52,724 nt of DNA from Propionispira arboris (GTDB lineage: Bacteria > Bacillota > Negativicutes > Selenomonadales > Selenomonadaceae): NCBI RefSeq assembly GCF_900109225.1, contig NZ_FNZK01000027.1:1-52724 (forward strand), given 5' to 3'. This document shows positions 1 through 52,724 of the stretch, piece by piece. The stretch's first letter is position 1, and the number at the start of each line of letters is the position of its first letter. Under the pieces are notes generated by a model. It searched no databases and had not been told where the DNA came from. It saw nothing but the letters and a program-made list of their open reading frames with translations. The translations under genes and the position numbers were made by a program.

Positions 1-163
1 TTACGCGTTTTGCTTTAGGGAATGGTTGATTGAAATCTTCGATTGCCAAATACTTGCGCACCGTTTTGCGATCACAAGAAAAGGTTTTTGCAATTTGTGA
101 AATATTGAGACCTTCCTCAAAGAACGCTTTTCTGATATAATCAATTTGGGTCATTGTGAGCAT
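1..163 (-). CDS. istA: IS21-family transposase IstA, N-terminal part (cut by window edge)
   Basis: The minus strand starts with ATG at 163 and stays open for 54 codons to the window edge. The protein begins MLTMTQIDYIRKAFFEEG and carries a resolvase-like helix-turn-helix (NISQIAKTFSCDRKTVRKYL, residues 20-39), which is the usual N-terminus of IS21-type IstA. A GGAGGATGCTC ribosome binding site precedes the ATG. Only the DNA-binding head is visible; the DDE catalytic core and the partner istB would lie to the left of the window. IstA is the DDE transposase that acts with the ATPase IstB. The family call rests on the N-terminal motif and layout. Confidence 0.8.
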   Translation of the reverse strand, partial: MLTMTQIDYIRKAFFEEGLNISQIAKTFSCDRKTVRKYLAIEDFNQPFPKAKRV

Positions 164-281
164 CCTCCAGTCCTCCCCCGTTAGTGTTTTGTCACCTAAT
201 AAGGGTAGGTTATTTGGTTCTTGTTCGCAATGGCTTTTTGCATTTTTGAGGAATTCTGTTTTGCATAAGTGGGGATTTTTA
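164..281. mobile_element. Probable terminal region of the IS21-type element
   Basis: Between the transposase start and the broken HerA frame lies about 120 bp of non-coding DNA with repeated TTTTGCAT words (about 235-243 and 259-266). IS21-type elements carry several short repeats at their ends, so this is likely the outer end of the insertion. The exact junction with host DNA and any target duplication cannot be fixed because the other end is outside the window. Confidence 0.45.
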
Positions 282-1036
282 TTTGCAACTTTGTCCTATT
301 TCATTATGCCATAAACAAGAGACTTGAATCAAAACAAAGTGATAAAAGGTTAAACTTTTTGTTTAATGAAGGTAAAGAAGTCCTTTCATATGATTACATG
401 GATAATCTTAGTAAAAAATTAATGCATTCTAGTAGTCTTCAGCCCCAAAAAGGCATCAAGATTATTGATTTTTCAGAAGTGCCATCTGATGTACTCCCAC
501 TAATGGTGAGCTTGGTAGGACGATTGGTGTTTTCTATTCAACAATGGATTAAAAAAGAAGACAGACATCCAATCGCTTTATTTTGTGATGAAGCACATCT
601 TTATCTTCCAGAGAAGACTGGAACTTCTATTGAAAATGCTGGCTTGGAGAACTTTGAACGTATTGCAAAGGAAGGTAGAAAGTATGGAGTTGGACTTGTT
701 GTAATTAGTCAAAGACCAGCAGAAGTAAATAGAACTATTTTGAGTCAAAGTAATAATTTCATAGCAATGAGATTAACCAACGCTGAAGATCAAGCAGTAA
801 TTAAGAGACTTTTACCAGATAGTCTTGGCGGATTTTCAGAACTTTTACCTATTCTTGATGTTGGGGAGGCATTGGTAGTAGGCGATGCTTCATTACTCCC
901 TAGTAGAATAAAAATAACAAGCCCGAGATGCAAACCTAATAGTGCAACTATAGATTTTTGGGATGAATGGCAGAAAACATCCAATAAAGATGTAATAAGT
1001 GAAGCAATAGAGGCACTTAGAAAGCAATCTCGATAA
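269..1036 (+). pseudogene. HerA-like ATPase, C-terminal fragment truncated by the IS element
   Basis: An open frame of 255 codons encodes the C-terminal half of a HerA/FtsK-type P-loop ATPase. Visible motifs are a Walker B strand (IALFCDEAHLYLP, about residues 101-113), an arginine-rich stretch (RIAKEGRKYGVGLVVISQRP) and the sensor region SQSNNFIAMRLTN. The Walker A nucleotide-binding loop expected in the N-terminal half is missing, and family members are usually about twice this length. The frame is closed by TAA directly before the GTG at 269. There is no ribosome binding site and the IS21-type end abuts it, so it looks inactivated by the insertion. HerA proteins move DNA in repair or act in defence with SIR2 or nuclease partners; no partner remains here. 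Confidence 0.75.
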
Positions 1037-1094
1037 GAAAAAATTTTCGTTATGCAATTAACCGTTGGGCGAATGGGGGTGTTTCAAAGCTTAT

Positions 1095-1125
1095 AAAAAC
1101 TCCTTGTAAAATGGTAGGAGTTTTT
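1095..1125 (+). terminator. Rho-independent terminator after the HerA fragment
   Basis: AAAAACTCCT (1095-1104) pairs with AGGAGTTTTT (1116-1125) across an 11-nt loop, and the right arm ends in a T run. It ends transcription from the left. Confidence 0.75.
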
Positions 1126-1154
1126 CTTTGATGGAAATAATAGTTTTTAAGATA

Positions 1155-1210
1155 AATAACAGCCGTTAATTTATATTCGATTTTATGAGTATAAATTAAC
1201 GGCTGTTATT
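1155..1210. terminator. 21-bp perfect inverted repeat, probable bidirectional terminator
   Basis: Positions 1155-1175 are the exact reverse complement of 1190-1210, with a 14-nt loop. The repeat sits just past the stop codon of the first minus-strand XRE gene and would insulate the array from the HerA fragment. The flanking T/A runs are short, so this could also be a protein-binding palindrome. Confidence 0.55.
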
Positions 1211-1224
1211 ATATATTTACGGTA

Positions 1225-1602
1225 TTACTGGGCGGTGCTTTGTTTTTGAATGCTTAGAAATACATCTTTTAAAGAGTCTATTATTTTTTTTCGGGAACTG
1301 TTGTTTAACTTGTAAGTAATACCATCAAAAACAATTTCTGTGTGGTCAAGAACATTTATAAGGTCTATAGGAGGAAGGTCAGTTTCTAATGTAGGAACTG
1401 TTTCATGCTTGTTTTCGAGAAGATAATCAGTTGTTATGTTAAAAAAATCAGCGAGTTTAGAGGCTTTTTCAAAGCTTAATTTAATAGAATCTGTTTCATA
1501 TTTTACATATGTAGTTCGCGTTATGTGTAAAATATCGGCTAAGTTTTTCTGGGTTAAATTTTTATCAGAACGAAGCTGTCGTAATTTTTCTCCAATACTC
1601 AT
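1225..1602 (-). CDS. XRE-family helix-turn-helix regulator (array member 1)
   Basis: A 125-residue protein starting MSIGEKLRQLRSDKNLTQ. The lambda-repressor-type HTH covers about residues 3-58 (QKNLADILHITRTTYVKYE is the recognition part). The rest is a short hydrophilic tail without the FNHP motif of members 2-5. ATG at 1602 is preferred over the upstream GTG because AAAGGAG lies 8 nt before it. It is the last gene of the leftward array. Three evenly spaced operator-like repeats lie upstream (1636-1706), which suggests autoregulation. Such proteins act as dimeric DNA-binding repressors or activators; the target here is inferred to be its own promoter region. Confidence 0.85.
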   Translation of the reverse strand: MSIGEKLRQLRSDKNLTQKNLADILHITRTTYVKYETDSIKLSFEKASKLADFFNITTDYLLENKHETVPTLETDLPPIDLINVLDHTEIVFDGITYKLNNSSRKKIIDSLKDVFLSIQKQSTAQ

Positions 1603-1635
1603 ATACAGCACTCCTTTTTGTAAAACATAATATAC

Positions 1636-1706
1636 GTGATTTTTAATAACTTTTTATTGACGTGTGACTTAAAATAACTTATAATAAATATGTGATTTAA
1701 AATCAC
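1636..1706. promoter_or_regulatory. Three operator-like repeats at 28-bp spacing with a rightward promoter
   Basis: Three related 15-mers start at 1636 (GTGATTTTTAATAAC), 1664 (GTGACTTAAAATAAC) and 1692 (GTGATTTAAAATCAC), exactly 28 bp apart. The third extends to a perfect 17-bp palindrome, TGTGATTT-A-AAATCACA (1691-1707). On the plus strand TTGACG (1657-1662) and TATAAT (1680-1685) are 17 bp apart, with the middle operator filling the spacer. Binding there should shut this rightward promoter, which points away from the XRE gene. The leftward promoter for the gene is not clear. Confidence 0.7.
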
Positions 1707-1895
1707 ATAGAGAGCCACATAAAAATGAAATTTGAAGCCGAAACATATCATTAAATTTTTATATACAAAAATTTAATGAAGGGTGTCAATCACGGAGGGG
1801 ATAGCAGAGAACTACTAGGGATACTCTTTTTTAGTTTTAGAATAACTGTTCAATAAGAAATTTACGTTTTGAAGATAATAAAAGATTTATTCATC

Positions 1896-2004
1896 AATTA
1901 TTATATCACGAAGCTAACCCGCTGAAAATTATGGTTTGCGATGTTGAAAAGGGAGGAGGACTTAGTTTAGTACTCAAAAAAATGTTGGAAATTAAATTTT
2001 TATT
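1896..2004. repeat. Array element E1: conserved 3'-flank repeat
   Basis: About 109 bp next to the 3' end of the second XRE gene. It closely matches 2534-2642 and 3274-3380. Shared blocks are ATTATTATATCACGAAGC, a centre near GATGTTGAAAAGGG, and AAATTAAATTTTTATTC or similar. Read on the plus strand, E1 and E3 give a similar peptide (LLYHEA..LK..V.D.EKG); E2 is frameshifted and E3 stops early. It may be decayed coding sequence, an RNA, or simply duplicated flank. Confidence 0.6.
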
Positions 2005-2386
2005 CTTGACTATGATCATTTCGAACACTTTCATAGCTACGCAAATAAACAGGTGCAAGTTCAATAGGATATGTTGCTTTATCATGTTTATATTTGTCAA
2101 TTAAATCTTGAGAGGTAGTAGGGTGATTGAAAAAAGCTTCTTCTGCTGGGGGGAGAAATTCTTCATACTCTGGGTCATTAGAACGTCCGGTCAGATAATC
2201 TAATGAAACACAAAAAAAGTTAGCCATTTTTAATAATGTATGAAAAGACGGTAAACTAGCGGATTTCTCAAATTGATTTATGGCAGATTTTGTTTTAAAT
2301 CCTAATATAGATGCTAATTCAGACATAGAAAGATTATGCTTGCTTCTTAGGTCATGCAAAATGTTAGCAAAGTTATTATTATTCAA
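2000..2386 (-). CDS. XRE-family regulator with FNHP-type C-terminus (array member 2)
   Basis: About 128 residues. The HTH spans roughly residues 5-62 (MSELASILGFKTKSAINQFE) and is followed by LDYLTGRSNDPEY and a conserved tail: AEEAFFNHPTTSQDLIDKYK, then PIELAPVYLRSYE. The start is uncertain. TTG at 2386 follows AAGGAGG, with a long 13-nt gap, and the frame stays open to 2416, but that longer start would lie inside the operator. The tail is nearly the same in members 3 and 4 and more diverged in member 5, while the HTH differs. It probably binds the GTACAC-N5-GTGTAC sites just upstream. Confidence 0.85.
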   Translation of the reverse strand: MNNNNFANILHDLRSKHNLSMSELASILGFKTKSAINQFEKSASLPSFHTLLKMANFFCVSLDYLTGRSNDPEYEEFLPPAEEAFFNHPTTSQDLIDKYKHDKATYPIELAPVYLRSYESVRNDHSQE

Positions 2387-2404
2387 AATATAAAATAAAC
2401 CTCC

Positions 2405-2463
2405 TTGACGGTACACCTTAAGTGTACTATAATCTGAATTATAAAAGTAAACTTACAGTGTAC
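2405..2463. promoter_or_regulatory. Rightward promoter with palindromic operator in its spacer, plus a second site
   Basis: On the plus strand TTGACG (2405-2410) and TATAAT (2428-2433) frame a 17-bp spacer that is exactly the inverted repeat GTACAC-CTTAA-GTGTAC (2411-2427). A related site, GTAAAC-TTACA-GTGTAC, lies 36 bp downstream at 2447-2463. The promoter points away from the XRE gene at 2386. Its -35 box overlaps that gene's ribosome binding site, so transcription in the two directions is likely mutually exclusive. Confidence 0.7.
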
Positions 2464-2533
2464 TTTTGGGCGAATGAAAATATAGTATATTTTGAGGTAT
2501 TACAACAAATTATGGATAGCAATATATGAACCA

Positions 2534-2642
2534 TATTATTATATCATGAAGCTAAAACTGTGAAAATATGGATTTAGATGTTGAACGGGGAAGGGGGCTT
2601 ATTTTAACAATCAAAAATGTGGGAAATTAAATTTTTATTCGT
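2534..2642. repeat. Array element E2: conserved 3'-flank repeat
   Basis: Second copy of the element described at 1896-2004, ending at the 3' end of the third XRE gene. On the plus strand it reads LLYHEAKTVKI before a frameshift and stop, so any coding content is broken here. Confidence 0.6.
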
Positions 2643-3018
2643 GACTATGTTCATCTCGAGTAGCTTCATAGTCACGTAAAAAGACAGGTGCAAGTTCAAT
2701 TGGATGTGTTGCTTTGTCCTGTTTATATCTAGCAATTAAATCTTTTGAAGTAGCAGGATGATTAAAAAAAGCTTCTTCTGCGGGTTGTATGTATTTTTCG
2801 TATTGGGGATCGTCCGTGCGACCAAGTAAATAATCGACAGATATACAAAAATAGTTGGCTAGTTTAAATAGCATATCCAGGCTAGGGGATTTGTCAGAAC
2901 GTTCAATATTTCCAAGGGTTCCTTTTTGAATACCGAGGTCATCAGCAACATCTTTTAAGGATAGTTTTGATAATGTTCTAATTTTACGTAGATTGGTTCC
3001 TACCGTGCGTGTATTCAT
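2635..3018 (-). CDS. XRE-family regulator with FNHP-type C-terminus (array member 3)
   Basis: 127 residues, ATG start with AGAGGTG 5 nt upstream. The HTH lies at about residues 6-60 (LSLKDVADDLGIQKGTLGNIE), followed by DYLLGRTDDPQYEKYIQPAEEAFFNHPATSK and PIELAPVFLRDYEATRDEH. The C-terminal half is close to member 2 at both DNA and protein level, whereas the HTH is clearly different. Two GTATTC-N5-GAATAC palindromes lie upstream and are the likely operators. The role of the C-terminal domain is unknown; it could mediate dimerisation or respond to a ligand or protease. Confidence 0.87.
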   Translation of the reverse strand: MNTRTVGTNLRKIRTLSKLSLKDVADDLGIQKGTLGNIERSDKSPSLDMLFKLANYFCISVDYLLGRTDDPQYEKYIQPAEEAFFNHPATSKDLIARYKQDKATHPIELAPVFLRDYEATRDEHSHE

Positions 3019-3052
3019 AAAAACACCTCTTTAAAAGTTTGAAATAAAAGAC

Positions 3053-3112
3053 TTGACGTATTCTAAAAGAATACTTATAATTAAATTAATCAAAGGTATT
3101 CTATCAGAATAC
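3053..3112. promoter_or_regulatory. Rightward promoter with GTATTC-N5-GAATAC operator, two sites
   Basis: TTGACG (3053-3058) and TATAAT (3076-3081) are 17 bp apart on the plus strand. The palindrome GTATTC-TAAAA-GAATAC (3058-3074) sits in the spacer, and a second copy, GTATTC-TATCA-GAATAC, lies 38 bp further on (3096-3112). This is the same design as at 2405-2463 but with different operator bases, matching the different HTH of the adjacent regulator. The rest of the 356-bp gap (3113-3374) holds A/T-rich DNA and element E3. Confidence 0.72.
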
Positions 3113-3273
3113 CTAGAGGGAATAAAATTAATTAAGGTAATAGTTGTTTTCGGATAATTAAAATTGTAATGAAAGGGATAATTAAATAAAGCATATTTAA
3201 TATATGGCTAAATAACCAGTTAAATTCGTTATTTGTAGTGTACGTAAATTAACAATAATTATAGATATCATCA

Positions 3274-3380
3274 AATTATTATATCACGAAGCAAAAACGC
3301 TGAAAATGAAGGTTTTCGATATTGAAAAGGGGGTGGGGCGTTTATTTTAGTAATCAAAAAATCTGGTGAAATTTTCAGTA
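3274..3380. repeat. Array element E3: conserved 3'-flank repeat
   Basis: Third copy of the element at 1896-2004, ending at the 3' end of the fourth XRE gene. On the plus strand an open frame from about 3209 (no ATG) reads into LLYHEAKTLKMKVFDIEKG and then stops, the best-preserved peptide version after E1. Confidence 0.6.
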
Positions 3381-3749
3381 TGGATGATGCTCATCCCGAG
3401 CAGCTTCATGGTCGCGTAAGAAAACAGGCGCAAGTTCAATCGGGTGCGCTGCTTTATCCTGTTTATATTTATCAATTAAATTTTTTGAAGTAGCTGGATG
3501 ATTAAAAAACGCTTCTTCTGCGAGGTGTAGATATTTTTCGTATTCAGGAATATCAGATCGTCCAACTAAATAATCTAAAGAGCAGCAAAAATAATTCGCT
3601 AAAGTCACAAGCTTTTCTAATGTTGGGTTAGATGGGGCATTTTCATATGAAAAGACCATTCGTCGACTAATGCCAAGTTTTTGATAATTTTCCGCCGAAA
3701 GGTTATGTAGAGAACGTAATAATTTAAATCTATTTGCAAATGTAGTCAA
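3375..3749 (-). CDS. XRE-family regulator with FNHP-type C-terminus (array member 4)
   Basis: 124 residues from a TTG start at 3749, preceded by AAAGGTCGGG. The N-terminal HTH is at about residues 4-58 (LSAENYQKLGISRRMVFSYE), then LDYLVGRSDIPEYEKYLHLAEEAFFNHPATSK and PIELAPVFLRDHEAARDEH. Only about 50 bp separate it from the upstream minus-strand XRE gene ending at 3799, and no palindromic promoter lies between them, so the two are probably one transcript. Function beyond DNA binding is not known. Confidence 0.85.
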   Translation of the reverse strand: MTTFANRFKLLRSLHNLSAENYQKLGISRRMVFSYENAPSNPTLEKLVTLANYFCCSLDYLVGRSDIPEYEKYLHLAEEAFFNHPATSKNLIDKYKQDKAAHPIELAPVFLRDHEAARDEHHPY

Positions 3750-3798
3750 ATCAATCCCGACCTTTCATAAAATTTGCAATAGCCAATATAGACATAAT

Positions 3799-4197
3799 TT
3801 ATGCCTGTGGTTGTATGTGATTATCACGCATAAATTCAATTTTTCTTAAAGATACAGGTGCAAGGGAAATAGGCTCAATGATTTTTTCATCTTGATACAT
3901 TTTAATAAAATCTGGAGTTGTGTCAAGATGATTAAAAAACTTATTCTCTGCCTGTGGTAAATAGTCCATCCAAGATGGATTGTCAGAACGACCAATAAGA
4001 TAATCCATGGAACAACAAAAATAGTTAGATATTTTTATTAAAACTTCGACTGATGGTAAAGTAACTTGATTTTCAAAATTAAAAATCATACTTTTTGATA
4101 CATTTATGTTTCTAGAAAATTTAGAGAGCGAAAGTTGATGCAAATTACGTAAGGTTTGTAATCTATCAGAAAATAGGACAGGAAAAGTATTTTTCAT
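3799..4197 (-). CDS. XRE-family regulator, diverged FNHP-type tail (array member 5)
   Basis: 132 residues, ATG preceded by AGGAGG. The HTH occupies about residues 9-65 (LSLSKFSRNINVSKSMIFNFE), then MDYLIGRSDNPSW and a more diverged tail (AENKFFNHLDTTPDFIKMYQ, PISLAPVSLRKIE). It is the first gene of a probable two-gene leftward operon with the gene at 3375-3749. Two CGTTCTT-N4-AAGAACG palindromes lie immediately upstream and are its likely operators. Confidence 0.86.
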   Translation of the reverse strand: MKNTFPVLFSDRLQTLRNLHQLSLSKFSRNINVSKSMIFNFENQVTLPSVEVLIKISNYFCCSMDYLIGRSDNPSWMDYLPQAENKFFNHLDTTPDFIKMYQDEKIIEPISLAPVSLRKIEFMRDNHIQPQA

Positions 4198-4225
4198 AAA
4201 AACCTCCTAAAATGTAAAAAGTAAC

Positions 4226-4287
4226 TTGACGTTCTTAAATAAGAACGATATAATAAAGAAAAAGGAAAACGTTCTTATTTAAGAACG
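4226..4287. promoter_or_regulatory. Rightward promoter with CGTTCTT-N4-AAGAACG operator, two sites
   Basis: TTGACG (4226-4231) and TATAAT (4249-4254) are 17 bp apart on the plus strand. Palindrome CGTTCTT-AAAT-AAGAACG (4230-4247) fills the spacer. A second copy at 4270-4287 (CGTTCTT-ATTT-AAGAACG) is its exact reverse complement, 40 bp on. This is the fourth instance of the same promoter-operator design in the array. The rightward transcript would run into the 3' end of the XRE gene at 4409. Confidence 0.73.
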
Positions 4288-4408
4288 AAAAACTAAAAAA
4301 ATACAAGAAAAGAAATTAAGTCTCCATAAACTAGATAAAAGGGCATAAGGTATGAAAATTATTTGCATAAATTTATTATACCATGGCATAAGAGAACTCG
4401 ATTATGTT

Positions 4409-4627
4409 TTATCTTCGTTCTTTAATATCGCTTCTACCAACGAGATAATCAAGCGATACATCAAAATAATCAGCAAGTGTGACGAGATTTGTTGCCATTG
4501 GGATTACTTTGCCGTATTCATAGGATTGATAAACACGTTCTGCAATAGAAGTGTCATTAGAAATTTGTTTTTGTGTTACTTTATGAAGTTTTCGTAATTC
4601 CTTTAATCGTTCAGCGAATTTATTCAT
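4409..4627 (-). CDS. Short XRE-family regulator (array member 6)
   Basis: 72 residues, essentially a bare HTH domain: MNKFAERLKELRKLHKVTQK, then QISNDTSIAERVYQSYEYGK and DYLVGRSDIKERR. It lacks the FNHP tail seen in members 2-5, stopping right after the DYLVGRSD motif. ATG at 4627 is chosen because CAGGAG lies 7 nt upstream; the frame is open further. It follows the gene at 4668-4970 closely and is likely cotranscribed with it. Confidence 0.82.
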   Translation of the reverse strand: MNKFAERLKELRKLHKVTQKQISNDTSIAERVYQSYEYGKVIPMATNLVTLADYFDVSLDYLVGRSDIKERR

Positions 4628-4667
4628 AGATAATCTCCTGAATTTTATTATCATTTCAAAAGATGGT

Positions 4668-4970
4668 TCATTTTAGCGATTTTAAAAACATGGTCATTAA
4701 ATCACGTTGTTCTATTGTTAGGTTTTTACTGGCATCAAGCAGCGCTTTTAAGTTTGCTTCCAGTTCGGTTTCATCTTCCTGAAAGAAATCCGTGAGGGAA
4801 ATATCCAGCAGGGTGCAGATTGCATCCAATGTTTCTAATGAACATTTCTTGTGATTGGTTTCTATGCCAGATATAAAGCTTTGCGTTACGCCAAGCTTTT
4901 GTGCAAGGTTGGTCGATGTTATGTTTTTTGCTTTCCGTAGTTGTCGAATTCTTTCACCAACATTAATCAT
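4668..4970 (-). CDS. XRE-family regulator (array member 7)
   Basis: 100 residues. The HTH is at residues 3-58 (NLAQKLGVTQSFISGIETNHKK), followed by LDISLTDFFQEDE and a short helical tail ending LMTMFLKSLK. GGAGG lies 10 nt before the ATG. It is first in a leftward pair with member 6 and divergent from the XRE gene at 5143. The tail resembles common SinR/ImmR-like regulators rather than the FNHP group. Confidence 0.85.
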   Translation of the reverse strand: MINVGERIRQLRKAKNITSTNLAQKLGVTQSFISGIETNHKKCSLETLDAICTLLDISLTDFFQEDETELEANLKALLDASKNLTIEQRDLMTMFLKSLK

Positions 4971-4992
4971 AATATAAGATCCTCCGTTAATA

Positions 4993-5108
4993 ACCTGCAG
5001 GTAATAATTCCATTATAACTCGATATAGGAATAGATAAAATAATATTTTTTAAATATTACCTATAGAATATAAAGCGTGTTGAAATAATAACTTATAGGT
5101 GATAAGAT
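4993..5108. promoter_or_regulatory. Divergent control region between XRE genes 7 and 8
   Basis: It holds the palindrome ACCTGCAGGT (4993-5002), close to the start of the leftward gene. Opposed half-sites TTACCTATA (5057-5065) and TATAGGTGA (5094-5102) follow. A good rightward promoter is TTGAAA (5080-5085), 17 bp, TAAGAT (5103-5108), which overlaps the second half-site and would drive the XRE gene at 5143 and perhaps the PTS operon behind it. Confidence 0.55.
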
Positions 5109-5142
5109 AAAGGGAAACTAAAACACAGAGGTGATAAAAGTG

Positions 5143-5382
5143 ATGCAGGAACTTGTAAGCCGGATAAAAAAAGAACGTATTCAGCAAAAAGTTACGATGG
5201 AAGAATTGTCTTTGAAAAGCGGGGTCAGTCAAAAACACATCAGTAATATCGAAAATGGGAAAGCTGTGCCGACGGTTGAGACTTTGGAAAAGCTTACTCA
5301 GGTTTTGGGCTTTGACATTACTTTGCATTTGAAAGTTCACAAAGCTGCTAAGGGAAAAAAAACGAAACGTGGCGGAGGGTAG
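5143..5382 (+). CDS. XRE-family regulator beside the PTS operon (array member 8)
   Basis: 79 residues. The HTH MEELSLKSGVSQKHISNIENGKAVPTVETLEKL is followed by an F-x-ITLHLKV strand and a basic KGKKTKRGGG end. ATG at 5143 fits GAGGTG 9 nt upstream; an in-frame GTG at 5131 overlaps that site. It is the only plus-strand member of the array and lies 68 bp before the EIIA gene, so it may control the ascorbate-type PTS operon. That link is positional only. Confidence 0.82.
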   Translation: MQELVSRIKKERIQQKVTMEELSLKSGVSQKHISNIENGKAVPTVETLEKLTQVLGFDITLHLKVHKAAKGKKTKRGGG

Positions 5383-5450
5383 AATTATAATAATCGGAAA
5401 ATTCTATTAATTAAATCGAGCGTTTTATCTATTTTACGAAATAAGGGGCG

Positions 5451-5894
5451 ATGGCATTGGATGAGATTTTGTTTGACGAAAAGAATACGAGACTGCAAAT
5501 TGAAGCGGAGTCTTGGGAAGCAGCGGTGGAGATTGGCGGGGAACTGTTAGTTGAACAGGGGTGTGTAGAAGATTCATATATTAACGGAATGCTTCAAAAG
5601 GTCAACAAACATCGGATGGATGTTGTCATTGCGGACGGGATTGCAATCCCGCATACAAGATATGAAGATGGAGCGTTTCGGGTGGGTGTGAGTTTAGTTA
5701 CATTGAAAACACCGTTGTCTTTTGCCGAATCAGAAGAAAAGGTCAAGGTGGTGCTTTGTTTTTCGGCAATGAATATCCAGGATTATTGGCATATGGTGTC
5801 GTTTGCCCTTGATCTAATCGAGTACGATGTGCTTGATCAGCTGGCAGAGGCAAAGACGCTGGAGGAGGTGAGGTCCGTCATGGCTTTGTGCTGA
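5451..5894 (+). CDS. PTS EIIA component, ascorbate/mannitol-fructose superfamily (first copy)
   Basis: 147 residues of the PTS_EIIA_2 fold. The phospho-accepting histidine is H68 in GIAIPHTR. EIIA takes phosphate from HPr in the cytosol and passes it to EIIB. The ATG at 5451 lies only a few bases after AAGGGG; TTG at 5457, two codons on, has better spacing and may be the real start. A second EIIA follows at 5921, so this operon has two. The two proteins keep the same framework (Wexx, GGxLLVxxxxVExSY) and look like a tandem duplication. Confidence 0.88.
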   Translation: MALDEILFDEKNTRLQIEAESWEAAVEIGGELLVEQGCVEDSYINGMLQKVNKHRMDVVIADGIAIPHTRYEDGAFRVGVSLVTLKTPLSFAESEEKVKVVLCFSAMNIQDYWHMVSFALDLIEYDVLDQLAEAKTLEEVRSVMALC

Positions 5895-5920
5895 ATAAAT
5901 AAAAAAGGGGGTGAGAGAAA

Positions 5921-6361
5921 ATGTTAGGTGAGTTATTGACGAAAGATACCGTACGTCTAAACGTAAAGGTGAAAAACTGGGAAGAGGCTATCCGCATGGG
6001 AGGTCAGCTTTTGGTGCAGGAAGATGCGGTGGAGCAAAGTTATGTGGAGGCAATGGTACGTGCGGTAAAAGAACTGGGGCCGTATATTGTGATTGCACCG
6101 GGTTTTGCTATGCCGCATGCAAGAGCGGAGGATGGCGTGAAAAAGATTGCCATGAGTTTATTGACCTTGGAAAGTCCTGTTGCCTTTGGTAATCCGGATA
6201 ATGATCCGGTTGCAATGGTGATTTGTCTGGCGGCTGTCGACCACACAACGCATATTAAGGCAATGCGTGAACTGGCTGTGTTTTTGAATGATGCGGACAA
6301 AATGAGGCAAATAAAATCCACGCGGGAAGTGAACGATATTTTAGCTTTAATACAGGTTTGA
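5921..6361 (+). CDS. PTS EIIA component, ascorbate-type (second copy)
   Basis: 146 residues with phospho-site H66 in GFAMPHARAED, typical of UlaC/SgaA-like EIIA. GGGGGTGAG precedes the ATG. It lies 26 bp after the first EIIA and 23 bp before EIIB, so it is in the same operon. It is closer to the classic ascorbate EIIA motif than its neighbour; the two may serve different EIIB partners or one may be regulatory. Confidence 0.9.
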   Translation: MLGELLTKDTVRLNVKVKNWEEAIRMGGQLLVQEDAVEQSYVEAMVRAVKELGPYIVIAPGFAMPHARAEDGVKKIAMSLLTLESPVAFGNPDNDPVAMVICLAAVDHTTHIKAMRELAVFLNDADKMRQIKSTREVNDILALIQV

Positions 6362-6384
6362 AATGATAAAAGGAGGGATTTTCT

Positions 6385-6663
6385 ATGAACATTGTAACGG
6401 TTTGCGGGATGGGAATGGGTTCGAGTTTGGTCTTGAAGATGAATATAGATGATATTTTAAAACAAAAAGGAATCAAAGCCGAGGTAGAAGCTTGTGACCT
6501 TGGTTCTTTGGTGGGGAAGGTCGCGGATCTTGTTGTAACGACGAATGAATTGAAGTCACAGGTAGAAGACAAAGGCTATAATGTGGCGTATGTTCGCAGT
6601 GTGATTGACAAGAAAGCTCTTGAAACGATCATAATGGATGCGATTGGAAATTTAAAAAAATAA
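6385..6663 (+). CDS. PTS EIIB component, ascorbate/galactitol superfamily
   Basis: 92 residues with the phospho-cysteine loop VCGMGMGSSL (Cys7) at the N-terminus, as in UlaB-type EIIB proteins. It receives phosphate from EIIA and gives it to the sugar bound by EIIC. AAAGGAGGG precedes the ATG. It lies between the second EIIA and the EIIC gene. Confidence 0.92.
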   Translation: MNIVTVCGMGMGSSLVLKMNIDDILKQKGIKAEVEACDLGSLVGKVADLVVTTNELKSQVEDKGYNVAYVRSVIDKKALETIIMDAIGNLKK

Positions 6664-6710
6664 GAATAAAGATATAATACTTTTATATCCTTATCGATGG
6701 GGGAATAAAA

Positions 6711-8054
6711 TTGAATTTTATTTTTAGTTTCTTTGATGAACCTGCTATTATTGTAGGGTTAATGGCCTTAATCGGGTTAATCTCACTTAAAAAATCCGTA
6801 TCACAGATTGTAAGCGGAACTTTAAAAACCATTATCGGCTTTATTATTTTCCAGATTGGATCGAGTGCTATCGCGGAAGCTTTGGGGCAGTTAGGACCTG
6901 CTTTTGAAAGTGCATTTCATATGCAGGGAGTAGTTCCGACGAACGAGGCTATTATTGCTTTGGTTCAAGAGCAGTTTGGTATGCAGATGGCTTTAATCAT
7001 GGCATTTGGTTTTGTTGCCAATTTATTACTGGCGCGATTTACACCGTTAAAATATGTCTTTTTAACAGGACATCATATGCTTTTTATGGCGGGATTACTG
7101 GCGGCTATTTTAACCGTCATTGGATTTCAGGGAACGAGCTTGATTGTTATCGGTTCTTTGCTTTTGGGAGCGACGATGGTTATCACACCAGCACTGGTGC
7201 AGCCTTTTTATCGAGCGGCAAGTGGCAGTAATAGTGTTGCTATGGGACATTATAATGCCTTGACATATTGTTTGGCGGCGTTGATTGCCAGATGGACCGG
7301 AAACAAAGAACATTCGACAGAAGATATTCATGTACCGGAAAATTTGAGCTTTTTTAAAGATAATGTAATATCGACAGGGCTTGTTATGCTGTTGCTTTTT
7401 GTAATTACGATTCTGCTTGCGGATACGAGCGTGGTGGCAAAATTGGCGAACGGGAAAAATGCGGGGATGTTTTCCATTATGGCAGCGATGAAGTTCACGG
7501 GTGGATTCGTTATTGTTCTGCAGGGTGTACGGATGATGCTGGCTGAAATTATTCCTGCTTTCAAGGGGATTTCGGAAAAACTGGTACCGAATGCGATTCC
7601 GGCATTGGATTGTCCGGTCATTTTCCCTTTTGCTCCGAATGCGGTTATTATCGGGTTTTTGTCTTCTTTGGCGGGGGCAATTGTCATGTTCTTAATTCTT
7701 CCGTTTACGGGTTTGGCAATTATTATTCCTGGATTAATTCCGATTTTCTTTGTTGGTGCGGCAGCGGGGGTTTTGACGAATGCACAAGGCGGTGTTCGCG
7801 GTACAATTATCGGCTGTTTTGTCAATGGTGCTATATTGAATGTATTGCCAGCTTTCTTATTGCCGCTGCTCGGGAGTTTGGGGTATGCGAATTCCACGTT
7901 TGGTGATGCAGACTTTGTTTTGACGGGTATTATTATTGGGACGATCGGCAAGATTTTCTCGCAAGAAGGTATTTATGCTTTATTGGCCATCTTGTTTGTA
8001 GTTTTTGCAGGTTTGCAGCTTAAAGCGAAGCTGTCACCACCTGTGAAAGAATAA
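6711..8054 (+). CDS. PTS EIIC permease, UlaA/SgaT (ascorbate) family
   Basis: 447 residues, many hydrophobic helices, matching the AG-family permease UlaA (SFFDEPAIIVGLMALIGL at the N-terminus; NEAIIALVQEQFG; GHHMLFMAG; GHYNALTYC region). It forms the membrane channel that moves and phosphorylates the sugar. The start is TTG at 6711, which fits GGGGGAATAAAA upstream. The substrate need not be ascorbate: no UlaG lactonase or UlaDEF enzymes are nearby, and two SIS isomerases follow instead. Confidence 0.9.
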   Translation: MNFIFSFFDEPAIIVGLMALIGLISLKKSVSQIVSGTLKTIIGFIIFQIGSSAIAEALGQLGPAFESAFHMQGVVPTNEAIIALVQEQFGMQMALIMAFGFVANLLLARFTPLKYVFLTGHHMLFMAGLLAAILTVIGFQGTSLIVIGSLLLGATMVITPALVQPFYRAASGSNSVAMGHYNALTYCLAALIARWTGNKEHSTEDIHVPENLSFFKDNVISTGLVMLLLFVITILLADTSVVAKLANGKNAGMFSIMAAMKFTGGFVIVLQGVRMMLAEIIPAFKGISEKLVPNAIPALDCPVIFPFAPNAVIIGFLSSLAGAIVMFLILPFTGLAIIIPGLIPIFFVGAAAGVLTNAQGGVRGTIIGCFVNGAILNVLPAFLLPLLGSLGYANSTFGDADFVLTGIIIGTIGKIFSQEGIYALLAILFVVFAGLQLKAKLSPPVKE

Positions 8055-8137
8055 GTTGTAACTATTTTAGATTCAGCAGATAGGGTTTGTGTTCACACTT
8101 TATCTTGTCTGTTGGATTTCATGAAAGGTGAAAAACG

Positions 8138-8746
8138 ATGAAGAGTATGATTCGGGAGTATTTGGATCAAATTGCTGAGATTTTAGAAAATTTTGATGAA
8201 GAAAATATTGCAATGTTGATTAAATGTATGGAGAAAGCTAGAGTTCGTAATAAAAATATTTTTGTTTTGGGTAATGGCGGCAGTGCGGCAACGGTCAATC
8301 ATTTTGTTTGTGATTTAGGGAAAAACGCCATTGAAGGGGATGAAGGGCGTTTTAAAATTATTTCGTTGTGCGATAATATTGAAACGATTACTGCTTTTGG
8401 CAATGATCTGGGCTATAAACATGTTTTTGAAGAAAGACTCAAAAATCTTATGAATCCGGGAGATTTTCTCATTGCAGTATCGGCAAGCGGAAATTCAGAA
8501 AATGTACTTTGTGCCGTAGAGTATGCAAAAAGGAAAAAAGGAACGATCATCAGTCTGACCGGAGCTACAGGAGGAAAACTGAAAGCGCAGTCGGATTATA
8601 ATATTTCGATTGACTCGATCATTACGGAACAAATTGAAGATCTTCATTTAATCATAGAACATAGTATTGTTACGGTTTACAAACATAAAAACACAGTTTG
8701 TGGGGCGGTATTCGATGTTGAAAAAGACGACTTTATCCATCATTGA
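8138..8746 (+). CDS. SIS-domain phosphosugar isomerase, GmhA-like (first)
   Basis: 202 residues. A helical N-terminus is followed by the SIS fold with VLGNGGSAA (about residues 43-51) and SASGNSENV (about 114-122), the phosphosugar-binding loops. The length and the GNGGSAA motif are those of GmhA/DiaA proteins, which isomerise sedoheptulose 7-phosphate or bind related sugars. AAAGGTG precedes the ATG. It shares the operon with the PTS and overlaps the next SIS gene. The likely role is isomerising the imported sugar phosphate; which one is unknown. Confidence 0.85.
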   Translation: MKSMIREYLDQIAEILENFDEENIAMLIKCMEKARVRNKNIFVLGNGGSAATVNHFVCDLGKNAIEGDEGRFKIISLCDNIETITAFGNDLGYKHVFEERLKNLMNPGDFLIAVSASGNSENVLCAVEYAKRKKGTIISLTGATGGKLKAQSDYNISIDSIITEQIEDLHLIIEHSIVTVYKHKNTVCGAVFDVEKDDFIHH

Positions 8747-9368
8747 GATGCTTATAAAACGGCAGCCTGCATTATCAGTCTGCCTAGATGCTTTTTTGCC
8801 ATCTGTAGAAGCACTGTATGCTTGTTATAGCAAACAGCATAAACTGCTGGTCTGCGGTAACGGCGGCAGTGCGGCAGATTCGGAACATATTGTTGGGGAA
8901 CTCATGAAAGGCTTCCTTCTGCCGCGTAAGTTAAAAAGGGCGGTGCAGGATCAATTTGAGTTTATGTTTCCTGAGGATGCAGCGTATTTTATCGGAAATC
9001 TACAGGGAAGTTTACCGGCGCTCTCTTTGGTGAATCAAATTGCGTTCAATACAGCGTTTGCCAATGATCAGGCACCGAATCTCTGTTTTGCGCAACAAGT
9101 TCTGGGACTGGGGAATGCGGGGGATGTTTTTCTGGGGATCAGTACGTCCGGTTACTCGGAAAATGTTATCTATGCTGCCAAAGCAGCAAAAGTAAGAAAT
9201 TTGACGGTTCTGGCACTCACCGGCCAAGATGGCGGTGAACTGGAAGCGGTAGCGGATATTTGTATTCAAGTTCCCGAAAGGGAAACGTATAAAGTTCAGG
9301 AGTATCATGTGATGATTTATCATATGCTTTGTGCCGCGATAGAAAATGAGATTTTTGGAAAATCTTAA
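8715..9368 (+). CDS. SIS-domain phosphosugar isomerase, GmhA-like (second)
   Basis: 217 residues from ATG 8715 (MLKKTTLSIIEML), overlapping the previous gene by 32 bp. An upstream start at 8667 is possible but lies deep in the first SIS gene. Motifs are LLVCGNGGSAADSEHIVGELMKGF and LGISTSGYSENV, very like GmhA, with E and H residues in the usual helix (SEHI). The overlap implies translational coupling. The two SIS proteins could form a heteromer or act in sequence on the PTS product. It ends before a strong terminator. Confidence 0.85.
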   Translation: MLKKTTLSIIEMLIKRQPALSVCLDAFLPSVEALYACYSKQHKLLVCGNGGSAADSEHIVGELMKGFLLPRKLKRAVQDQFEFMFPEDAAYFIGNLQGSLPALSLVNQIAFNTAFANDQAPNLCFAQQVLGLGNAGDVFLGISTSGYSENVIYAAKAAKVRNLTVLALTGQDGGELEAVADICIQVPERETYKVQEYHVMIYHMLCAAIENEIFGKS

Positions 9369-9384
9369 TCGGTAATTTAATCTT

Positions 9385-9436
9385 AAAAATGAAGGCTGGA
9401 TAACATGCTGTATGGTGTTTTCCAGCCTTCATTTTT
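9385..9436 (+). terminator. Terminator of the ascorbate-type PTS operon
   Basis: AAAATGAAGGCTGGA (from 9385) pairs with TCCAGCCTTCATTTTT (to 9436), a long stem ending in a T run. Confidence 0.85.
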
Positions 9437-9527
9437 ATGTCTAATTTGATATAAAACTTCTATATTTCCATATTTTATTGTATATTTATAGATAGAAGGT
9501 TTTTCAACAAATGAGGAGGCACATGAA

Positions 9528-9983
9528 ATGAGAAGAAAAGATAGAGAAATAACGAAAGAAGAAACTATAAAGCTTTTGGAAACAGCAGAGGTCGGGTCAT
9601 TGGCTACAGTGAATCCAGATCATACACCGTATGTGGTTCCGCTTAATTTTGTTTATGCAAAAGAAGCGATTTATTTGCATAGTGCCGTAGAAGGTAAGAA
9701 ACTGGATAATATAGGTATGAACAGCAACGTTTGTTTTAGCGTGTATGATGCGGTGGAACTCATGCCGGAAGCTTTTTCGACGAAATATAAATCAGCCATT
9801 GTGGTTGGCAAAATCCATGAAGTGAAAGATCCAGAAGAAAAACGGGAGGGTCTTATCGCTATTGTGAAAAAGTACAGTCCGGAATTTTATGAAGCAGGTG
9901 TCAAGTATGTTGATAATGCCAGTGAAAAGACGAAAGTGCTTAAGATCGAGATTCTTCAAATTACAGGTAAATCACGGGGATGA
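9528..9983 (+). CDS. NimA-like flavin-binding protein of the PPOX superfamily
   Basis: 151 residues. The split-barrel FMN-binding pattern VGSLATVNPDHTPYVVPLNFVY, then IYLHSAVEGKKLDNI and NVCFSVYD, is typical of NimA-type proteins. These bind FMN or another cofactor and include 5-nitroimidazole reductases; many members have unknown substrates. GAGGAGG lies upstream of the ATG. It stands alone between two terminators and has no operon partner. I cannot tell whether it acts on drugs or on an internal flavin substrate. Confidence 0.82.
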   Translation: MRRKDREITKEETIKLLETAEVGSLATVNPDHTPYVVPLNFVYAKEAIYLHSAVEGKKLDNIGMNSNVCFSVYDAVELMPEAFSTKYKSAIVVGKIHEVKDPEEKREGLIAIVKKYSPEFYEAGVKYVDNASEKTKVLKIEILQITGKSRG

Positions 9984-10072
9984 GGGTTTTTTATCCTAGA
10001 TTATTTATTAGGTGAGGCTTTTGAAAGAAGAATTCATAGTATCACTTATATGAATACAGGAGATGCTAATAG

Positions 10073-10438
10073 GTGAAGATAAAGAAAATATTAACTCGTT
10101 TATATGTACATGATATAAATACATCTATAGATTTTTACAAAAAACTATTAAATCAAGATTGTGATCTAATAGTTAAGTATAGTGAGATGCAATTGGAATT
10201 AGCACAAATCGGTAACATTTTAATTTTAAGTGGTACGGATGAAGCTTTAAAACCGTTTAGGGATACAAGTGCAACTTTCTTAGTAGATTCTGTCATTGAA
10301 TTTAGGGAATTTTTGTTACAAAATGGTGCTGTTATTGTTAGAGATTTAAAAAAAGTTCCAACAGGAATGAATTTGACTGTGAAACATTTAGATGGCACTA
10401 TAATTGAATATGTTGAACATAAAAATAGTAATGCATAA
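10073..10438 (+). CDS. Glyoxalase/VOC-superfamily protein
   Basis: 121 residues with one beta-alpha-beta-beta-beta pair typical of the vicinal oxygen chelate fold: LYVHDINTSIDFYKKLL, LELAQIGNILILSG and a C-terminal NLTVKHLDGTIIEYVEH strand. The C-terminal D/E-x-x strand is consistent with a metal site, but the His ligands are incomplete, so it may be a binding or resistance protein rather than an enzyme. Start is GTG at 10073. The substrate is unknown. Confidence 0.72.
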   Translation: MKIKKILTRLYVHDINTSIDFYKKLLNQDCDLIVKYSEMQLELAQIGNILILSGTDEALKPFRDTSATFLVDSVIEFREFLLQNGAVIVRDLKKVPTGMNLTVKHLDGTIIEYVEHKNSNA

Positions 10439-10477
10439 ATTTCATTATTTTTACAATAGCTTTTAGTGGAATGAAAA

Positions 10478-10515
10478 CACCGATATATTTAAAGAACTTT
10501 TTAAATATATCGGTG
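10478..10515. terminator. 16-bp perfect inverted repeat after the VOC gene
   Basis: CACCGATATATTTAAA (10478-10493) and TTTAAATATATCGGTG (10500-10515) pair exactly. No T run follows, so a terminator is likely but not certain. The remaining gap to 10764 is A/T-rich and holds the next promoter. Confidence 0.6.
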
Positions 10516-10672
10516 CCTTGGTAATATATGTATTACCTTATGAAATCAGCACGTTGTGGTTACTATCTCTAGTTTATAATTTAGGGAAAATGTTAAAAAA
10601 GTTATTTCTTTTTGTGTCTTGCCGAGTGAGTTACTGTATTGCGATTTTAAATTAAATTTTCTGTATTTTCAC

Positions 10673-10701
10673 TTGATTAGTTTCGAGTGGTAGTTTATAA
10701 T
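10673..10701 (+). promoter_or_regulatory. Sigma-A-type promoter of the GntR gene
   Basis: TTGATT (10673-10678), a 17-bp spacer and TATAAT (10696-10701), 64 bp before the TTG start at 10765. Confidence 0.7.
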
Positions 10702-10764
10702 AAAGAAAAACATGTATGAAGAGTAACGACTGATGAGCAAGACTGGAGATAGAAGGTATTATTA

Positions 10765-11442
10765 TTGCAAATTATTAAAGTAAATATTACACAACAAGTT
10801 ATCGAATACTTAAAGGAAAATATTGAGAATGGTACATGGTCAGTGGGAGAAAAAATTCCGTCAGAAAATAATCTCACGGAAATTTTAGGTGTAAGCCGTT
10901 CCAGTATAAGAGTTGCAATTCAGCAATTTATTGCCTTAGATGTATTGCAGAGCGTTCATGGAAAAGGTACATTTGTAAGAACGAATAAGATTATGGGTGT
11001 AAACAAGAATTTAAATGCAATCAATGATGCTAATTATGATGATATAAACCAAGTTTTAGAATTTAGACGAATCATTGAACCCGAATGTGCGTATATTGCT
11101 GCTCAACATGCAACAACTGAGACCATAAACAATCTTGAAATATACTTGGGGAATATGAAAAATAATATTGGTCAATCTGAAGAATTTGTCAAACAGGATA
11201 TTCTTTTTCATGAAGAAATTTGTCATGCTACGGGCAATCATTTATTGGATAATTGCTTAAAAGAAGTTTTTCAGAAGACAACAAAAAATCATAAACAGAT
11301 GAATGAGGCCTTTGGTTATAATGATGGGATTTATTTTCACGCTTTATTAGTGAAGGCGATTAAAATAAAAGATGCTAGAAAAGCAAAAAATTTAATGAAA
11401 GAACATTTGCAGCAGGCAATAGATCGCTTGAAGTTAAAATAA
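10765..11442 (+). CDS. GntR-family regulator, FadR/FCD subfamily
   Basis: 225 residues. The winged HTH at about 5-70 (GTWSVGEKIPSENNLTEILGVSRSSIRVAIQQF, then GKGTFV) is followed by an all-helical FCD ligand domain (LEFRRIIEPECAYIAAQHA; DILFHEEICHATGNHLL). Such regulators typically bind sugar acids and repress the adjacent operon. TTG at 10765 follows GAAGG. The dehydratase gene begins 85 bp downstream, so it probably controls the following four genes and senses an aldonate or uronate. The A/T-run segment at 11443-11465 could attenuate transcription. Confidence 0.87.
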   Translation: MQIIKVNITQQVIEYLKENIENGTWSVGEKIPSENNLTEILGVSRSSIRVAIQQFIALDVLQSVHGKGTFVRTNKIMGVNKNLNAINDANYDDINQVLEFRRIIEPECAYIAAQHATTETINNLEIYLGNMKNNIGQSEEFVKQDILFHEEICHATGNHLLDNCLKEVFQKTTKNHKQMNEAFGYNDGIYFHALLVKAIKIKDARKAKNLMKEHLQQAIDRLKLK

Positions 11443-11526
11443 AAAAATATTTTTTTTATTTTAACTTGTATGACGACCTACAACATAGAAAATTATATAA
11501 ATGTTAATAAAATAGGGGGATCGAAA

Positions 11527-12774
11527 ATGGGAATAAAAATTACGAATGTTAAGGTGATTCTAACAGCACCTGAGGGAATCAACCTTATTGTTGTCAAAGT
11601 AGAAACAAATCAGGATGGCCTATATGGTTTAGGGTGTGCAACTTTTGCTTATCGGCATCTGGCGGTTAAGTGTTTGATTGAAGAATACCTCAAACCATTG
11701 CTGATTGGTAGATGTGCAGAAAATATTGAAGAATTGTGGCAGTTGATGCATCAAAATGCTTATTGGCGCAACGGACCAATTGAAAATAGTGCCATTGCTG
11801 GCGTAGATATGGCACTGTGGGATATCAAAGGAAAAATGGCAAATATGCCATTATACCAATTATTTGGTGGTAAATGTCGTGGCGGGGTACCTATCTATCG
11901 TCATGCTGATGGTAAAGATTTAAATGAGTTATGTGAGAACATTCAAAAATACAAAGAACAGGGTATAACTCATATTCGTTGTCAAAGTGGCGGCTATGGT
12001 GGCAGCAGTTATGGTAAGAAACCTCTCAATTCACCTAGTGGTGCTTTGGCGGGGGTTTATCTTGACAGTAAAAAATATATGCGCGATACGCTAAAACTAT
12101 TTGATAACATTCGCAGCAAAATAGGATTTGATATCGCATTGTGTCATGATGTACATGAACGGTTAAAACCAAGTGAAGCCATTAAATTTGCCTGTGAGCT
12201 AGAAAAATATGATTTGTTTTTCTTGGAAGATGCGATTTCATTAGAAAATAGTGAATGGATGCATCAGCTTCGTAGCAAGACCACGATTCCGCTGGCTCAG
12301 GGAGAACTATTTACGAATCCTTATGAATGGAAGTTTTTGATCACAGAACGATTGATTGATTATATTCGTGTCCACATCAGTCAAATTGGTGGTATTACAC
12401 CAGCACGTAAATTACAGATTTTTGCTGAACAATTTGGTGTCAGAACTGCATGGCATGGCCCTGGTGATATGTCGCCATTAGGGCATGCGGCTAACATTCA
12501 TATTGATTTGGCTGCACCTAATTTTGGCGTGCAGGAATGGTCTGGAACAGAGCCACCGAATTTTGTGATACAAGAGCTAAAAGGACCTAAAGAAGCCTTG
12601 TTAGATGTATTTCCTGGTCTGCCAGAATATAAAAATGGATATGTATATGCAAATGATAAGCCTGGATTAGGGGTGGAAATTAATGAAGCTGAAGCTGCAA
12701 AATACCCCTGTGAAAATACGATTACAAGATGGACACAGACAAGGTTGATTGATGGCACATTACAAACTCCATGA
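11527..12774 (+). CDS. rspA: RspA/ManD-type sugar acid dehydratase (enolase superfamily)
   Basis: 415 residues from ATG 11527, chosen because AGGGGG lies just upstream; an ATG at 11470 is in frame but lacks a site. Enolase-superfamily marks are CHDVHERL (Asp and His ligands), FLEDAI, AQGELF (Glu ligands) and WHGPGDMSP (catalytic His). The closing KYPCENTITRWTQTRLIDGTL matches the RspA/mannonate dehydratase subgroup. These dehydrate D-mannonate or D-gluconate to 2-keto-3-deoxygluconate, some with low activity. The neighbours (ACS-type MFS carrier, RspB-like dehydrogenase, KduD-like SDR) suggest L-gulonate, L-idonate or D-mannonate breakdown. Confidence 0.88.
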   Translation: MGIKITNVKVILTAPEGINLIVVKVETNQDGLYGLGCATFAYRHLAVKCLIEEYLKPLLIGRCAENIEELWQLMHQNAYWRNGPIENSAIAGVDMALWDIKGKMANMPLYQLFGGKCRGGVPIYRHADGKDLNELCENIQKYKEQGITHIRCQSGGYGGSSYGKKPLNSPSGALAGVYLDSKKYMRDTLKLFDNIRSKIGFDIALCHDVHERLKPSEAIKFACELEKYDLFFLEDAISLENSEWMHQLRSKTTIPLAQGELFTNPYEWKFLITERLIDYIRVHISQIGGITPARKLQIFAEQFGVRTAWHGPGDMSPLGHAANIHIDLAAPNFGVQEWSGTEPPNFVIQELKGPKEALLDVFPGLPEYKNGYVYANDKPGLGVEINEAEAAKYPCENTITRWTQTRLIDGTLQTP

Positions 12775-12806
12775 GAAAGGAACTATTCAAGAAGACTTAG
12801 CTAATG

Positions 12807-12868
12807 AGGAGGTATTATTTAATGGCTGTAACTTTATCGTAATGCAAATAGAAAAAGCTATAAGAAAA
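12807..12868 (+). repeat. Degenerate duplicate of the MFS gene start (ribosome site plus codons)
   Basis: GAGGAGGTATTATTTA then ATGGCTGTAACTT (12822-12834) copies the real start at 12898 (AAGGAGG, ATGGCTGTAACTT), and similarity continues (CAAA.AG..AAAGCTA). A small deletion makes the first copy a seven-codon frame, MAVTLS then stop at 12842. The two ATGs are 76 bp apart. It may be a duplication scar or act as a leader peptide or decoy start. Confidence 0.7.
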
Positions 12869-12897
12869 CTCATAGAATTTAAGGAGGTTTTATTATA

Positions 12898-14202
12898 ATG
12901 GCTGTAACTTCTCGGGTAATACAAACAGACAAAGCTACTAAAAAACGTTTTATTGTAGGTTTACTTCTCTTTCTTGGCGTTATAATCAACTATATGGATC
13001 GCAGTAATCTTGCACTCGCAGCACCAGTGATAGGAGTTGATCTGAATCTTGACTCGGTACAAATGGGTCTTATCTTTTCAGCTTTTGGCTGGTCATATGC
13101 TATTTTGCAAATTCCGGGTGGTCTAATTGTAGATAAAGTCAAACCACGTATTTTATATGCAATTATGTTGGGGGGATGGTCTATTGCTACGTGTTTGCAA
13201 TCCTTGGTGAATGGATTTTCTGCCTTTTTGGGTCTACGTGTAATTCTTGGTATTTTTGAGGCTCCATCTTATCCAACGAACAATCGAGTCGTTACTTCGT
13301 GGTTTCCTGAACAAGAACGGGCTACTTCTACTGCTTTTTACACTTCAGGACAATACGTAGGCATTGCTTTCTTTACCCCGCTTCTTGTATACATACAAAA
13401 TGCTTTTGGCTGGAGAGGTATGATATTTATTACAGGTGTTATCGGGGTTATTTATAGCATTGTATGGTATCTTATGTATCGAGATCCCAAAGATAGTAAA
13501 GCGAATGAGGCTGAACTAAATTATATCCGCCAGGGCGGTGGCATTGTTGATATGGATGGTAAACAAAATGTAAGAAAAGCTAGTTGGTCACAGTTGAAGT
13601 ACGTTTTGAAAAATCGCAATATTTGGGGTGTATTTATCGCACAATTCTGTCTTTCATCGATTCTTTGGTTTTTCTTGACGTGGTTTCCAACGTATCTCGT
13701 CCAATATCGTGGTATGGGTTTTATTAAAATGGGTTTCTTAGCTTCATTACCATTTTTAGCTGCTTATGTTGGTATATTGTTTTCTGGATTTATTTCTGAT
13801 TATCTCATCAAACGTGGTCACTCTATTGGATTTGCACGCAAAGTACCTATTGTTAGCGGTCTTATTTTAGCGACTTCTATTATTGGTGCTAATTATGTTG
13901 ACGACCAAACTGCTGTTATTGCATTTATGGCATTGGCGTTTTTTGGTAATGGGTTGGCGTCCATTACATGGGTTTTTGTGTCTGCATTGGCACCATCTCA
14001 TTTACTGGGGCTTACCGGTGGCATTTTTAACTTTATGGGTAATCTTTCGGCTATAGCTGTACCCATCATTATTGGATTTTTGGCAAAGGGCGGAAGTTTT
14101 GAGCCAGCATTGGTATTTATTAGTTCATTAGCTTTAATTGGAGCCTTATCATATATCTTTATTGTTGGAAAAGTCGAACGTATTGTAGTTCCAGAAGAAT
14201 AA
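12898..14202 (+). CDS. MFS transporter, anion:cation symporter (ACS) family
   Basis: 434 residues, 12 predicted helices. N-terminal INYMDRSNLALAAPVIG, then the loop 2-3 motif GLIVDKVKPR, and FEAPSYPTNNRVVTSWFPEQERATS are typical of the ExuT/GudP/DgoT group that carries hexuronates, glucarate and galactonate with protons. It follows the dehydratase and precedes the dehydrogenase, so it probably imports the sugar acid they use. The start has AAGGAGG upstream. A degenerate copy of the same start lies 76 bp upstream. Confidence 0.9.
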   Translation: MAVTSRVIQTDKATKKRFIVGLLLFLGVIINYMDRSNLALAAPVIGVDLNLDSVQMGLIFSAFGWSYAILQIPGGLIVDKVKPRILYAIMLGGWSIATCLQSLVNGFSAFLGLRVILGIFEAPSYPTNNRVVTSWFPEQERATSTAFYTSGQYVGIAFFTPLLVYIQNAFGWRGMIFITGVIGVIYSIVWYLMYRDPKDSKANEAELNYIRQGGGIVDMDGKQNVRKASWSQLKYVLKNRNIWGVFIAQFCLSSILWFFLTWFPTYLVQYRGMGFIKMGFLASLPFLAAYVGILFSGFISDYLIKRGHSIGFARKVPIVSGLILATSIIGANYVDDQTAVIAFMALAFFGNGLASITWVFVSALAPSHLLGLTGGIFNFMGNLSAIAVPIIIGFLAKGGSFEPALVFISSLALIGALSYIFIVGKVERIVVPEE

Positions 14203-14251
14203 TATTCTTAAGAATAAAAATTTTCATAATATTAAGAAGGATGTGTTAATA

Positions 14252-15283
14252 ATGAAGGAAGTTGTTGTTGTACGACCACATGAAGTTGAAGTTAAAGAGG
14301 TACCAATCCCTAAAATATCAAATAATCATGATGTTTTGGTAAAAATGCAAGCAGCAGGCGTATGTGGAAGTGATTTTCATATTTATCATGGTACAAACCC
14401 TTGTTCAACTTATCCCAGAATTCCAGGACATGAAAATGCTGGGATTGTTGCAGCAATAGGGGATATGGTAACAAATGTTAAAGTTGGAGATCATGTAATT
14501 GTAGATCTCATTATGACTTGTGGAGAATGTTATCAGTGTAAAATAGGCAGAAAAAACGTATGTGAAAATGTACGGGTAAGAGGATCAGGTGCTGATGGTG
14601 GCTGGCGAGAATACTTCACTGCCCCGGAAGATGAAGTTTATAAAATTTCTGATGAAATACCATGGCAAGATGCTGCGTTAGTTGAACCATTTGCTATTGG
14701 TGCGCATTGTACGAATAGAGGACGTGTAGTCGAAGATGATGTTGTATTCATTCTTGGAACGGGAACAATTGGGTCAATTATTTTGCAGACTTGTAAAGCT
14801 AAGGGATGTAAAACAATTATTTGCTGTGATATCAATGATGACTCATTGGAAAGAGCAAAGCATTATGGTGCAGATTATATTATTAACTCTAAAAAAGAAG
14901 ATGTAGTTAAAAGAGTTCAAGAAATCACGGATGGAAAAGGTATAAGTATTGGATTTGATTCAGCTTGTTTTCCCGGTTCACTTACGTTTCTTATGCAGCC
15001 GGGGATTTTGAGAAATGCAGGCAGGGTAGTACCTATGGGGTTTGTTACGGAACCGGAAGCTATTACCCAGGCTATGATTAATCAGCGAGAAATAGATATT
15101 ATTGGTTCAAGAATGTCTTGCTATCAATTTGAGCCAACGATTAAGCATATGGAAAACCATGATTTTATATTAGAAGGAGTTGCAACAACATTTATCAAAT
15201 TTAGTGAAATAGACAAAGTGTTTGAATATATGAGTCATCCAAATCCAGCCGTAAAGAAAATGGTAATACTTTTTGACGAATAG
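14252..15283 (+). CDS. Zinc-dependent alcohol dehydrogenase, RspB/L-gulonate-idonate dehydrogenase type
   Basis: 343 residues from ATG 14252 (AAGGA at 11 nt; GTG at 14243 sits too close). Medium-chain dehydrogenase marks are GVCGSDFHIYHG (catalytic Zn Cys), GHENAG, the structural zinc set CGECYQCKIGRKNVC, and a Rossmann fold FILGTGTIGSI. The EVKEVPIP start and overall pattern match RspB-like proteins, which oxidise L-gulonate or L-idonate at C5. In this operon it would feed fructuronate or a keto-gulonate to the next steps. The exact substrate is inferred from context. Confidence 0.83.
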   Translation: MKEVVVVRPHEVEVKEVPIPKISNNHDVLVKMQAAGVCGSDFHIYHGTNPCSTYPRIPGHENAGIVAAIGDMVTNVKVGDHVIVDLIMTCGECYQCKIGRKNVCENVRVRGSGADGGWREYFTAPEDEVYKISDEIPWQDAALVEPFAIGAHCTNRGRVVEDDVVFILGTGTIGSIILQTCKAKGCKTIICCDINDDSLERAKHYGADYIINSKKEDVVKRVQEITDGKGISIGFDSACFPGSLTFLMQPGILRNAGRVVPMGFVTEPEAITQAMINQREIDIIGSRMSCYQFEPTIKHMENHDFILEGVATTFIKFSEIDKVFEYMSHPNPAVKKMVILFDE

Positions 15284-15313
15284 ACGAATAATAGAAAGTG
15301 AGGAAATATTATA

Positions 15314-16075
15314 ATGAAAATTTTTGATATTAAAGGGAAAAAAGCAATTGTTACAGGTGGAACTAGAGGTTTGGGTTATGGAATGGCAGAAGGCTTGATG
15401 GAAGCTGGCTGTGAAGTCGCCATTGTTGGAACAACCGATAAGGTTTATTCAGTAGCCGATGAGTTTTGCAGCAAAGGTTTTACCTGTTATGGAGTGAAAG
15501 GGAATTTTGAAGTAAGAGATGAAGTATACAGTTCTTTTAATGCTTGTATAGAAAAACTAGGCGGTGATTTGGATGTTCTGGTAACAGCGCATGGAATTCA
15601 AAGGCGCCATAGTGCAGAGGTATTTCCTATAGAAGAATGGGATAGCGTTTTAAATGTAAACCTAAACTCAGTTTTTATTCTCTGCCAAGAAGCTGCTAAA
15701 ATAATGTTGAAAAAAGGCTATGGAAAAATCATTACGATTGCTTCAATGGTTTCATTCTTTGGAGGACAAACTGTTCCAGCTTACTCAGCTGCCAAGGGTG
15801 GTGTTGCTCAAATGACGAAAGAGATGAGCAATGACTGGATTAGTCGGGGAATCAATATAAATGCTATTGCACCTGGTTATATGGCAACTAAAATGAATGA
15901 AGCATTACTGGATCAAAACAATCCAAGATACAAAGAAATTACGGATAGAATTCCAGCCCATAGATGGGGGACTGGTGATGATATGAAGGGCGCCTGCATT
16001 TTTCTTGCATCTCATGCTAGTGATTATATGGGGGGAGCTATTATTCCAGTTGATGGTGGTTATTTAGTAAAATAG
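15314..16075 (+). CDS. Short-chain dehydrogenase, KduD/gluconate 5-dehydrogenase-like
   Basis: 253 residues. NAD(P) motif TGGTRGLG (about residues 14-21), catalytic Ser in IASMVSF, and Y-x-x-x-K in YSAAKGG; NINAIAPGYMATKMNE and the C-terminal DYMGGAIIPVDGGYLVK are characteristic of KduD/Ga5DH-type enzymes. It could reduce or oxidise a keto-deoxy-gluconate, or interconvert fructuronate and mannonate in place of UxuB, which is absent here. GTGAGGAAA precedes the ATG. It is the last gene of the operon, followed by a terminator. Confidence 0.85.
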   Translation: MKIFDIKGKKAIVTGGTRGLGYGMAEGLMEAGCEVAIVGTTDKVYSVADEFCSKGFTCYGVKGNFEVRDEVYSSFNACIEKLGGDLDVLVTAHGIQRRHSAEVFPIEEWDSVLNVNLNSVFILCQEAAKIMLKKGYGKIITIASMVSFFGGQTVPAYSAAKGGVAQMTKEMSNDWISRGININAIAPGYMATKMNEALLDQNNPRYKEITDRIPAHRWGTGDDMKGACIFLASHASDYMGGAIIPVDGGYLVK

Positions 16076-16121
16076 TTTAGTTTTTATAAAATATAAGTGA
16101 AAATTACGATAATTTATTTTT

Positions 16122-16161
16122 ATAAAGGGTACTTATTTATATAAGTGCTCTTTATTTTTTT
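16122..16161 (+). terminator. Terminator of the sugar acid operon
   Basis: AAAGGGTACTTAT pairs with ATAAGTGCTCTTT across a TTAT loop, followed by TATTTTTTT. Confidence 0.75.
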
Positions 16162-16259
16162 GAACTATAAATAATTAAAATGGAGGAAACTATCTAAAAC
16201 AGCATAAAAGTGAAAATACCAGTTCGTTAGATGTTATATAAAATTAAAGAAATTGCATC

Positions 16260-16318
16260 ATTTCCGCTTCTATGCGGAAGTATTATATTTGATAAACACT
16301 TCATAATAATATTATAAT
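16260..16318 (+). promoter_or_regulatory. Activator-site-like inverted repeat and promoter of the first Gat-type cluster
   Basis: ATTTCC-N10-GGAAGT (16260-16281; inner arms TTTCCGC and GCGGAA) ends 7 bp before a promoter TTGATA (16289-16294), 18 bp, TATAAT (16313-16318). The reverse complement shares the core GCATAGAAG with the site at 29746-29766 before gatD. Placement just upstream of -35 suits an activator. The rest of the 16076-16406 gap is A/T-rich without genes. Confidence 0.62.
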
Positions 16319-16406
16319 GATATCAGTTAAGAATAGTATAGTTAGATAAGACAATGTGCGGTTTATAATAGGTGAAATAATTTATAACCGGAGAAAGGAG
16401 TTAATT

Positions 16407-18413
16407 ATGAACCTTTCATATTGTGTTCCTCGACAACGTAATTTGTTGAAGATTTTATTGACTAAAAATGAATGGATTACAGGTGTACAACTTTCTTGTA
16501 TGCTGCATGTTACAGATCGGACTGTTCGTAGTGATGTTAGTGTTTTAAATTATATTTTAGAGCAATATAATTCTTCGATTCTTTCGGCCCGTGGAAAAGG
16601 TTATTATTTGCAGTCGAAAAATAAAGAAGCTTTGTATTTTGTTTTATCTAAAAATTCTGAATTTAAAAACATTTCCAAAGAAACTTGTATTAGAAAAATT
16701 TTATTACTTCTATTAACAACAAATACAGAAATAGATCTATATGATTTAGAGGAAAAACTTTTTATCAGTCGGACAAGTTTGGAATCATACATAAAGAATA
16801 TTGAAAAAATTCTTGTGGATTTTTCCTCATTAAAAATTGCGAGAAAGCATGGAAAAATTAAGTTGTCGGGACCCGAATTTTCAATTCGGTTTATGTTGAA
16901 TGAAATTTTAAAAATTCAATACGATCATGAATTAGGTAAATTTTATTGTGAAAATGAATATATTGCTGAAACTGATTTTTTAAGAGTATATAGTTATGTT
17001 ATTTCGTGTATAAAAAAATCGAATCTATTTTTAGACGAAAATGGGATTGTGAGTATAGCTCTATATCTGGCAATTTCTAAAAAAAGAATTAAAGAGGGAC
17101 AGCTTATTGAAAATAAAGAGTATCATGATACTTTTAGGAATCCAAACCAATATGATAATGATGATTTGGTCTATGCTGTGGCAAAAAAGATGTATGGTGC
17201 AATTATTTTCGATAAATTAGGAGTGGAAATAGAAAAAGCAGAAATTTATCAAATAGCAATCCAGCTTTCGTTTGTTAATTTGTTTCAAACAAAAGATTTT
17301 TCTAAAGAAGAGCTGATAAAAAATACGTCGCCTCTGATTATCAACATCGTAGATTCTTTGGTACAGGTAATTAAAAAAGACTTTTATTTGGATTTGACAA
17401 ATGATGAAGAGTTGTATATTGGGCTCATTTTGCATATTAGGGCTTTAGTTAACCGCAACCGATATTGTCATGAAGAAATAAATCCTATTTTAGATAGTAT
17501 AAAAAGTCAGTATCCTTTTGTTTTTGAATTATCTTTGCACATTTATGAGATATTTAACGATGTTATGGGAATAAAATTAACGGAGGATGAATTGAGTTAT
17601 GTAACAATACATATTGCTGGAGCGGTTGAACGTTTGAGCATGCAGCATTCTCAAAATCAGACAAAAATTGTTATTATCAGTCATTTAAGTGCAAGTTATT
17701 CCGATTTGTTGGTATTAAAGCTGCATTCTATTTATTCATCCAAAATACAAATTGTTGGATTGTTTCCTATATACCGTTGGAAAGAGGCGTTAGCTGCAAA
17801 GCCTTCTATTATTTTGGTGACATCCTCTGTTTCACAAATATTGATTCGTAAAAGTAAAAGTGAAATTCCCATATTAAAAATAGGTCCGCTGTTTTCGGCT
17901 GATAATGAAATGGCTTTAAATATATTGCTCACAAAAATCAGAAAGAATATTATTTATAGCAAAAAAACAGAAGACTCTATTTTTAGTAAATTTGATAAAA
18001 CTTTATTTTTTCAAAATATACACTGCCAGACAGTAAAAGAGACCATTGATTTTCTATGTGATCAGTTGGAGCAGGGGGGCATGGTTCCTAAAAGTTTTAG
18101 AAAGTTTGCTTTTGAGCGAGAGGAACTTGCCTCTACTGCTTTAGCGAATTCAATTGCGATTCCTCATCCAATTACAGCTTGTGCCTACCATACTGTTTTT
18201 GCAGTGGCAATATTAAAGAAACCGATTTTGTGGGGGAAGTATAAAGTCCAAATTATTTTTTTGATTGCTGTAAAACCTGAAGAGAAATCTATTATAAAAG
18301 ATTTCTTTAACTTTATTAGTTTCTTAATGGATACACCGAAAGATGTACAAAAAATTATAAATACAGATAGTTTTTCCGATTTTTTGAGATTTATACAAAG
18401 TATAAAAATATAA
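16407..18413 (+). CDS. PRD-containing transcriptional activator (MtlR/LicR type) of Gat cluster 1
   Basis: 668 residues from ATG 16407 (AAAGGAG upstream). Order: HTH (WITGVQLSCMLHVTDRTVRSDVSVL), second HTH (LEEKLFISRTSLESYIKN), two PRD domains (LYLAISKKRIKEGQ; LSYVTIHIAGAVER), an EIIB-like domain and a C-terminal EIIA with phospho-site IPHPITAC. The EIIB-like loop reads VIISHLSASYSD, with no cysteine, so that phosphorylation site is lost. It likely senses PTS phosphorylation and activates the following galactitol-type genes through the repeat at 16260. Confidence 0.88.
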   Translation: MNLSYCVPRQRNLLKILLTKNEWITGVQLSCMLHVTDRTVRSDVSVLNYILEQYNSSILSARGKGYYLQSKNKEALYFVLSKNSEFKNISKETCIRKILLLLLTTNTEIDLYDLEEKLFISRTSLESYIKNIEKILVDFSSLKIARKHGKIKLSGPEFSIRFMLNEILKIQYDHELGKFYCENEYIAETDFLRVYSYVISCIKKSNLFLDENGIVSIALYLAISKKRIKEGQLIENKEYHDTFRNPNQYDNDDLVYAVAKKMYGAIIFDKLGVEIEKAEIYQIAIQLSFVNLFQTKDFSKEELIKNTSPLIINIVDSLVQVIKKDFYLDLTNDEELYIGLILHIRALVNRNRYCHEEINPILDSIKSQYPFVFELSLHIYEIFNDVMGIKLTEDELSYVTIHIAGAVERLSMQHSQNQTKIVIISHLSASYSDLLVLKLHSIYSSKIQIVGLFPIYRWKEALAAKPSIILVTSSVSQILIRKSKSEIPILKIGPLFSADNEMALNILLTKIRKNIIYSKKTEDSIFSKFDKTLFFQNIHCQTVKETIDFLCDQLEQGGMVPKSFRKFAFEREELASTALANSIAIPHPITACAYHTVFAVAILKKPILWGKYKVQIIFLIAVKPEEKSIIKDFFNFISFLMDTPKDVQKIINTDSFSDFLRFIQSIKI

Positions 18414-18432
18414 GGTAAAGGAGAAAATGTGA

Positions 18433-18918
18433 ATGTGTGAAACAGAAAAGTTTTTTTGTCTTGGGATGAATATAAAACCAGAATATATGATGTTAAATAT
18501 AAAAGCATCAACAGATGTGGAAGCTATTAAGATTTTAGCAGAAAATTTTTTTAAGGCAGGGGCTGTAAAAGATACGTTTGTTCCAGCAATTTTACTGCGA
18601 GAAAAAAATTTTTGTACAGGGTTGCAGTTTGAGGAGGCTGGAATTGCAATTCCACATACGGATGCCATACATGTAAATTATCCGGCAGTAGCGATTGGAA
18701 AATTAGAAAATCCAGTCGTGTTTCAATCTATGGGAGCACCGAATACTCCAGTCAAAGTAGAAATTATGTTTATGTTAGCAATAAAGGAACCGCATAAACA
18801 AATTGAGTTTTTGCAGTTGCTGATGACTAAATTTCAGGAAGAAAATCTTTTAAGGAGGTTGATGAAATGTAATACAGCGGAAGAGTTGACGGAAAAATTT
18901 ATAGCGTGTTTGGTCTAA
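18433..18918 (+). CDS. PTS EIIA component, galactitol type
   Basis: 161 residues, EIIA_2 fold, phospho-histidine H75 in GIAIPHTDAIH. It starts 20 bp after the regulator gene with AAAGGAG upstream, so it is cotranscribed. Features such as the VPAILLREKNFCTGLQFEEAGIAIPH segment resemble GatA. It phosphorylates the EIIB at 18943. Confidence 0.87.
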   Translation: MCETEKFFCLGMNIKPEYMMLNIKASTDVEAIKILAENFFKAGAVKDTFVPAILLREKNFCTGLQFEEAGIAIPHTDAIHVNYPAVAIGKLENPVVFQSMGAPNTPVKVEIMFMLAIKEPHKQIEFLQLLMTKFQEENLLRRLMKCNTAEELTEKFIACLV

Positions 18919-18942
18919 TATTAAATATAACAGGAGGAATCT

Positions 18943-19233
18943 ATGATGAAGAAGATTTTATTAGCATGCGGAACTGGTATTTGTACGTCAACAGCAGTGA
19001 GTGCAAAATTGCAGCGAATATTGGATGAAAAAGGATTAAAAGGACAGTATCAGATTGCACAATGCAAAATTGCCGAAGTCCCTATGAAGTCAGCAGATTT
19101 TGATTTATGCATTGCAACTACGCAGGTTTCTGGAGACGTCAAATGTCCGTTTATTATGGGAGTCGCTTTTTTAACAGGTATGGGATTAAATCCTATTATT
19201 GAAAAAATATTAACTATTTTTGAAACTAAATAA
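18943..19233 (+). CDS. PTS EIIB component, galactitol type
   Basis: 96 residues with the phospho-cysteine loop LLACGTGICTSTAVSAKL (Cys9), typical of GatB. CAGGAGG precedes the ATG. It works with the EIIA just upstream and the EIIC just downstream. Confidence 0.9.
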   Translation: MMKKILLACGTGICTSTAVSAKLQRILDEKGLKGQYQIAQCKIAEVPMKSADFDLCIATTQVSGDVKCPFIMGVAFLTGMGLNPIIEKILTIFETK

Positions 19234-19271
19234 AAATTTCTTAAAAAATATTTTATAAGGAGTGAAGTAGA

Positions 19272-20642
19272 ATGGATCTTATATTGCAAGGCTTTAAGTT
19301 TATACAAGGACTGGGACCGGCAGTTATGATGCCAATTATCATATTTTTATTAGGCGTATGTTTAAAGGCTGGAATTGGTAAATCTATCCGCTCCGGATTA
19401 ACGGTTGGTGTTGGTTTTATTGGCTTAAATTTAGTCATAGGCTTGATGAGTTCAAATTTAGGCCCGGCAGCTCAACAAATGATTGAAAAATATGGACTTA
19501 CTTTATCGGTTATTGATGTGGGATGGCCGGCAGCCGCAGCGATTGCTTTTGCATCGACGGTTGGAACTTTAATTATTCCGGTTTGTCTGCTTGTGAATAT
19601 TGCTATGCTTTTAACAAATACGACACAGACAGTGGATGTAGATATATGGGATTATTGGCACTTTGCTTTTACAGGGGCGTTGACAGCGATTTTGACAGGA
19701 AGCCAGTTGATCGGTATGGCGGCTGCTATATTGAACATGGTTATTGTTATGGTTATTGCAGATTATACTGCACCTGGGTTGGAAAAACATAATGGGCTGG
19801 CGGGGATATCATTGCCACATGGTTTTTCTACGGCATATGTTCCGATTGCCTGGATTGTAAATAAAGTGATCGATCAGATTCCGGTAGTTCGTGATATTAA
19901 TATTGATCTGGATCAAATTCAAAGGAAATTTGGCGTTTTTGGAGAGCCGATTTTAGTGGGAACCGTTTTAGGCATTATTATTGGAGCTGTTGCTGGATAT
20001 GAGATCGGCGGGGTCTTAACGCTGGGAATTACCTTAGGCGGGGTCTTGGTCTTAATTCCTAAAATGGCAGCTATGTTGATGGAAGGATTACTGCCGATTT
20101 CAGATGCGGCATCGACCTTCATTGAAACTAAATTTCAAAATCGCGGTAAGATTTATATAGGGCTTGATTCAGCTGTAGGGATTGGTCATCCAATAACATT
20201 AGCGGTATCCTTGATTCTTGTTCCATTGACCGTGTTTTTGGCAGTGGTGTTACCAGGGAATAAGGTTCTTCCTTTTGCTGATTTGGCAGTTATTCCCTTT
20301 ATGTTTGTTTTGATTATTCCGATGGTAGGGGGAAATGGATTTAGAGCTTTGATCACTGGTATTATTACGATTGCATCAGGTTTATTGATTTCGACAAATC
20401 TTGCGCCCATGATGACGGAAGCTGCTATTAATGCACATTTTAAAATGCCGGAAGGCGCAATGGCAATTTCCAGTATTTGTGATGGAGCGAATCCTTTAAC
20501 TTGGATTATTGTAAGATTAAATGATTTTGGCATGATAGGTCTGGGAGCTTTATTAGTTGTAGCTGCTGGACTGGCTGTTATGAATCGGAATCGAATTATT
20601 AAAGAAGCAAAAATGCTGCATAGTGAAACTACTGTAGAATAG
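19272..20642 (+). CDS. PTS EIIC permease, galactitol (GatC) family
   Basis: 456 residues, polytopic. Motifs of GatC permeases are GVGFIGLNLVIGL, DVGWPAAAAIAFAS, DIWDYWHFAFTGAL and IGLDSAVGIGHPITLAVS. AAGGAG precedes the ATG. It imports and phosphorylates a polyol or related sugar. The two following genes include a class II aldolase, so its substrate may differ from that of the full galactitol operon at 22371-29666. Confidence 0.9.
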   Translation: MDLILQGFKFIQGLGPAVMMPIIIFLLGVCLKAGIGKSIRSGLTVGVGFIGLNLVIGLMSSNLGPAAQQMIEKYGLTLSVIDVGWPAAAAIAFASTVGTLIIPVCLLVNIAMLLTNTTQTVDVDIWDYWHFAFTGALTAILTGSQLIGMAAAILNMVIVMVIADYTAPGLEKHNGLAGISLPHGFSTAYVPIAWIVNKVIDQIPVVRDINIDLDQIQRKFGVFGEPILVGTVLGIIIGAVAGYEIGGVLTLGITLGGVLVLIPKMAAMLMEGLLPISDAASTFIETKFQNRGKIYIGLDSAVGIGHPITLAVSLILVPLTVFLAVVLPGNKVLPFADLAVIPFMFVLIIPMVGGNGFRALITGIITIASGLLISTNLAPMMTEAAINAHFKMPEGAMAISSICDGANPLTWIIVRLNDFGMIGLGALLVVAAGLAVMNRNRIIKEAKMLHSETTVE

Positions 20643-20704
20643 CACAAAAGAGTATGGTAGATGCGTAGGCATGTATACTGATAAATTGAGAGAGGAGAAT
20701 AGAA

Positions 20705-21166
20705 ATGAAAGAATATCGCTGTAATAAAAAAATGTTTTTTTGGAAAGTAACAATTCCAGCGCTATTTGCCTTATTTTTATTGGTTATATGTGCTGTAGTA
20801 AGCTTTTATTCAAATTATCGTTTACTATTGGGACTTGTGGGGCTCGTTTGTATTTATGTGATTTGGAATACAGTAGTAACTTCAAGCTATCCGGATCGAA
20901 TTGTTATCCGGGATAAATCGATAGCGTTCTTCTCTTATGGTAATTGTCAGGAATATTTTTTTGATCAGATTAAACAATTTCGTGTTCGGGATGCATTTTA
21001 TTCAAAAGATATGTTTATAAGAATAAATGATCCTGCTTTTTATAAAGGGCGATTTTGGTTGAATGCAGATTATTTTAATCAAGGAGAAGAACTGCATCGG
21101 TTTATTTTGACATTAGAGTATAAAATACATCCGTCATCACTGAAAGCAATGGCGAGAAAACGATAA
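20705..21166 (+). CDS. Small membrane protein with C-terminal PH-like domain, function unknown
   Basis: 153 residues. Two adjacent transmembrane helices (about 14-33 and 39-56) precede a soluble beta-rich part (DRIVIRDKSIAFFSYG, YFFDQIKQFRVRD) that resembles bacterial PH-like domains of unknown role. AGAGGAG precedes the ATG. It sits inside the operon between EIIC and the aldolase, an unusual place for such a protein. No known PTS accessory is recognised. Confidence 0.7.
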   Translation: MKEYRCNKKMFFWKVTIPALFALFLLVICAVVSFYSNYRLLLGLVGLVCIYVIWNTVVTSSYPDRIVIRDKSIAFFSYGNCQEYFFDQIKQFRVRDAFYSKDMFIRINDPAFYKGRFWLNADYFNQGEELHRFILTLEYKIHPSSLKAMARKR

Positions 21167-21206
21167 GTAATAGAAGCAAAAAATTGAACTTTGGGGAGGC
21201 TGGCTT

Positions 21207-21860
21207 ATGTTTGAAAAAGAAAAGGGGGAAATCATAAAAACTGCCATGAAGCTTGATCGTTATGGTTTGATTGCTTTATCGGGAGGCAATGTCAGTGCAC
21301 GTATGCCATCAGGTGAAATTTTACTTACGCCGTCCGGTATGATTTATGAAGATATGATACCATCGGACCTGCTGGTTGTCGATATAAACGGGGGGATTTT
21401 GGAAGGAACTAGAAGACCTTCTGTAGATACGGTAGCTTTATTGTATATTTATCAAAATATGCCTTTTGTTCGGGCAGTTATTCATACGCATCAACCTTAT
21501 GCAACGGCAGTTGGACTTATTTCAGATAAGCTTCCTTGTGTAGTGACGACACTTGCTAATGCAGCAAAAGGATCTGTCAAGGTTTGTCCATTCAGTTCGG
21601 CAGCCAGTATTCAAATGGGGATTGAAACGGTTGATAATATAGGAAATAAATTAGCCGTTATTTTAAAAAATCATGGCGTAATGGCTATTGGAAAAGATTT
21701 GAAAGAAGCGTTATATGCTTGCGTTTATGTAGAAGAAGCGGCAAAAACTTATTTGTTGGCACGATCTATCAGCAGTCAAGTCGTTGAATTAGATGCCAGC
21801 CAGGTTGATCAGGCAGTCGAGGTATTTGAACATTATGGGCAAGGAACGCAGCCTTTATAA
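21207..21860 (+). CDS. Class II aldolase/adducin-family protein (FucA/AraD-like)
   Basis: 217 residues. Motifs are LSGGNVSARMPSG, TPSGMIYEDMIPSDL, zinc ligands in VIHTHQPYA and LKNHGVMAIG. In FucA-type enzymes a catalytic Glu lies in a PSSE motif; here the site reads RRPSVDTVALL, so Asp may replace Glu. It likely cleaves or epimerises a ketose phosphate from the preceding PTS. GGGGAGG precedes the ATG. A phosphopentose epimerase role is an alternative. Confidence 0.82.
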   Translation: MFEKEKGEIIKTAMKLDRYGLIALSGGNVSARMPSGEILLTPSGMIYEDMIPSDLLVVDINGGILEGTRRPSVDTVALLYIYQNMPFVRAVIHTHQPYATAVGLISDKLPCVVTTLANAAKGSVKVCPFSSAASIQMGIETVDNIGNKLAVILKNHGVMAIGKDLKEALYACVYVEEAAKTYLLARSISSQVVELDASQVDQAVEVFEHYGQGTQPL

Positions 21861-21897
21861 AAAGCAGCAAGCACTAAATTTATAAGAGGGAGTAATA

Positions 21898-22224
21898 ATG
21901 ATAAATAAATTTAGAATTTATGCAGTTTGTGGCAGCGGGGTAGCTACGTCAACCTTACTGGCGAATCGTTTGAAAACTGGATTGGAAAAAGAAGGGATTG
22001 TATCTTTTGTTATTATGGAATGTAGCATTCGTGACTTAGAACGATTCGTACAAAACAGCCGTCCAGATTTTATTATTTATACAACCCCGCTTGATGCGCT
22101 TGATTTAAAAGATATTAAGATTTTTAGTGGATTACCCATTTTGATGAATAAAGATACAGCATTGCTTTATAAGGAGATTGCGTCTTACTTAAAGACGAGA
22201 GAATCTCGCTTTATTTTGAAATAG
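21898..22224 (+). CDS. Extra PTS EIIB-like protein, galactitol family
   Basis: 108 residues. The N-terminal loop AVCGSGVATSTLLANRL has Cys11 in the phospho-site position, then a C-terminal region unlike the main EIIB (DFIIYTTPLDALDLKDIKIF). It follows the aldolase, far from the EIIA-EIIB-EIIC set in the same operon, and no second EIIC follows. It may be a spare EIIB, a regulatory carrier, or a partner for another permease. GAGGGAG precedes the ATG. Confidence 0.8.
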   Translation: MINKFRIYAVCGSGVATSTLLANRLKTGLEKEGIVSFVIMECSIRDLERFVQNSRPDFIIYTTPLDALDLKDIKIFSGLPILMNKDTALLYKEIASYLKTRESRFILK

Positions 22225-22324
22225 CCTGTTTTTTAGAGAAAAAGATGCTGCAAGTGAAAATGCAAAATGGTTGTTCTTGATGAATAAAAAAATTGATTGT
22301 ACAAATTTATACGTCGTTCATAGC

Positions 22325-22360
22325 AAAAGAGCCATCGGTTTCAAATCGATGGCTCTTTTT
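22325..22360. terminator. Bidirectional terminator between converging operons
   Basis: AAAAGAGCCATCG (from 22325) pairs with CGATGGCTCTTTTT (to 22360); A and T runs flank both sides. It separates the plus-strand Gat cluster from the minus-strand galactitol operon. Confidence 0.85.
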
Positions 22361-22370
22361 GATTTGTAAT

Positions 22371-23300
22371 TTATGCGAGTTGTTTTATTACGATATCAGG
22401 TAATAGTGTTTGTACTTGCTGTTGTCGGATGAAGCCGCTTTCTTTTTCAAGAATGTTTGCGGTGCCGCAGGCTGAGGCGAGACGGAGAATGGACTGAATA
22501 TCAAGCTGGCGATGCAGTCCACTGGCAATACCTGCAACATAGGCATCACCAGAACCAACGGCATTGACAGCTTCAAGTGTTGGCGGCAGGGCATGATATA
22601 TTTTTCCGGCAAAAGCAGCAATGGATCCCTGTTTACCGAGTGAAATAACAGGCAGTTTGATATCTTTTTGCACAAGGGTTCTTATTTCACGAACGGCATC
22701 TTCGATGGAGTTGATTTTATTGCCCGTGAGTGCTTCCACTTCATCTTTATTTGGCTTTATGAAAAATGGCTTTGCTTTGATACCTTCTTGTAAGGCTTTG
22801 CCGCTTGTATCCAGCAAAAATTTTTTTCCGGCGGCATTGGCTAGTGTGATCAATTCATTGTAGAAATTCGGTTCTATATTTTTCGGCAGACTGCCTGAAG
22901 CTGTTATGATATCGGCAGATTTTAACAAATTTTTATATGTTGTGAGAAAATCTGTTTGTTCCAGCGACGTGATCCAGGGACCTGGTTCGAGGATTTCTGT
23001 CTGTTTACCATCTGCGGTGGCGATGTTGATACAGGCGCGGGTTTCCGCTTGTATGTTTGTTGACTGATTGGTAATACCTTTTTCTACCAAGTTATCCGCG
23101 ATGAATTTACCGATATGACCACCGAGAAAACCTGTAATGGTGCAGCTTTCTTGCAAAATATTTATAACATTGGCAACGTGGGTTCCTTTGCCGCCCGCGG
23201 TGTTTTGTACGTTTTCAGTTCGCATGACTTGTCCATATTTTAAACTTTGAATGGTATAGATTTTATCTAAAGACGGGTTGAGGTTTATAACTAGAATCAT
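22371..23300 (-). CDS. PfkB-family 1-phosphofructokinase / tagatose-6-phosphate kinase
   Basis: 309 residues from ATG 23300 (AAGGAGAAA upstream). Ribokinase-fold marks are NPSLDKIY, GGKGTHVAN and the catalytic NAVGSGDAYVAG near the C-terminus. It belongs to the FruK/LacC group that phosphorylates ketose 1- or 6-phosphates with ATP. In this operon the logical step is tagatose 6-phosphate to tagatose 1,6-bisphosphate for the aldolase next door. It is the last gene before a terminator. A fructose 1-phosphate kinase reading is possible but fits the neighbours less well. Confidence 0.86.
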   Translation of the reverse strand: MILVINLNPSLDKIYTIQSLKYGQVMRTENVQNTAGGKGTHVANVINILQESCTITGFLGGHIGKFIADNLVEKGITNQSTNIQAETRACINIATADGKQTEILEPGPWITSLEQTDFLTTYKNLLKSADIITASGSLPKNIEPNFYNELITLANAAGKKFLLDTSGKALQEGIKAKPFFIKPNKDEVEALTGNKINSIEDAVREIRTLVQKDIKLPVISLGKQGSIAAFAGKIYHALPPTLEAVNAVGSGDAYVAGIASGLHRQLDIQSILRLASACGTANILEKESGFIRQQQVQTLLPDIVIKQLA

Positions 23301-23316
23301 AAAATTTCTCCTTGTT

Positions 23317-24192
<876 letters not shown>

Positions 24193-24298
24193 TTAAGTGA
24201 GTTTTGCCGACTTTTGGGCAGAAAATTGCCCGCTATAAAAATTGTCTTATAGGCTATAACATCTATTCGTCAAATTTTGTTTGCGGGCTGATTTCAAA

Positions 24299-25678
24299 TT
24301 ATTTGTTTTCTAAGCGAAGTTCTGCTTCCTGTGTCATTGCTGCGAGTTGTTTTTTGTGCCAGAAATAGGTGCAGACAACACAGGCACCATAGAAAATTCC
24401 AATGAGAGCAAGTCCGGTAACATTGGTTGTATTCATGATCTGCGTCAAGATATAGGTTACAGGGCTGCCGCCTTGATCAAGGGATGCGAACTGTGAAACG
24501 GAAGAGGTTACTTGGCCGGCATTTGCCGCAAGTACCGTATGGAGCCCAATCATTTGATTGGATATCCAGATCGTCATGAACATAACGATGGAGCCAGTAA
24601 TGAGTGTACGGAAGAGATTGCCACCGTGAACACCAACTGCCATAGCGATGAAGAAACCAATCGTTGGCAGATCACCAAAAGGTAGAATCTGATTGCCCGG
24701 AACAATGGCTGCAATAAAAATGGTAACTGGAATGAAGAGCAAAGATGCTGCAACTACAGCTGGGTCGCCAAGTAAAAGTGCGCAATCAAGACCTATATAG
24801 AAGGTCGAGTTTTTGAAATGTTTCTGTAGTACAGTTCTTGCTGTTTCAGATACAGGCAGCAAACCAGACATAATATGTTTTACAACTTGTGGCATCAGAA
24901 TGATGACTGCTGCCATTTGAATGCCAAGTGTGAGAACACCACGGACATCATAGCCTGCGAGAATACCAATAATAATACCCATGATAGCACCCATAATAGC
25001 TGGATCGCCAAGTGAACCAAAGTGTTTTTCGAAGCTTTCCAGATTGATGTCGATGTCTTTTATAATAGGAATACGATTGAGAATCAAATCTACCGGAACT
25101 GCAATCGGAGCGAACCAGCCGGTTGTTCCATGGGGCATGGCAATTCCTTTAAGACCAAAATATTTTTCAGTTACAGGTGCGAACCAGTCACCGATTTTGT
25201 AAGCATAAGCGGCATGAAGAGCTACACCGAGAATACCAAGTGTATAGCTGCCTGTAGCGATATTGATAATGGCACCGGTAAAGGCAAAATGCCAGATGTT
25301 CCAGATATCAATATTCACTACACGTGTGAGCTTTAATATGAGCATGAGAATATTGACGGCAATAGCAACGGGAATCGCAACAAGGGCTATACTGCTTGCC
25401 CAGGTCATAGGGGAGGAACCAGGCCAGCCAAGATCAATGATGTTCATAGAGATACCGAAGTTCGCTGACATTGCTTTCGCTGCCGGGGCCAGGTTATTGA
25501 GCATGAGCCCAATAACAAGTCCGATGCCGATAAAGCCGATACCAATGGATATACCAGATTTTAAAGCTTTGCCAAAGGATTGTCCAAGGCACATCGCAAC
25601 GATGAAGATAACGATAGGCAGCATGACCGCTGCACCGAGATCGACAAAATATTGTACACAGTATAGTATTGTTTCCAA
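24299..25678 (-). CDS. gatC: PTS galactitol-specific EIIC permease
   Basis: 459 residues. GatC pattern: GIGFIGIGLVIGLMLNNL, DLGWPGSSPMTWAS, DIWNIWHFAFTGAI, GLDCALLLGDPAVVAAS and a final helix ALIGIFYGACVVCTYFW. It is the membrane carrier that takes up galactitol as galactitol 1-phosphate. It follows gatB by about 50 bp in the minus-strand operon. With the plus-strand GatC-like proteins at 19272 and 43834 it forms a paralogue set in this window. Confidence 0.92.
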   Translation of the reverse strand: METILYCVQYFVDLGAAVMLPIVIFIVAMCLGQSFGKALKSGISIGIGFIGIGLVIGLMLNNLAPAAKAMSANFGISMNIIDLGWPGSSPMTWASSIALVAIPVAIAVNILMLILKLTRVVNIDIWNIWHFAFTGAIINIATGSYTLGILGVALHAAYAYKIGDWFAPVTEKYFGLKGIAMPHGTTGWFAPIAVPVDLILNRIPIIKDIDINLESFEKHFGSLGDPAIMGAIMGIIIGILAGYDVRGVLTLGIQMAAVIILMPQVVKHIMSGLLPVSETARTVLQKHFKNSTFYIGLDCALLLGDPAVVAASLLFIPVTIFIAAIVPGNQILPFGDLPTIGFFIAMAVGVHGGNLFRTLITGSIVMFMTIWISNQMIGLHTVLAANAGQVTSSVSQFASLDQGGSPVTYILTQIMNTTNVTGLALIGIFYGACVVCTYFWHKKQLAAMTQEAELRLENK

Positions 25679-25731
25679 ATAAAAAACCTCCTATTTCGAA
25701 TTATGCTTTTAAAATAAATACTGGCAGGGGA

Positions 25732-26007
25732 TTACTTTAAATAGGATAAAATTTGTTCTTCTGTTGTTTCTTTATTGATACCACTGAGAAAAGCCATACC
25801 ATTCACATAAGGTTTGCCAAAATCTTTTTTTATGCGCATGGTTGTAACAATAAGATCCACACCGTCGAGATTGCTTTCAATTTCTGACATACGTATTTGG
25901 ATAATTTCCACAGGAATCTGGTTGGCTTTGCAAAGGTCTTTAATTGCACTTGCAGCTACTGTTGAAGTTGCTACGGCACCGCCGCAGGCTACAATAATTT
26001 TTTTCAT
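25732..26007 (-). CDS. gatB: PTS galactitol-specific EIIB
   Basis: 91 residues with IIVACGGAVATSTVAAS (Cys8 phospho-site) and the SEIESNLDGVDLIVTTM core of GatB. It accepts phosphate from GatA and passes it to galactitol through GatC. It sits between gatA and gatC. Confidence 0.92.
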   Translation of the reverse strand: MKKIIVACGGAVATSTVAASAIKDLCKANQIPVEIIQIRMSEIESNLDGVDLIVTTMRIKKDFGKPYVNGMAFLSGINKETTEEQILSYLK

Positions 26008-26047
26008 GTTAAACGTCCGCCTTTTTCATATATTCTCGAATCGAGTG

Positions 26048-26515
26048 TTACTTGAGATTGTCCAGCATAAGCTGACACACTTCTTTGGCACTTGTTGTTT
26101 GCTGCATACATTGAACCAGTGTTTCTTGTTGAAATATGGCAAAGAGTTTCTGCAGCATATTTAAATGATTTTCGCTGCCATTTAAAGCAAGCATAAAGAG
26201 TAAGGTAACAGATACATTGTCATCAGGATTTTCCATGCTGTGGAATTGGACTGGCTGTTTCAGGCGTAATACAGCAATACCGTTTTTAAATACATTATCT
26301 TCCGGAGTTGCATGCGGGAGAGCAATGCCGCAGCTTGCAAGAACGATACCTGTAGGAAAGTTTATCTCTCTTTTGTGTATAGCTCCAATGTAGGAAGGAT
26401 GGATATAACCGTCCTGTACCATCATAGTACCCAGCAGGTTAATTGCTTCAGTACTGTCAGCAGCTGTTCCGTCCAGGCAAATCAACTTTTCATTCAATAA
26501 ATTTGTCATATTCAT
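26048..26515 (-). CDS. gatA: PTS galactitol-specific EIIA
   Basis: 155 residues from ATG 26515 (GAGGTG 9 nt upstream; a GTG four codons earlier overlaps that site). Phospho-histidine H68 lies in SCGIALPHATPED, with NFPTGIVL before it as in GatA. It gives phosphate from HPr to GatB. The PRD regulator gene ends 14 bp upstream, so regulator and gatABC are probably one transcript. Confidence 0.9.
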   Translation of the reverse strand: MNMTNLLNEKLICLDGTAADSTEAINLLGTMMVQDGYIHPSYIGAIHKREINFPTGIVLASCGIALPHATPEDNVFKNGIAVLRLKQPVQFHSMENPDDNVSVTLLFMLALNGSENHLNMLQKLFAIFQQETLVQCMQQTTSAKEVCQLMLDNLK

Positions 26516-26529
26516 TATTTTAATCACCT

Positions 26530-28458
26530 CTAAGAAAACTGCTTTTTGAAATTTTTGATGAATGCTTCATAGTTAGCATCATGAAGGATTTCTTTAACTC
26601 CATTGTCTTGGACAAGATATTTAAATAATTTGAGGAAAATCGTTTCCCATAATTTGAATTGTGATTTTGCAATACTGATCAGAAATACGAGTTGGACATG
26701 ATGTTCATCCCACATAATTGGTTTGTCTAAGATTAAAACAGCAATGGATGAGACGGGAGGATCGTTGTAAATGGGATGCGGAATTGCTACCAGATTGCCA
26801 ATTTCAGTTGGGGAGGCTTCTTCTCGCTCGAAGACAGAGGCTTTTGCTTCGTCATTCATAAAATTTTTACTTTTAAGCTGTTCTGTAAGAAATTCAAGAA
26901 TGTCTTCCTTGGTTTTAAACTGAAGACCGGTATTAAAACAGTCTTTATGAAAGAATGTCTCAATTTCAGTACCGGCATTCGTTTGTGGCGAAAAAAACTT
27001 TTGCTGCAGTAGCTGGAGTTCATTTTGATTTAAAAGGTGCTGAATCAAAATAATTTTATCAGATTGAATATGTTTGATGGGAACGGTCGTGATTACCATA
27101 TCTACATCGTCAATGATACGTTGTTCTAATTGATAACCAGGAATTGTATCGACAATTTTTATGCGGCTTTTGAAGTTTTCTTCAAGACATGTTCTAAGTA
27201 GAACGGCGGTACCGATACCTGTTGCACAAACGAGCAGTGCTCGTTTGACGCAAGCATCATTTTTGATATCCATACGGCTGAGAGCGGCACCAAAATGAAC
27301 CGCAATATAGCCAATTTCGTTTTCGTTGACGGTAATGTTCTCCTGTGTTTCAAGGTAGTGGCTGGCGATAACCGCAATTTGAAAGGCTAATGGATATTCA
27401 GATTTGATAACTTCCAATACATCATTGCGGATATTCATTTGAAAACGCATGCGTGGTATGGATGTTTTTAAGTGCAGTGCCAGCCATTGGATGAGCACTT
27501 CATCTTTAGAAAAATCAATGCTTACATTTTCGTTGATAACAAGGAGTATTTTTTTTACCATTTCTATAGTACGATCAAGCGCTGCATCATCGACATCCAT
27601 GTATTTTTTACTAGTCATAAGATGCTGCGTTAGGTAGTACACCTCACTTGTAGCTACGTCAATGGACATTTCGCGATAGATTTCTTCAAAGATCGAAGCA
27701 GCAACTTCAAATTCTTTTGTTTTTTCCATCATTTTTGTTTGGCTGACGGTGTAGACCATGTAGTTTTCTTGATTGGCGCGCTTCATAGCGATTGCTATGT
27801 GGATGAGCAGATTTTGCACAGCCATGTCGGTTAGTCGAATTTCATAGGCTGTAATGACACGTAAAATAATTTTTTCGACAGCATCCAGATCTATTGTTTT
27901 AAATAGCTGTCGATAGAAATCTTCTTTGGCGATGGCATTTGTTTCTTTTCGATCCGAACAATATTCTGCCAAAAAATAGCGGAGCTTTGCCTCATTGCCA
28001 CTAATTTGCATACCTTGTGTTTTGTAGGTTCTGAATTCTAAATCATATACGGCCAGTTTTTTTGCAGCTTCTTTTAAGCTGTTTTTTAGGGTGGAAAGGC
28101 TGATGAAAAGATCATTTGCCAATTGTTGCTGTGTGAGAGGTTTATTTTCCAATGCACCTTGTAGAAATTTTTGCAGGATAAAGGCTACTCTGTCGTCCAT
28201 GGATCCAATATAGATACCAGGCATTTGATCCGTCAATTTTCTAAATAAATTTGTATCAAATATTTCTAGTGTATATCCGGAACGGGTGTCTGAATGAATT
28301 CTGGCCCCCTTTGATTCAAGTGTAGTGGAAGTGTTTTTAACATCCGTGCGGATTGTTCGGGAAGAGACGCCAATCCGTTTAGAAAGTTCCTCGCCCGTCA
28401 GACCATCTTGGTGTTGTTGGAGCAGCCTTATGATTTTTTGCTGTCTTTCACTTAGCAT
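26530..28458 (-). CDS. PRD-containing transcriptional activator of the galactitol operon
   Basis: 642 residues from ATG 28458 (AAAGGA upstream). Order: HTH (LTGEELSKRIGVSSRTIRTDVK), second HTH (QQLANDLFISLSTLKNSLKEA), two PRDs (LLIHIAIAMKRANQ; IGYIAVHFGAALSRMD), EIIB-like domain with VCATGIGTAVLL (Cys kept) and EIIA with NLVAIPHPIYN. Phosphorylation of these sites by the PTS would tune activity. It is nearly a twin of the regulator at 40920. The likely binding sites are ATTTCC-N9-GGAAAT at 28524 and 29746. Confidence 0.9.
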   Translation of the reverse strand: MLSERQQKIIRLLQQHQDGLTGEELSKRIGVSSRTIRTDVKNTSTTLESKGARIHSDTRSGYTLEIFDTNLFRKLTDQMPGIYIGSMDDRVAFILQKFLQGALENKPLTQQQLANDLFISLSTLKNSLKEAAKKLAVYDLEFRTYKTQGMQISGNEAKLRYFLAEYCSDRKETNAIAKEDFYRQLFKTIDLDAVEKIILRVITAYEIRLTDMAVQNLLIHIAIAMKRANQENYMVYTVSQTKMMEKTKEFEVAASIFEEIYREMSIDVATSEVYYLTQHLMTSKKYMDVDDAALDRTIEMVKKILLVINENVSIDFSKDEVLIQWLALHLKTSIPRMRFQMNIRNDVLEVIKSEYPLAFQIAVIASHYLETQENITVNENEIGYIAVHFGAALSRMDIKNDACVKRALLVCATGIGTAVLLRTCLEENFKSRIKIVDTIPGYQLEQRIIDDVDMVITTVPIKHIQSDKIILIQHLLNQNELQLLQQKFFSPQTNAGTEIETFFHKDCFNTGLQFKTKEDILEFLTEQLKSKNFMNDEAKASVFEREEASPTEIGNLVAIPHPIYNDPPVSSIAVLILDKPIMWDEHHVQLVFLISIAKSQFKLWETIFLKLFKYLVQDNGVKEILHDANYEAFIKNFKKQFS

Positions 28459-28523
28459 CGTTGTCAATCCTTTCTGCCTTAAAACAAGTGTATCAAAAAG
28501 CGGTAAAAGCGCATAGGCTGTCT

Positions 28524-28594
28524 ATTTCCTTTCATTGAGGAAATATTTTGTGAATTTATTATGTTTTTCCTAAAGTACTTTTTCATGAGGAAAT
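28524..28594. promoter_or_regulatory. Inverted repeats before the PRD regulator-gatABC genes
   Basis: ATTTCC-TTTCATTGA-GGAAAT (28524-28544) is a 21-bp dyad. A second half-site TTTCATGAGGAAAT (28581-28594), paired with TTTCC at 28566-28570, lies 50 bp away. The form ATTTCC-N9-GGAAAT is the same as before gatD (29746-29766). It lies 66 bp upstream of the regulator start, suiting an autoregulated activator. Confidence 0.6.
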
Positions 28595-28622
28595 TATACC
28601 GCTTCGTCATGTATATACTATA

Positions 28623-29666
28623 TTACATTATATACATAACTTTTAATGTTTTTTTCTCTTTTGCTAACAAGGTATCAAAAGCTTCATAGCCAGCAGAAAG
28701 CGGAAATGTGTGTGTGATGATTTCGTCTACTTTTACTTTACCTGATTTGAGGTATTCAACAGCTGCGGTCCATTCGTTACCAGGAAATGGGGCCGAATAA
28801 CTCATCCAGGAGCCGGTGATATTGAGTTCACCACGCAGGATGAGTTCGAATGTACTTGCCGGAATTGTGATATCACGCTGTGCCGTACCAATATAGACTA
28901 CATGGCCGTTCTTCTTTACAAGCGTGAGTATTTGCGTCTGGAGAGCATTTACTCCGGCTGTTTCAAATGCATAATCTACTTTACCATGTTCTTCAAAATA
29001 GGCGGTTACATTCACTTTTCCCGAATTGATGGTCTTATATGCGCCAAGCTTTTTGGCAAGCGTAAGTTTGGCTTCGTCAATATCAATGACATAAACTTGT
29101 TCGATACCTTTGGCTTTGAGGCATTGCAGTGTGAGAATGCCAATCGTACCGCAGCCATAAACTATGGCGGATTTGCCGCTATCCAGTTGCTTGACCCGTT
29201 CGATGCCGTGAATAGCTACGGTAATTGGTTCAATACAGGCTGCTTGTTCGTAAGAAACGTTGTCAGCAATTGGTACAACATTACGTGCTGGTACAACTAC
29301 ATATTCTGCCATGGCCCCATTTTGACGCGAGCCAATGAATGAATAATTCATGCACATCGCAGGCTTTCCTTTGGCACAATTATCACAGGTATAACAAGGA
29401 ATCAGCGGCGCTGCTGTCACGCGGTCACCTTTTTTTACATTTTTTACCTGCGTACCAAGTTCAGTGATTTCACCGGAAAACTCATGACCAATGATGATGG
29501 GATAAGAATGGACGCCGCCGTCTTTGGCACGGGGAATATCCGACCCGCAAATACCGCAGGCATGTACTTTAATGAGAACTTCGTTTTCTTTTACTTGCGG
29601 AATGGGAACGTCTTTATAGACAAGTTCCTTTACGCCTTCGACAAGAAGGGCTTTCATTGTTTTCAT
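28623..29666 (-). CDS. gatD: Galactitol-1-phosphate 5-dehydrogenase
   Basis: 347 residues from ATG 29666 (AAAGGAG 8 nt upstream; the frame is open much further but without a site). Zinc dehydrogenase marks are ACGICGSDIPR, GHEFSGEI, the structural zinc set CYTCDNCAKGKPAMC, and IVYGCGTIGI in the NAD fold; NITGSWMSYSAPFPGNEW is a GatD signature. It oxidises galactitol 1-phosphate to tagatose 6-phosphate with NAD. It is the first gene of the minus-strand galactitol set, with its own promoter region. Confidence 0.9.
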   Translation of the reverse strand: MKTMKALLVEGVKELVYKDVPIPQVKENEVLIKVHACGICGSDIPRAKDGGVHSYPIIIGHEFSGEITELGTQVKNVKKGDRVTAAPLIPCYTCDNCAKGKPAMCMNYSFIGSRQNGAMAEYVVVPARNVVPIADNVSYEQAACIEPITVAIHGIERVKQLDSGKSAIVYGCGTIGILTLQCLKAKGIEQVYVIDIDEAKLTLAKKLGAYKTINSGKVNVTAYFEEHGKVDYAFETAGVNALQTQILTLVKKNGHVVYIGTAQRDITIPASTFELILRGELNITGSWMSYSAPFPGNEWTAAVEYLKSGKVKVDEIITHTFPLSAGYEAFDTLLAKEKKTLKVMYIM

Positions 29667-29745
29667 AAAATCGCTCCTTTTGTATTTTGTCACTTTTTTG
29701 ACAAACCAAGTGTAACAAAAAGATTCTCTACGCCATAGTCTGAAA

Positions 29746-29766
29746 ATTTCCGCATAGAAGGGAAAT
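29746..29766. promoter_or_regulatory. Operator-like inverted repeat before gatD
   Basis: ATTTCC-GCATAGAAG-GGAAAT lies 80 bp upstream of the gatD start. The same half-sites occur at 28524 and 16260, and the inner GCATAGAAG recurs in the reverse complement of 16260-16281. The remaining gap 29667-29981 holds the gatD promoter region, which I cannot define, and a rightward promoter. Confidence 0.62.
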
Positions 29767-29899
29767 CGAGAGGGGCGAAAGACATCTATGTGTAATGCTG
29801 CGACAAAATAAACTAAAGGTTTTGCCTGAGAAGAAATATTAATCACAGGTTTAATTATGAAGTAATATTTTTTGTAAATCGCATTCCACTAGCTTTTTC

Positions 29900-29928
29900 T
29901 TGTTTGCAGCAATCGGGTCTTATATAAT
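29900..29928 (+). promoter_or_regulatory. Promoter of the class II aldolase gene
   Basis: TTGTTT (29900-29905), 17-bp spacer, TATAAT (29923-29928), 53 bp before the likely start at 29982. Confidence 0.65.
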
Positions 29929-29981
29929 AAGAACATAGAGTTATTTCATGAATCGTTAAATTATTGTTGAGGAGTATGGAT

Positions 29982-30632
29982 ATGGATCATAATTTAAAAA
30001 AAGAAATTATTCAGTATGCAAAAATTTTAGAGGCGCAGGGGCTCGTAAATCCGCTTGAAGGTAATATATCAATTTTGGATCGAACGGCAGGTGAGCTTTA
30101 TATTACTCCATCCGGTACCAGAAAAACTTTACTTACAGAAGATATGATTGCTGTTATGAAAGGGGAACAGCAAATTGGCGGGACACGGAAAAGATCAAGT
30201 GAATATCTTTTACATGAAGCAGCCCTGCGGGCTCGTCCTGATTGCAATGCTGTAGTACATGCTCATGCGCCTTATTTAACAGCCTATGCTTATTGTAATA
30301 AAAGTATCAATATCAGATGTTCGACGACGTTTGGTTTGTTTTTTGGAGATATTCCCTGTTTGCCATATGGTGAACCAGGTACGGTTCATATTGCCGATGG
30401 TATTGAAGAGGCAATGAAAGAGCATGAACTTATTTTATTAGCGAATCATGGCTGTGTTTGTATTGGCAAAACGATGGAAAATGCAGTAAGTATTCTGGAA
30501 GCCGCGGAAGCAGTTATGAAAATTTATCAAATGGCAAAAACGGTCGGTGAGATAAGTGATCTTTCCCCTGAACAATGGGAACAACTGGGCAACAATCATC
30601 CAGGACGGAAGTCAACAGTTCTACATAGATAG
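29982..30632 (+). CDS. Class II aldolase/adducin-family protein
   Basis: 216 residues, start at ATG 29982 because GAGGAG lies 7 nt before it (ATG 29976 is too close). Motifs: LEGNISILDR, TPSGTRKTLL, KRSSEYLLH with the expected Glu, zinc ligands VVHAHAPYL and LANHGCVCIG. It is a FucA/AraD-type aldolase or epimerase, or a methylthioribulose-phosphate dehydratase relative. It is divergent from gatD and followed by MerR and MATE genes, so its pathway is not obvious. Confidence 0.82.
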   Translation: MDHNLKKEIIQYAKILEAQGLVNPLEGNISILDRTAGELYITPSGTRKTLLTEDMIAVMKGEQQIGGTRKRSSEYLLHEAALRARPDCNAVVHAHAPYLTAYAYCNKSINIRCSTTFGLFFGDIPCLPYGEPGTVHIADGIEEAMKEHELILLANHGCVCIGKTMENAVSILEAAEAVMKIYQMAKTVGEISDLSPEQWEQLGNNHPGRKSTVLHR

Positions 30633-30662
30633 GCTGTTATTAATGAAGGCAGGTTTTTACAT

Positions 30663-31469
30663 ATGAACGAAACATGGTCTATCGGTGAAGTGGCAAAGCT
30701 TTTTTCTGTTTCGACGGATACGCTGCGTTATTATGAGAAAATGGGACTGTTGGCTTCACACAAAAATCAGGAAAATGGGTATCGGTATTATTCATATGAT
30801 GAAATTGTCGTTTTAATGGATATTTTATTTTTTCGTAATATGGAGTTATCAATTCAGGATATTAAACAGATGATCACGAAAATGGATGTTGGTGATATCA
30901 AAAATATCCTTTATCAAAATCAAAAACTTGTTGAGCATAGGATACAGGAACTGCAAAAGTTGCAGACGATGATTACACAGGTTGCGTTACAATATAAATC
31001 ATGCGAGGAACGTTTGGGGCAGTTTAAAATAGTTACGGCACCAAGCTTTCAATATAAACTTATGAGTCATCAGGAAGACGATCTTGTTAGTATGATTCGC
31101 GAATATAAAAAAGAAGACTGGATTGATGATCGTATACGTTACATGCTGTTTGTAGATGCGGCGGATCTCGTAGAAAATGCAAATTTTTGTTTAGCACATG
31201 TTGGCTTTAGTATTGAAAAAGCAAATTTTAGTATGCTTCCGTCGTGGGAGGCTAAAAACTTTTTATCGCTGCCGGAAGCAGAGTATTTATATACGATTCT
31301 TGGAACGACTTATGTAGAGAGTGAAAATGATATATTGCAAAAAACCTTACAATATATTCAAGAATCAGGAAGAGAAGTCGCCGGAGATATGGTTGGTCGT
31401 TATATGGCCAGTTCTCATAAAGATGGTCTGGATTACTATGAAATATGGATTGCTTTGGCAAAAACTTGA
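30663..31469 (+). CDS. MerR-family regulator with a large C-terminal domain
   Basis: 268 residues. The MerR winged HTH is at the N-terminus (SIGEVAKLFSVSTDTLRYYEKMGLL, then NGYRYYSYDEI), followed by a coiled linker (QNQKLVEHRIQELQKLQTMI) and a C-terminal effector-binding-like domain. Members of this type bind multiple drugs or lipophilic cations. It lies 30 bp after the aldolase gene and 42 bp before a MATE pump, so it very likely controls that pump. Confidence 0.87.
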   Translation: MNETWSIGEVAKLFSVSTDTLRYYEKMGLLASHKNQENGYRYYSYDEIVVLMDILFFRNMELSIQDIKQMITKMDVGDIKNILYQNQKLVEHRIQELQKLQTMITQVALQYKSCEERLGQFKIVTAPSFQYKLMSHQEDDLVSMIREYKKEDWIDDRIRYMLFVDAADLVENANFCLAHVGFSIEKANFSMLPSWEAKNFLSLPEAEYLYTILGTTYVESENDILQKTLQYIQESGREVAGDMVGRYMASSHKDGLDYYEIWIALAKT

Positions 31470-31511
31470 CATTGGATCTACTCCAAGCTTTATCATCTTA
31501 ATTGGGTGATA

Positions 31512-32849
31512 ATGATGAATGGAAATATCTTAGGTGAAGAGAAGATTACGACATTGTTTCTGAAATATACAATTCCAGCCGTTTCAGGAATGTTGTTTTT
31601 GGGCTTAAACACGATTGTTGATGGTTTTTTTGTTGGTATCTATATTGGCGTAGATGCATTAGCAAGTGTGAATATTGCGATGCCTTTTTTGAGTTTGTTA
31701 ATTGCATTGGGTGTCGTTATCGGTATTGGTACGCAAAGTCTGGTAGGTAAATATTTGGGTGCAAACAATATTAAGGCGGCAAATGATACGTTTATAACAG
31801 CACTTAGTTTGATTACGGGCAGCTCGGTTCTGCTGGCAGCTTCGGCTCTTTGCTTTACAAAAGAAATGGCTGGTTTATTGGGGGCGAATGAACATTTGCT
31901 GCCAATGGTAACGATGTATATTTATTATACGAGCTGGTTTTTACCGTTTTTTGCTATTATGTTTGTTTTGGATTATGTGTTAAAAATTATGGGGAATCCC
32001 TTCTATTCGATGATGATTCTGGTCGTGGCTGTCATCGGGCACATGTTGTTGAATTATTTGTTGATTGTACAATTGGGCTGGGGGATAGAAGGTTCGGCCT
32101 TTGCTATCGGAATTAGTTATACAATCGCTTTTATCTTGTCGCTGTTGCCGTTTCTTATGGGTAAAACCAGTCTGAAATTATTTCAGGGCAGCTTTAAAAA
32201 ACCTTTGGCACACCAGATTCTTTATACGGGTTCTTCTGAAGGCGTTGCCGAAATCGGAACGGGTGTCACGACTTTTTTGTTTAATATTACGCTCATGCGC
32301 TATGTTGGCGAAGTCGGTGTAGCTGCTTTTACCGCGATTGGCTATTTGTCTTTTATCGGTAATAATATACTGATCGGTTTATCAGACGGTGTTGGGGCCA
32401 TTATCAGCTATAATTATGGCAGCGGAAAAATGGAACGGGTCAAAGAGGCTTTGAAGCTTGCTTGCGGTTCGGCTGTAGTGATTGGTATCGGTTTGTTTGC
32501 GGTGATTTCACTGTATGCGCAGGAAATTATTCAAGTGTTTATTGAATCAGGCAATGAACGTGTGATTGCGTTTGCCGTATATGGTGCACACTTATATGCA
32601 CTGGCATTTTTAGTAAATGGATTTAATATCATTGCATCAGGTTATTTTACGGCTATTTGCCGCCCTCAAAGTTCCGTTTTGATTGCGTTAAGTAAAGGTA
32701 TTGTCTGGATTGGGGTGGGCGTTCTTGTTTTGCCGCAATTTTTTGGCATAAAAGGTATTTGGCTGACGGTGCCAGCAGCGGAAGTCTTGACGCTGTTTTT
32801 GTCGCTCGTGTTATTATACAGACACTTTCGTCCTAAACTTGGTTCATAA
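31512..32849 (+). CDS. MATE-family efflux transporter
   Basis: About 446 residues, 12 helices in two similar halves. MATE pattern: FLKYTIPAVSGMLFLGLNTIVDGFFVGIYIG, MPFLSLLIALGVVIGIG, GNPFYSMMI and QPQSS-like RPQSSVL near the end. It exports cationic drugs using a sodium or proton gradient. The start is unclear (GTG 31506, ATG 31512 or 31515); the site GGGTGAT is weak and may depend on coupling to the MerR gene. A strong terminator follows. Confidence 0.88.
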   Translation: MMNGNILGEEKITTLFLKYTIPAVSGMLFLGLNTIVDGFFVGIYIGVDALASVNIAMPFLSLLIALGVVIGIGTQSLVGKYLGANNIKAANDTFITALSLITGSSVLLAASALCFTKEMAGLLGANEHLLPMVTMYIYYTSWFLPFFAIMFVLDYVLKIMGNPFYSMMILVVAVIGHMLLNYLLIVQLGWGIEGSAFAIGISYTIAFILSLLPFLMGKTSLKLFQGSFKKPLAHQILYTGSSEGVAEIGTGVTTFLFNITLMRYVGEVGVAAFTAIGYLSFIGNNILIGLSDGVGAIISYNYGSGKMERVKEALKLACGSAVVIGIGLFAVISLYAQEIIQVFIESGNERVIAFAVYGAHLYALAFLVNGFNIIASGYFTAICRPQSSVLIALSKGIVWIGVGVLVLPQFFGIKGIWLTVPAAEVLTLFLSLVLLYRHFRPKLGS

Positions 32850-32866
32850 ATCGTTTTTGATGTAAG

Positions 32867-32907
32867 AAAAGCAGCAGAAAAATCCTTGCGATTTTTCTGC
32901 TGCTTTT
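32867..32907 (+). terminator. Terminator after the MATE gene
   Basis: AAAAGCAGCAGAAAAATC pairs with GATTTTTCTGCTGCTTTTT around a CCTTGC-type loop, with a T run. Confidence 0.88.
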
Positions 32908-33001
32908 TGTTTTGGCCGTTATTTTTAGAAAAACACACCTATCTTCATCAAATGAGTGATTTTTTAGTTTTGAAATATACTACGTAAGCGGGTTTTTGAC
33001 A

Positions 33002-33054
33002 TTTTTTTCTCTTCAAGTAACACAATTGTATTGTGTTACTTGAAGAGAAAAAAA
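33002..33054. repeat. 25-bp perfect inverted repeat beside the recombinase gene
   Basis: Positions 33002-33026 are the exact reverse complement of 33030-33054 with a 3-nt centre (TGT), ending in T7 and A7. It could terminate transcription from both sides. Its core GTAACACAATTGTATTGTGTTAC-type 23-mer (33017-33039) recurs with one change on the other side of the recombinase gene at 33748-33770. That second copy is better explained by a protein-binding or recombination site. Confidence 0.7.
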
Positions 33055-33123
33055 TACACTCTATATCTTAGATACGACATTTCCAATTCTATTCCTTCTA
33101 TTTATACTAAATAATGTCATTTA

Positions 33124-33672
33124 TCATAAATTTAAATTTATATAAATTGTATCTAATTCATCTTTTGTAATACCTATATAGGCCAAAGTAACACTAGGTG
33201 CAGAATGATTCAAAAGTTTTTGAATTCTGGTTACATCGGCACCGCCTTTATATGCCCAATAACCAAATGTTTTTCGTAGTGTATGTGTCCCGATTGCTTC
33301 CGTTATACCGATTGCCCGAGCCGCAATATTCATGATTCTATAAGCCTGTACGCGGGTAATTGGCTGCTGACTTTTTTTGCTTTTAAAAAGCCAGCCACTG
33401 TCGCGGTTTGTACTTAAAAGATATTCATTTATCGTTTTTTTACACGTTTCAGATAGTGGGAAATCTTTTATTTTACCAGTTTTCTTCTCCTGGATAATAA
33501 TTCGATCACGATTTTTAATATCAGTTACCTTTAGTGATAATAAATCAGAAATTCTTAAACCACTGTTAATTCCCAGGACAAAAAGCAGGCAGTCACGGAT
33601 ATTTCGATTTTTTAAATACTGTTTCATTTCATTAATTTGTTGTTTGTCACGAATTGGTTCTACATATTTCAT
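33124..33672 (-). CDS. Small tyrosine recombinase/integrase-family protein
   Basis: 182 residues from ATG 33672 (AAGGTGAGAG upstream; GTG 33684 overlaps the site). It keeps the catalytic set: Arg in SGLRISDLLSL, a Lys in the KKTGK hairpin, HTLRKTFGYW, LLNHSAPSVTLAYIGI with the Tyr nucleophile. It lacks the N-terminal arm and core-binding domain of full integrases, as in FimB-size recombinases. It stands alone between operons. Matching palindromes lie on both sides, so it may invert or excise its own locus or be regulated there. Confidence 0.85.
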   Translation of the reverse strand: MKYVEPIRDKQQINEMKQYLKNRNIRDCLLFVLGINSGLRISDLLSLKVTDIKNRDRIIIQEKKTGKIKDFPLSETCKKTINEYLLSTNRDSGWLFKSKKSQQPITRVQAYRIMNIAARAIGITEAIGTHTLRKTFGYWAYKGGADVTRIQKLLNHSAPSVTLAYIGITKDELDTIYINLNL

Positions 33673-33747
33673 TATTACTCTCACCTTATCTAATGTTTCT
33701 TATTATATAAATATAATACATTATAATACATTAGTATATAGATATAT

Positions 33748-33770
33748 GTAACATAATACAATTGTGTTAC
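33748..33770. repeat. Palindromic 23-mer matching the one across the recombinase gene
   Basis: This 23-mer is the reverse complement of 33017-33039 in 22 of 23 positions. Each copy is itself nearly palindromic (GTAACACAAT, 3-nt centre, matching arm). It lies about 75 bp upstream of the recombinase start and is preceded by ATAATACATT direct repeats (33712-33731). It could be an operator or a recombination core site. Confidence 0.65.
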
Positions 33771-33905
33771 ATCGCTATTGGAAAGAATAATCTAGAAATT
33801 GAGACTTAAGTCAGGGGATGGTTTTGAAAAGCAGCGTCATTGACGGAATTTGGGTTTGATTCGTTACGAAAATGAAATTGTTATAGGGGAATGGAGAATG
33901 TGAGA

Positions 33906-35591
33906 ATGAATTTAAGGGCAAAAATGTTGATTTATTTTTTTATGGTGGTTATGGTAGCTTTAGTGGGATTTTCATATACGGTGTGGAAAGTAAACGATGT
34001 AGCAGAAATTGTCGATACTGTTAAAACACGTGATTTACCTCGTACACTTACGACGAGTAAGCTAAATAACAATGTTTCTGATAAAGTTGGGTATGTGAGA
34101 GGTTATTTTATTACAAAAAACCAGCAAATGCTGGATGATTATAAGAAAATCGTTCAAGAGAATAGCAATATTGAAGATGATCTTATTAATAGTTCTGTCA
34201 CTGAAGATGGAAAAAGGTTAAGTAAAGAAGTAAAAGCTCTAGATGATAAATATTCTTCTATTGCAGAAAACAAGCTGTTTCCCCTGCTAAAAGCAGGGGC
34301 GGATGCAGAAGCTTTGCAGGTTATGATCAATGAAATGACACCGACAGCGAAAGCTCTAAATGATAAAGTAGATGAATACCAAGATTTGCGAAATAAGAAC
34401 GTTACCGCTTCTTTGGATCGATCTGTTGAACTGGCAGGTCATGCGAAGATGATAGCACTTTTTGCCGGAATATTTGCTGCCATTTTAGGTATGCTCATCG
34501 GGCTCTTTTCGGCTCGTAGTATATCGCGTCCGATTAATGAATTGGTTGGGGTTGCACAAAAAGTGGCGGCCGGTGATTTGACACAACAGGTGATAATTGA
34601 TCGAAAAGATGAAGTAGGGGAACTGGCAGTCGCATTTAATACTATGGTAGTGGCATTGAAAACTTTAATAAAAAAAGTCAATATCAATGCAGAACAGGTA
34701 GCGGCTTCTAGTGAGGAACTTACGGCAAATTCTGAACAGTCGGCTCAAGCAACAACCCAAATTGCTACGTCTATTACGGATGTGGCCGCTGGTGCGACCG
34801 AACAAATGGATGCAGCAAATTCAGCATCGGCAGTGGTAGAACAAATGTCAGCTGGAATCCAACAAATAGCGGCTAATGCCAGCCAAGTTGCCGAAAGTTC
34901 AGCGAAGGCTACGGATAAAGCAAAAGATGGTGACCAAAAAGCGGAAGATGCAGTCCGTCAGATGAATCAAATTGAAAATACAGTAAATAGCTCCGCTCAG
35001 GTTGTAGTTCAGCTGGGCGAGAGATCAAAAGAAATCGGACAAATTGTGGACACGATTTCAGGAATTGCTGGTCAGACGAATTTGCTGGCTTTGAATGCAG
35101 CAATTGAAGCCGCTCGGGCAGGAGAGCAAGGCAAAGGCTTTGCTGTAGTAGCCGAAGAAGTGAGAAAGCTGGCCGAACAGTCTCAGGAAGCTGCACAAAG
35201 AATAGCTGAATTGATTGCTCATATTCAAGGTGAAACAGAACAAGCAGTCATTGCTATGAATGCAGGTACACTAGAAGTTAAAACTGGTGCGAAAGTAATC
35301 AGGGATACAGGAATCGCATTTAAGGATATTATGATGGCTGTAGGTGAGGTTTCTGATCAGGTGAAGGAAATCTCATCATCTATACAGCAAATGGCATCTG
35401 GAAGCCAGCAAATTGTCGTTTCTGTACAAAAAATTGATGATCTCAGTAAAAAAGCAGCTAGTGAGACACAAAGTGTTTCTGCAGCAACGGAAGAACAATT
35501 GGCGTCGATGGAAGAAATTGCAACAGCTAGTCAGTCTTTGGCTACTTTGGCAGGAGATTTACAAATGGCTGTTAATCAATTTCGTGTGTGA
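33906..35591 (+). CDS. Methyl-accepting chemotaxis protein
   Basis: About 561 residues from ATG 33906 (GGAG at 9-12 nt; ATG 33891 sits too near its site). One N-terminal helix, a periplasmic four-helix-bundle sensor (about 30-185), a second helix ([19 protein letters not shown]), HAMP, then the signalling hairpin with [20 protein letters not shown] and [16 protein letters not shown]. It senses an external signal and controls CheA. It is a single-gene unit. The ligand is unknown. Confidence 0.93.
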
Positions 35592-35761
35592 TTTGTGTGA
35601 ATTTTAAAGCAAAAGTTTTTTCGGTTATTTGTTTGGCTTGCAGCTTATCAAAGGTATATAAAGTAATATGTTTCTATGTTTGAGCGATCGATGCATACAA
35701 AAAATGTTAAGCGCACATGGAATATTGACAAAACGCTTATGAATATAAATTGACTGTACGA

Positions 35762-35793
35762 AAAAGCACCTTTCGAATTTGAAAGGTGCTTTT
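35762..35793 (+). terminator. Hairpin terminator before the fructose-type PTS cluster
   Basis: AAAAGCACCTTTC pairs with GAAAGGTGCTTTT across GAATTT, then TAAAA. Between 35794 and 35947 I see only a possible TTGTAT-N18-TATGAT promoter and no gene. Confidence 0.78.
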
Positions 35794-35947
35794 AAAATTG
35801 TAAGTCTATAGAAAAGTAATGTTTATAATTTTTGTGGTAATCATGTAAAAAAAAAGAACTTTTACAGATTGTATAGAGTAGGAATGAACTGGTATGATTT
35901 AATCATGAACATATATTTAAATAAAATAAAAGATCCAGGAGGGAAGT

Positions 35948-37921
35948 ATGGTGAAAAGTGAATTGTTAAAAAATATCATTGAGATTCTTTTGGAATGTGG
36001 CAGTTATATGTCCGTAGCGCAAATTGCGGAACAACTTCATGTATCCACAAAAACAATCCATAATTATTTAAATCAGCACCAACTTCAAGCGTTTATCCGA
36101 CCTGTGGTATTTGAAAAAAAACAAAAATTAGGAATTCGACTTATTGGAACAGAGGAAGAGTTAGATGCTCTTCGTAGTATGATTGCTGCTGAAAATATAA
36201 ATAGGATTGTTAAAAATAATTTATTAAAATTATCAGATTATTCTTTTATTTTACAGGTGTTATTCACTTCGGCTAAGCCATGTACTACACAGGAACTTGG
36301 CGATATGTTATTTATGAGTAAAACAAGCATTCATACCCATTTTATTGCTATTGAAGATTGGTTAAAAAGGCGAAATATTCAATTGATGAAAAAAGAAAAT
36401 CATGGAATTTGGCTTGAGGGAAATGAACGGTTCATTCGTGAGGCCTATAAAGATTATTGCCTTAATATTCCACTTAATGAAGATACCTTAAATCTTACAA
36501 GTTTTGATCGATTGGATCGAAATCATTACAATAGAATTGTCATGATTTTTACCAAAGAGGTTACGGATAAGACGATTCAAATTGCATTACTGGCAGAAAT
36601 TATACTGAATCAAAAAATGACAGAAAATTCCTTATTTTATTTAATTATAAAACTTAATATTTTAATTAATAGGATATGTATACACAAAATCATTATAAAA
36701 CCACTGCAGGATGTAAAAAAGCTTCATGAATATTTAGGGGCACAGGTGATGAAAATTCATATTGAAGAAATGTTCAAAATTAAGATTCCTGAAAATGAAT
36801 TGTATGAAATAACAGAATATCTTTTGGAAACACGTTTGCAAAAAAACAATCTTATCGAGAAGAATCCGACAAAATTAAGTCAACCTTTAGCTGAGAAGTT
36901 TTTACAAAATGTATCACAGTGCTTGCAGGTTGATTTAGCGAATGATGAGGATTTGATCCATAATCTTCTGCTACATTTGCAACCTGCTATTCGTAGAATA
37001 AAATATGGGGCAAAAATCGAAAATCCATTGATTTATCGGATTCGACATGAGTTTACAAATATATATCTTGCGGTGTTGACTTCTATTGAAGAATTAGAAA
37101 AATACGAGCAAGTAGCTTTTGACTCAAATGAAATTGGATATATTTGCCTTCATATTGCTGCTGCGATTAATCGACGCGAACGGGGGAACTATATTAAGAC
37201 TTGCTTGATTTGTAATGGGGGTATTACGATTACACAATATTTAGAGAGTGCCATTCAGAAGGAAGTGCGGGAAATTCAGATCGTCAAAACTTGTGTTAGT
37301 GATGATTTTAATTATTTGGCAATCGGACAATATGATTTAATTCTTGATGCAACCTATATGATTAAAAATGATCAGGCTAAATTGATTCAGATTCAGGAAA
37401 TGTTTACAAAAGAGGATGTCTCTCGGATTCGTCATTGGATTTTAGGTAAATTTGTCTTAGATGCTTTTAAAGAAGGAAAATCAGAATCAGAAAATTTATT
37501 GTATTTTAATGATGACTTAAAAACGAAGGAAGAAGTTTTCTTGAAGTATGGGGAATATTTATTTAAGAAAGGTTATGTAAAAGCAGGCTACGCAGAGAGT
37601 ATGCTAGAGCGTGAAAATCGTGCATCAACAGCATTGGGAAGATATATAGCTGCACCACATGGGTCGAGAGAATTGGTGTTAGTTTCTGCTTTAGTGATTG
37701 TTAATTTGAAAAAAACAATTGTTTGGGATGAATATAATGTTGATTTGATTTTTATTTTGGCTGTCAATTTTTCGACCAGTATGACAAATCAGTATTTTTT
37801 TAAAACACTCTATGAGATTATAAAAGATGATGTTCTGATTAAGAAAATAAAAAAATCAGCTAATTTGGAGGATATTAAGAAAATATTGACAGAGTTAGAG
37901 CATCTTGAAAAATCAAGATAA
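35948..37921 (+). CDS. PRD-containing transcriptional activator of the fructose-type PTS cluster
   Basis: 657 residues, AGGAGG upstream of ATG. Order: HTH (SVAQIAEQLHVSTKTIHNYL), second HTH (TQELGDMLFMSKTSIHTHF), two PRDs (AEIILNQKMTENSLFYL region; IGYICLHIAAAINRRERG), EIIB-like domain with LICNGGITITQYL (Cys kept) and EIIA with RYIAAPHGSREL, whose His is the phospho-site. It should activate the genes at 38034-40789. It is more divergent than the pair at 26530 and 40920. Confidence 0.87.
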   Translation: MVKSELLKNIIEILLECGSYMSVAQIAEQLHVSTKTIHNYLNQHQLQAFIRPVVFEKKQKLGIRLIGTEEELDALRSMIAAENINRIVKNNLLKLSDYSFILQVLFTSAKPCTTQELGDMLFMSKTSIHTHFIAIEDWLKRRNIQLMKKENHGIWLEGNERFIREAYKDYCLNIPLNEDTLNLTSFDRLDRNHYNRIVMIFTKEVTDKTIQIALLAEIILNQKMTENSLFYLIIKLNILINRICIHKIIIKPLQDVKKLHEYLGAQVMKIHIEEMFKIKIPENELYEITEYLLETRLQKNNLIEKNPTKLSQPLAEKFLQNVSQCLQVDLANDEDLIHNLLLHLQPAIRRIKYGAKIENPLIYRIRHEFTNIYLAVLTSIEELEKYEQVAFDSNEIGYICLHIAAAINRRERGNYIKTCLICNGGITITQYLESAIQKEVREIQIVKTCVSDDFNYLAIGQYDLILDATYMIKNDQAKLIQIQEMFTKEDVSRIRHWILGKFVLDAFKEGKSESENLLYFNDDLKTKEEVFLKYGEYLFKKGYVKAGYAESMLERENRASTALGRYIAAPHGSRELVLVSALVIVNLKKTIVWDEYNVDLIFILAVNFSTSMTNQYFFKTLYEIIKDDVLIKKIKKSANLEDIKKILTELEHLEKSR

Positions 37922-38033
37922 ATACCTTATTTATGAATTGAATATGGAAAAATTCGAGATCTATAACAGCTTGAATATGGAAGTTACTCTGGCGTATTCT
38001 AAACGTAGAGATGATACATAGGAGGTCATGCAG

Positions 38034-38483
38034 ATGGATATTTCATCCATTCTTGATAAAAAAAATATAATTTTGGCTATGCAGTCAAAGGAAAAAAGTG
38101 ATGCTTTTTTTGAACTTGCACAATGTTTTAAAGAAAACAATATTATTACGGATGTCAAGGGGTATGTAGAAGATGTATTAAAGCGTGAAGCAGAATTTAG
38201 CACAGGCATTGGTTATGGCATCGCGATACCACACGCTAAATCAAAATATGTGAAAACAACAGCTATTGCGGTAGGGAAACTAGCACATAATATCGTATAT
38301 GATTCGATTGATAATGAACCGGTGCGGATTCTTTTTATGATTGCAGTTCCGGAAAATGGTAATGATGCCCATTTGAAAATCTTAAATAAACTTGCCCGAA
38401 AATTTATGGATGAGAATTTTAGAAAAAACATTTTAGCAGCTGAAAATGAAGATTTTATGTTTGAGGCTTTACGTATTTTTTAA
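38034..38483 (+). CDS. PTS EIIA component, fructose type
   Basis: 149 residues from ATG 38034, with AGGAGG 8 nt upstream (ATG 38028 lies too close). Phospho-histidine H67 is in GYGIAIPHAKS and a fructose-EIIA pattern (EAEFSTGIGYGIAIPH) precedes it. It gives phosphate to the fused EIIBC encoded next. It is cotranscribed with the regulator or driven by it. Confidence 0.9.
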   Translation: MDISSILDKKNIILAMQSKEKSDAFFELAQCFKENNIITDVKGYVEDVLKREAEFSTGIGYGIAIPHAKSKYVKTTAIAVGKLAHNIVYDSIDNEPVRILFMIAVPENGNDAHLKILNKLARKFMDENFRKNILAAENEDFMFEALRIF

Positions 38484-38537
38484 CATGTTTTATTATAAAA
38501 TGTTTTAAAATAAGAAAATTTAAGTGGGGGGATTAGT

Positions 38538-39911
38538 ATGAAAATCGTTGGAGTTTCAGCGTGTCCGACAGGGATTGCTCACACCTATATGGCTGCCGAA
38601 GCATTGGAGAAATGCGGGAAAGAATTGGGGTATGAAGTCAAAATTGAAACACAGGGTATTGAGATTGAAAATATTTTAACACCACAGGAAATTGAAGAGG
38701 CAGATCTTGTTATCATTGCTTGTGCAAAAAATGTCGACTTGACACGTTTTGAAGGAAAAAGAGTCATTGAAGTACCAATCGACAAAGCTGTTAAAAATGC
38801 GAGACAAATTATCATGGATGCTGTTGAAGGAAAAAATATTAGTATATTTCATTTAGCTGAAGAGGAAAAAGAACAAAAAAATCAGCAAACAGGTGTATAT
38901 AAACATTTGATGACGGGTGTTAATTTTATGCTGCCGTTTGTTATCGCCGGTGGTATCTTAATCGCTTGTAGTTTTATGTTTGGTATTCATGCCGGTGATC
39001 CGAATGATCCTTCCTATAATATCTTGGCAGCAGCTTTCAATAAAATTGGTGGTGAGGTTGCCTTTGGATTAATGGTTCCAGTCTTAGCCGCTGGGGTTGC
39101 GTATTCCATTGCAGGAAAGCCTGGTATCTGTTCGGGTATGGTTGCCGGAATGCTGGCAAAAAGTATTGGTGCAGGTTTTATTGGTGGATTAGCAGGTGCA
39201 TTTATCGCAGGATATTTAACACTTTTTTTACTTAAAAAGATTCATTTACCAAAATCAATACAAAGCTTAAAAGGCCTTATTATTGTACCGCTCTTATCAA
39301 CTTGTATTACAGGGTTTATTATGATTTTTATTATTGGTACACCTGTTAAATTTTTACTGGATACATTATCAACTTTTTTAAATAATATGGGAACAACCAA
39401 TGGGATTTGGATTGGTCTTTTGATTGGCATGATGATGGCATCTGACATGGGGGGACCAATTAATAAAGCGATTTCTACTTTTTCAATTGCTTTAATGTCT
39501 TCTGGAGTCTATGGTCCCATTGCCGCCTGTATGGTTGCTGGTATGACACCTCCGCTTGGCTTGGCACTGGCAACTGTTTTATTTAAACAAAGATTTACGG
39601 TCGAAGAACGTGAGGCGGGAAAGTCGTGTTGGGTTTTGGGACTTTCATATATTACCGAGGGGGCAATTCCTTTTGCTGTAGCCGATCCGTTTCGTGTTAT
39701 TCCCTCTTTGATGGCAGGTTCAGCGATAGCTGCGGCTATTTCACTTGGTGCTGGATGTACATCTTTGGCACCGCATGGAGGTATTTGGATATTGCCAATA
39801 CCAAATGTCATCGGCAATTTACCAATGTATGTCGCAGCTTTACTTGCCGGAAGTATTGTAACTTGTTTCTGTGTGGCATTTTTAAAAAGAAAAAATAACT
39901 ATGAATTATAA
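38538..39911 (+). CDS. PTS fructose-type EIIBC permease
   Basis: 457 residues. An N-terminal EIIB of the fructose class (VSACPTGIAHTYMAAEALE, Cys8) is joined to a polytopic EIIC with MLPFVIAGGILIA, GIWIGLLIGMMMASDMGGPINKA and ITEGAIPFAVADP. GGGGGGATTAG precedes the ATG. The substrate is a hexose or close analogue. With the aldolase behind it the product may be split directly, although no matching kinase or dehydrogenase is in the operon. Confidence 0.93.
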   Translation: MKIVGVSACPTGIAHTYMAAEALEKCGKELGYEVKIETQGIEIENILTPQEIEEADLVIIACAKNVDLTRFEGKRVIEVPIDKAVKNARQIIMDAVEGKNISIFHLAEEEKEQKNQQTGVYKHLMTGVNFMLPFVIAGGILIACSFMFGIHAGDPNDPSYNILAAAFNKIGGEVAFGLMVPVLAAGVAYSIAGKPGICSGMVAGMLAKSIGAGFIGGLAGAFIAGYLTLFLLKKIHLPKSIQSLKGLIIVPLLSTCITGFIMIFIIGTPVKFLLDTLSTFLNNMGTTNGIWIGLLIGMMMASDMGGPINKAISTFSIALMSSGVYGPIAACMVAGMTPPLGLALATVLFKQRFTVEEREAGKSCWVLGLSYITEGAIPFAVADPFRVIPSLMAGSAIAAAISLGAGCTSLAPHGGIWILPIPNVIGNLPMYVAALLAGSIVTCFCVAFLKRKNNYEL

Positions 39912-39928
39912 TAAAGGAGAGAAAAACT

Positions 39929-40789
39929 ATGCTTTATACAATGAATGACTTACTGTGCGTAGCTAAAAAAAATCAATTTGCAGTTCCTGCTTTTAATATT
40001 GGAAGCTTTGAAATCTTGCGTTCCGTTATAGATGCGGCAACTGAAACAAATTCTCCAGTCATTTTGGAAATTCATCCTGATGAAATTGCATATTTAACGG
40101 ATGTTTTTATAGAGTCAGTTAAGCAGGCTGCTTATGAAGCACCAATACCTGTGGTTATTCACTTAGATCATGGTGCTGATTTATATGATGTGTTGCGTGC
40201 TATTCGAAATGGATATACATCGGTTATGATTGATTCTTCGAAAAATGCGTATCAAGAAAATATTGAAGTTACTAAAAAGGTTGTTGAAATAGCACATGCG
40301 TTGAATGTTTCAGTAGAAGCAGAGTTAGGCACAATTGGTGCTATGAACTATGCGGATGAAGGTGTAGACAATGTTACGTATACAGACCCTGATCAAGCAC
40401 AGGACTTTGTTCAAAAAACAGGCATTGATACGTTAGCAATTGCTATAGGTACAGCACATGGCTTATATCCAAAAAACTTTACGCCTAAACTAAATCTACC
40501 GTTGCTGGCAGAATTGAATAAACGTTTGGATATTCCTTTAGTATTGCACGGCGGTTCGGGAAATCCCGATGATGAAGTAACGAAATCTGTTTCATTAGGC
40601 ATCTGTAAAGTTAATATTTCAAGTGATGTTAAAAGTGCTTTTTTTACAGAATGTCAGCGTTTTTTTCGGGAAAATCCAGATCAGTATGAGCCAAACATGA
40701 TTTTCTCATCGTGTATACAGGAAGCAAAAAAAGTAATTCATCATAAATTTGATATCTTAAATACGCTGGGGAAAGCATCATTGTATTAA
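39929..40789 (+). CDS. Class II ketose-bisphosphate aldolase family protein
   Basis: 286 residues, AAAGGAGAG upstream. Motifs: [54 protein letters not shown] and KVNISSDVKSAFF. These fit Fba/GatY-like zinc aldolases that split ketose 1,6-bisphosphates. It ends the operon. The absence of a 1-phosphofructokinase suggests the PTS product may be phosphorylated elsewhere or the enzyme acts on a ketose phosphate of another kind. Confidence 0.88.
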   Translation: MLYTMNDLLCVAKKNQFAVPAFNIGSFEILRSVIDAATETNSPVILEIHPDEIAYLTDVFIESVKQAAYEAPIPVVIHLDHGADLYDVLRAIRNGYTSVMIDSSKNAYQENIEVTKKVVEIAHALNVSVEAELGTIGAMNYADEGVDNVTYTDPDQAQDFVQKTGIDTLAIAIGTAHGLYPKNFTPKLNLPLLAELNKRLDIPLVLHGGSGNPDDEVTKSVSLGICKVNISSDVKSAFFTECQRFFRENPDQYEPNMIFSSCIQEAKKVIHHKFDILNTLGKASLY

Positions 40790-40820
40790 GTAAGTCGATG
40801 TATACAAGCCTAGTTCAATC

Positions 40821-40872
40821 GAAGCATAGCTATATTATGTCCGTTTTAACGGACATAATATAGCTATGCTTC
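40821..40872. terminator. Perfect 25-bp hairpin between two PTS clusters
   Basis: Positions 40821-40845 are the exact reverse complement of 40848-40872 with a 2-nt centre. TTTATTGTTT follows on the plus strand. It separates the fructose-type cluster from the regulator at 40920 and would terminate transcription, though it is longer and more perfect than the other terminators here. Confidence 0.8.
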
Positions 40873-40919
40873 TTTATTGTTTATTGTTAAAATGAAATCA
40901 ACGAATAGAGGTGATGAAC

Positions 40920-42827
40920 ATGCTGCAAGCCAGAGAATTCCAGATTATATCATTGTTATTGGAATCTGCTCAAGGATTATCAGGTAATGAATTAGCACAA
41001 CTTATTGGTGTTTCGGAGCGTACAATTCGGCGAGATATTAAATATATTCAAACATATATCGAAAGTTCGGGCTGTATAATACATTCCTCTGTAAAAAATG
41101 GTTATTCCTTAGAAATTTTGGACGAAGATAAATTTAATACTTTGAAAAAAAATCTGAATGATTGTGAACAAACAGATTATATTTTAGAACAACTTATCAT
41201 TAACACGTTAAATGATACTTGTATTTCGCAGGCAGAGTTGGCAGATAAACTCTATATGAGTCTTTCGACATTAAAACTACACATCAAAATGATAGAAAAT
41301 AATTTGGAGAAATATCATTTGGAAATTATTAATTACAAAAATAAGGGCATGAAAATATACGGGAATGAAGAACAAATCCGGTATGCTATTTCTGAATACA
41401 TTTTCACAAAATATAAAAGCAGTGTATGTCAAGTTTATCAGCCTTTTTTTGCTAATATAGATTTACTTTTGCTGAAAAAAATTGTAATTCAAGTAATTGA
41501 GCAAAATATGTTAAAGCTAACGGATTTATCTATTGATAATTTATTAATACATATTGTTATTTTAATGAAACGAGCTAGTCTTGGACAGTTAATTATTTAT
41601 AATGATGATCAAATTGCAAAAATAGAGCAAACAAAATCTTTTGAGGCAGCACGATATATTGTTAAATCAATCTATCTTAGCTTTGGCTTGGAAATTAATT
41701 TAAATGAGACTTGCTATCTTGCTCAACATATCATTACTAGCAAAAAATATTCTGAATTTGAAAATATAAAGGTGAATGTTGAAATAGAAAATTTGATAAA
41801 AAATATAATGAATATGATAAATCAAATTTGTGGAATTGATTTTTCAGAAGATAAAACCTTACTCCATTGGTTGTCGCTGCATCTTGACATTGCCATGAAC
41901 CGACTGAAAAACAATATGAATATTCACAATGAGGCTTTAGATTTAATAAAAAAAGAATATCCATTGCCCTTTCAAATTGCAGCAATGGCAGGAAAAGTTA
42001 TTGAACAGGAAAAAAATATTAAAGTTAATGAAAATGAAATCGGTTATATTGCAATTCATTTTGCGGCTGCCTTCAGTCGTCGTGGTAATTTAAAGAATGC
42101 AAATGTAAAAAAAATCTTGTTAGTATGTGGATCGGGGATTGGAACTACAGTTTTATTGAAAGCAAGGATACAAGAATATTTTCAAGATCGTATACAGATA
42201 GTAAACACTATACCTGGTTATAAATTAAATGAACAAATCATAAGTTTGGTGGATGTGGTCTTAACAACAATACCTATCGATCATATCAAATCTGATAAAA
42301 TAATAAACGTTAATTATTTATTAAATTTAGATGAAATTGTCTTTATTGAGTCAAAAATATTTAATAAAGAGATGTTTAATAAAGATCTTATTTTACAATT
42401 TTTTCGAGAGGATTTTTTCTATACACAAATGGATTTTGATAATAAAGAGGATATTTTAGACTTTATGACAGATCAGATGATACAAAAAGGAATGATAAGT
42501 GAAATTGGGAAAGTTTCAATCAAGGAACGAGAATCTTTGTTTTCTACCGAAATGAGCAATCTATTGGCAATTCCACATTGTTTATATAATGATCTTGATA
42601 AGACAATTATACCAGTGTTGGTTTTAAAAAAACCGATTCTTTGGAATACGAAATATGTACAGATGGTGTTGTTAATCAATGTTGCAAAAGAAACATTTGA
42701 AGTGTGGGATACCTTTTTCCCTAAATTGATACACTTTTTAGTAAAAGAAAAAGGAGTACAGTTTTTTTTAAACGGTACATCTTATCAATATTTTATAAAA
42801 AAAATAGTTAAAATATTTAGAATTTAG
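40920..42827 (+). CDS. PRD-containing transcriptional activator of the third Gat-type cluster
   Basis: 635 residues from ATG 40920 (AGAGGTG, 7 nt). Order: HTH (LSGNELAQLIGVSERTIRRDIK), second HTH (QAELADKLYMSLSTLKLHIK), two PRDs (LLIHIVILMKRAS; IGYIAIHFAAAFSRRG), EIIB-like with VCGSGIGTTVLLKARIQ (Cys kept), EIIA with LLAIPHCLYND. Its domains run in parallel with the regulator at 26530 almost throughout. It probably activates the operon at 42909-47612. Confidence 0.89.
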   Translation: MLQAREFQIISLLLESAQGLSGNELAQLIGVSERTIRRDIKYIQTYIESSGCIIHSSVKNGYSLEILDEDKFNTLKKNLNDCEQTDYILEQLIINTLNDTCISQAELADKLYMSLSTLKLHIKMIENNLEKYHLEIINYKNKGMKIYGNEEQIRYAISEYIFTKYKSSVCQVYQPFFANIDLLLLKKIVIQVIEQNMLKLTDLSIDNLLIHIVILMKRASLGQLIIYNDDQIAKIEQTKSFEAARYIVKSIYLSFGLEINLNETCYLAQHIITSKKYSEFENIKVNVEIENLIKNIMNMINQICGIDFSEDKTLLHWLSLHLDIAMNRLKNNMNIHNEALDLIKKEYPLPFQIAAMAGKVIEQEKNIKVNENEIGYIAIHFAAAFSRRGNLKNANVKKILLVCGSGIGTTVLLKARIQEYFQDRIQIVNTIPGYKLNEQIISLVDVVLTTIPIDHIKSDKIINVNYLLNLDEIVFIESKIFNKEMFNKDLILQFFREDFFYTQMDFDNKEDILDFMTDQMIQKGMISEIGKVSIKERESLFSTEMSNLLAIPHCLYNDLDKTIIPVLVLKKPILWNTKYVQMVLLINVAKETFEVWDTFFPKLIHFLVKEKGVQFFLNGTSYQYFIKKIVKIFRI

Positions 42828-42908
42828 TAAAACATTAAATCATAACATCTTAACTATTATGGATTAAAGTTTGATGGTATAAATTTATTAATAAAGGAGC
42901 TTACTAAC

Positions 42909-43394
42909 ATGATCGATCAATATGTTTATCCAGAACTTGTATGGGTTCATAAATTATTTCCCAACAAAGAAGATTTATTCAAGACAGTTGCAAGAAATTT
43001 ATATAATAAGGGTTTTGTCAATGAGCAATATTCTGAAAGTCTTATATCAAGAGAAATTAAGTTTCCTACAGGGTTAGCATTGGAAGATTATTTTGTAGCA
43101 ATACCTCATAGTGATTGCAAAAATGTAAAAAAATCATTTGTAAGTGTTGTTATTTTAGATAAACCTGTAATCATGAATAAAATGGATGATCCAGAGATAG
43201 AAATACCGGTCGAATATGTGTTTTTTTTAGGTATGAACAATGATCAAGATCATATAAAGTTTTTGAAGGAGGTTATTTGTATTATAAAAAATAAAAAATT
43301 AATTTTAAAAATGAAAAAAGCTGCTTCTTCGGAAAAAATAATAAGCTTGTTATCAACTGATTCATTGGGGGGGCGTTTATTAGATCCAGCATGA
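42909..43394 (+). CDS. PTS EIIA component, galactitol type
   Basis: 161 residues with H67 in FVAIPHSDCKN and KFPTGLALED before it, as in GatA. AAAGGAG precedes the ATG. It starts the structural genes of the third Gat-type cluster, about 80 bp after the regulator gene. It phosphorylates the EIIB encoded 60 bp downstream. Confidence 0.88.
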   Translation: MIDQYVYPELVWVHKLFPNKEDLFKTVARNLYNKGFVNEQYSESLISREIKFPTGLALEDYFVAIPHSDCKNVKKSFVSVVILDKPVIMNKMDDPEIEIPVEYVFFLGMNNDQDHIKFLKEVICIIKNKKLILKMKKAASSEKIISLLSTDSLGGRLLDPA

Positions 43395-43456
43395 TTCTTG
43401 AGGTCCATATTATAAGACAAAGCATAATGATCAATACTAAAGTGAGGATGATGAAC

Positions 43457-43765
43457 ATGAAAAAAATTAAAATATTGATTGCTTGTGGCAGTGGAATAGC
43501 TACTTCTACGATTGGTGCTGATGTAGTAAAAGAAATATGTAAGAATTTAAAGATTTCTTCTTTTGAGATTATTAAGTGTACTATGACTGAAATATCTTCC
43601 ATGGAAAAAAATGTAGATCTTATTTTGACAACAAATAATTATACGGGTAAAACGCAAATACCTCATATAAGTATTACAGGGTTTATTACAGGAATTAATG
43701 AAGATGCTTTGCGAGAAAAAGTCAAAAAACAAATATTGGGAATTTATCAACAATTAAAACAATGA
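43457..43765 (+). CDS. PTS EIIB component, galactitol type
   Basis: 102 residues from ATG 43457 (GAGGA 8 nt upstream; the frame is open further up without a site). The loop ILIACGSGIATSTIGADVV carries the phospho-Cys10, followed by CTMTEISSMEKNVDLILTT as in GatB. It links EIIA and the EIIC at 43834. Confidence 0.9.
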   Translation: MKKIKILIACGSGIATSTIGADVVKEICKNLKISSFEIIKCTMTEISSMEKNVDLILTTNNYTGKTQIPHISITGFITGINEDALREKVKKQILGIYQQLKQ

Positions 43766-43833
43766 AATAGGAAGGATATCATTCCTGATGCTTATTCGAT
43801 TCAGTGAAAAATATATAAAGGGGATGTTTTATT

Positions 43834-45090
43834 TTGGAAACAATGTTGGCAGGTATTCAAGAGGTTTTAGGATTAGGTGCTAAGGCTATTTTGCCTATTA
43901 TTATCTGTTCATTAGGTTTGTTTTTTAGAATGAAATTAAGAGATGCTATTAAAGCAGGGCTGACAGTTGGGTTAGGATTTTTAGGGTTAGGTTTAATTAT
44001 AACTTTATTAACTTCGACATTAGAACCAGCTGTTTCATTTTATCAAAAATTAGGATCAGGTTATACGATTATTGATATTGGCTGGGCTGCTGTTGGTGCA
44101 GCTTCATGGATGGCTCCTTTCGCAGCACTCGCAATTCCAGTCGGTTTATTTATCAATTTAGCATTAATTAGATTTGGTGCCGTAAGAACAATGAATATTG
44201 ATATATGGAATTATATGCATTTTTTAATACCAGGATTTTTAACATATGTATTATTTAGTAGTGCTATTGCTGGGTTTTTAGTTACAATTTTAATGTCAGT
44301 TATTGCAATTTTTGTAGGAGATCAATTAGCACCAAGATGGCAAAAATACTTTGGGTTGGAAGGAACTACCTGTACAACCGTTAATTTAATTGCGTGGACT
44401 TTTCCTGTAGCTCTCATTATTAATAAGATTATTGATTTGATTCCAGGCTTAAACAAAATAGATTTCAGTATAGAAAAGGCAAATAAGAGATTAGGAATTA
44501 TGGGAGATCCAGTTCTTATAGGTTTGTTTGTAGGAGCATTACTTGGTATCCTAACAAAACAAAATTTTTCTAATACGGTCACCATGGGGATAGGAATTGC
44601 AGGAGTTATGCTATTGATGCCTAAAATGGTTGGGATTATGATGGAAGGTTTAGCTCCGGTTGGAAAAGCAGCAAATAGTTTTATAAAAAAGAGGATAGAA
44701 ACAGAAAAAGAAATAATTATTGGGATGGATGTTGCTCTAGGGTTGGGGGACCCCACGACTATTACAACAACAGTTGTTACGATACCGCTCGTGATTTTGT
44801 TTGCTTTAATTTTACCAGGTGTTCAATTTTTCCCGGTGGGAATGCTGACGTCAGTCTGTTATTTTGCAGTAGTTTGTACACTTGCTAGTAATGGTAATTT
44901 ATTTCGATCGGTTATTTCTACGCTCATTTATTGCATAATTTCAATGTATACCTGTGCTTATGTGGCACCTGGAGCTACAGCAATGCTCAATGCAGCTGGG
45001 TTGAGTATTAACGGATTAGGAACAGATGTATCTGTTGGTTCACCTATTTGGGGCGTTCTTATTTATTGGTTAAGTACAATATTCCAATAA
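43834..45090 (+). CDS. PTS EIIC permease, galactitol family, short C-terminus
   Basis: 418 residues from TTG 43834 (AAGGGG 9 nt upstream); the start aligns with its paralogues (METMLAGIQEVLGLG). Motifs are GLGFLGLGLI, DIGWAAVGAASWMA, DIWNYMHFLIPG and GMDVALGLGDPTTI. It ends at LIYWLSTIFQ about 40 residues sooner than the GatC proteins at 19272 and 24299, missing their last helix. No frameshifted remnant follows, so this may be a natural short form. Confidence 0.87.
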   Translation: METMLAGIQEVLGLGAKAILPIIICSLGLFFRMKLRDAIKAGLTVGLGFLGLGLIITLLTSTLEPAVSFYQKLGSGYTIIDIGWAAVGAASWMAPFAALAIPVGLFINLALIRFGAVRTMNIDIWNYMHFLIPGFLTYVLFSSAIAGFLVTILMSVIAIFVGDQLAPRWQKYFGLEGTTCTTVNLIAWTFPVALIINKIIDLIPGLNKIDFSIEKANKRLGIMGDPVLIGLFVGALLGILTKQNFSNTVTMGIGIAGVMLLMPKMVGIMMEGLAPVGKAANSFIKKRIETEKEIIIGMDVALGLGDPTTITTTVVTIPLVILFALILPGVQFFPVGMLTSVCYFAVVCTLASNGNLFRSVISTLIYCIISMYTCAYVAPGATAMLNAAGLSINGLGTDVSVGSPIWGVLIYWLSTIFQ

Positions 45091-45159
45091 ATGTAAGAAA
45101 ATTATAGTTAATATTAAATCTATAAAATATATATGGAGTTAATAATAGGAGAAATTTAC

Positions 45160-45810
45160 ATGAATATGATAAAAATTATTCCTTCAGTTTTTAATGCTGA
45201 TTTGTTAAATTTAAGAGATGATATTGTCTTTTTAGAAAAAAATCATATGGATATTTTACATATTGATATGATGGATGGAAACTATGTTCCTAATATTGCA
45301 TTTGGTCCTGACCAAATAAAACGAATAAAAGAAAATACATCTATGAAAATAGATGTTCATTTGATGGTTGCTCGACCAGAAAAAATAATTGATAGAGTTA
45401 TAGATGCTGGTGCTGATTTCATTTCTATACATTATGAATCTACACTTCATGCTCATGAAGTGGTGAAAAATATTAAAAACAAGGGGGTACGTGCAGGTAT
45501 CGCACTTAATCCAGCGACGCCACCTGCTGTTTTAAAATATATGATTGAAGACATCGATTTTGTTTTACTTATGTCTATTAATCCAGGACATTGGAATCAA
45601 CAATTCATTGATAATATTTACGGTAAAATCAAAGAAACAAAGGAGCTGATTGATAATCGAATGGTTGAAATTGAGATAGATGGTCGAATGGACCCAAACC
45701 GAATTAAAAAAGCTTCAAATATTGGAGCTTCTATGTTTGTTGTCGGAAGTTATTTGTTTGATGGAGATAAAAAAGAAAATATTTTAAAATTACAAAAAAT
45801 ATTAAAATAA
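45160..45810 (+). CDS. Ribulose-phosphate 3-epimerase family protein
   Basis: 216 residues from ATG 45160 (AGGAGAAA upstream). The TIM-barrel metal ligands are kept: HIDMMDGNYVPN, DVHLMVARP and EIDGRM. Phosphate-binding segments are odd: SINPGHWNQQFI replaces the usual NPGFGGQ.FI, and DGRM replaces DGGI. It may epimerise D-ribulose/xylulose 5-phosphate or, like AlsE, a hexulose 6-phosphate at C3. In this operon it could use the pentulose made by the HPS-like lyase. Confidence 0.85.
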   Translation: MNMIKIIPSVFNADLLNLRDDIVFLEKNHMDILHIDMMDGNYVPNIAFGPDQIKRIKENTSMKIDVHLMVARPEKIIDRVIDAGADFISIHYESTLHAHEVVKNIKNKGVRAGIALNPATPPAVLKYMIEDIDFVLLMSINPGHWNQQFIDNIYGKIKETKELIDNRMVEIEIDGRMDPNRIKKASNIGASMFVVGSYLFDGDKKENILKLQKILK

Positions 45811-45830
45811 TTGAATATGGAGAGATTAAA

Positions 45831-46886
45831 ATGGATTCTTTAAAATTATACGGAGTTAGAGATATACGATTTGAAAAAGCAGAAGAACCGATAATGCACA
45901 GTGACAATGATGTCATTGTAAAAATTAAAGCAGCAGGGATATGTGGGTCTGATGTATCTAGATATAGACTTTTAGGACCTTATATTATAGGAATGATTTG
46001 GGGACATGAATTTTCTGGAGAAGTAGTAGCGATTGGCAAAGCAGTTACAAATGTTTCAATTAATGATAGAGTCGTAGGCTGCCCAGTCGTATTTGACGGA
46101 GAAGATTATTATTATAAAAAAGGTGAATTTAATAGAAGTGATTTTAACAATGCTATTGGTGCCAAAAGACCAGGAGCTTTTGCCGAATATATTTGTTTGC
46201 CTTCACAAAATCTTGTTAAAATACCGAATACACTTTCTTTTGATGCAGCATCTTTAGTTGAACCTTCATCTGTTGTAATTCATGGATTATATAGAACATC
46301 TTTAACCGTTGGCAAGAGTGTAGCAATAGTTGGCGCGGGCGGAACTCTTGGTCTGATTGCTATTCAATGGGCTAAGATTTTCGGTGTAGGAAAAATTATA
46401 GCAATTGATATAGATGATGCTAAGTTAGAACTATCAAAAAAGGTTGGTGCAGATGTCGTTATTAATTCATTAAATGAGGATACGGAAAAACTTATTGCAA
46501 AAAATACGGATGGACTGAAAGCAGATCTTGTTATTGAAGCTGCGGGGTCACCTATCACTGCTTCACAAGTTTTTGCTTATGCTAAAAAAGGTGGGGAAAT
46601 ATTGTTCTTAGGCATCCCTTATGGTGATGTTCATGTGAAGAGATATTATTTTGAAAAAATTTTAAGAAGTGAATTAACAGTTTTTGGTTCATGGAGTAAT
46701 GTTTCAGCACCTTTTCCTGGAAAAGAATGGTCGGATAGCGTGAAGTTTTTTGCGGAGCACAAAATCAACACAGAGCATATTGTTACACATAGATTACCTT
46801 TAAGTAAAGGACCAGAAATTTTTAAAAAATTAATGGAAAGAAAAGAATTGATAGGTAAAGTTATACTTCATCCAGATGAAAAATAA
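45831..46886 (+). CDS. GatD-like polyol-phosphate dehydrogenase without the structural zinc site
   Basis: 351 residues, GGAGAG upstream. It has the catalytic zinc part (AAGICGSDVSRYRL, GHEFSGEV), the NAD fold VAIVGAGGTLGL and the GatD signature FGSWSNVSAPFPGKEW. The four-cysteine structural zinc loop of the family is gone; GCPVVFDGEDYYYKKGEF takes its place. Expected reaction: oxidation of the polyol phosphate made by the PTS to a ketose phosphate. Its carbon specificity may differ from that of true GatD. Confidence 0.85.
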   Translation: MDSLKLYGVRDIRFEKAEEPIMHSDNDVIVKIKAAGICGSDVSRYRLLGPYIIGMIWGHEFSGEVVAIGKAVTNVSINDRVVGCPVVFDGEDYYYKKGEFNRSDFNNAIGAKRPGAFAEYICLPSQNLVKIPNTLSFDAASLVEPSSVVIHGLYRTSLTVGKSVAIVGAGGTLGLIAIQWAKIFGVGKIIAIDIDDAKLELSKKVGADVVINSLNEDTEKLIAKNTDGLKADLVIEAAGSPITASQVFAYAKKGGEILFLGIPYGDVHVKRYYFEKILRSELTVFGSWSNVSAPFPGKEWSDSVKFFAEHKINTEHIVTHRLPLSKGPEIFKKLMERKELIGKVILHPDEK

Positions 46887-46979
46887 GTCATTAATACTAG
46901 AGCTGGATATAGAAATTATGGAAGATATTTTTAATTAGTATATCCTCTATAAATGAAGATAAATTAGGAGGAATTGTTC

Positions 46980-47612
46980 ATGAAACTACAACTGGCATTA
47001 GATGACATAAAATTAGTCGATGCATTAGTATTAGTAGAAAAAATAAGAGAGTATATTGATATTATTGAAATTGGCTCGCCATTTATTATTGAAGAAGGCA
47101 TGAGAAGCGTACGAGAATTTAGAAAGTATTTCCCAGAAAAATATATTTTGGCAGATACTAAAATTATGGATGCTGGAGATTACGAGACAGAACTAACATA
47201 TTTAGCAGGAGCAGATTATTGTACAGTTCTTGGTGTAACAGATACTTTGACAGTAAAAGGCTGTCTGGAATCTGCAAAAAAATATGGGAAAAAAGTTTTT
47301 GTTGATATGATTTGTGTAAAAGATATGGAAAAAAGAATTTTAGAATTGGAGGAAATTGGTGTTGACTGTTTTACAGTTCATACAGGAGTTGATCAACAGG
47401 CTGTTGGCAGAACAGCATTAGAAGATTTGGCAGAAATGAAGAAAGTAAGTAAAAAATCTCAGATTTCTGTAGCGGGAGGAATCAAAGAAAGTACTCTTTA
47501 TAAATATAAGAAAGTAGGTGCTGATATTATTATTGTTGGAAGTGGTATTATTCACGCAGATGATCCTGTTAAGGCAGCGAAAGCGATCTATAAAGAACTC
47601 AAAAGTAAATAG
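46980..47612 (+). CDS. 3-hexulose-6-phosphate synthase / keto-gulonate-6-phosphate decarboxylase family lyase
   Basis: 210 residues from ATG 46980 (AGGAGG upstream). Features of the OMPDC superfamily: LQLALDDIKL, EIGSPFII, ILADTKIMDAGDYE, VFVDMICVKD, DCFTVHTGVDQQA and ISVAGGIKE, IIIVGSGIIHADDP. Family members either cleave D-arabino-3-hexulose 6-phosphate to ribulose 5-phosphate and formaldehyde, or decarboxylate 3-keto-L-gulonate 6-phosphate. No 6-phospho-3-hexuloisomerase is adjacent. It ends the operon. Confidence 0.87.
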   Translation: MKLQLALDDIKLVDALVLVEKIREYIDIIEIGSPFIIEEGMRSVREFRKYFPEKYILADTKIMDAGDYETELTYLAGADYCTVLGVTDTLTVKGCLESAKKYGKKVFVDMICVKDMEKRILELEEIGVDCFTVHTGVDQQAVGRTALEDLAEMKKVSKKSQISVAGGIKESTLYKYKKVGADIIIVGSGIIHADDPVKAAKAIYKELKSK

Positions 47613-47677
47613 GTTGTGAAACTGATAGAGTACAAAAATGCTTTTAAGCGTAATTGTACTATCTGGACATAAAACAG

Positions 47678-47713
47678 AAAAAATGGGAGCATAAATTTAT
47701 GTTCCTATTTTTC
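47678..47713 (+). terminator. Terminator of the third Gat-type operon
   Basis: GGGAGCATAAAT pairs with ATTTATGTTCC, flanked by AAAAAAT and ATTTTT runs. Confidence 0.75.
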
Positions 47714-47841
47714 ATTTAATGACTAGTCTTATCAACGTTAAGGCAAGTTTGTTTAAGAAATTTAAAAATTTATGCAATAAATTGATGAGTCCTGCGTTAT
47801 ATTAAAAGTACGATCAAATTTATTATGAGGAGTGTTGTATA

Positions 47842-48237
47842 ATGGATGAGGTTTTAAAATTTTTGCAGGATAATTCACCGTTTTTTCTGGCCACGGTTGA
47901 TGGCGATGTTCCCAAGGTTCGTCCGTTTGGATTAGCGATGGAATTTGAAGGAAAACTATATTTTGGTACCAATAATAAAAAGCCTGTATATCAGCAGCTT
48001 CAAGTAAATCCGAAAATTGAAATCAGCACAGCTTCTAAAACAGGAGAATGGTTACGTTTAAAAGGCAACGCTGTTTTTAATACAACACCACAAATAAAGC
48101 AGGCGGCCTTGGATGCTGTGCCGATGCTGAAAAACGTTTACAGCGTAGAAGATTCGCTGTTTGAACTTTTCTACATAGAAAATGCTGAGGCAACTTTGAA
48201 AGATATGAAAGGTGCTGCTAAAACAATTACGTTTTAA
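47842..48237 (+). CDS. PPOX-superfamily FMN-binding protein
   Basis: 131 residues. Pattern: NSPFFLATVDGDVPKVRPFGLAMEFEGKLYFGTNNKKPVYQQL, then EWLRLKGNAVF, typical of small split-barrel proteins related to pyridoxamine 5'-phosphate oxidase. They bind FMN or F420 and are often of unknown substrate. GAGGAG precedes the ATG. It is followed by a nitroreductase 55 bp on, so the two may form an operon for flavin-linked reduction. Confidence 0.82.
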   Translation: MDEVLKFLQDNSPFFLATVDGDVPKVRPFGLAMEFEGKLYFGTNNKKPVYQQLQVNPKIEISTASKTGEWLRLKGNAVFNTTPQIKQAALDAVPMLKNVYSVEDSLFELFYIENAEATLKDMKGAAKTITF

Positions 48238-48292
48238 TTGTCTTATGATTGAGCTGTGAAACAGCATGCAGATTTTATGAGAGGAAGATACG

Positions 48293-48877
48293 ATGAATCC
48301 TATTTTAGAAAATATTTTGACACGTCGCAGTGTTCGTAAATATAAAACAGAACAAATAGCCGATCTTGAACTTGAAAGTATTCTTGAAGCAGCGAAATAT
48401 GCACCAAGTGGGGGTAATTCACAATCGTGGCATTTTACAGTTGTACAAAATACAGATAAGCTGGAAGAATTGAATCAATGGGTACGGAACGCTTTTTCAA
48501 ATTTAGTTATTGATAATACGATGTACCGTTCTAAAAAAGCCGGAAAAGCAGCAGCGGCAAATGAATCTTATAATTTTTATTATCACGCACCGACTTTGAT
48601 TATTGTATCGAATGAACGAGAGTATTCAAATGCATTGGCGGATACGGGCGCAGCTTTGCAGAATATTTTTTTAGCGGCGCATGCACTCAACATTGGTTCA
48701 TGCTGGATCAATCAACTGACTTGGTTTTGTGATGATATACCTGTAAGATCTATGTTGACTTCACTTAGAATTCCGGAAAATCATAAAGTTTGTGGTGCAG
48801 CTGCACTTGGTTATATAGCGGGGAATATTCCTAAAGCTGTGTCTCGTAAAGAAGGTACGGTGCATATCGTAAGCTGA
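48293..48877 (+). CDS. Nitroreductase-family protein
   Basis: 194 residues. Marks are the N-terminal ILENILTRRSVRKYK, the SGGNSQSWHF substrate loop and ALADTGAALQNIFLAAHALNIGSCWI. These FMN enzymes reduce nitroaromatics, quinones or unknown substrates using NAD(P)H. GAGAGGAAG precedes the ATG. It is next to the PPOX gene above; the exact substrate is not visible. Confidence 0.88.
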   Translation: MNPILENILTRRSVRKYKTEQIADLELESILEAAKYAPSGGNSQSWHFTVVQNTDKLEELNQWVRNAFSNLVIDNTMYRSKKAGKAAAANESYNFYYHAPTLIIVSNEREYSNALADTGAALQNIFLAAHALNIGSCWINQLTWFCDDIPVRSMLTSLRIPENHKVCGAAALGYIAGNIPKAVSRKEGTVHIVS

Positions 48878-48997
48878 TATGTGAATGTTTTTGTAAAATG
48901 AAGAGGGTAAGGTCACAGTTATAAATCTATAAAAGAGACCTGCCCTGCTTTATGTCAGTAAAATTTTAAGGAAATAAGGAAATTTATTGTTAAGTTC

Positions 48998-49036
48998 TTG
49001 ACTCTTATATATTTGTATGATACAAATATATAAGAG
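48998..49036 (+). promoter_or_regulatory. MarR promoter with a 17-bp-arm palindrome
   Basis: TTGACT (48998-49003), 17 bp, TACAAA (49021-49026). Arms at 49002-49018 and 49020-49036 are exact reverse complements centred on one G. The palindrome covers the spacer, the -10 box and the start of the ribosome site, so bound MarR would block its own gene. Confidence 0.72.
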
Positions 49037-49046
49037 GGTGATAAAG

Positions 49047-49514
49047 ATGCTGGATGTAATTTTGAATGATGAGAAATATAATCGTTGTATCGAAGATATC
49101 GGCGAGTTGTTGCAAAAAACAGTTCGGGGATTTCAGATGTTTGAGAAAGAACAAATTCGCATACATGGCTTTACACATTCGCAGTGTTATATCTTATTGG
49201 AAATTCTTAAGCATGGATCGCTTACGATTAATGAAATTAGTGTGAAGATGAAGCTGGAAGCGAGTACGATTACCCGGATCATGGATAATTTAGTGCGGGA
49301 TCACCTGCTTATGCGTCAGCGATCTACATTCGATAAACGGATTGTAGAAGCGATACTTACTGAGCAAGGGCACGCAGCGGCAATTCGTCTGGAAGCGAGT
49401 ATAAAAATGTATTATCGTAATGTCATCAAAAATTTACCACGCGGCCATGTGCGTGAGATTATGAGTGCAGTTGAAGCACTATTGGGAGCATTGGAGAAAG
49501 CCAAAATAGAGTAA
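49047..49514 (+). CDS. MarR-family regulator
   Basis: 155 residues from ATG 49047 (AGAGGGTGAT upstream). Winged HTH with SLTINEISVKMKLEASTITRIMDNLVRDHLL and a wing RQRSTFDKRIVEAILTEQG, flanked by helices for dimerisation. It binds palindromes at its own promoter and before the aminotransferase gene; both share TTGTATGATACAA. The ligand is unknown. It may link amino acid supply or a small phenolic ligand to dapL-type expression. Confidence 0.9.
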   Translation: MLDVILNDEKYNRCIEDIGELLQKTVRGFQMFEKEQIRIHGFTHSQCYILLEILKHGSLTINEISVKMKLEASTITRIMDNLVRDHLLMRQRSTFDKRIVEAILTEQGHAAAIRLEASIKMYYRNVIKNLPRGHVREIMSAVEALLGALEKAKIE

Positions 49515-49519
49515 AGTAT

Positions 49520-49562
49520 TTTTACAACAAATACTTGTATGATACAAATATTTGTTGTAAAA
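49520..49562. promoter_or_regulatory. Second MarR-type palindrome, before the aminotransferase gene
   Basis: Arms 49520-49540 and 49542-49562 pair with one mismatch around a central G and share the core TTGTATGATACAA (49535-49547) with the site at 49013-49025. A weak promoter TTTACA (49521-49526), 16 bp, TACAAA (49543-49548) overlaps it. It could also end the marR transcript. Confidence 0.68.
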
Positions 49563-49588
49563 CACAGATAAAATTGGAGGGATTTATA

Positions 49589-50827
49589 ATGACGGAAAGT
49601 TTTATTCAACAGATGATTGCAGAAAGAATTGGCGGGAATCAATTTGGCAAAGATACAGTTTTGTATAAATTTGAAAAAATTAAGAGAGCAAAACGGGCAG
49701 CACAGAAAAAGAATCCTAATATGGATTTAATTGATTTTGGGGTCGGCGAACCGGATTGGATGGCAGAACCAGAAGTGATCGAGATCTTATATAAAGCGGC
49801 TAAATGCAAAGAAAATCGTGGCTATACCGATAATGGTTTGCTTGATTTCAAAGAAGCGGCTGCAGATTATATGAATAACGTTTATCATGTGCAAGGGTTA
49901 AATCCTGTGTCAGAGGTGAATCATGGTATCGGGTCTAAACCTATTTTGGCACTTTTGCCATTGGCCTTCATTAATCCGGGTGACATTACGCTTATGACGG
50001 TTCCCGGATATCCGGTGATGGGAACGACAACACAGGCAATCGGTGGTGAAGTGGTTAATCTGCCGCTTTTAGCAGAAAATAACTTTTTACCGAACTTAGA
50101 TTCTTTGACGGTTGAGCAGTGTAAGCGGGCAAAATTGCTTTATATAAATTATCCAAACAATCCGACTGGAGCTGTGGCAAGTAGAGAATTTTTTGCAAAG
50201 GTTATTGAGTTTGCCAAAAAACATAATATTATTGTTGTATCGGATGCCGCCTATGCTGCACTCACGTTTGATGGAGAAGTTCCATTTAGCTTTTTGTCAA
50301 TGGATGGTGCAAAGGATGTAGGGGTGGAAATACATTCGTTGTCTAAAGCATATAATATGACAGGCTGGAGATTGGCTTTTATTTGTGGAAATGAGCTGGT
50401 AGTGAAAGCGTTTGCTGCAGTTAAGGATAATAATGATTCCGGACAGTTTGCAGCCATCCAAAAAGCAGGGGTATATTGTCTCAAGCATCCTGAAATTACC
50501 GAAAAAACGAGTCTGAAGTATTCACGTCGCCACAATTTACTGGTCGCAGCGTTAAAGAGTCTTGGTTTTTCAGTAAAGAAACCGAAGGCTTCTTTCTATC
50601 TTTATGTGAAGGTGCCAAAGGGAATCAAAGGAGGCCGCAGTTTTGCCAGTGCAGAAGATTTTTCCGAATATCTTATTGTCGAAAAAATGCTTTCAACGGT
50701 TCCGTGGGATGACGCAGGCGCCTATGTCCGATTTTCTGTGACATTTGAAGCAGGTGGTGAAGCAGAAGAACAGGAGATCATTGCAACTGTAAAACAGCGG
50801 TTAGCCGATGTTCATTTTGTTTTTTAA
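49589..50827 (+). CDS. PLP-dependent aminotransferase, LL-diaminopimelate aminotransferase-like
   Basis: 412 residues from ATG 49589 (GGAGGG upstream). Class I fold: DFGVGEPDWMA, YPNNPTGAV, VSDAAYAALTFDG, the PLP lysine in SLSKAYNMTGWRLAF and a C-terminal YVRFSVTFE arginine. The pattern is that of DapL, which makes LL-diaminopimelate from tetrahydrodipicolinate, but relatives include methionine or aspartate aminotransferases. Being under a MarR palindrome is unusual for a lysine-pathway gene. Specificity is likely but not sure. Confidence 0.8.
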   Translation: MTESFIQQMIAERIGGNQFGKDTVLYKFEKIKRAKRAAQKKNPNMDLIDFGVGEPDWMAEPEVIEILYKAAKCKENRGYTDNGLLDFKEAAADYMNNVYHVQGLNPVSEVNHGIGSKPILALLPLAFINPGDITLMTVPGYPVMGTTTQAIGGEVVNLPLLAENNFLPNLDSLTVEQCKRAKLLYINYPNNPTGAVASREFFAKVIEFAKKHNIIVVSDAAYAALTFDGEVPFSFLSMDGAKDVGVEIHSLSKAYNMTGWRLAFICGNELVVKAFAAVKDNNDSGQFAAIQKAGVYCLKHPEITEKTSLKYSRRHNLLVAALKSLGFSVKKPKASFYLYVKVPKGIKGGRSFASAEDFSEYLIVEKMLSTVPWDDAGAYVRFSVTFEAGGEAEEQEIIATVKQRLADVHFVF

Positions 50828-50828
50828 A

Positions 50829-50876
50829 TAAAAATAGACCAAGACTGGCAGAAGATGCTTGACTTGGTCTATTTTT
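50829..50876 (+). terminator. Terminator after the aminotransferase gene
   Basis: AAAAATAGACCAAG pairs with CTTGGTCTATTTTT across a long loop (about 50843-50861). Confidence 0.82.
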
Positions 50877-50880
50877 ATGA

Positions 50881-50916
50881 GTTACAATATAAACATGTCA
50901 AAAACAACATGTAACA
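50881..50916. promoter_or_regulatory. PadR-box-like operator before padC
   Basis: ATGT-CAAAAACA-ACAT (50895-50910) fits the ATGT-N8-ACAT form known for PadR boxes of phenolic acid decarboxylase genes. Outer repeats GTTACA (50881-50886) and TGTAAC (50910-50915) add to the dyad. It lies about 30 bp before the padC start. No padR gene is near. Confidence 0.62.
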
Positions 50917-50941
50917 AATAAAATGAAAGAAGGATTTACAG

Positions 50942-51430
50942 ATGGAACAATTTATTGGCAGTCATATGATTTATACGTATGAAAATGGTTGGGAATATGA
51001 AATCTATATAAAAAATGATCATACAATTGACTATCGTATTCATAGTGGTATGGTTGCAGGACGATGGGTGCGTGATCAAGAAGTCAATATTGTGAAACTC
51101 ACAGAAGGTGTTTATAAAGTTGCTTGGACTGAGCCTACCGGAACCGATGTTGCTTTGAATTTTATGCCAAATGAAAAAAGAATGCATGGGATTATATTTT
51201 TCCCGAAATGGGTCCATGAACATCCGGAAATTACGGTGTGTTATCAAAATGATCATCTTGATCTCATGCGAACATCTCGTGAAAAGTATGATACGTATCC
51301 GAAGTATGTTGTTCCAGAATTTGCGGATATAACATTTTTGCATAATGCTGGTGTGAATAATGAAACATTGATATCAAAAAAACCTTATGTGGGAATGACG
51401 GATGATATCCGTGCGGGGAAATTGAAGTAA
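50942..51430 (+). CDS. padC: Phenolic acid decarboxylase
   Basis: 162 residues, GAAGGATTT upstream of ATG. The protein matches PadC almost throughout: [107 protein letters not shown]. It removes CO2 from p-coumarate, ferulate or caffeate to give vinylphenols, a cofactor-free detoxification step. It is a one-gene unit with a PadR-type site upstream. The regulator must be elsewhere. Confidence 0.93.
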
Positions 51431-51491
51431 GAATTTAAATGAACGTTTACTATGGAAAACGTTTATATTGAGAATAGCGTTTCGCTATATA

Positions 51492-51538
51492 AAAAAATAC
51501 CTATAGATTAAAAATTGTTTAATCTATAGGTATTTTTT
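51492..51538 (+). terminator. Terminator after padC
   Basis: AAAAAATACCTATAGATTAAA pairs with TTTAATCTATAGGTATTTTTT around a short loop. A small ATAGCG/CGCTAT hairpin precedes it at about 51474-51488. Confidence 0.88.
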
Positions 51539-51671
51539 GCTTTTTTATTTTAAAATGAAAATCAAATGTAAAACAAAAGGAAATCCAATAGTATCCTTGT
51601 AATATAAGACTTGTATCGTAAATGAGTTACACCATACGGATGTAAAATTTAGTTTAGGAGATGGTTTATTG

Positions 51672-52412
51672 ATGAAAAAAATATCGATGTTGATTGTTGG
51701 TATGTTTATGTTTACATTATCAGCAGCAAGTGTGAGTGCCGCAATACCTGAAACGGAGACAATCCCACCAGCTACTCAGCAGAAACAGCATGAAGATCAA
51801 ATCAGGCAGACTCCAACTCAAACAGGCCAACAGGGTGAAGATCAGTTAAATCAGGGTAAAGCGGATTCAACGAAACAAGATCAGTTAAATCCAGATAAAA
51901 CAGATCCAATGAAACAAGATACACTAAATCAGGGTAAAGCGGATTCAACGAAACAAGATCAGTTAAATCCAGATAAAACAGATCCAATGAAACAGGATAC
52001 GCTAAATCAGGGTAAAGCAGATCCAACGAAACAAGATCAGTTAAATCCAGATAAAACAGATCCAATGAAACAGGATACGTTAAATCAGGGTAAAGCGGAT
52101 CCGATGAAACAAGATACATTAAATCAAGATAAAAAAGACCAAACGAAACAAGATAGCAAATTCATTAAAAAAGACACAAAAAAACAGGATCAGGCTAAAT
52201 TAACTAAAAAAGACACAGTGAAACAAGATCAGATAAAATTAAATAAAGAAGATCAAAAGAAACAGGATCAACTGAAATCAAATAAAGAAGATCAAACGAC
52301 ACAAGGTTCACTTATATCAGGAAAAACAGATCCAACAAAACAGGAACAATTGAAACCCGCTCAAGAAAATCAACAGTTACAGAAAGATAATTCTTCACAA
52401 ATCGTATTTTAA
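51672..52412 (+). CDS. Secreted protein of 13-residue KQD repeats
   Basis: 246 residues from ATG 51672 (GGAGA upstream; TTG at 51669 is in frame). A signal peptide (KKISMLIVGMFMFTLSAASVSAA) is followed by about 14 tandem units of 13 residues such as DQLNPDKTDPMKQ and DTLNQGKADSTKQ, rich in K, Q, D and N with no cysteine. Early units are nearly alike at DNA level; later ones drift into Lys-rich forms. No anchor motif is seen. It may be an extracellular or cell-wall-associated disordered polymer-like protein. Function is unknown. Confidence 0.82.
   Translation: MKKISMLIVGMFMFTLSAASVSAAIPETETIPPATQQKQHEDQIRQTPTQTGQQGEDQLNQGKADSTKQDQLNPDKTDPMKQDTLNQGKADSTKQDQLNPDKTDPMKQDTLNQGKADPTKQDQLNPDKTDPMKQDTLNQGKADPMKQDTLNQDKKDQTKQDSKFIKKDTKKQDQAKLTKKDTVKQDQIKLNKEDQKKQDQLKSNKEDQTTQGSLISGKTDPTKQEQLKPAQENQQLQKDNSSQIVF
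51840..52382 (+). repeat. Tandem 39-bp repeats in the secreted protein gene
   Basis: Fourteen units of 39 bp (one of 36) code for the 13-residue repeat. Units 1-7 alternate between two sequence types, giving a higher-order 78-bp period; units 8-14 are diverged. The near identity of the early units suggests recent expansion by slippage or unequal crossing over. Confidence 0.85.
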
Positions 52413-52423
52413 CAAAAAATTGG

Positions 52424-52467
52424 GGATGTGACAAAATGAGAAATCATTTTGTCCACATCCTCTTTTT
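52424..52467 (+). terminator. Terminator after the repeat protein gene
   Basis: GGATGTG..CAAAATGA pairs with TCATTTTG..CACATCC (52444-52460), then TCTTTTTC. Confidence 0.8.
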
Positions 52468-52551
52468 CTATGCATATTGAGTAAACAAGCGGGCAATTAC
52501 CTTAAAAAGGGTACACAACCCCTTTCCCCATAAAAACTGTTTTTCTACAGT

Positions 52552-52724
52552 TTATGCGGCTTTCTTCAAACGTAGTCTTTTATTGTGGTATTTATAAAGA
52601 TTATGCCCGATAGAAACCAGGAAAATCTCTAAACGTACTTGTTCCATGCCTTTTCGAACGATTCTTTTGTACCAGCGGTTATTTTTCATGATGCCAAAAG
52701 TACCTTCGGATTGAATGGAGCGAT
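52552..52724 (-). CDS. IS1182-type transposase, C-terminal end (cut by window edge)
   Basis: On the minus strand a frame of 56 codons ends with TAA at 52552-52554. It reads IQSEGTFGIMKNNRWYKRIVRKGMEQVRLEIFLVSIGHNLYKYHNKRL, the typical C-terminal region of IS1182-family DDE transposases with the catalytic Glu in SEG(T/S)F. The rest is outside the window. The non-coding stretch 52468-52551 before it is probably the 3' end of the element. Confidence 0.82.
   Translation of the reverse strand, partial: RSIQSEGTFGIMKNNRWYKRIVRKGMEQVRLEIFLVSIGHNLYKYHNKRLRLKKAA

Follow-up and report, generated by a model that had tools for sequence, protein, structure and literature searches.

Face-to-face promoters and private operators suggest stacked switch cassettes in a chromosomal array of XRE regulators

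Why does a single stretch of chromosome hold eight small XRE regulator genes side by side, and why do several of them share a promoter (P+) that points away from the gene? We analysed the array together with the DNA around it, 52,724 nucleotides in all (the window; features in Table 1). In our reading, to which we give a probability of roughly 55%, the array consists of stacked, mostly insulated switch cassettes of the immunity type, with face-to-face promoters and without lytic genes. The predicted architecture of the cassettes is well supported; their bistability and their output we infer.

Table 1. Predicted features of the XRE array, with positions in the window
Feature	Position	Strand	Description
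Hairpin	1159-1206	+	terminator-like; near-perfect inverted repeat at the distal array end
X1	1225-1602	-	125-aa XRE regulator; HTH_19/HTH_3; phage ImmR-like relatives
X1 weaker operator copy	1636-1650		GTGATTTTTAATAAC; outside spacer
P+ of X1	1657-1685	+	TTGACG-N17-TATAAT
X1 operator	1692-1706		GTGATTTAAAATCAC; outside spacer
P- of X1	1900-1928	-	TTTTCA-N17-TATAAT with GCTTCGTGA
57-aa ORF	1931-2104	+	putative; antisense to X2
X2	2000-2416	-	XRE regulator with shared C-terminal part
P+ of X2	2405-2433	+	O1 within spacer
X2 O1	2411-2427		GTACAC-N5-GTGTAC; in P+ spacer
X2 O2	2447-2463		one-mismatch copy
P- of X2	2538-2566	-	P- pattern match
X3	2635-3018	-	127-aa XRE regulator with shared C-terminal part
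P+ of X3	3053-3081	+	O1 within spacer
X3 O1	3058-3074		GTATTC-N5-GAATAC; in P+ spacer
X3 O2	3096-3112		exact second copy
P- of X3	3278-3306	-	P- pattern match
X4	3375-3749	-	XRE regulator with shared C-terminal part; no promoters or operators of its own in the window
X5	3799-4197	-	132-aa XRE regulator with shared C-terminal part
P+ of X5	4226-4254	+	O1 within spacer
X5 O1	4230-4247		CGTTCTT-N4-AAGAACG; in P+ spacer
X5 O2	4270-4287		exact second copy
81-aa ORF	4352-4597	+	putative; antisense to X6
Variant P- core of X5	4375-4386	-	CCATGGTATAAT; common to the Megamonas orthologue
X6	4409-4627	-	72-aa XRE regulator; lacks the C-terminal part and, in the window, promoters
X7	4668-4970	-	XRE regulator; divergent partner of X8
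X8	5131-5382	+	83-aa XRE; apparently first gene of PTS operon

All eight proteins match the HTH_3 profile, and the ORF list places seven genes leftward and one rightward, as the initial annotation had it. The best NCBIfam match is RstR for X1–X7 and couple_hipB for X8; against the RstR model (NF041951) the eight proteins score 29.5–62.6 bits, all of them below the curated cut-off of 80. The predicted structure of X3 (pLDDT 79) has a helical C-terminus, and the PDB list of its fold search is led by HTH proteins, none below E 0.001, so that no function follows from the structure. Sequence comparison identifies a C-terminal part common to X2–X5, and the array holds four copies of a 258-nt stretch (60–77% identical to the reference) as well as shared intergenic blocks, all of which supports the earlier proposal of duplication. 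The shared part occurs in three of 60 genomes (G000, G001 and G016), and a search of genome contigs places it at three loci in two of these species. It had gone unmentioned before, as had the second operator copies and the opposing promoter described below. By reading, the GTG at 2416 falls within an operator, which makes a TTG near 2386 the likely start of X2. X7 and X8 form an ordinary divergent pair without the P+ frame, X7 being conserved in loci L029/L037 and L030/L038. X4 and X6 begin 49 and 40 bp past the preceding stop and also lack the frame; as both survive in the window, it is not essential to gene retention. The ORF list shows no toxin gene of a HipB-like type II TA system beside an XRE gene; leaving overlapping ORFs aside, the array consists mainly of the eight XRE genes themselves.

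The outward promoter, TTGACG-N17-TATAAT, occurs four times in the 52.7 kb (0.05 expected; none of 100 shuffles reaches four), each time just 5′ of an XRE gene and directed away from it, at 1657, 2405, 3053 and 4226 of the plus strand as first annotated and nowhere else in the window. The whole genome has 11 such sites including these four, and three for the reversed control. Of 36 XRE loci listed, some of them duplicates of one another, 24 have an outward promoter (L057 was left out of the count and L069 has no usable gene).

Dyads within the P+ spacers were scored by their longest exact arm against 50,000 random 19-mers of the array. The arms of X2 (6), X3 (7) and X5 (6) are equalled by 793, 251 and 758 of these 19-mers respectively; in the X1 spacer dyad GTGACTTAAAATAAC the arm is 3, a length equalled by 29,045, so that this dyad is not above chance. 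The spacers of the other seven genomic sites have arms of 4 at most. This score replaced a blunter one that counted scattered pairs, whose values for X1, X2, X3 and X5 were reached by 12,541, 232, 865 and 396 of 20,000 shuffles. X2, X3 and X5 each have a second operator copy 36–40 bp beyond the first, and the predicted X1 operators flank P+, one on either side. In the 4.26-Mb genome all exact operators of X3 (two), X5 (two) and X2 (one, plus the one-mismatch copy) lie within the array, with no exact copy outside it. One-mismatch X3 dyads number seven elsewhere in the genome, compared with four for the reversed control, and X3 may thus have weak distant targets. The claim of a dyad unique to each gene accordingly holds for X2, X3 and X5 and fails for X1, whose spacer arm is at chance level and whose exact dyad GTGATTTNAAATCAC also stands twice at G000:C28:257611-257682, 5′ of a 65%-identical paralogue. 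That sharing also limits the proposed orthogonality of the modules, which is otherwise upheld at the level of sequence only.

A second constant promoter, P- (TTYTCA-N8-GCTYCRTG-N-TATAAT), faces P+ across about 90–340 bp and would drive the regulator gene. Exact copies number eight in 189 genomes of the order (four in G000 and two each in G001 and G016), and all eight precede XRE units; the reversed control occurs once at up to one mismatch in the 189 genomes, and six times at up to three mismatches in G000, G001 and G016. One of seven one-mismatch copies precedes the X3-like unit of G001, and the remaining six, from other genomes, have by reading no XRE-like ORF of at least 60 aa nearby. A longer P- pattern proved too specific, matching two of 151 genomes. 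The survey of promoters in units covered 16 genes of our choice. Fourteen units from three genomes were selected in which P+ and P- can both be located by consensus; their predicted start points converge over about 90–342 bp (in three of the 14 the promoter distances alone count). Their P- is exact in eight, has one, two and three mismatches in one unit each, and consists of a variant core in three; this core, CCATG(G/T)TATAAT, is all of P- that remains in X5, the Megamonas orthologue of X5 and C36_72, and the three-mismatch P- assigned to C36_a does not rise above background. P- is not recognizable in C18, C28, G001 C1 and G016_72a, though P+ is present there. By eye, no hidden sense promoter was seen between O1 and O2.

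Promoter, operators and gene are conserved together in orthologues from P. raffinosivorans and a Megamonas MAG. The X3 orthologue of P. raffinosivorans is 91% identical and the X1 orthologue of G016 67%; the Megamonas orthologue of X5 bears the same operator, and that of X4 has promoters and operators, with a new dyad present twice in a TTGACA-N17-TATAAT frame. The promoters of X6 are intact in G001. Where the recognition helix is kept the operator is kept as well: in X3 of G001, X5 and X1 of G016, the X1 paralogue in C28, and X6 of G001 and G016. The earlier view of a constant frame whose operators vary with the HTH domain is thus supported for X2, X3 and X5, and by the orthologues, with the qualification that only four of the eight array genes have the frame. 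The block from O2 to P+ is 77% and 86% identical in two cross-genus pairs, compared with 37% and 57% for the leader; in a within-genus pair the values are 89% and 81%. The idea that the leader yields a small protein or an RNA was rejected: the leader is unconserved across genera, a 40-aa sense ORF in the X3 leader of G001 is reduced to 24 aa in the window by a 1-nt difference, and Rfam has no match that reaches its gathering score. On the P+ strand, ORFs of at least 25 aa before the next gene follow P+ only in X1 and X5, the two longer ones being the putative antisense ORFs of 57 and 81 aa; X2 and X3 have none.

Taken together, these elements suggest how a cassette could work. The constant P- would transcribe the XRE regulator through a leader, and P+ would fire back towards P-. 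With O1 inside the P+ spacer and O2 a little further on (or, in X1, with operators flanking P+), the regulator, its HTH apparently changed together with its operators, would bind its own sites and shut P+. As long as P+ is silent, no colliding antisense transcription would meet P-, and regulator expression would sustain itself; should the regulator fall, P+ would fire and keep P- down. With promoters and operators acting as a switch, each cassette would have two states and would be insulated by its operator from its neighbours. If the switches work, one bacterium would have at least four natural switch cassettes on one promoter frame, three with operators of their own; as a natural collection of individual switches this would, if experiments bear it out, be out of the ordinary. 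Such a set would offer a test case for the rise of new DNA-binding specificity after duplication, a source of orthogonal repressor–operator pairs and an example of convergent transcription put to use outside a phage. Because operator–helix pairs are conserved across genera, the specificity claim can be tested directly in vitro.

The same layout could be put to a simpler use. The operators lie on the regulator's own transcript and could act there as a roadblock, which would give plain negative autoregulation: the bound regulator would block P+ and also its own P- transcript, and P+, which could be weak or silent, would be a passive relic without bistability. In the 14 units the P+/operator block does lie between P- and the gene, and thus on the regulator transcript, and XRE repressors normally regulate themselves through operators close to their own promoter. 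We nevertheless think this unlikely, as it explains neither the constancy of P- nor the retention, from one genus to another and despite a drifting leader, of near-consensus −35 and −10 elements of P+ 17 bp apart. An extension in the opposite direction, improbable in our estimate, would make the array a register composed of several one-gene switches, heritable and insulated from one another; by means of its face-to-face promoters and a private operator, every cassette would store whether it is on or off. The constant promoter and, in X2–X5, the C-terminal part would give a common input to separate locks, swapped as units between sites flanked by sugar-PTS operons and defence genes.

The switch-cassette reading has relatives among known systems. 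The array regulators resemble the ImmR- and RstR-type repressors of phages or ICEs in HTH family and size. ImmR ranks second among the fold matches, with an E value not below 0.001, and third in the profile search, and for RstR allele-specific operators are known. Since these ImmR/RstR-like proteins are the closest homologues, the cassettes are likely to derive from repressors of phages or integrative elements and to have multiplied beside sugar-PTS operons. By reading, the outward promoter enters a divergent XRE-like ORF of 63–89 aa at L063, L075 and L078 and a divergent 232-aa ORF at L060, unlike in the array, where in complete units P- faces P+ in place of this ORF. A metalloprotease-like ORF comes next to the X1 homologues of L060 and L063 (by reading); the ORF list of the array has no ImmA metalloprotease gene after a repressor. 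Two protein genes take part in the scbA–scbR switch, unlike in the array, where the opposing transcript has no product conserved across genera. Convergent transcription, which the array shares with scbA–scbR as predicted from its sequence, is modelled as the basis of bistability there in Streptomyces coelicolor (PMC3134472).

The nearest described circuit is the pR/pL face-to-face immunity switch of P2/186-type phages (PMC7498355), in which transcription of the repressor gene runs over an opposing promoter equipped with repressor operators, the promoters converging with 40–60 bp between start points in the P2-like phages. The 14 array-type units are alike in their predicted converging promoters, one transcribing the repressor across the other, and so are X2, X3, X5 and the X4-, X5- and 72b-like units of G016 in the predicted operators over P+; X1 differs, its operators flanking P+. 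The statement in the initial annotation that no described system is like the array was therefore too strong, although searches of open-access PMC papers turned up no chromosomal stack of these switches that lacks the lytic genes. Unlike P2/186, the array has by its ORF lists no Apl/Cox gene and no lytic or excision operon after P+, where the opposite-strand XRE genes and the two putative antisense ORFs lie; its regulators are small HTH_3 proteins, several cassettes stand side by side in the chromosome, the start points are further apart than in the phages, and the rest of the window holds PTS and metabolic genes (ORF list, by eye).

These PTS genes raise the possibility, distinctly improbable to us, that P+ serves the PTS operon or the upstream regulators, its repressed rightward transcript running antisense through the next genes into X8 and the PTS genes, and the stack acting as a multi-input controller of sugar uptake. 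A PTS_EIIA_2 gene at 5451 is next after X8, and in eight of ten XRE loci scored for neighbours, namely those read over longer stretches, the 5′ ends of the XRE genes are turned towards a PTS operon (other XRE matches covered over about 3 kb, such as L016, L017, L021, L023 and L026 of the own genome, were left out); P+ of the X1-like unit in G016 is even aimed at a PTS IIA gene about 500 bp away. However, that gene has a candidate promoter of its own (TTGGCA-N16-TAAAAT, 3956-3929), as has X8 (TTGAAA-N17-TAAGAT at 5080), transcripts from the inner units would have to cross several genes, and L087 and L089 have by eye no PTS genes in 12 kb.

Very unlikely, lastly, is that the array is a set of decayed phage or integrative-element immunity regions gathered at an insertion hotspot, with no present function or with a role limited to superinfection immunity towards elements related to their parents. 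The phage regulator family PHROG 8 is the best PHROG for X1–X7, the RstR profile is close though below cut-off, and the closest structures include ImmR and the phi106 repressor; the X3 protein has matches in 117 phage and 35 plasmid records, mostly in the HTH part and at less than 60% identity. Viral contig L126 contains two copies of the X3-type dyad, one of which sits in a TTGACG-N17 frame; near these dyads is an XRE-like ORF with X3 as its best match among X1–X6 (30% over 54 aa). Two window units are decayed, a defence-type gene lies at the far end of five of eight PTS-side loci, and orthologous sites of G000 and G001 hold different XRE genes. Against this, the array DNA has no phage or plasmid match by blastn, the shared C-terminal part and the paired X5 operators occur in no viral contig, and the paired X1 and X2 operators occur in two and one, beside genes that do not resemble repressors. 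A loosened X4-type operator pair matched 34 viral contigs, none in a TTGAC-N17-TA frame. The cross-genus footprints, moreover, point to selection on the operators and on P+.

All eight XRE genes claimed in the initial annotation are present (numbered X1–X8 in order of position; X1–X7 on the minus strand, X8 on the plus strand). The array lies on contig C9 of a genome of 4.26 Mb, flanked by a HerA-like ATPase ORF on one side and a PTS operon on the other (see table). The proposed constant promoter frame, TTGACG-N17-TATAAT pointing away from the regulator (P+), occurs in the window far above chance. A private operator for every regulator was too broad a description; there are three clear cases, and the rest comprise one variant, two decayed units and one pair of another kind, the divergent X7/X8. 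For X2, X3 and X5 the spacer holds an uncommon dyad, equalled by 1.6%, 0.5% and 1.5%, respectively, of random 19-mers drawn from the array. Each is duplicated, with a second copy 36–40 bp from the first that is exact for X3 and X5 and has one mismatch for X2. The spacer dyad of X1 is at chance level, better dyad sites flanking P+ outside the spacer, and X4 and X6 lack the frame in the window.

Privacy of the operators within the genome holds for X2, X3 and X5 at the level of exact copies. The X3 and X5 dyads each have two exact sites genome-wide, and the X2 dyad has one exact site and one one-mismatch copy, all in the array. One-mismatch X3 sites outside the array number 7 against 4 for a reversed control, so weak further X3 sites are possible; at two mismatches there are 14 X5 sites outside the array, compared with 47 for the reversed control. 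The claim fails for X1: of the three exact occurrences of its dyad one is in the array, and the other two lie upstream of a paralogue on contig C28. This paralogue is 65% identical and its recognition helix is nearly identical, in keeping with predicted cognate binding.

A second promoter (P-; TTTTCA-N17-TATAAT with the extended -10 GCTTCRTGATATAAT), which would drive the regulator, precedes X1, X2 and X3 in their own orientation (minus strand), within a conserved intergenic block that recurs in the array. X5 and its Megamonas orthologue have in common a variant core, CCATGGTATAAT. Among 189 genomes of the order (presumably Selenomonadales) the exact pattern is confined to three (the own genome, P. 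raffinosivorans and Megamonas), where all eight copies precede an XRE unit. One one-mismatch copy lies in an X3-like unit of P. raffinosivorans; near the six in other genomes no XRE-like ORF of at least 60 aa was seen. P- opposes P+, and transcription of the regulator from P- is predicted to cross P+; in the 14 units where both promoters could be placed, the estimated start points are about 90–342 bp apart.

Comparison of the window with Megamonas gives identities of 57% (leader), 86% (the block from the second operator to P+) and 77% (coding sequence) for X5, and 37%, 77% and 73% for X1; with P. raffinosivorans the values for X3 are 81%, 89% and 93%. Across genera the block is thus more strongly conserved than the coding sequence in both pairs, but not within the genus. 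The bare X4 and X6 of the window look like losses, because in Megamonas the X4 orthologue sits in a complete cassette, in which a dyad of its own, AGTGCGATGTAACGCACT, is present twice, and X6 operators (ACGMT-N6-AKCGT), of which none lies near X6 in the window, occur twice in P. raffinosivorans and twice in Megamonas (one with a mismatch).

In P2-like phages the lytic and lysogenic promoters are face to face, and the operators of the immunity repressor overlie the lytic promoter; in phage 186 the lytic promoter interferes with the lysogenic one but not the reverse (PMC7498355, PMC7708051). The layout of the array cassettes matches this description, with facing promoters and operators over the outward promoter. 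The sequences show the promoters and operators, how they are oriented and that they are conserved. If the regulators bind their operators and the promoters interfere, a cassette would by analogy with the phages form a self-sustaining, bistable two-state element, and cassettes with separate operators may be insulated from one another. Unlike P2 and 186, the array has neither an Apl/Cox-led lytic operon nor a phage context, both of which were looked for, and it is therefore not classed as a member of that switch family. The parts of the cassettes are already known; what appears new is standing stacks without lytic genes, none of which turned up in searches of open-access PMC papers. The sequence searches also gave a more usual XRE arrangement, in which the outward promoter aims into a short divergent ORF that is XRE-like at three loci (L063, L075, L078) and into a 232-aa ORF at L060.

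RstR is the top NCBIfam family for X1–X7, with none of the proteins reaching its cut-off. Profile search of the HTH part places a Listeria regulator (3op9) first, followed by the phi106 repressor and ImmR. The C-terminal part common to X2–X5 has no Pfam match; in the predicted X3 model it is all-helical (moderate confidence), and the leading fold matches of X3 are the phi106 repressor, ImmR, DdrO and SinR, none with E <0.001. At the protein level X3 matches 117 phage and 35 plasmid records, all below 60% identity; 80% coverage of X3 is reached by none of the phage matches and by two of the plasmid matches. A viral contig (L126) carries the X3-type dyad twice, one copy filling a TTGACG-N17 spacer on the minus strand with a poor -10 (TACCTT); a nearby XRE-like ORF has X3 as its best match among X1–X6 (30% over 54 aa). 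This points towards a phage ancestry without proving it.

Ten XRE loci were read at length (own genome, G000: C9, C35, C36, C18, C28; P. raffinosivorans, G001: C28, C10, C1; Megamonas, G016: C53, C36). PTS genes lie on the side faced by the XRE 5' ends in eight (a raw count; six called by Pfam, two of G001 by the same ORFs as the orthologous locus), and by eye there are none in the 12 kb covered at G000 C28 and G001 C1. Defence-type genes occupy the far end in five of these eight, again a raw count.

Coordinates of the array, neighbouring genes and related sites
Feature	Location	Basis or remark
XRE genes X1–X8	window 1225-5382	
PTS operon	window from 5451	
HerA-like ATPase ORF	window 269-1036	only C-terminal part of family profile matched; near contig end
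247-aa ORF	window 51669-52412	mostly repeats of a DPMKQDTLNQGKAD-like unit
HerA	window (G000 C9) far end	PADLOC
RdrB-like	G001 C28 far end	PADLOC
Cas13a	G016 C53 far end	PADLOC
Restriction-modification genes	G000 C36 far end	PADLOC
SIR2_2 protein	G001 C10 far end	Pfam; no PADLOC match
Cas13a, 1214 aa	L038:7728-11372 (Megamonas sp. UBA1796)	PADLOC 2.8e-151; near X4-like cassette
925-aa protein and 920-aa neighbour	L037:6674-12213 (P. raffinosivorans, array far end)	RdrB (RADAR) similarity; neighbour, no Pfam or PADLOC match
SIR2_2 protein, 838 aa	L088:6696-9212	adjoins XRE stack
X3-type dyad, two copies	L126:1092-1138	viral contig
X1-type site, one mismatch	G016 C12:19876	~350 bp from another XRE gene
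Paired XRE genes	L087:6191-6957; L089:5648-6434	G000/G001

A transposase-like reading frame near the HerA ORF is, by eye, cut at the contig end. The 838-aa SIR2_2 protein has a possible STAND-type NTPase domain, below cut-off, and a repeat-rich stretch with the appearance of a CRISPR array separates Cas13a from the X4-like cassette in L038. Two sites have the same flanks in G000 and G001 and differ in their XRE genes. Between L087 and L089 the flanks and first XRE gene are the same and the second XRE gene is different, an apparent cassette exchange.
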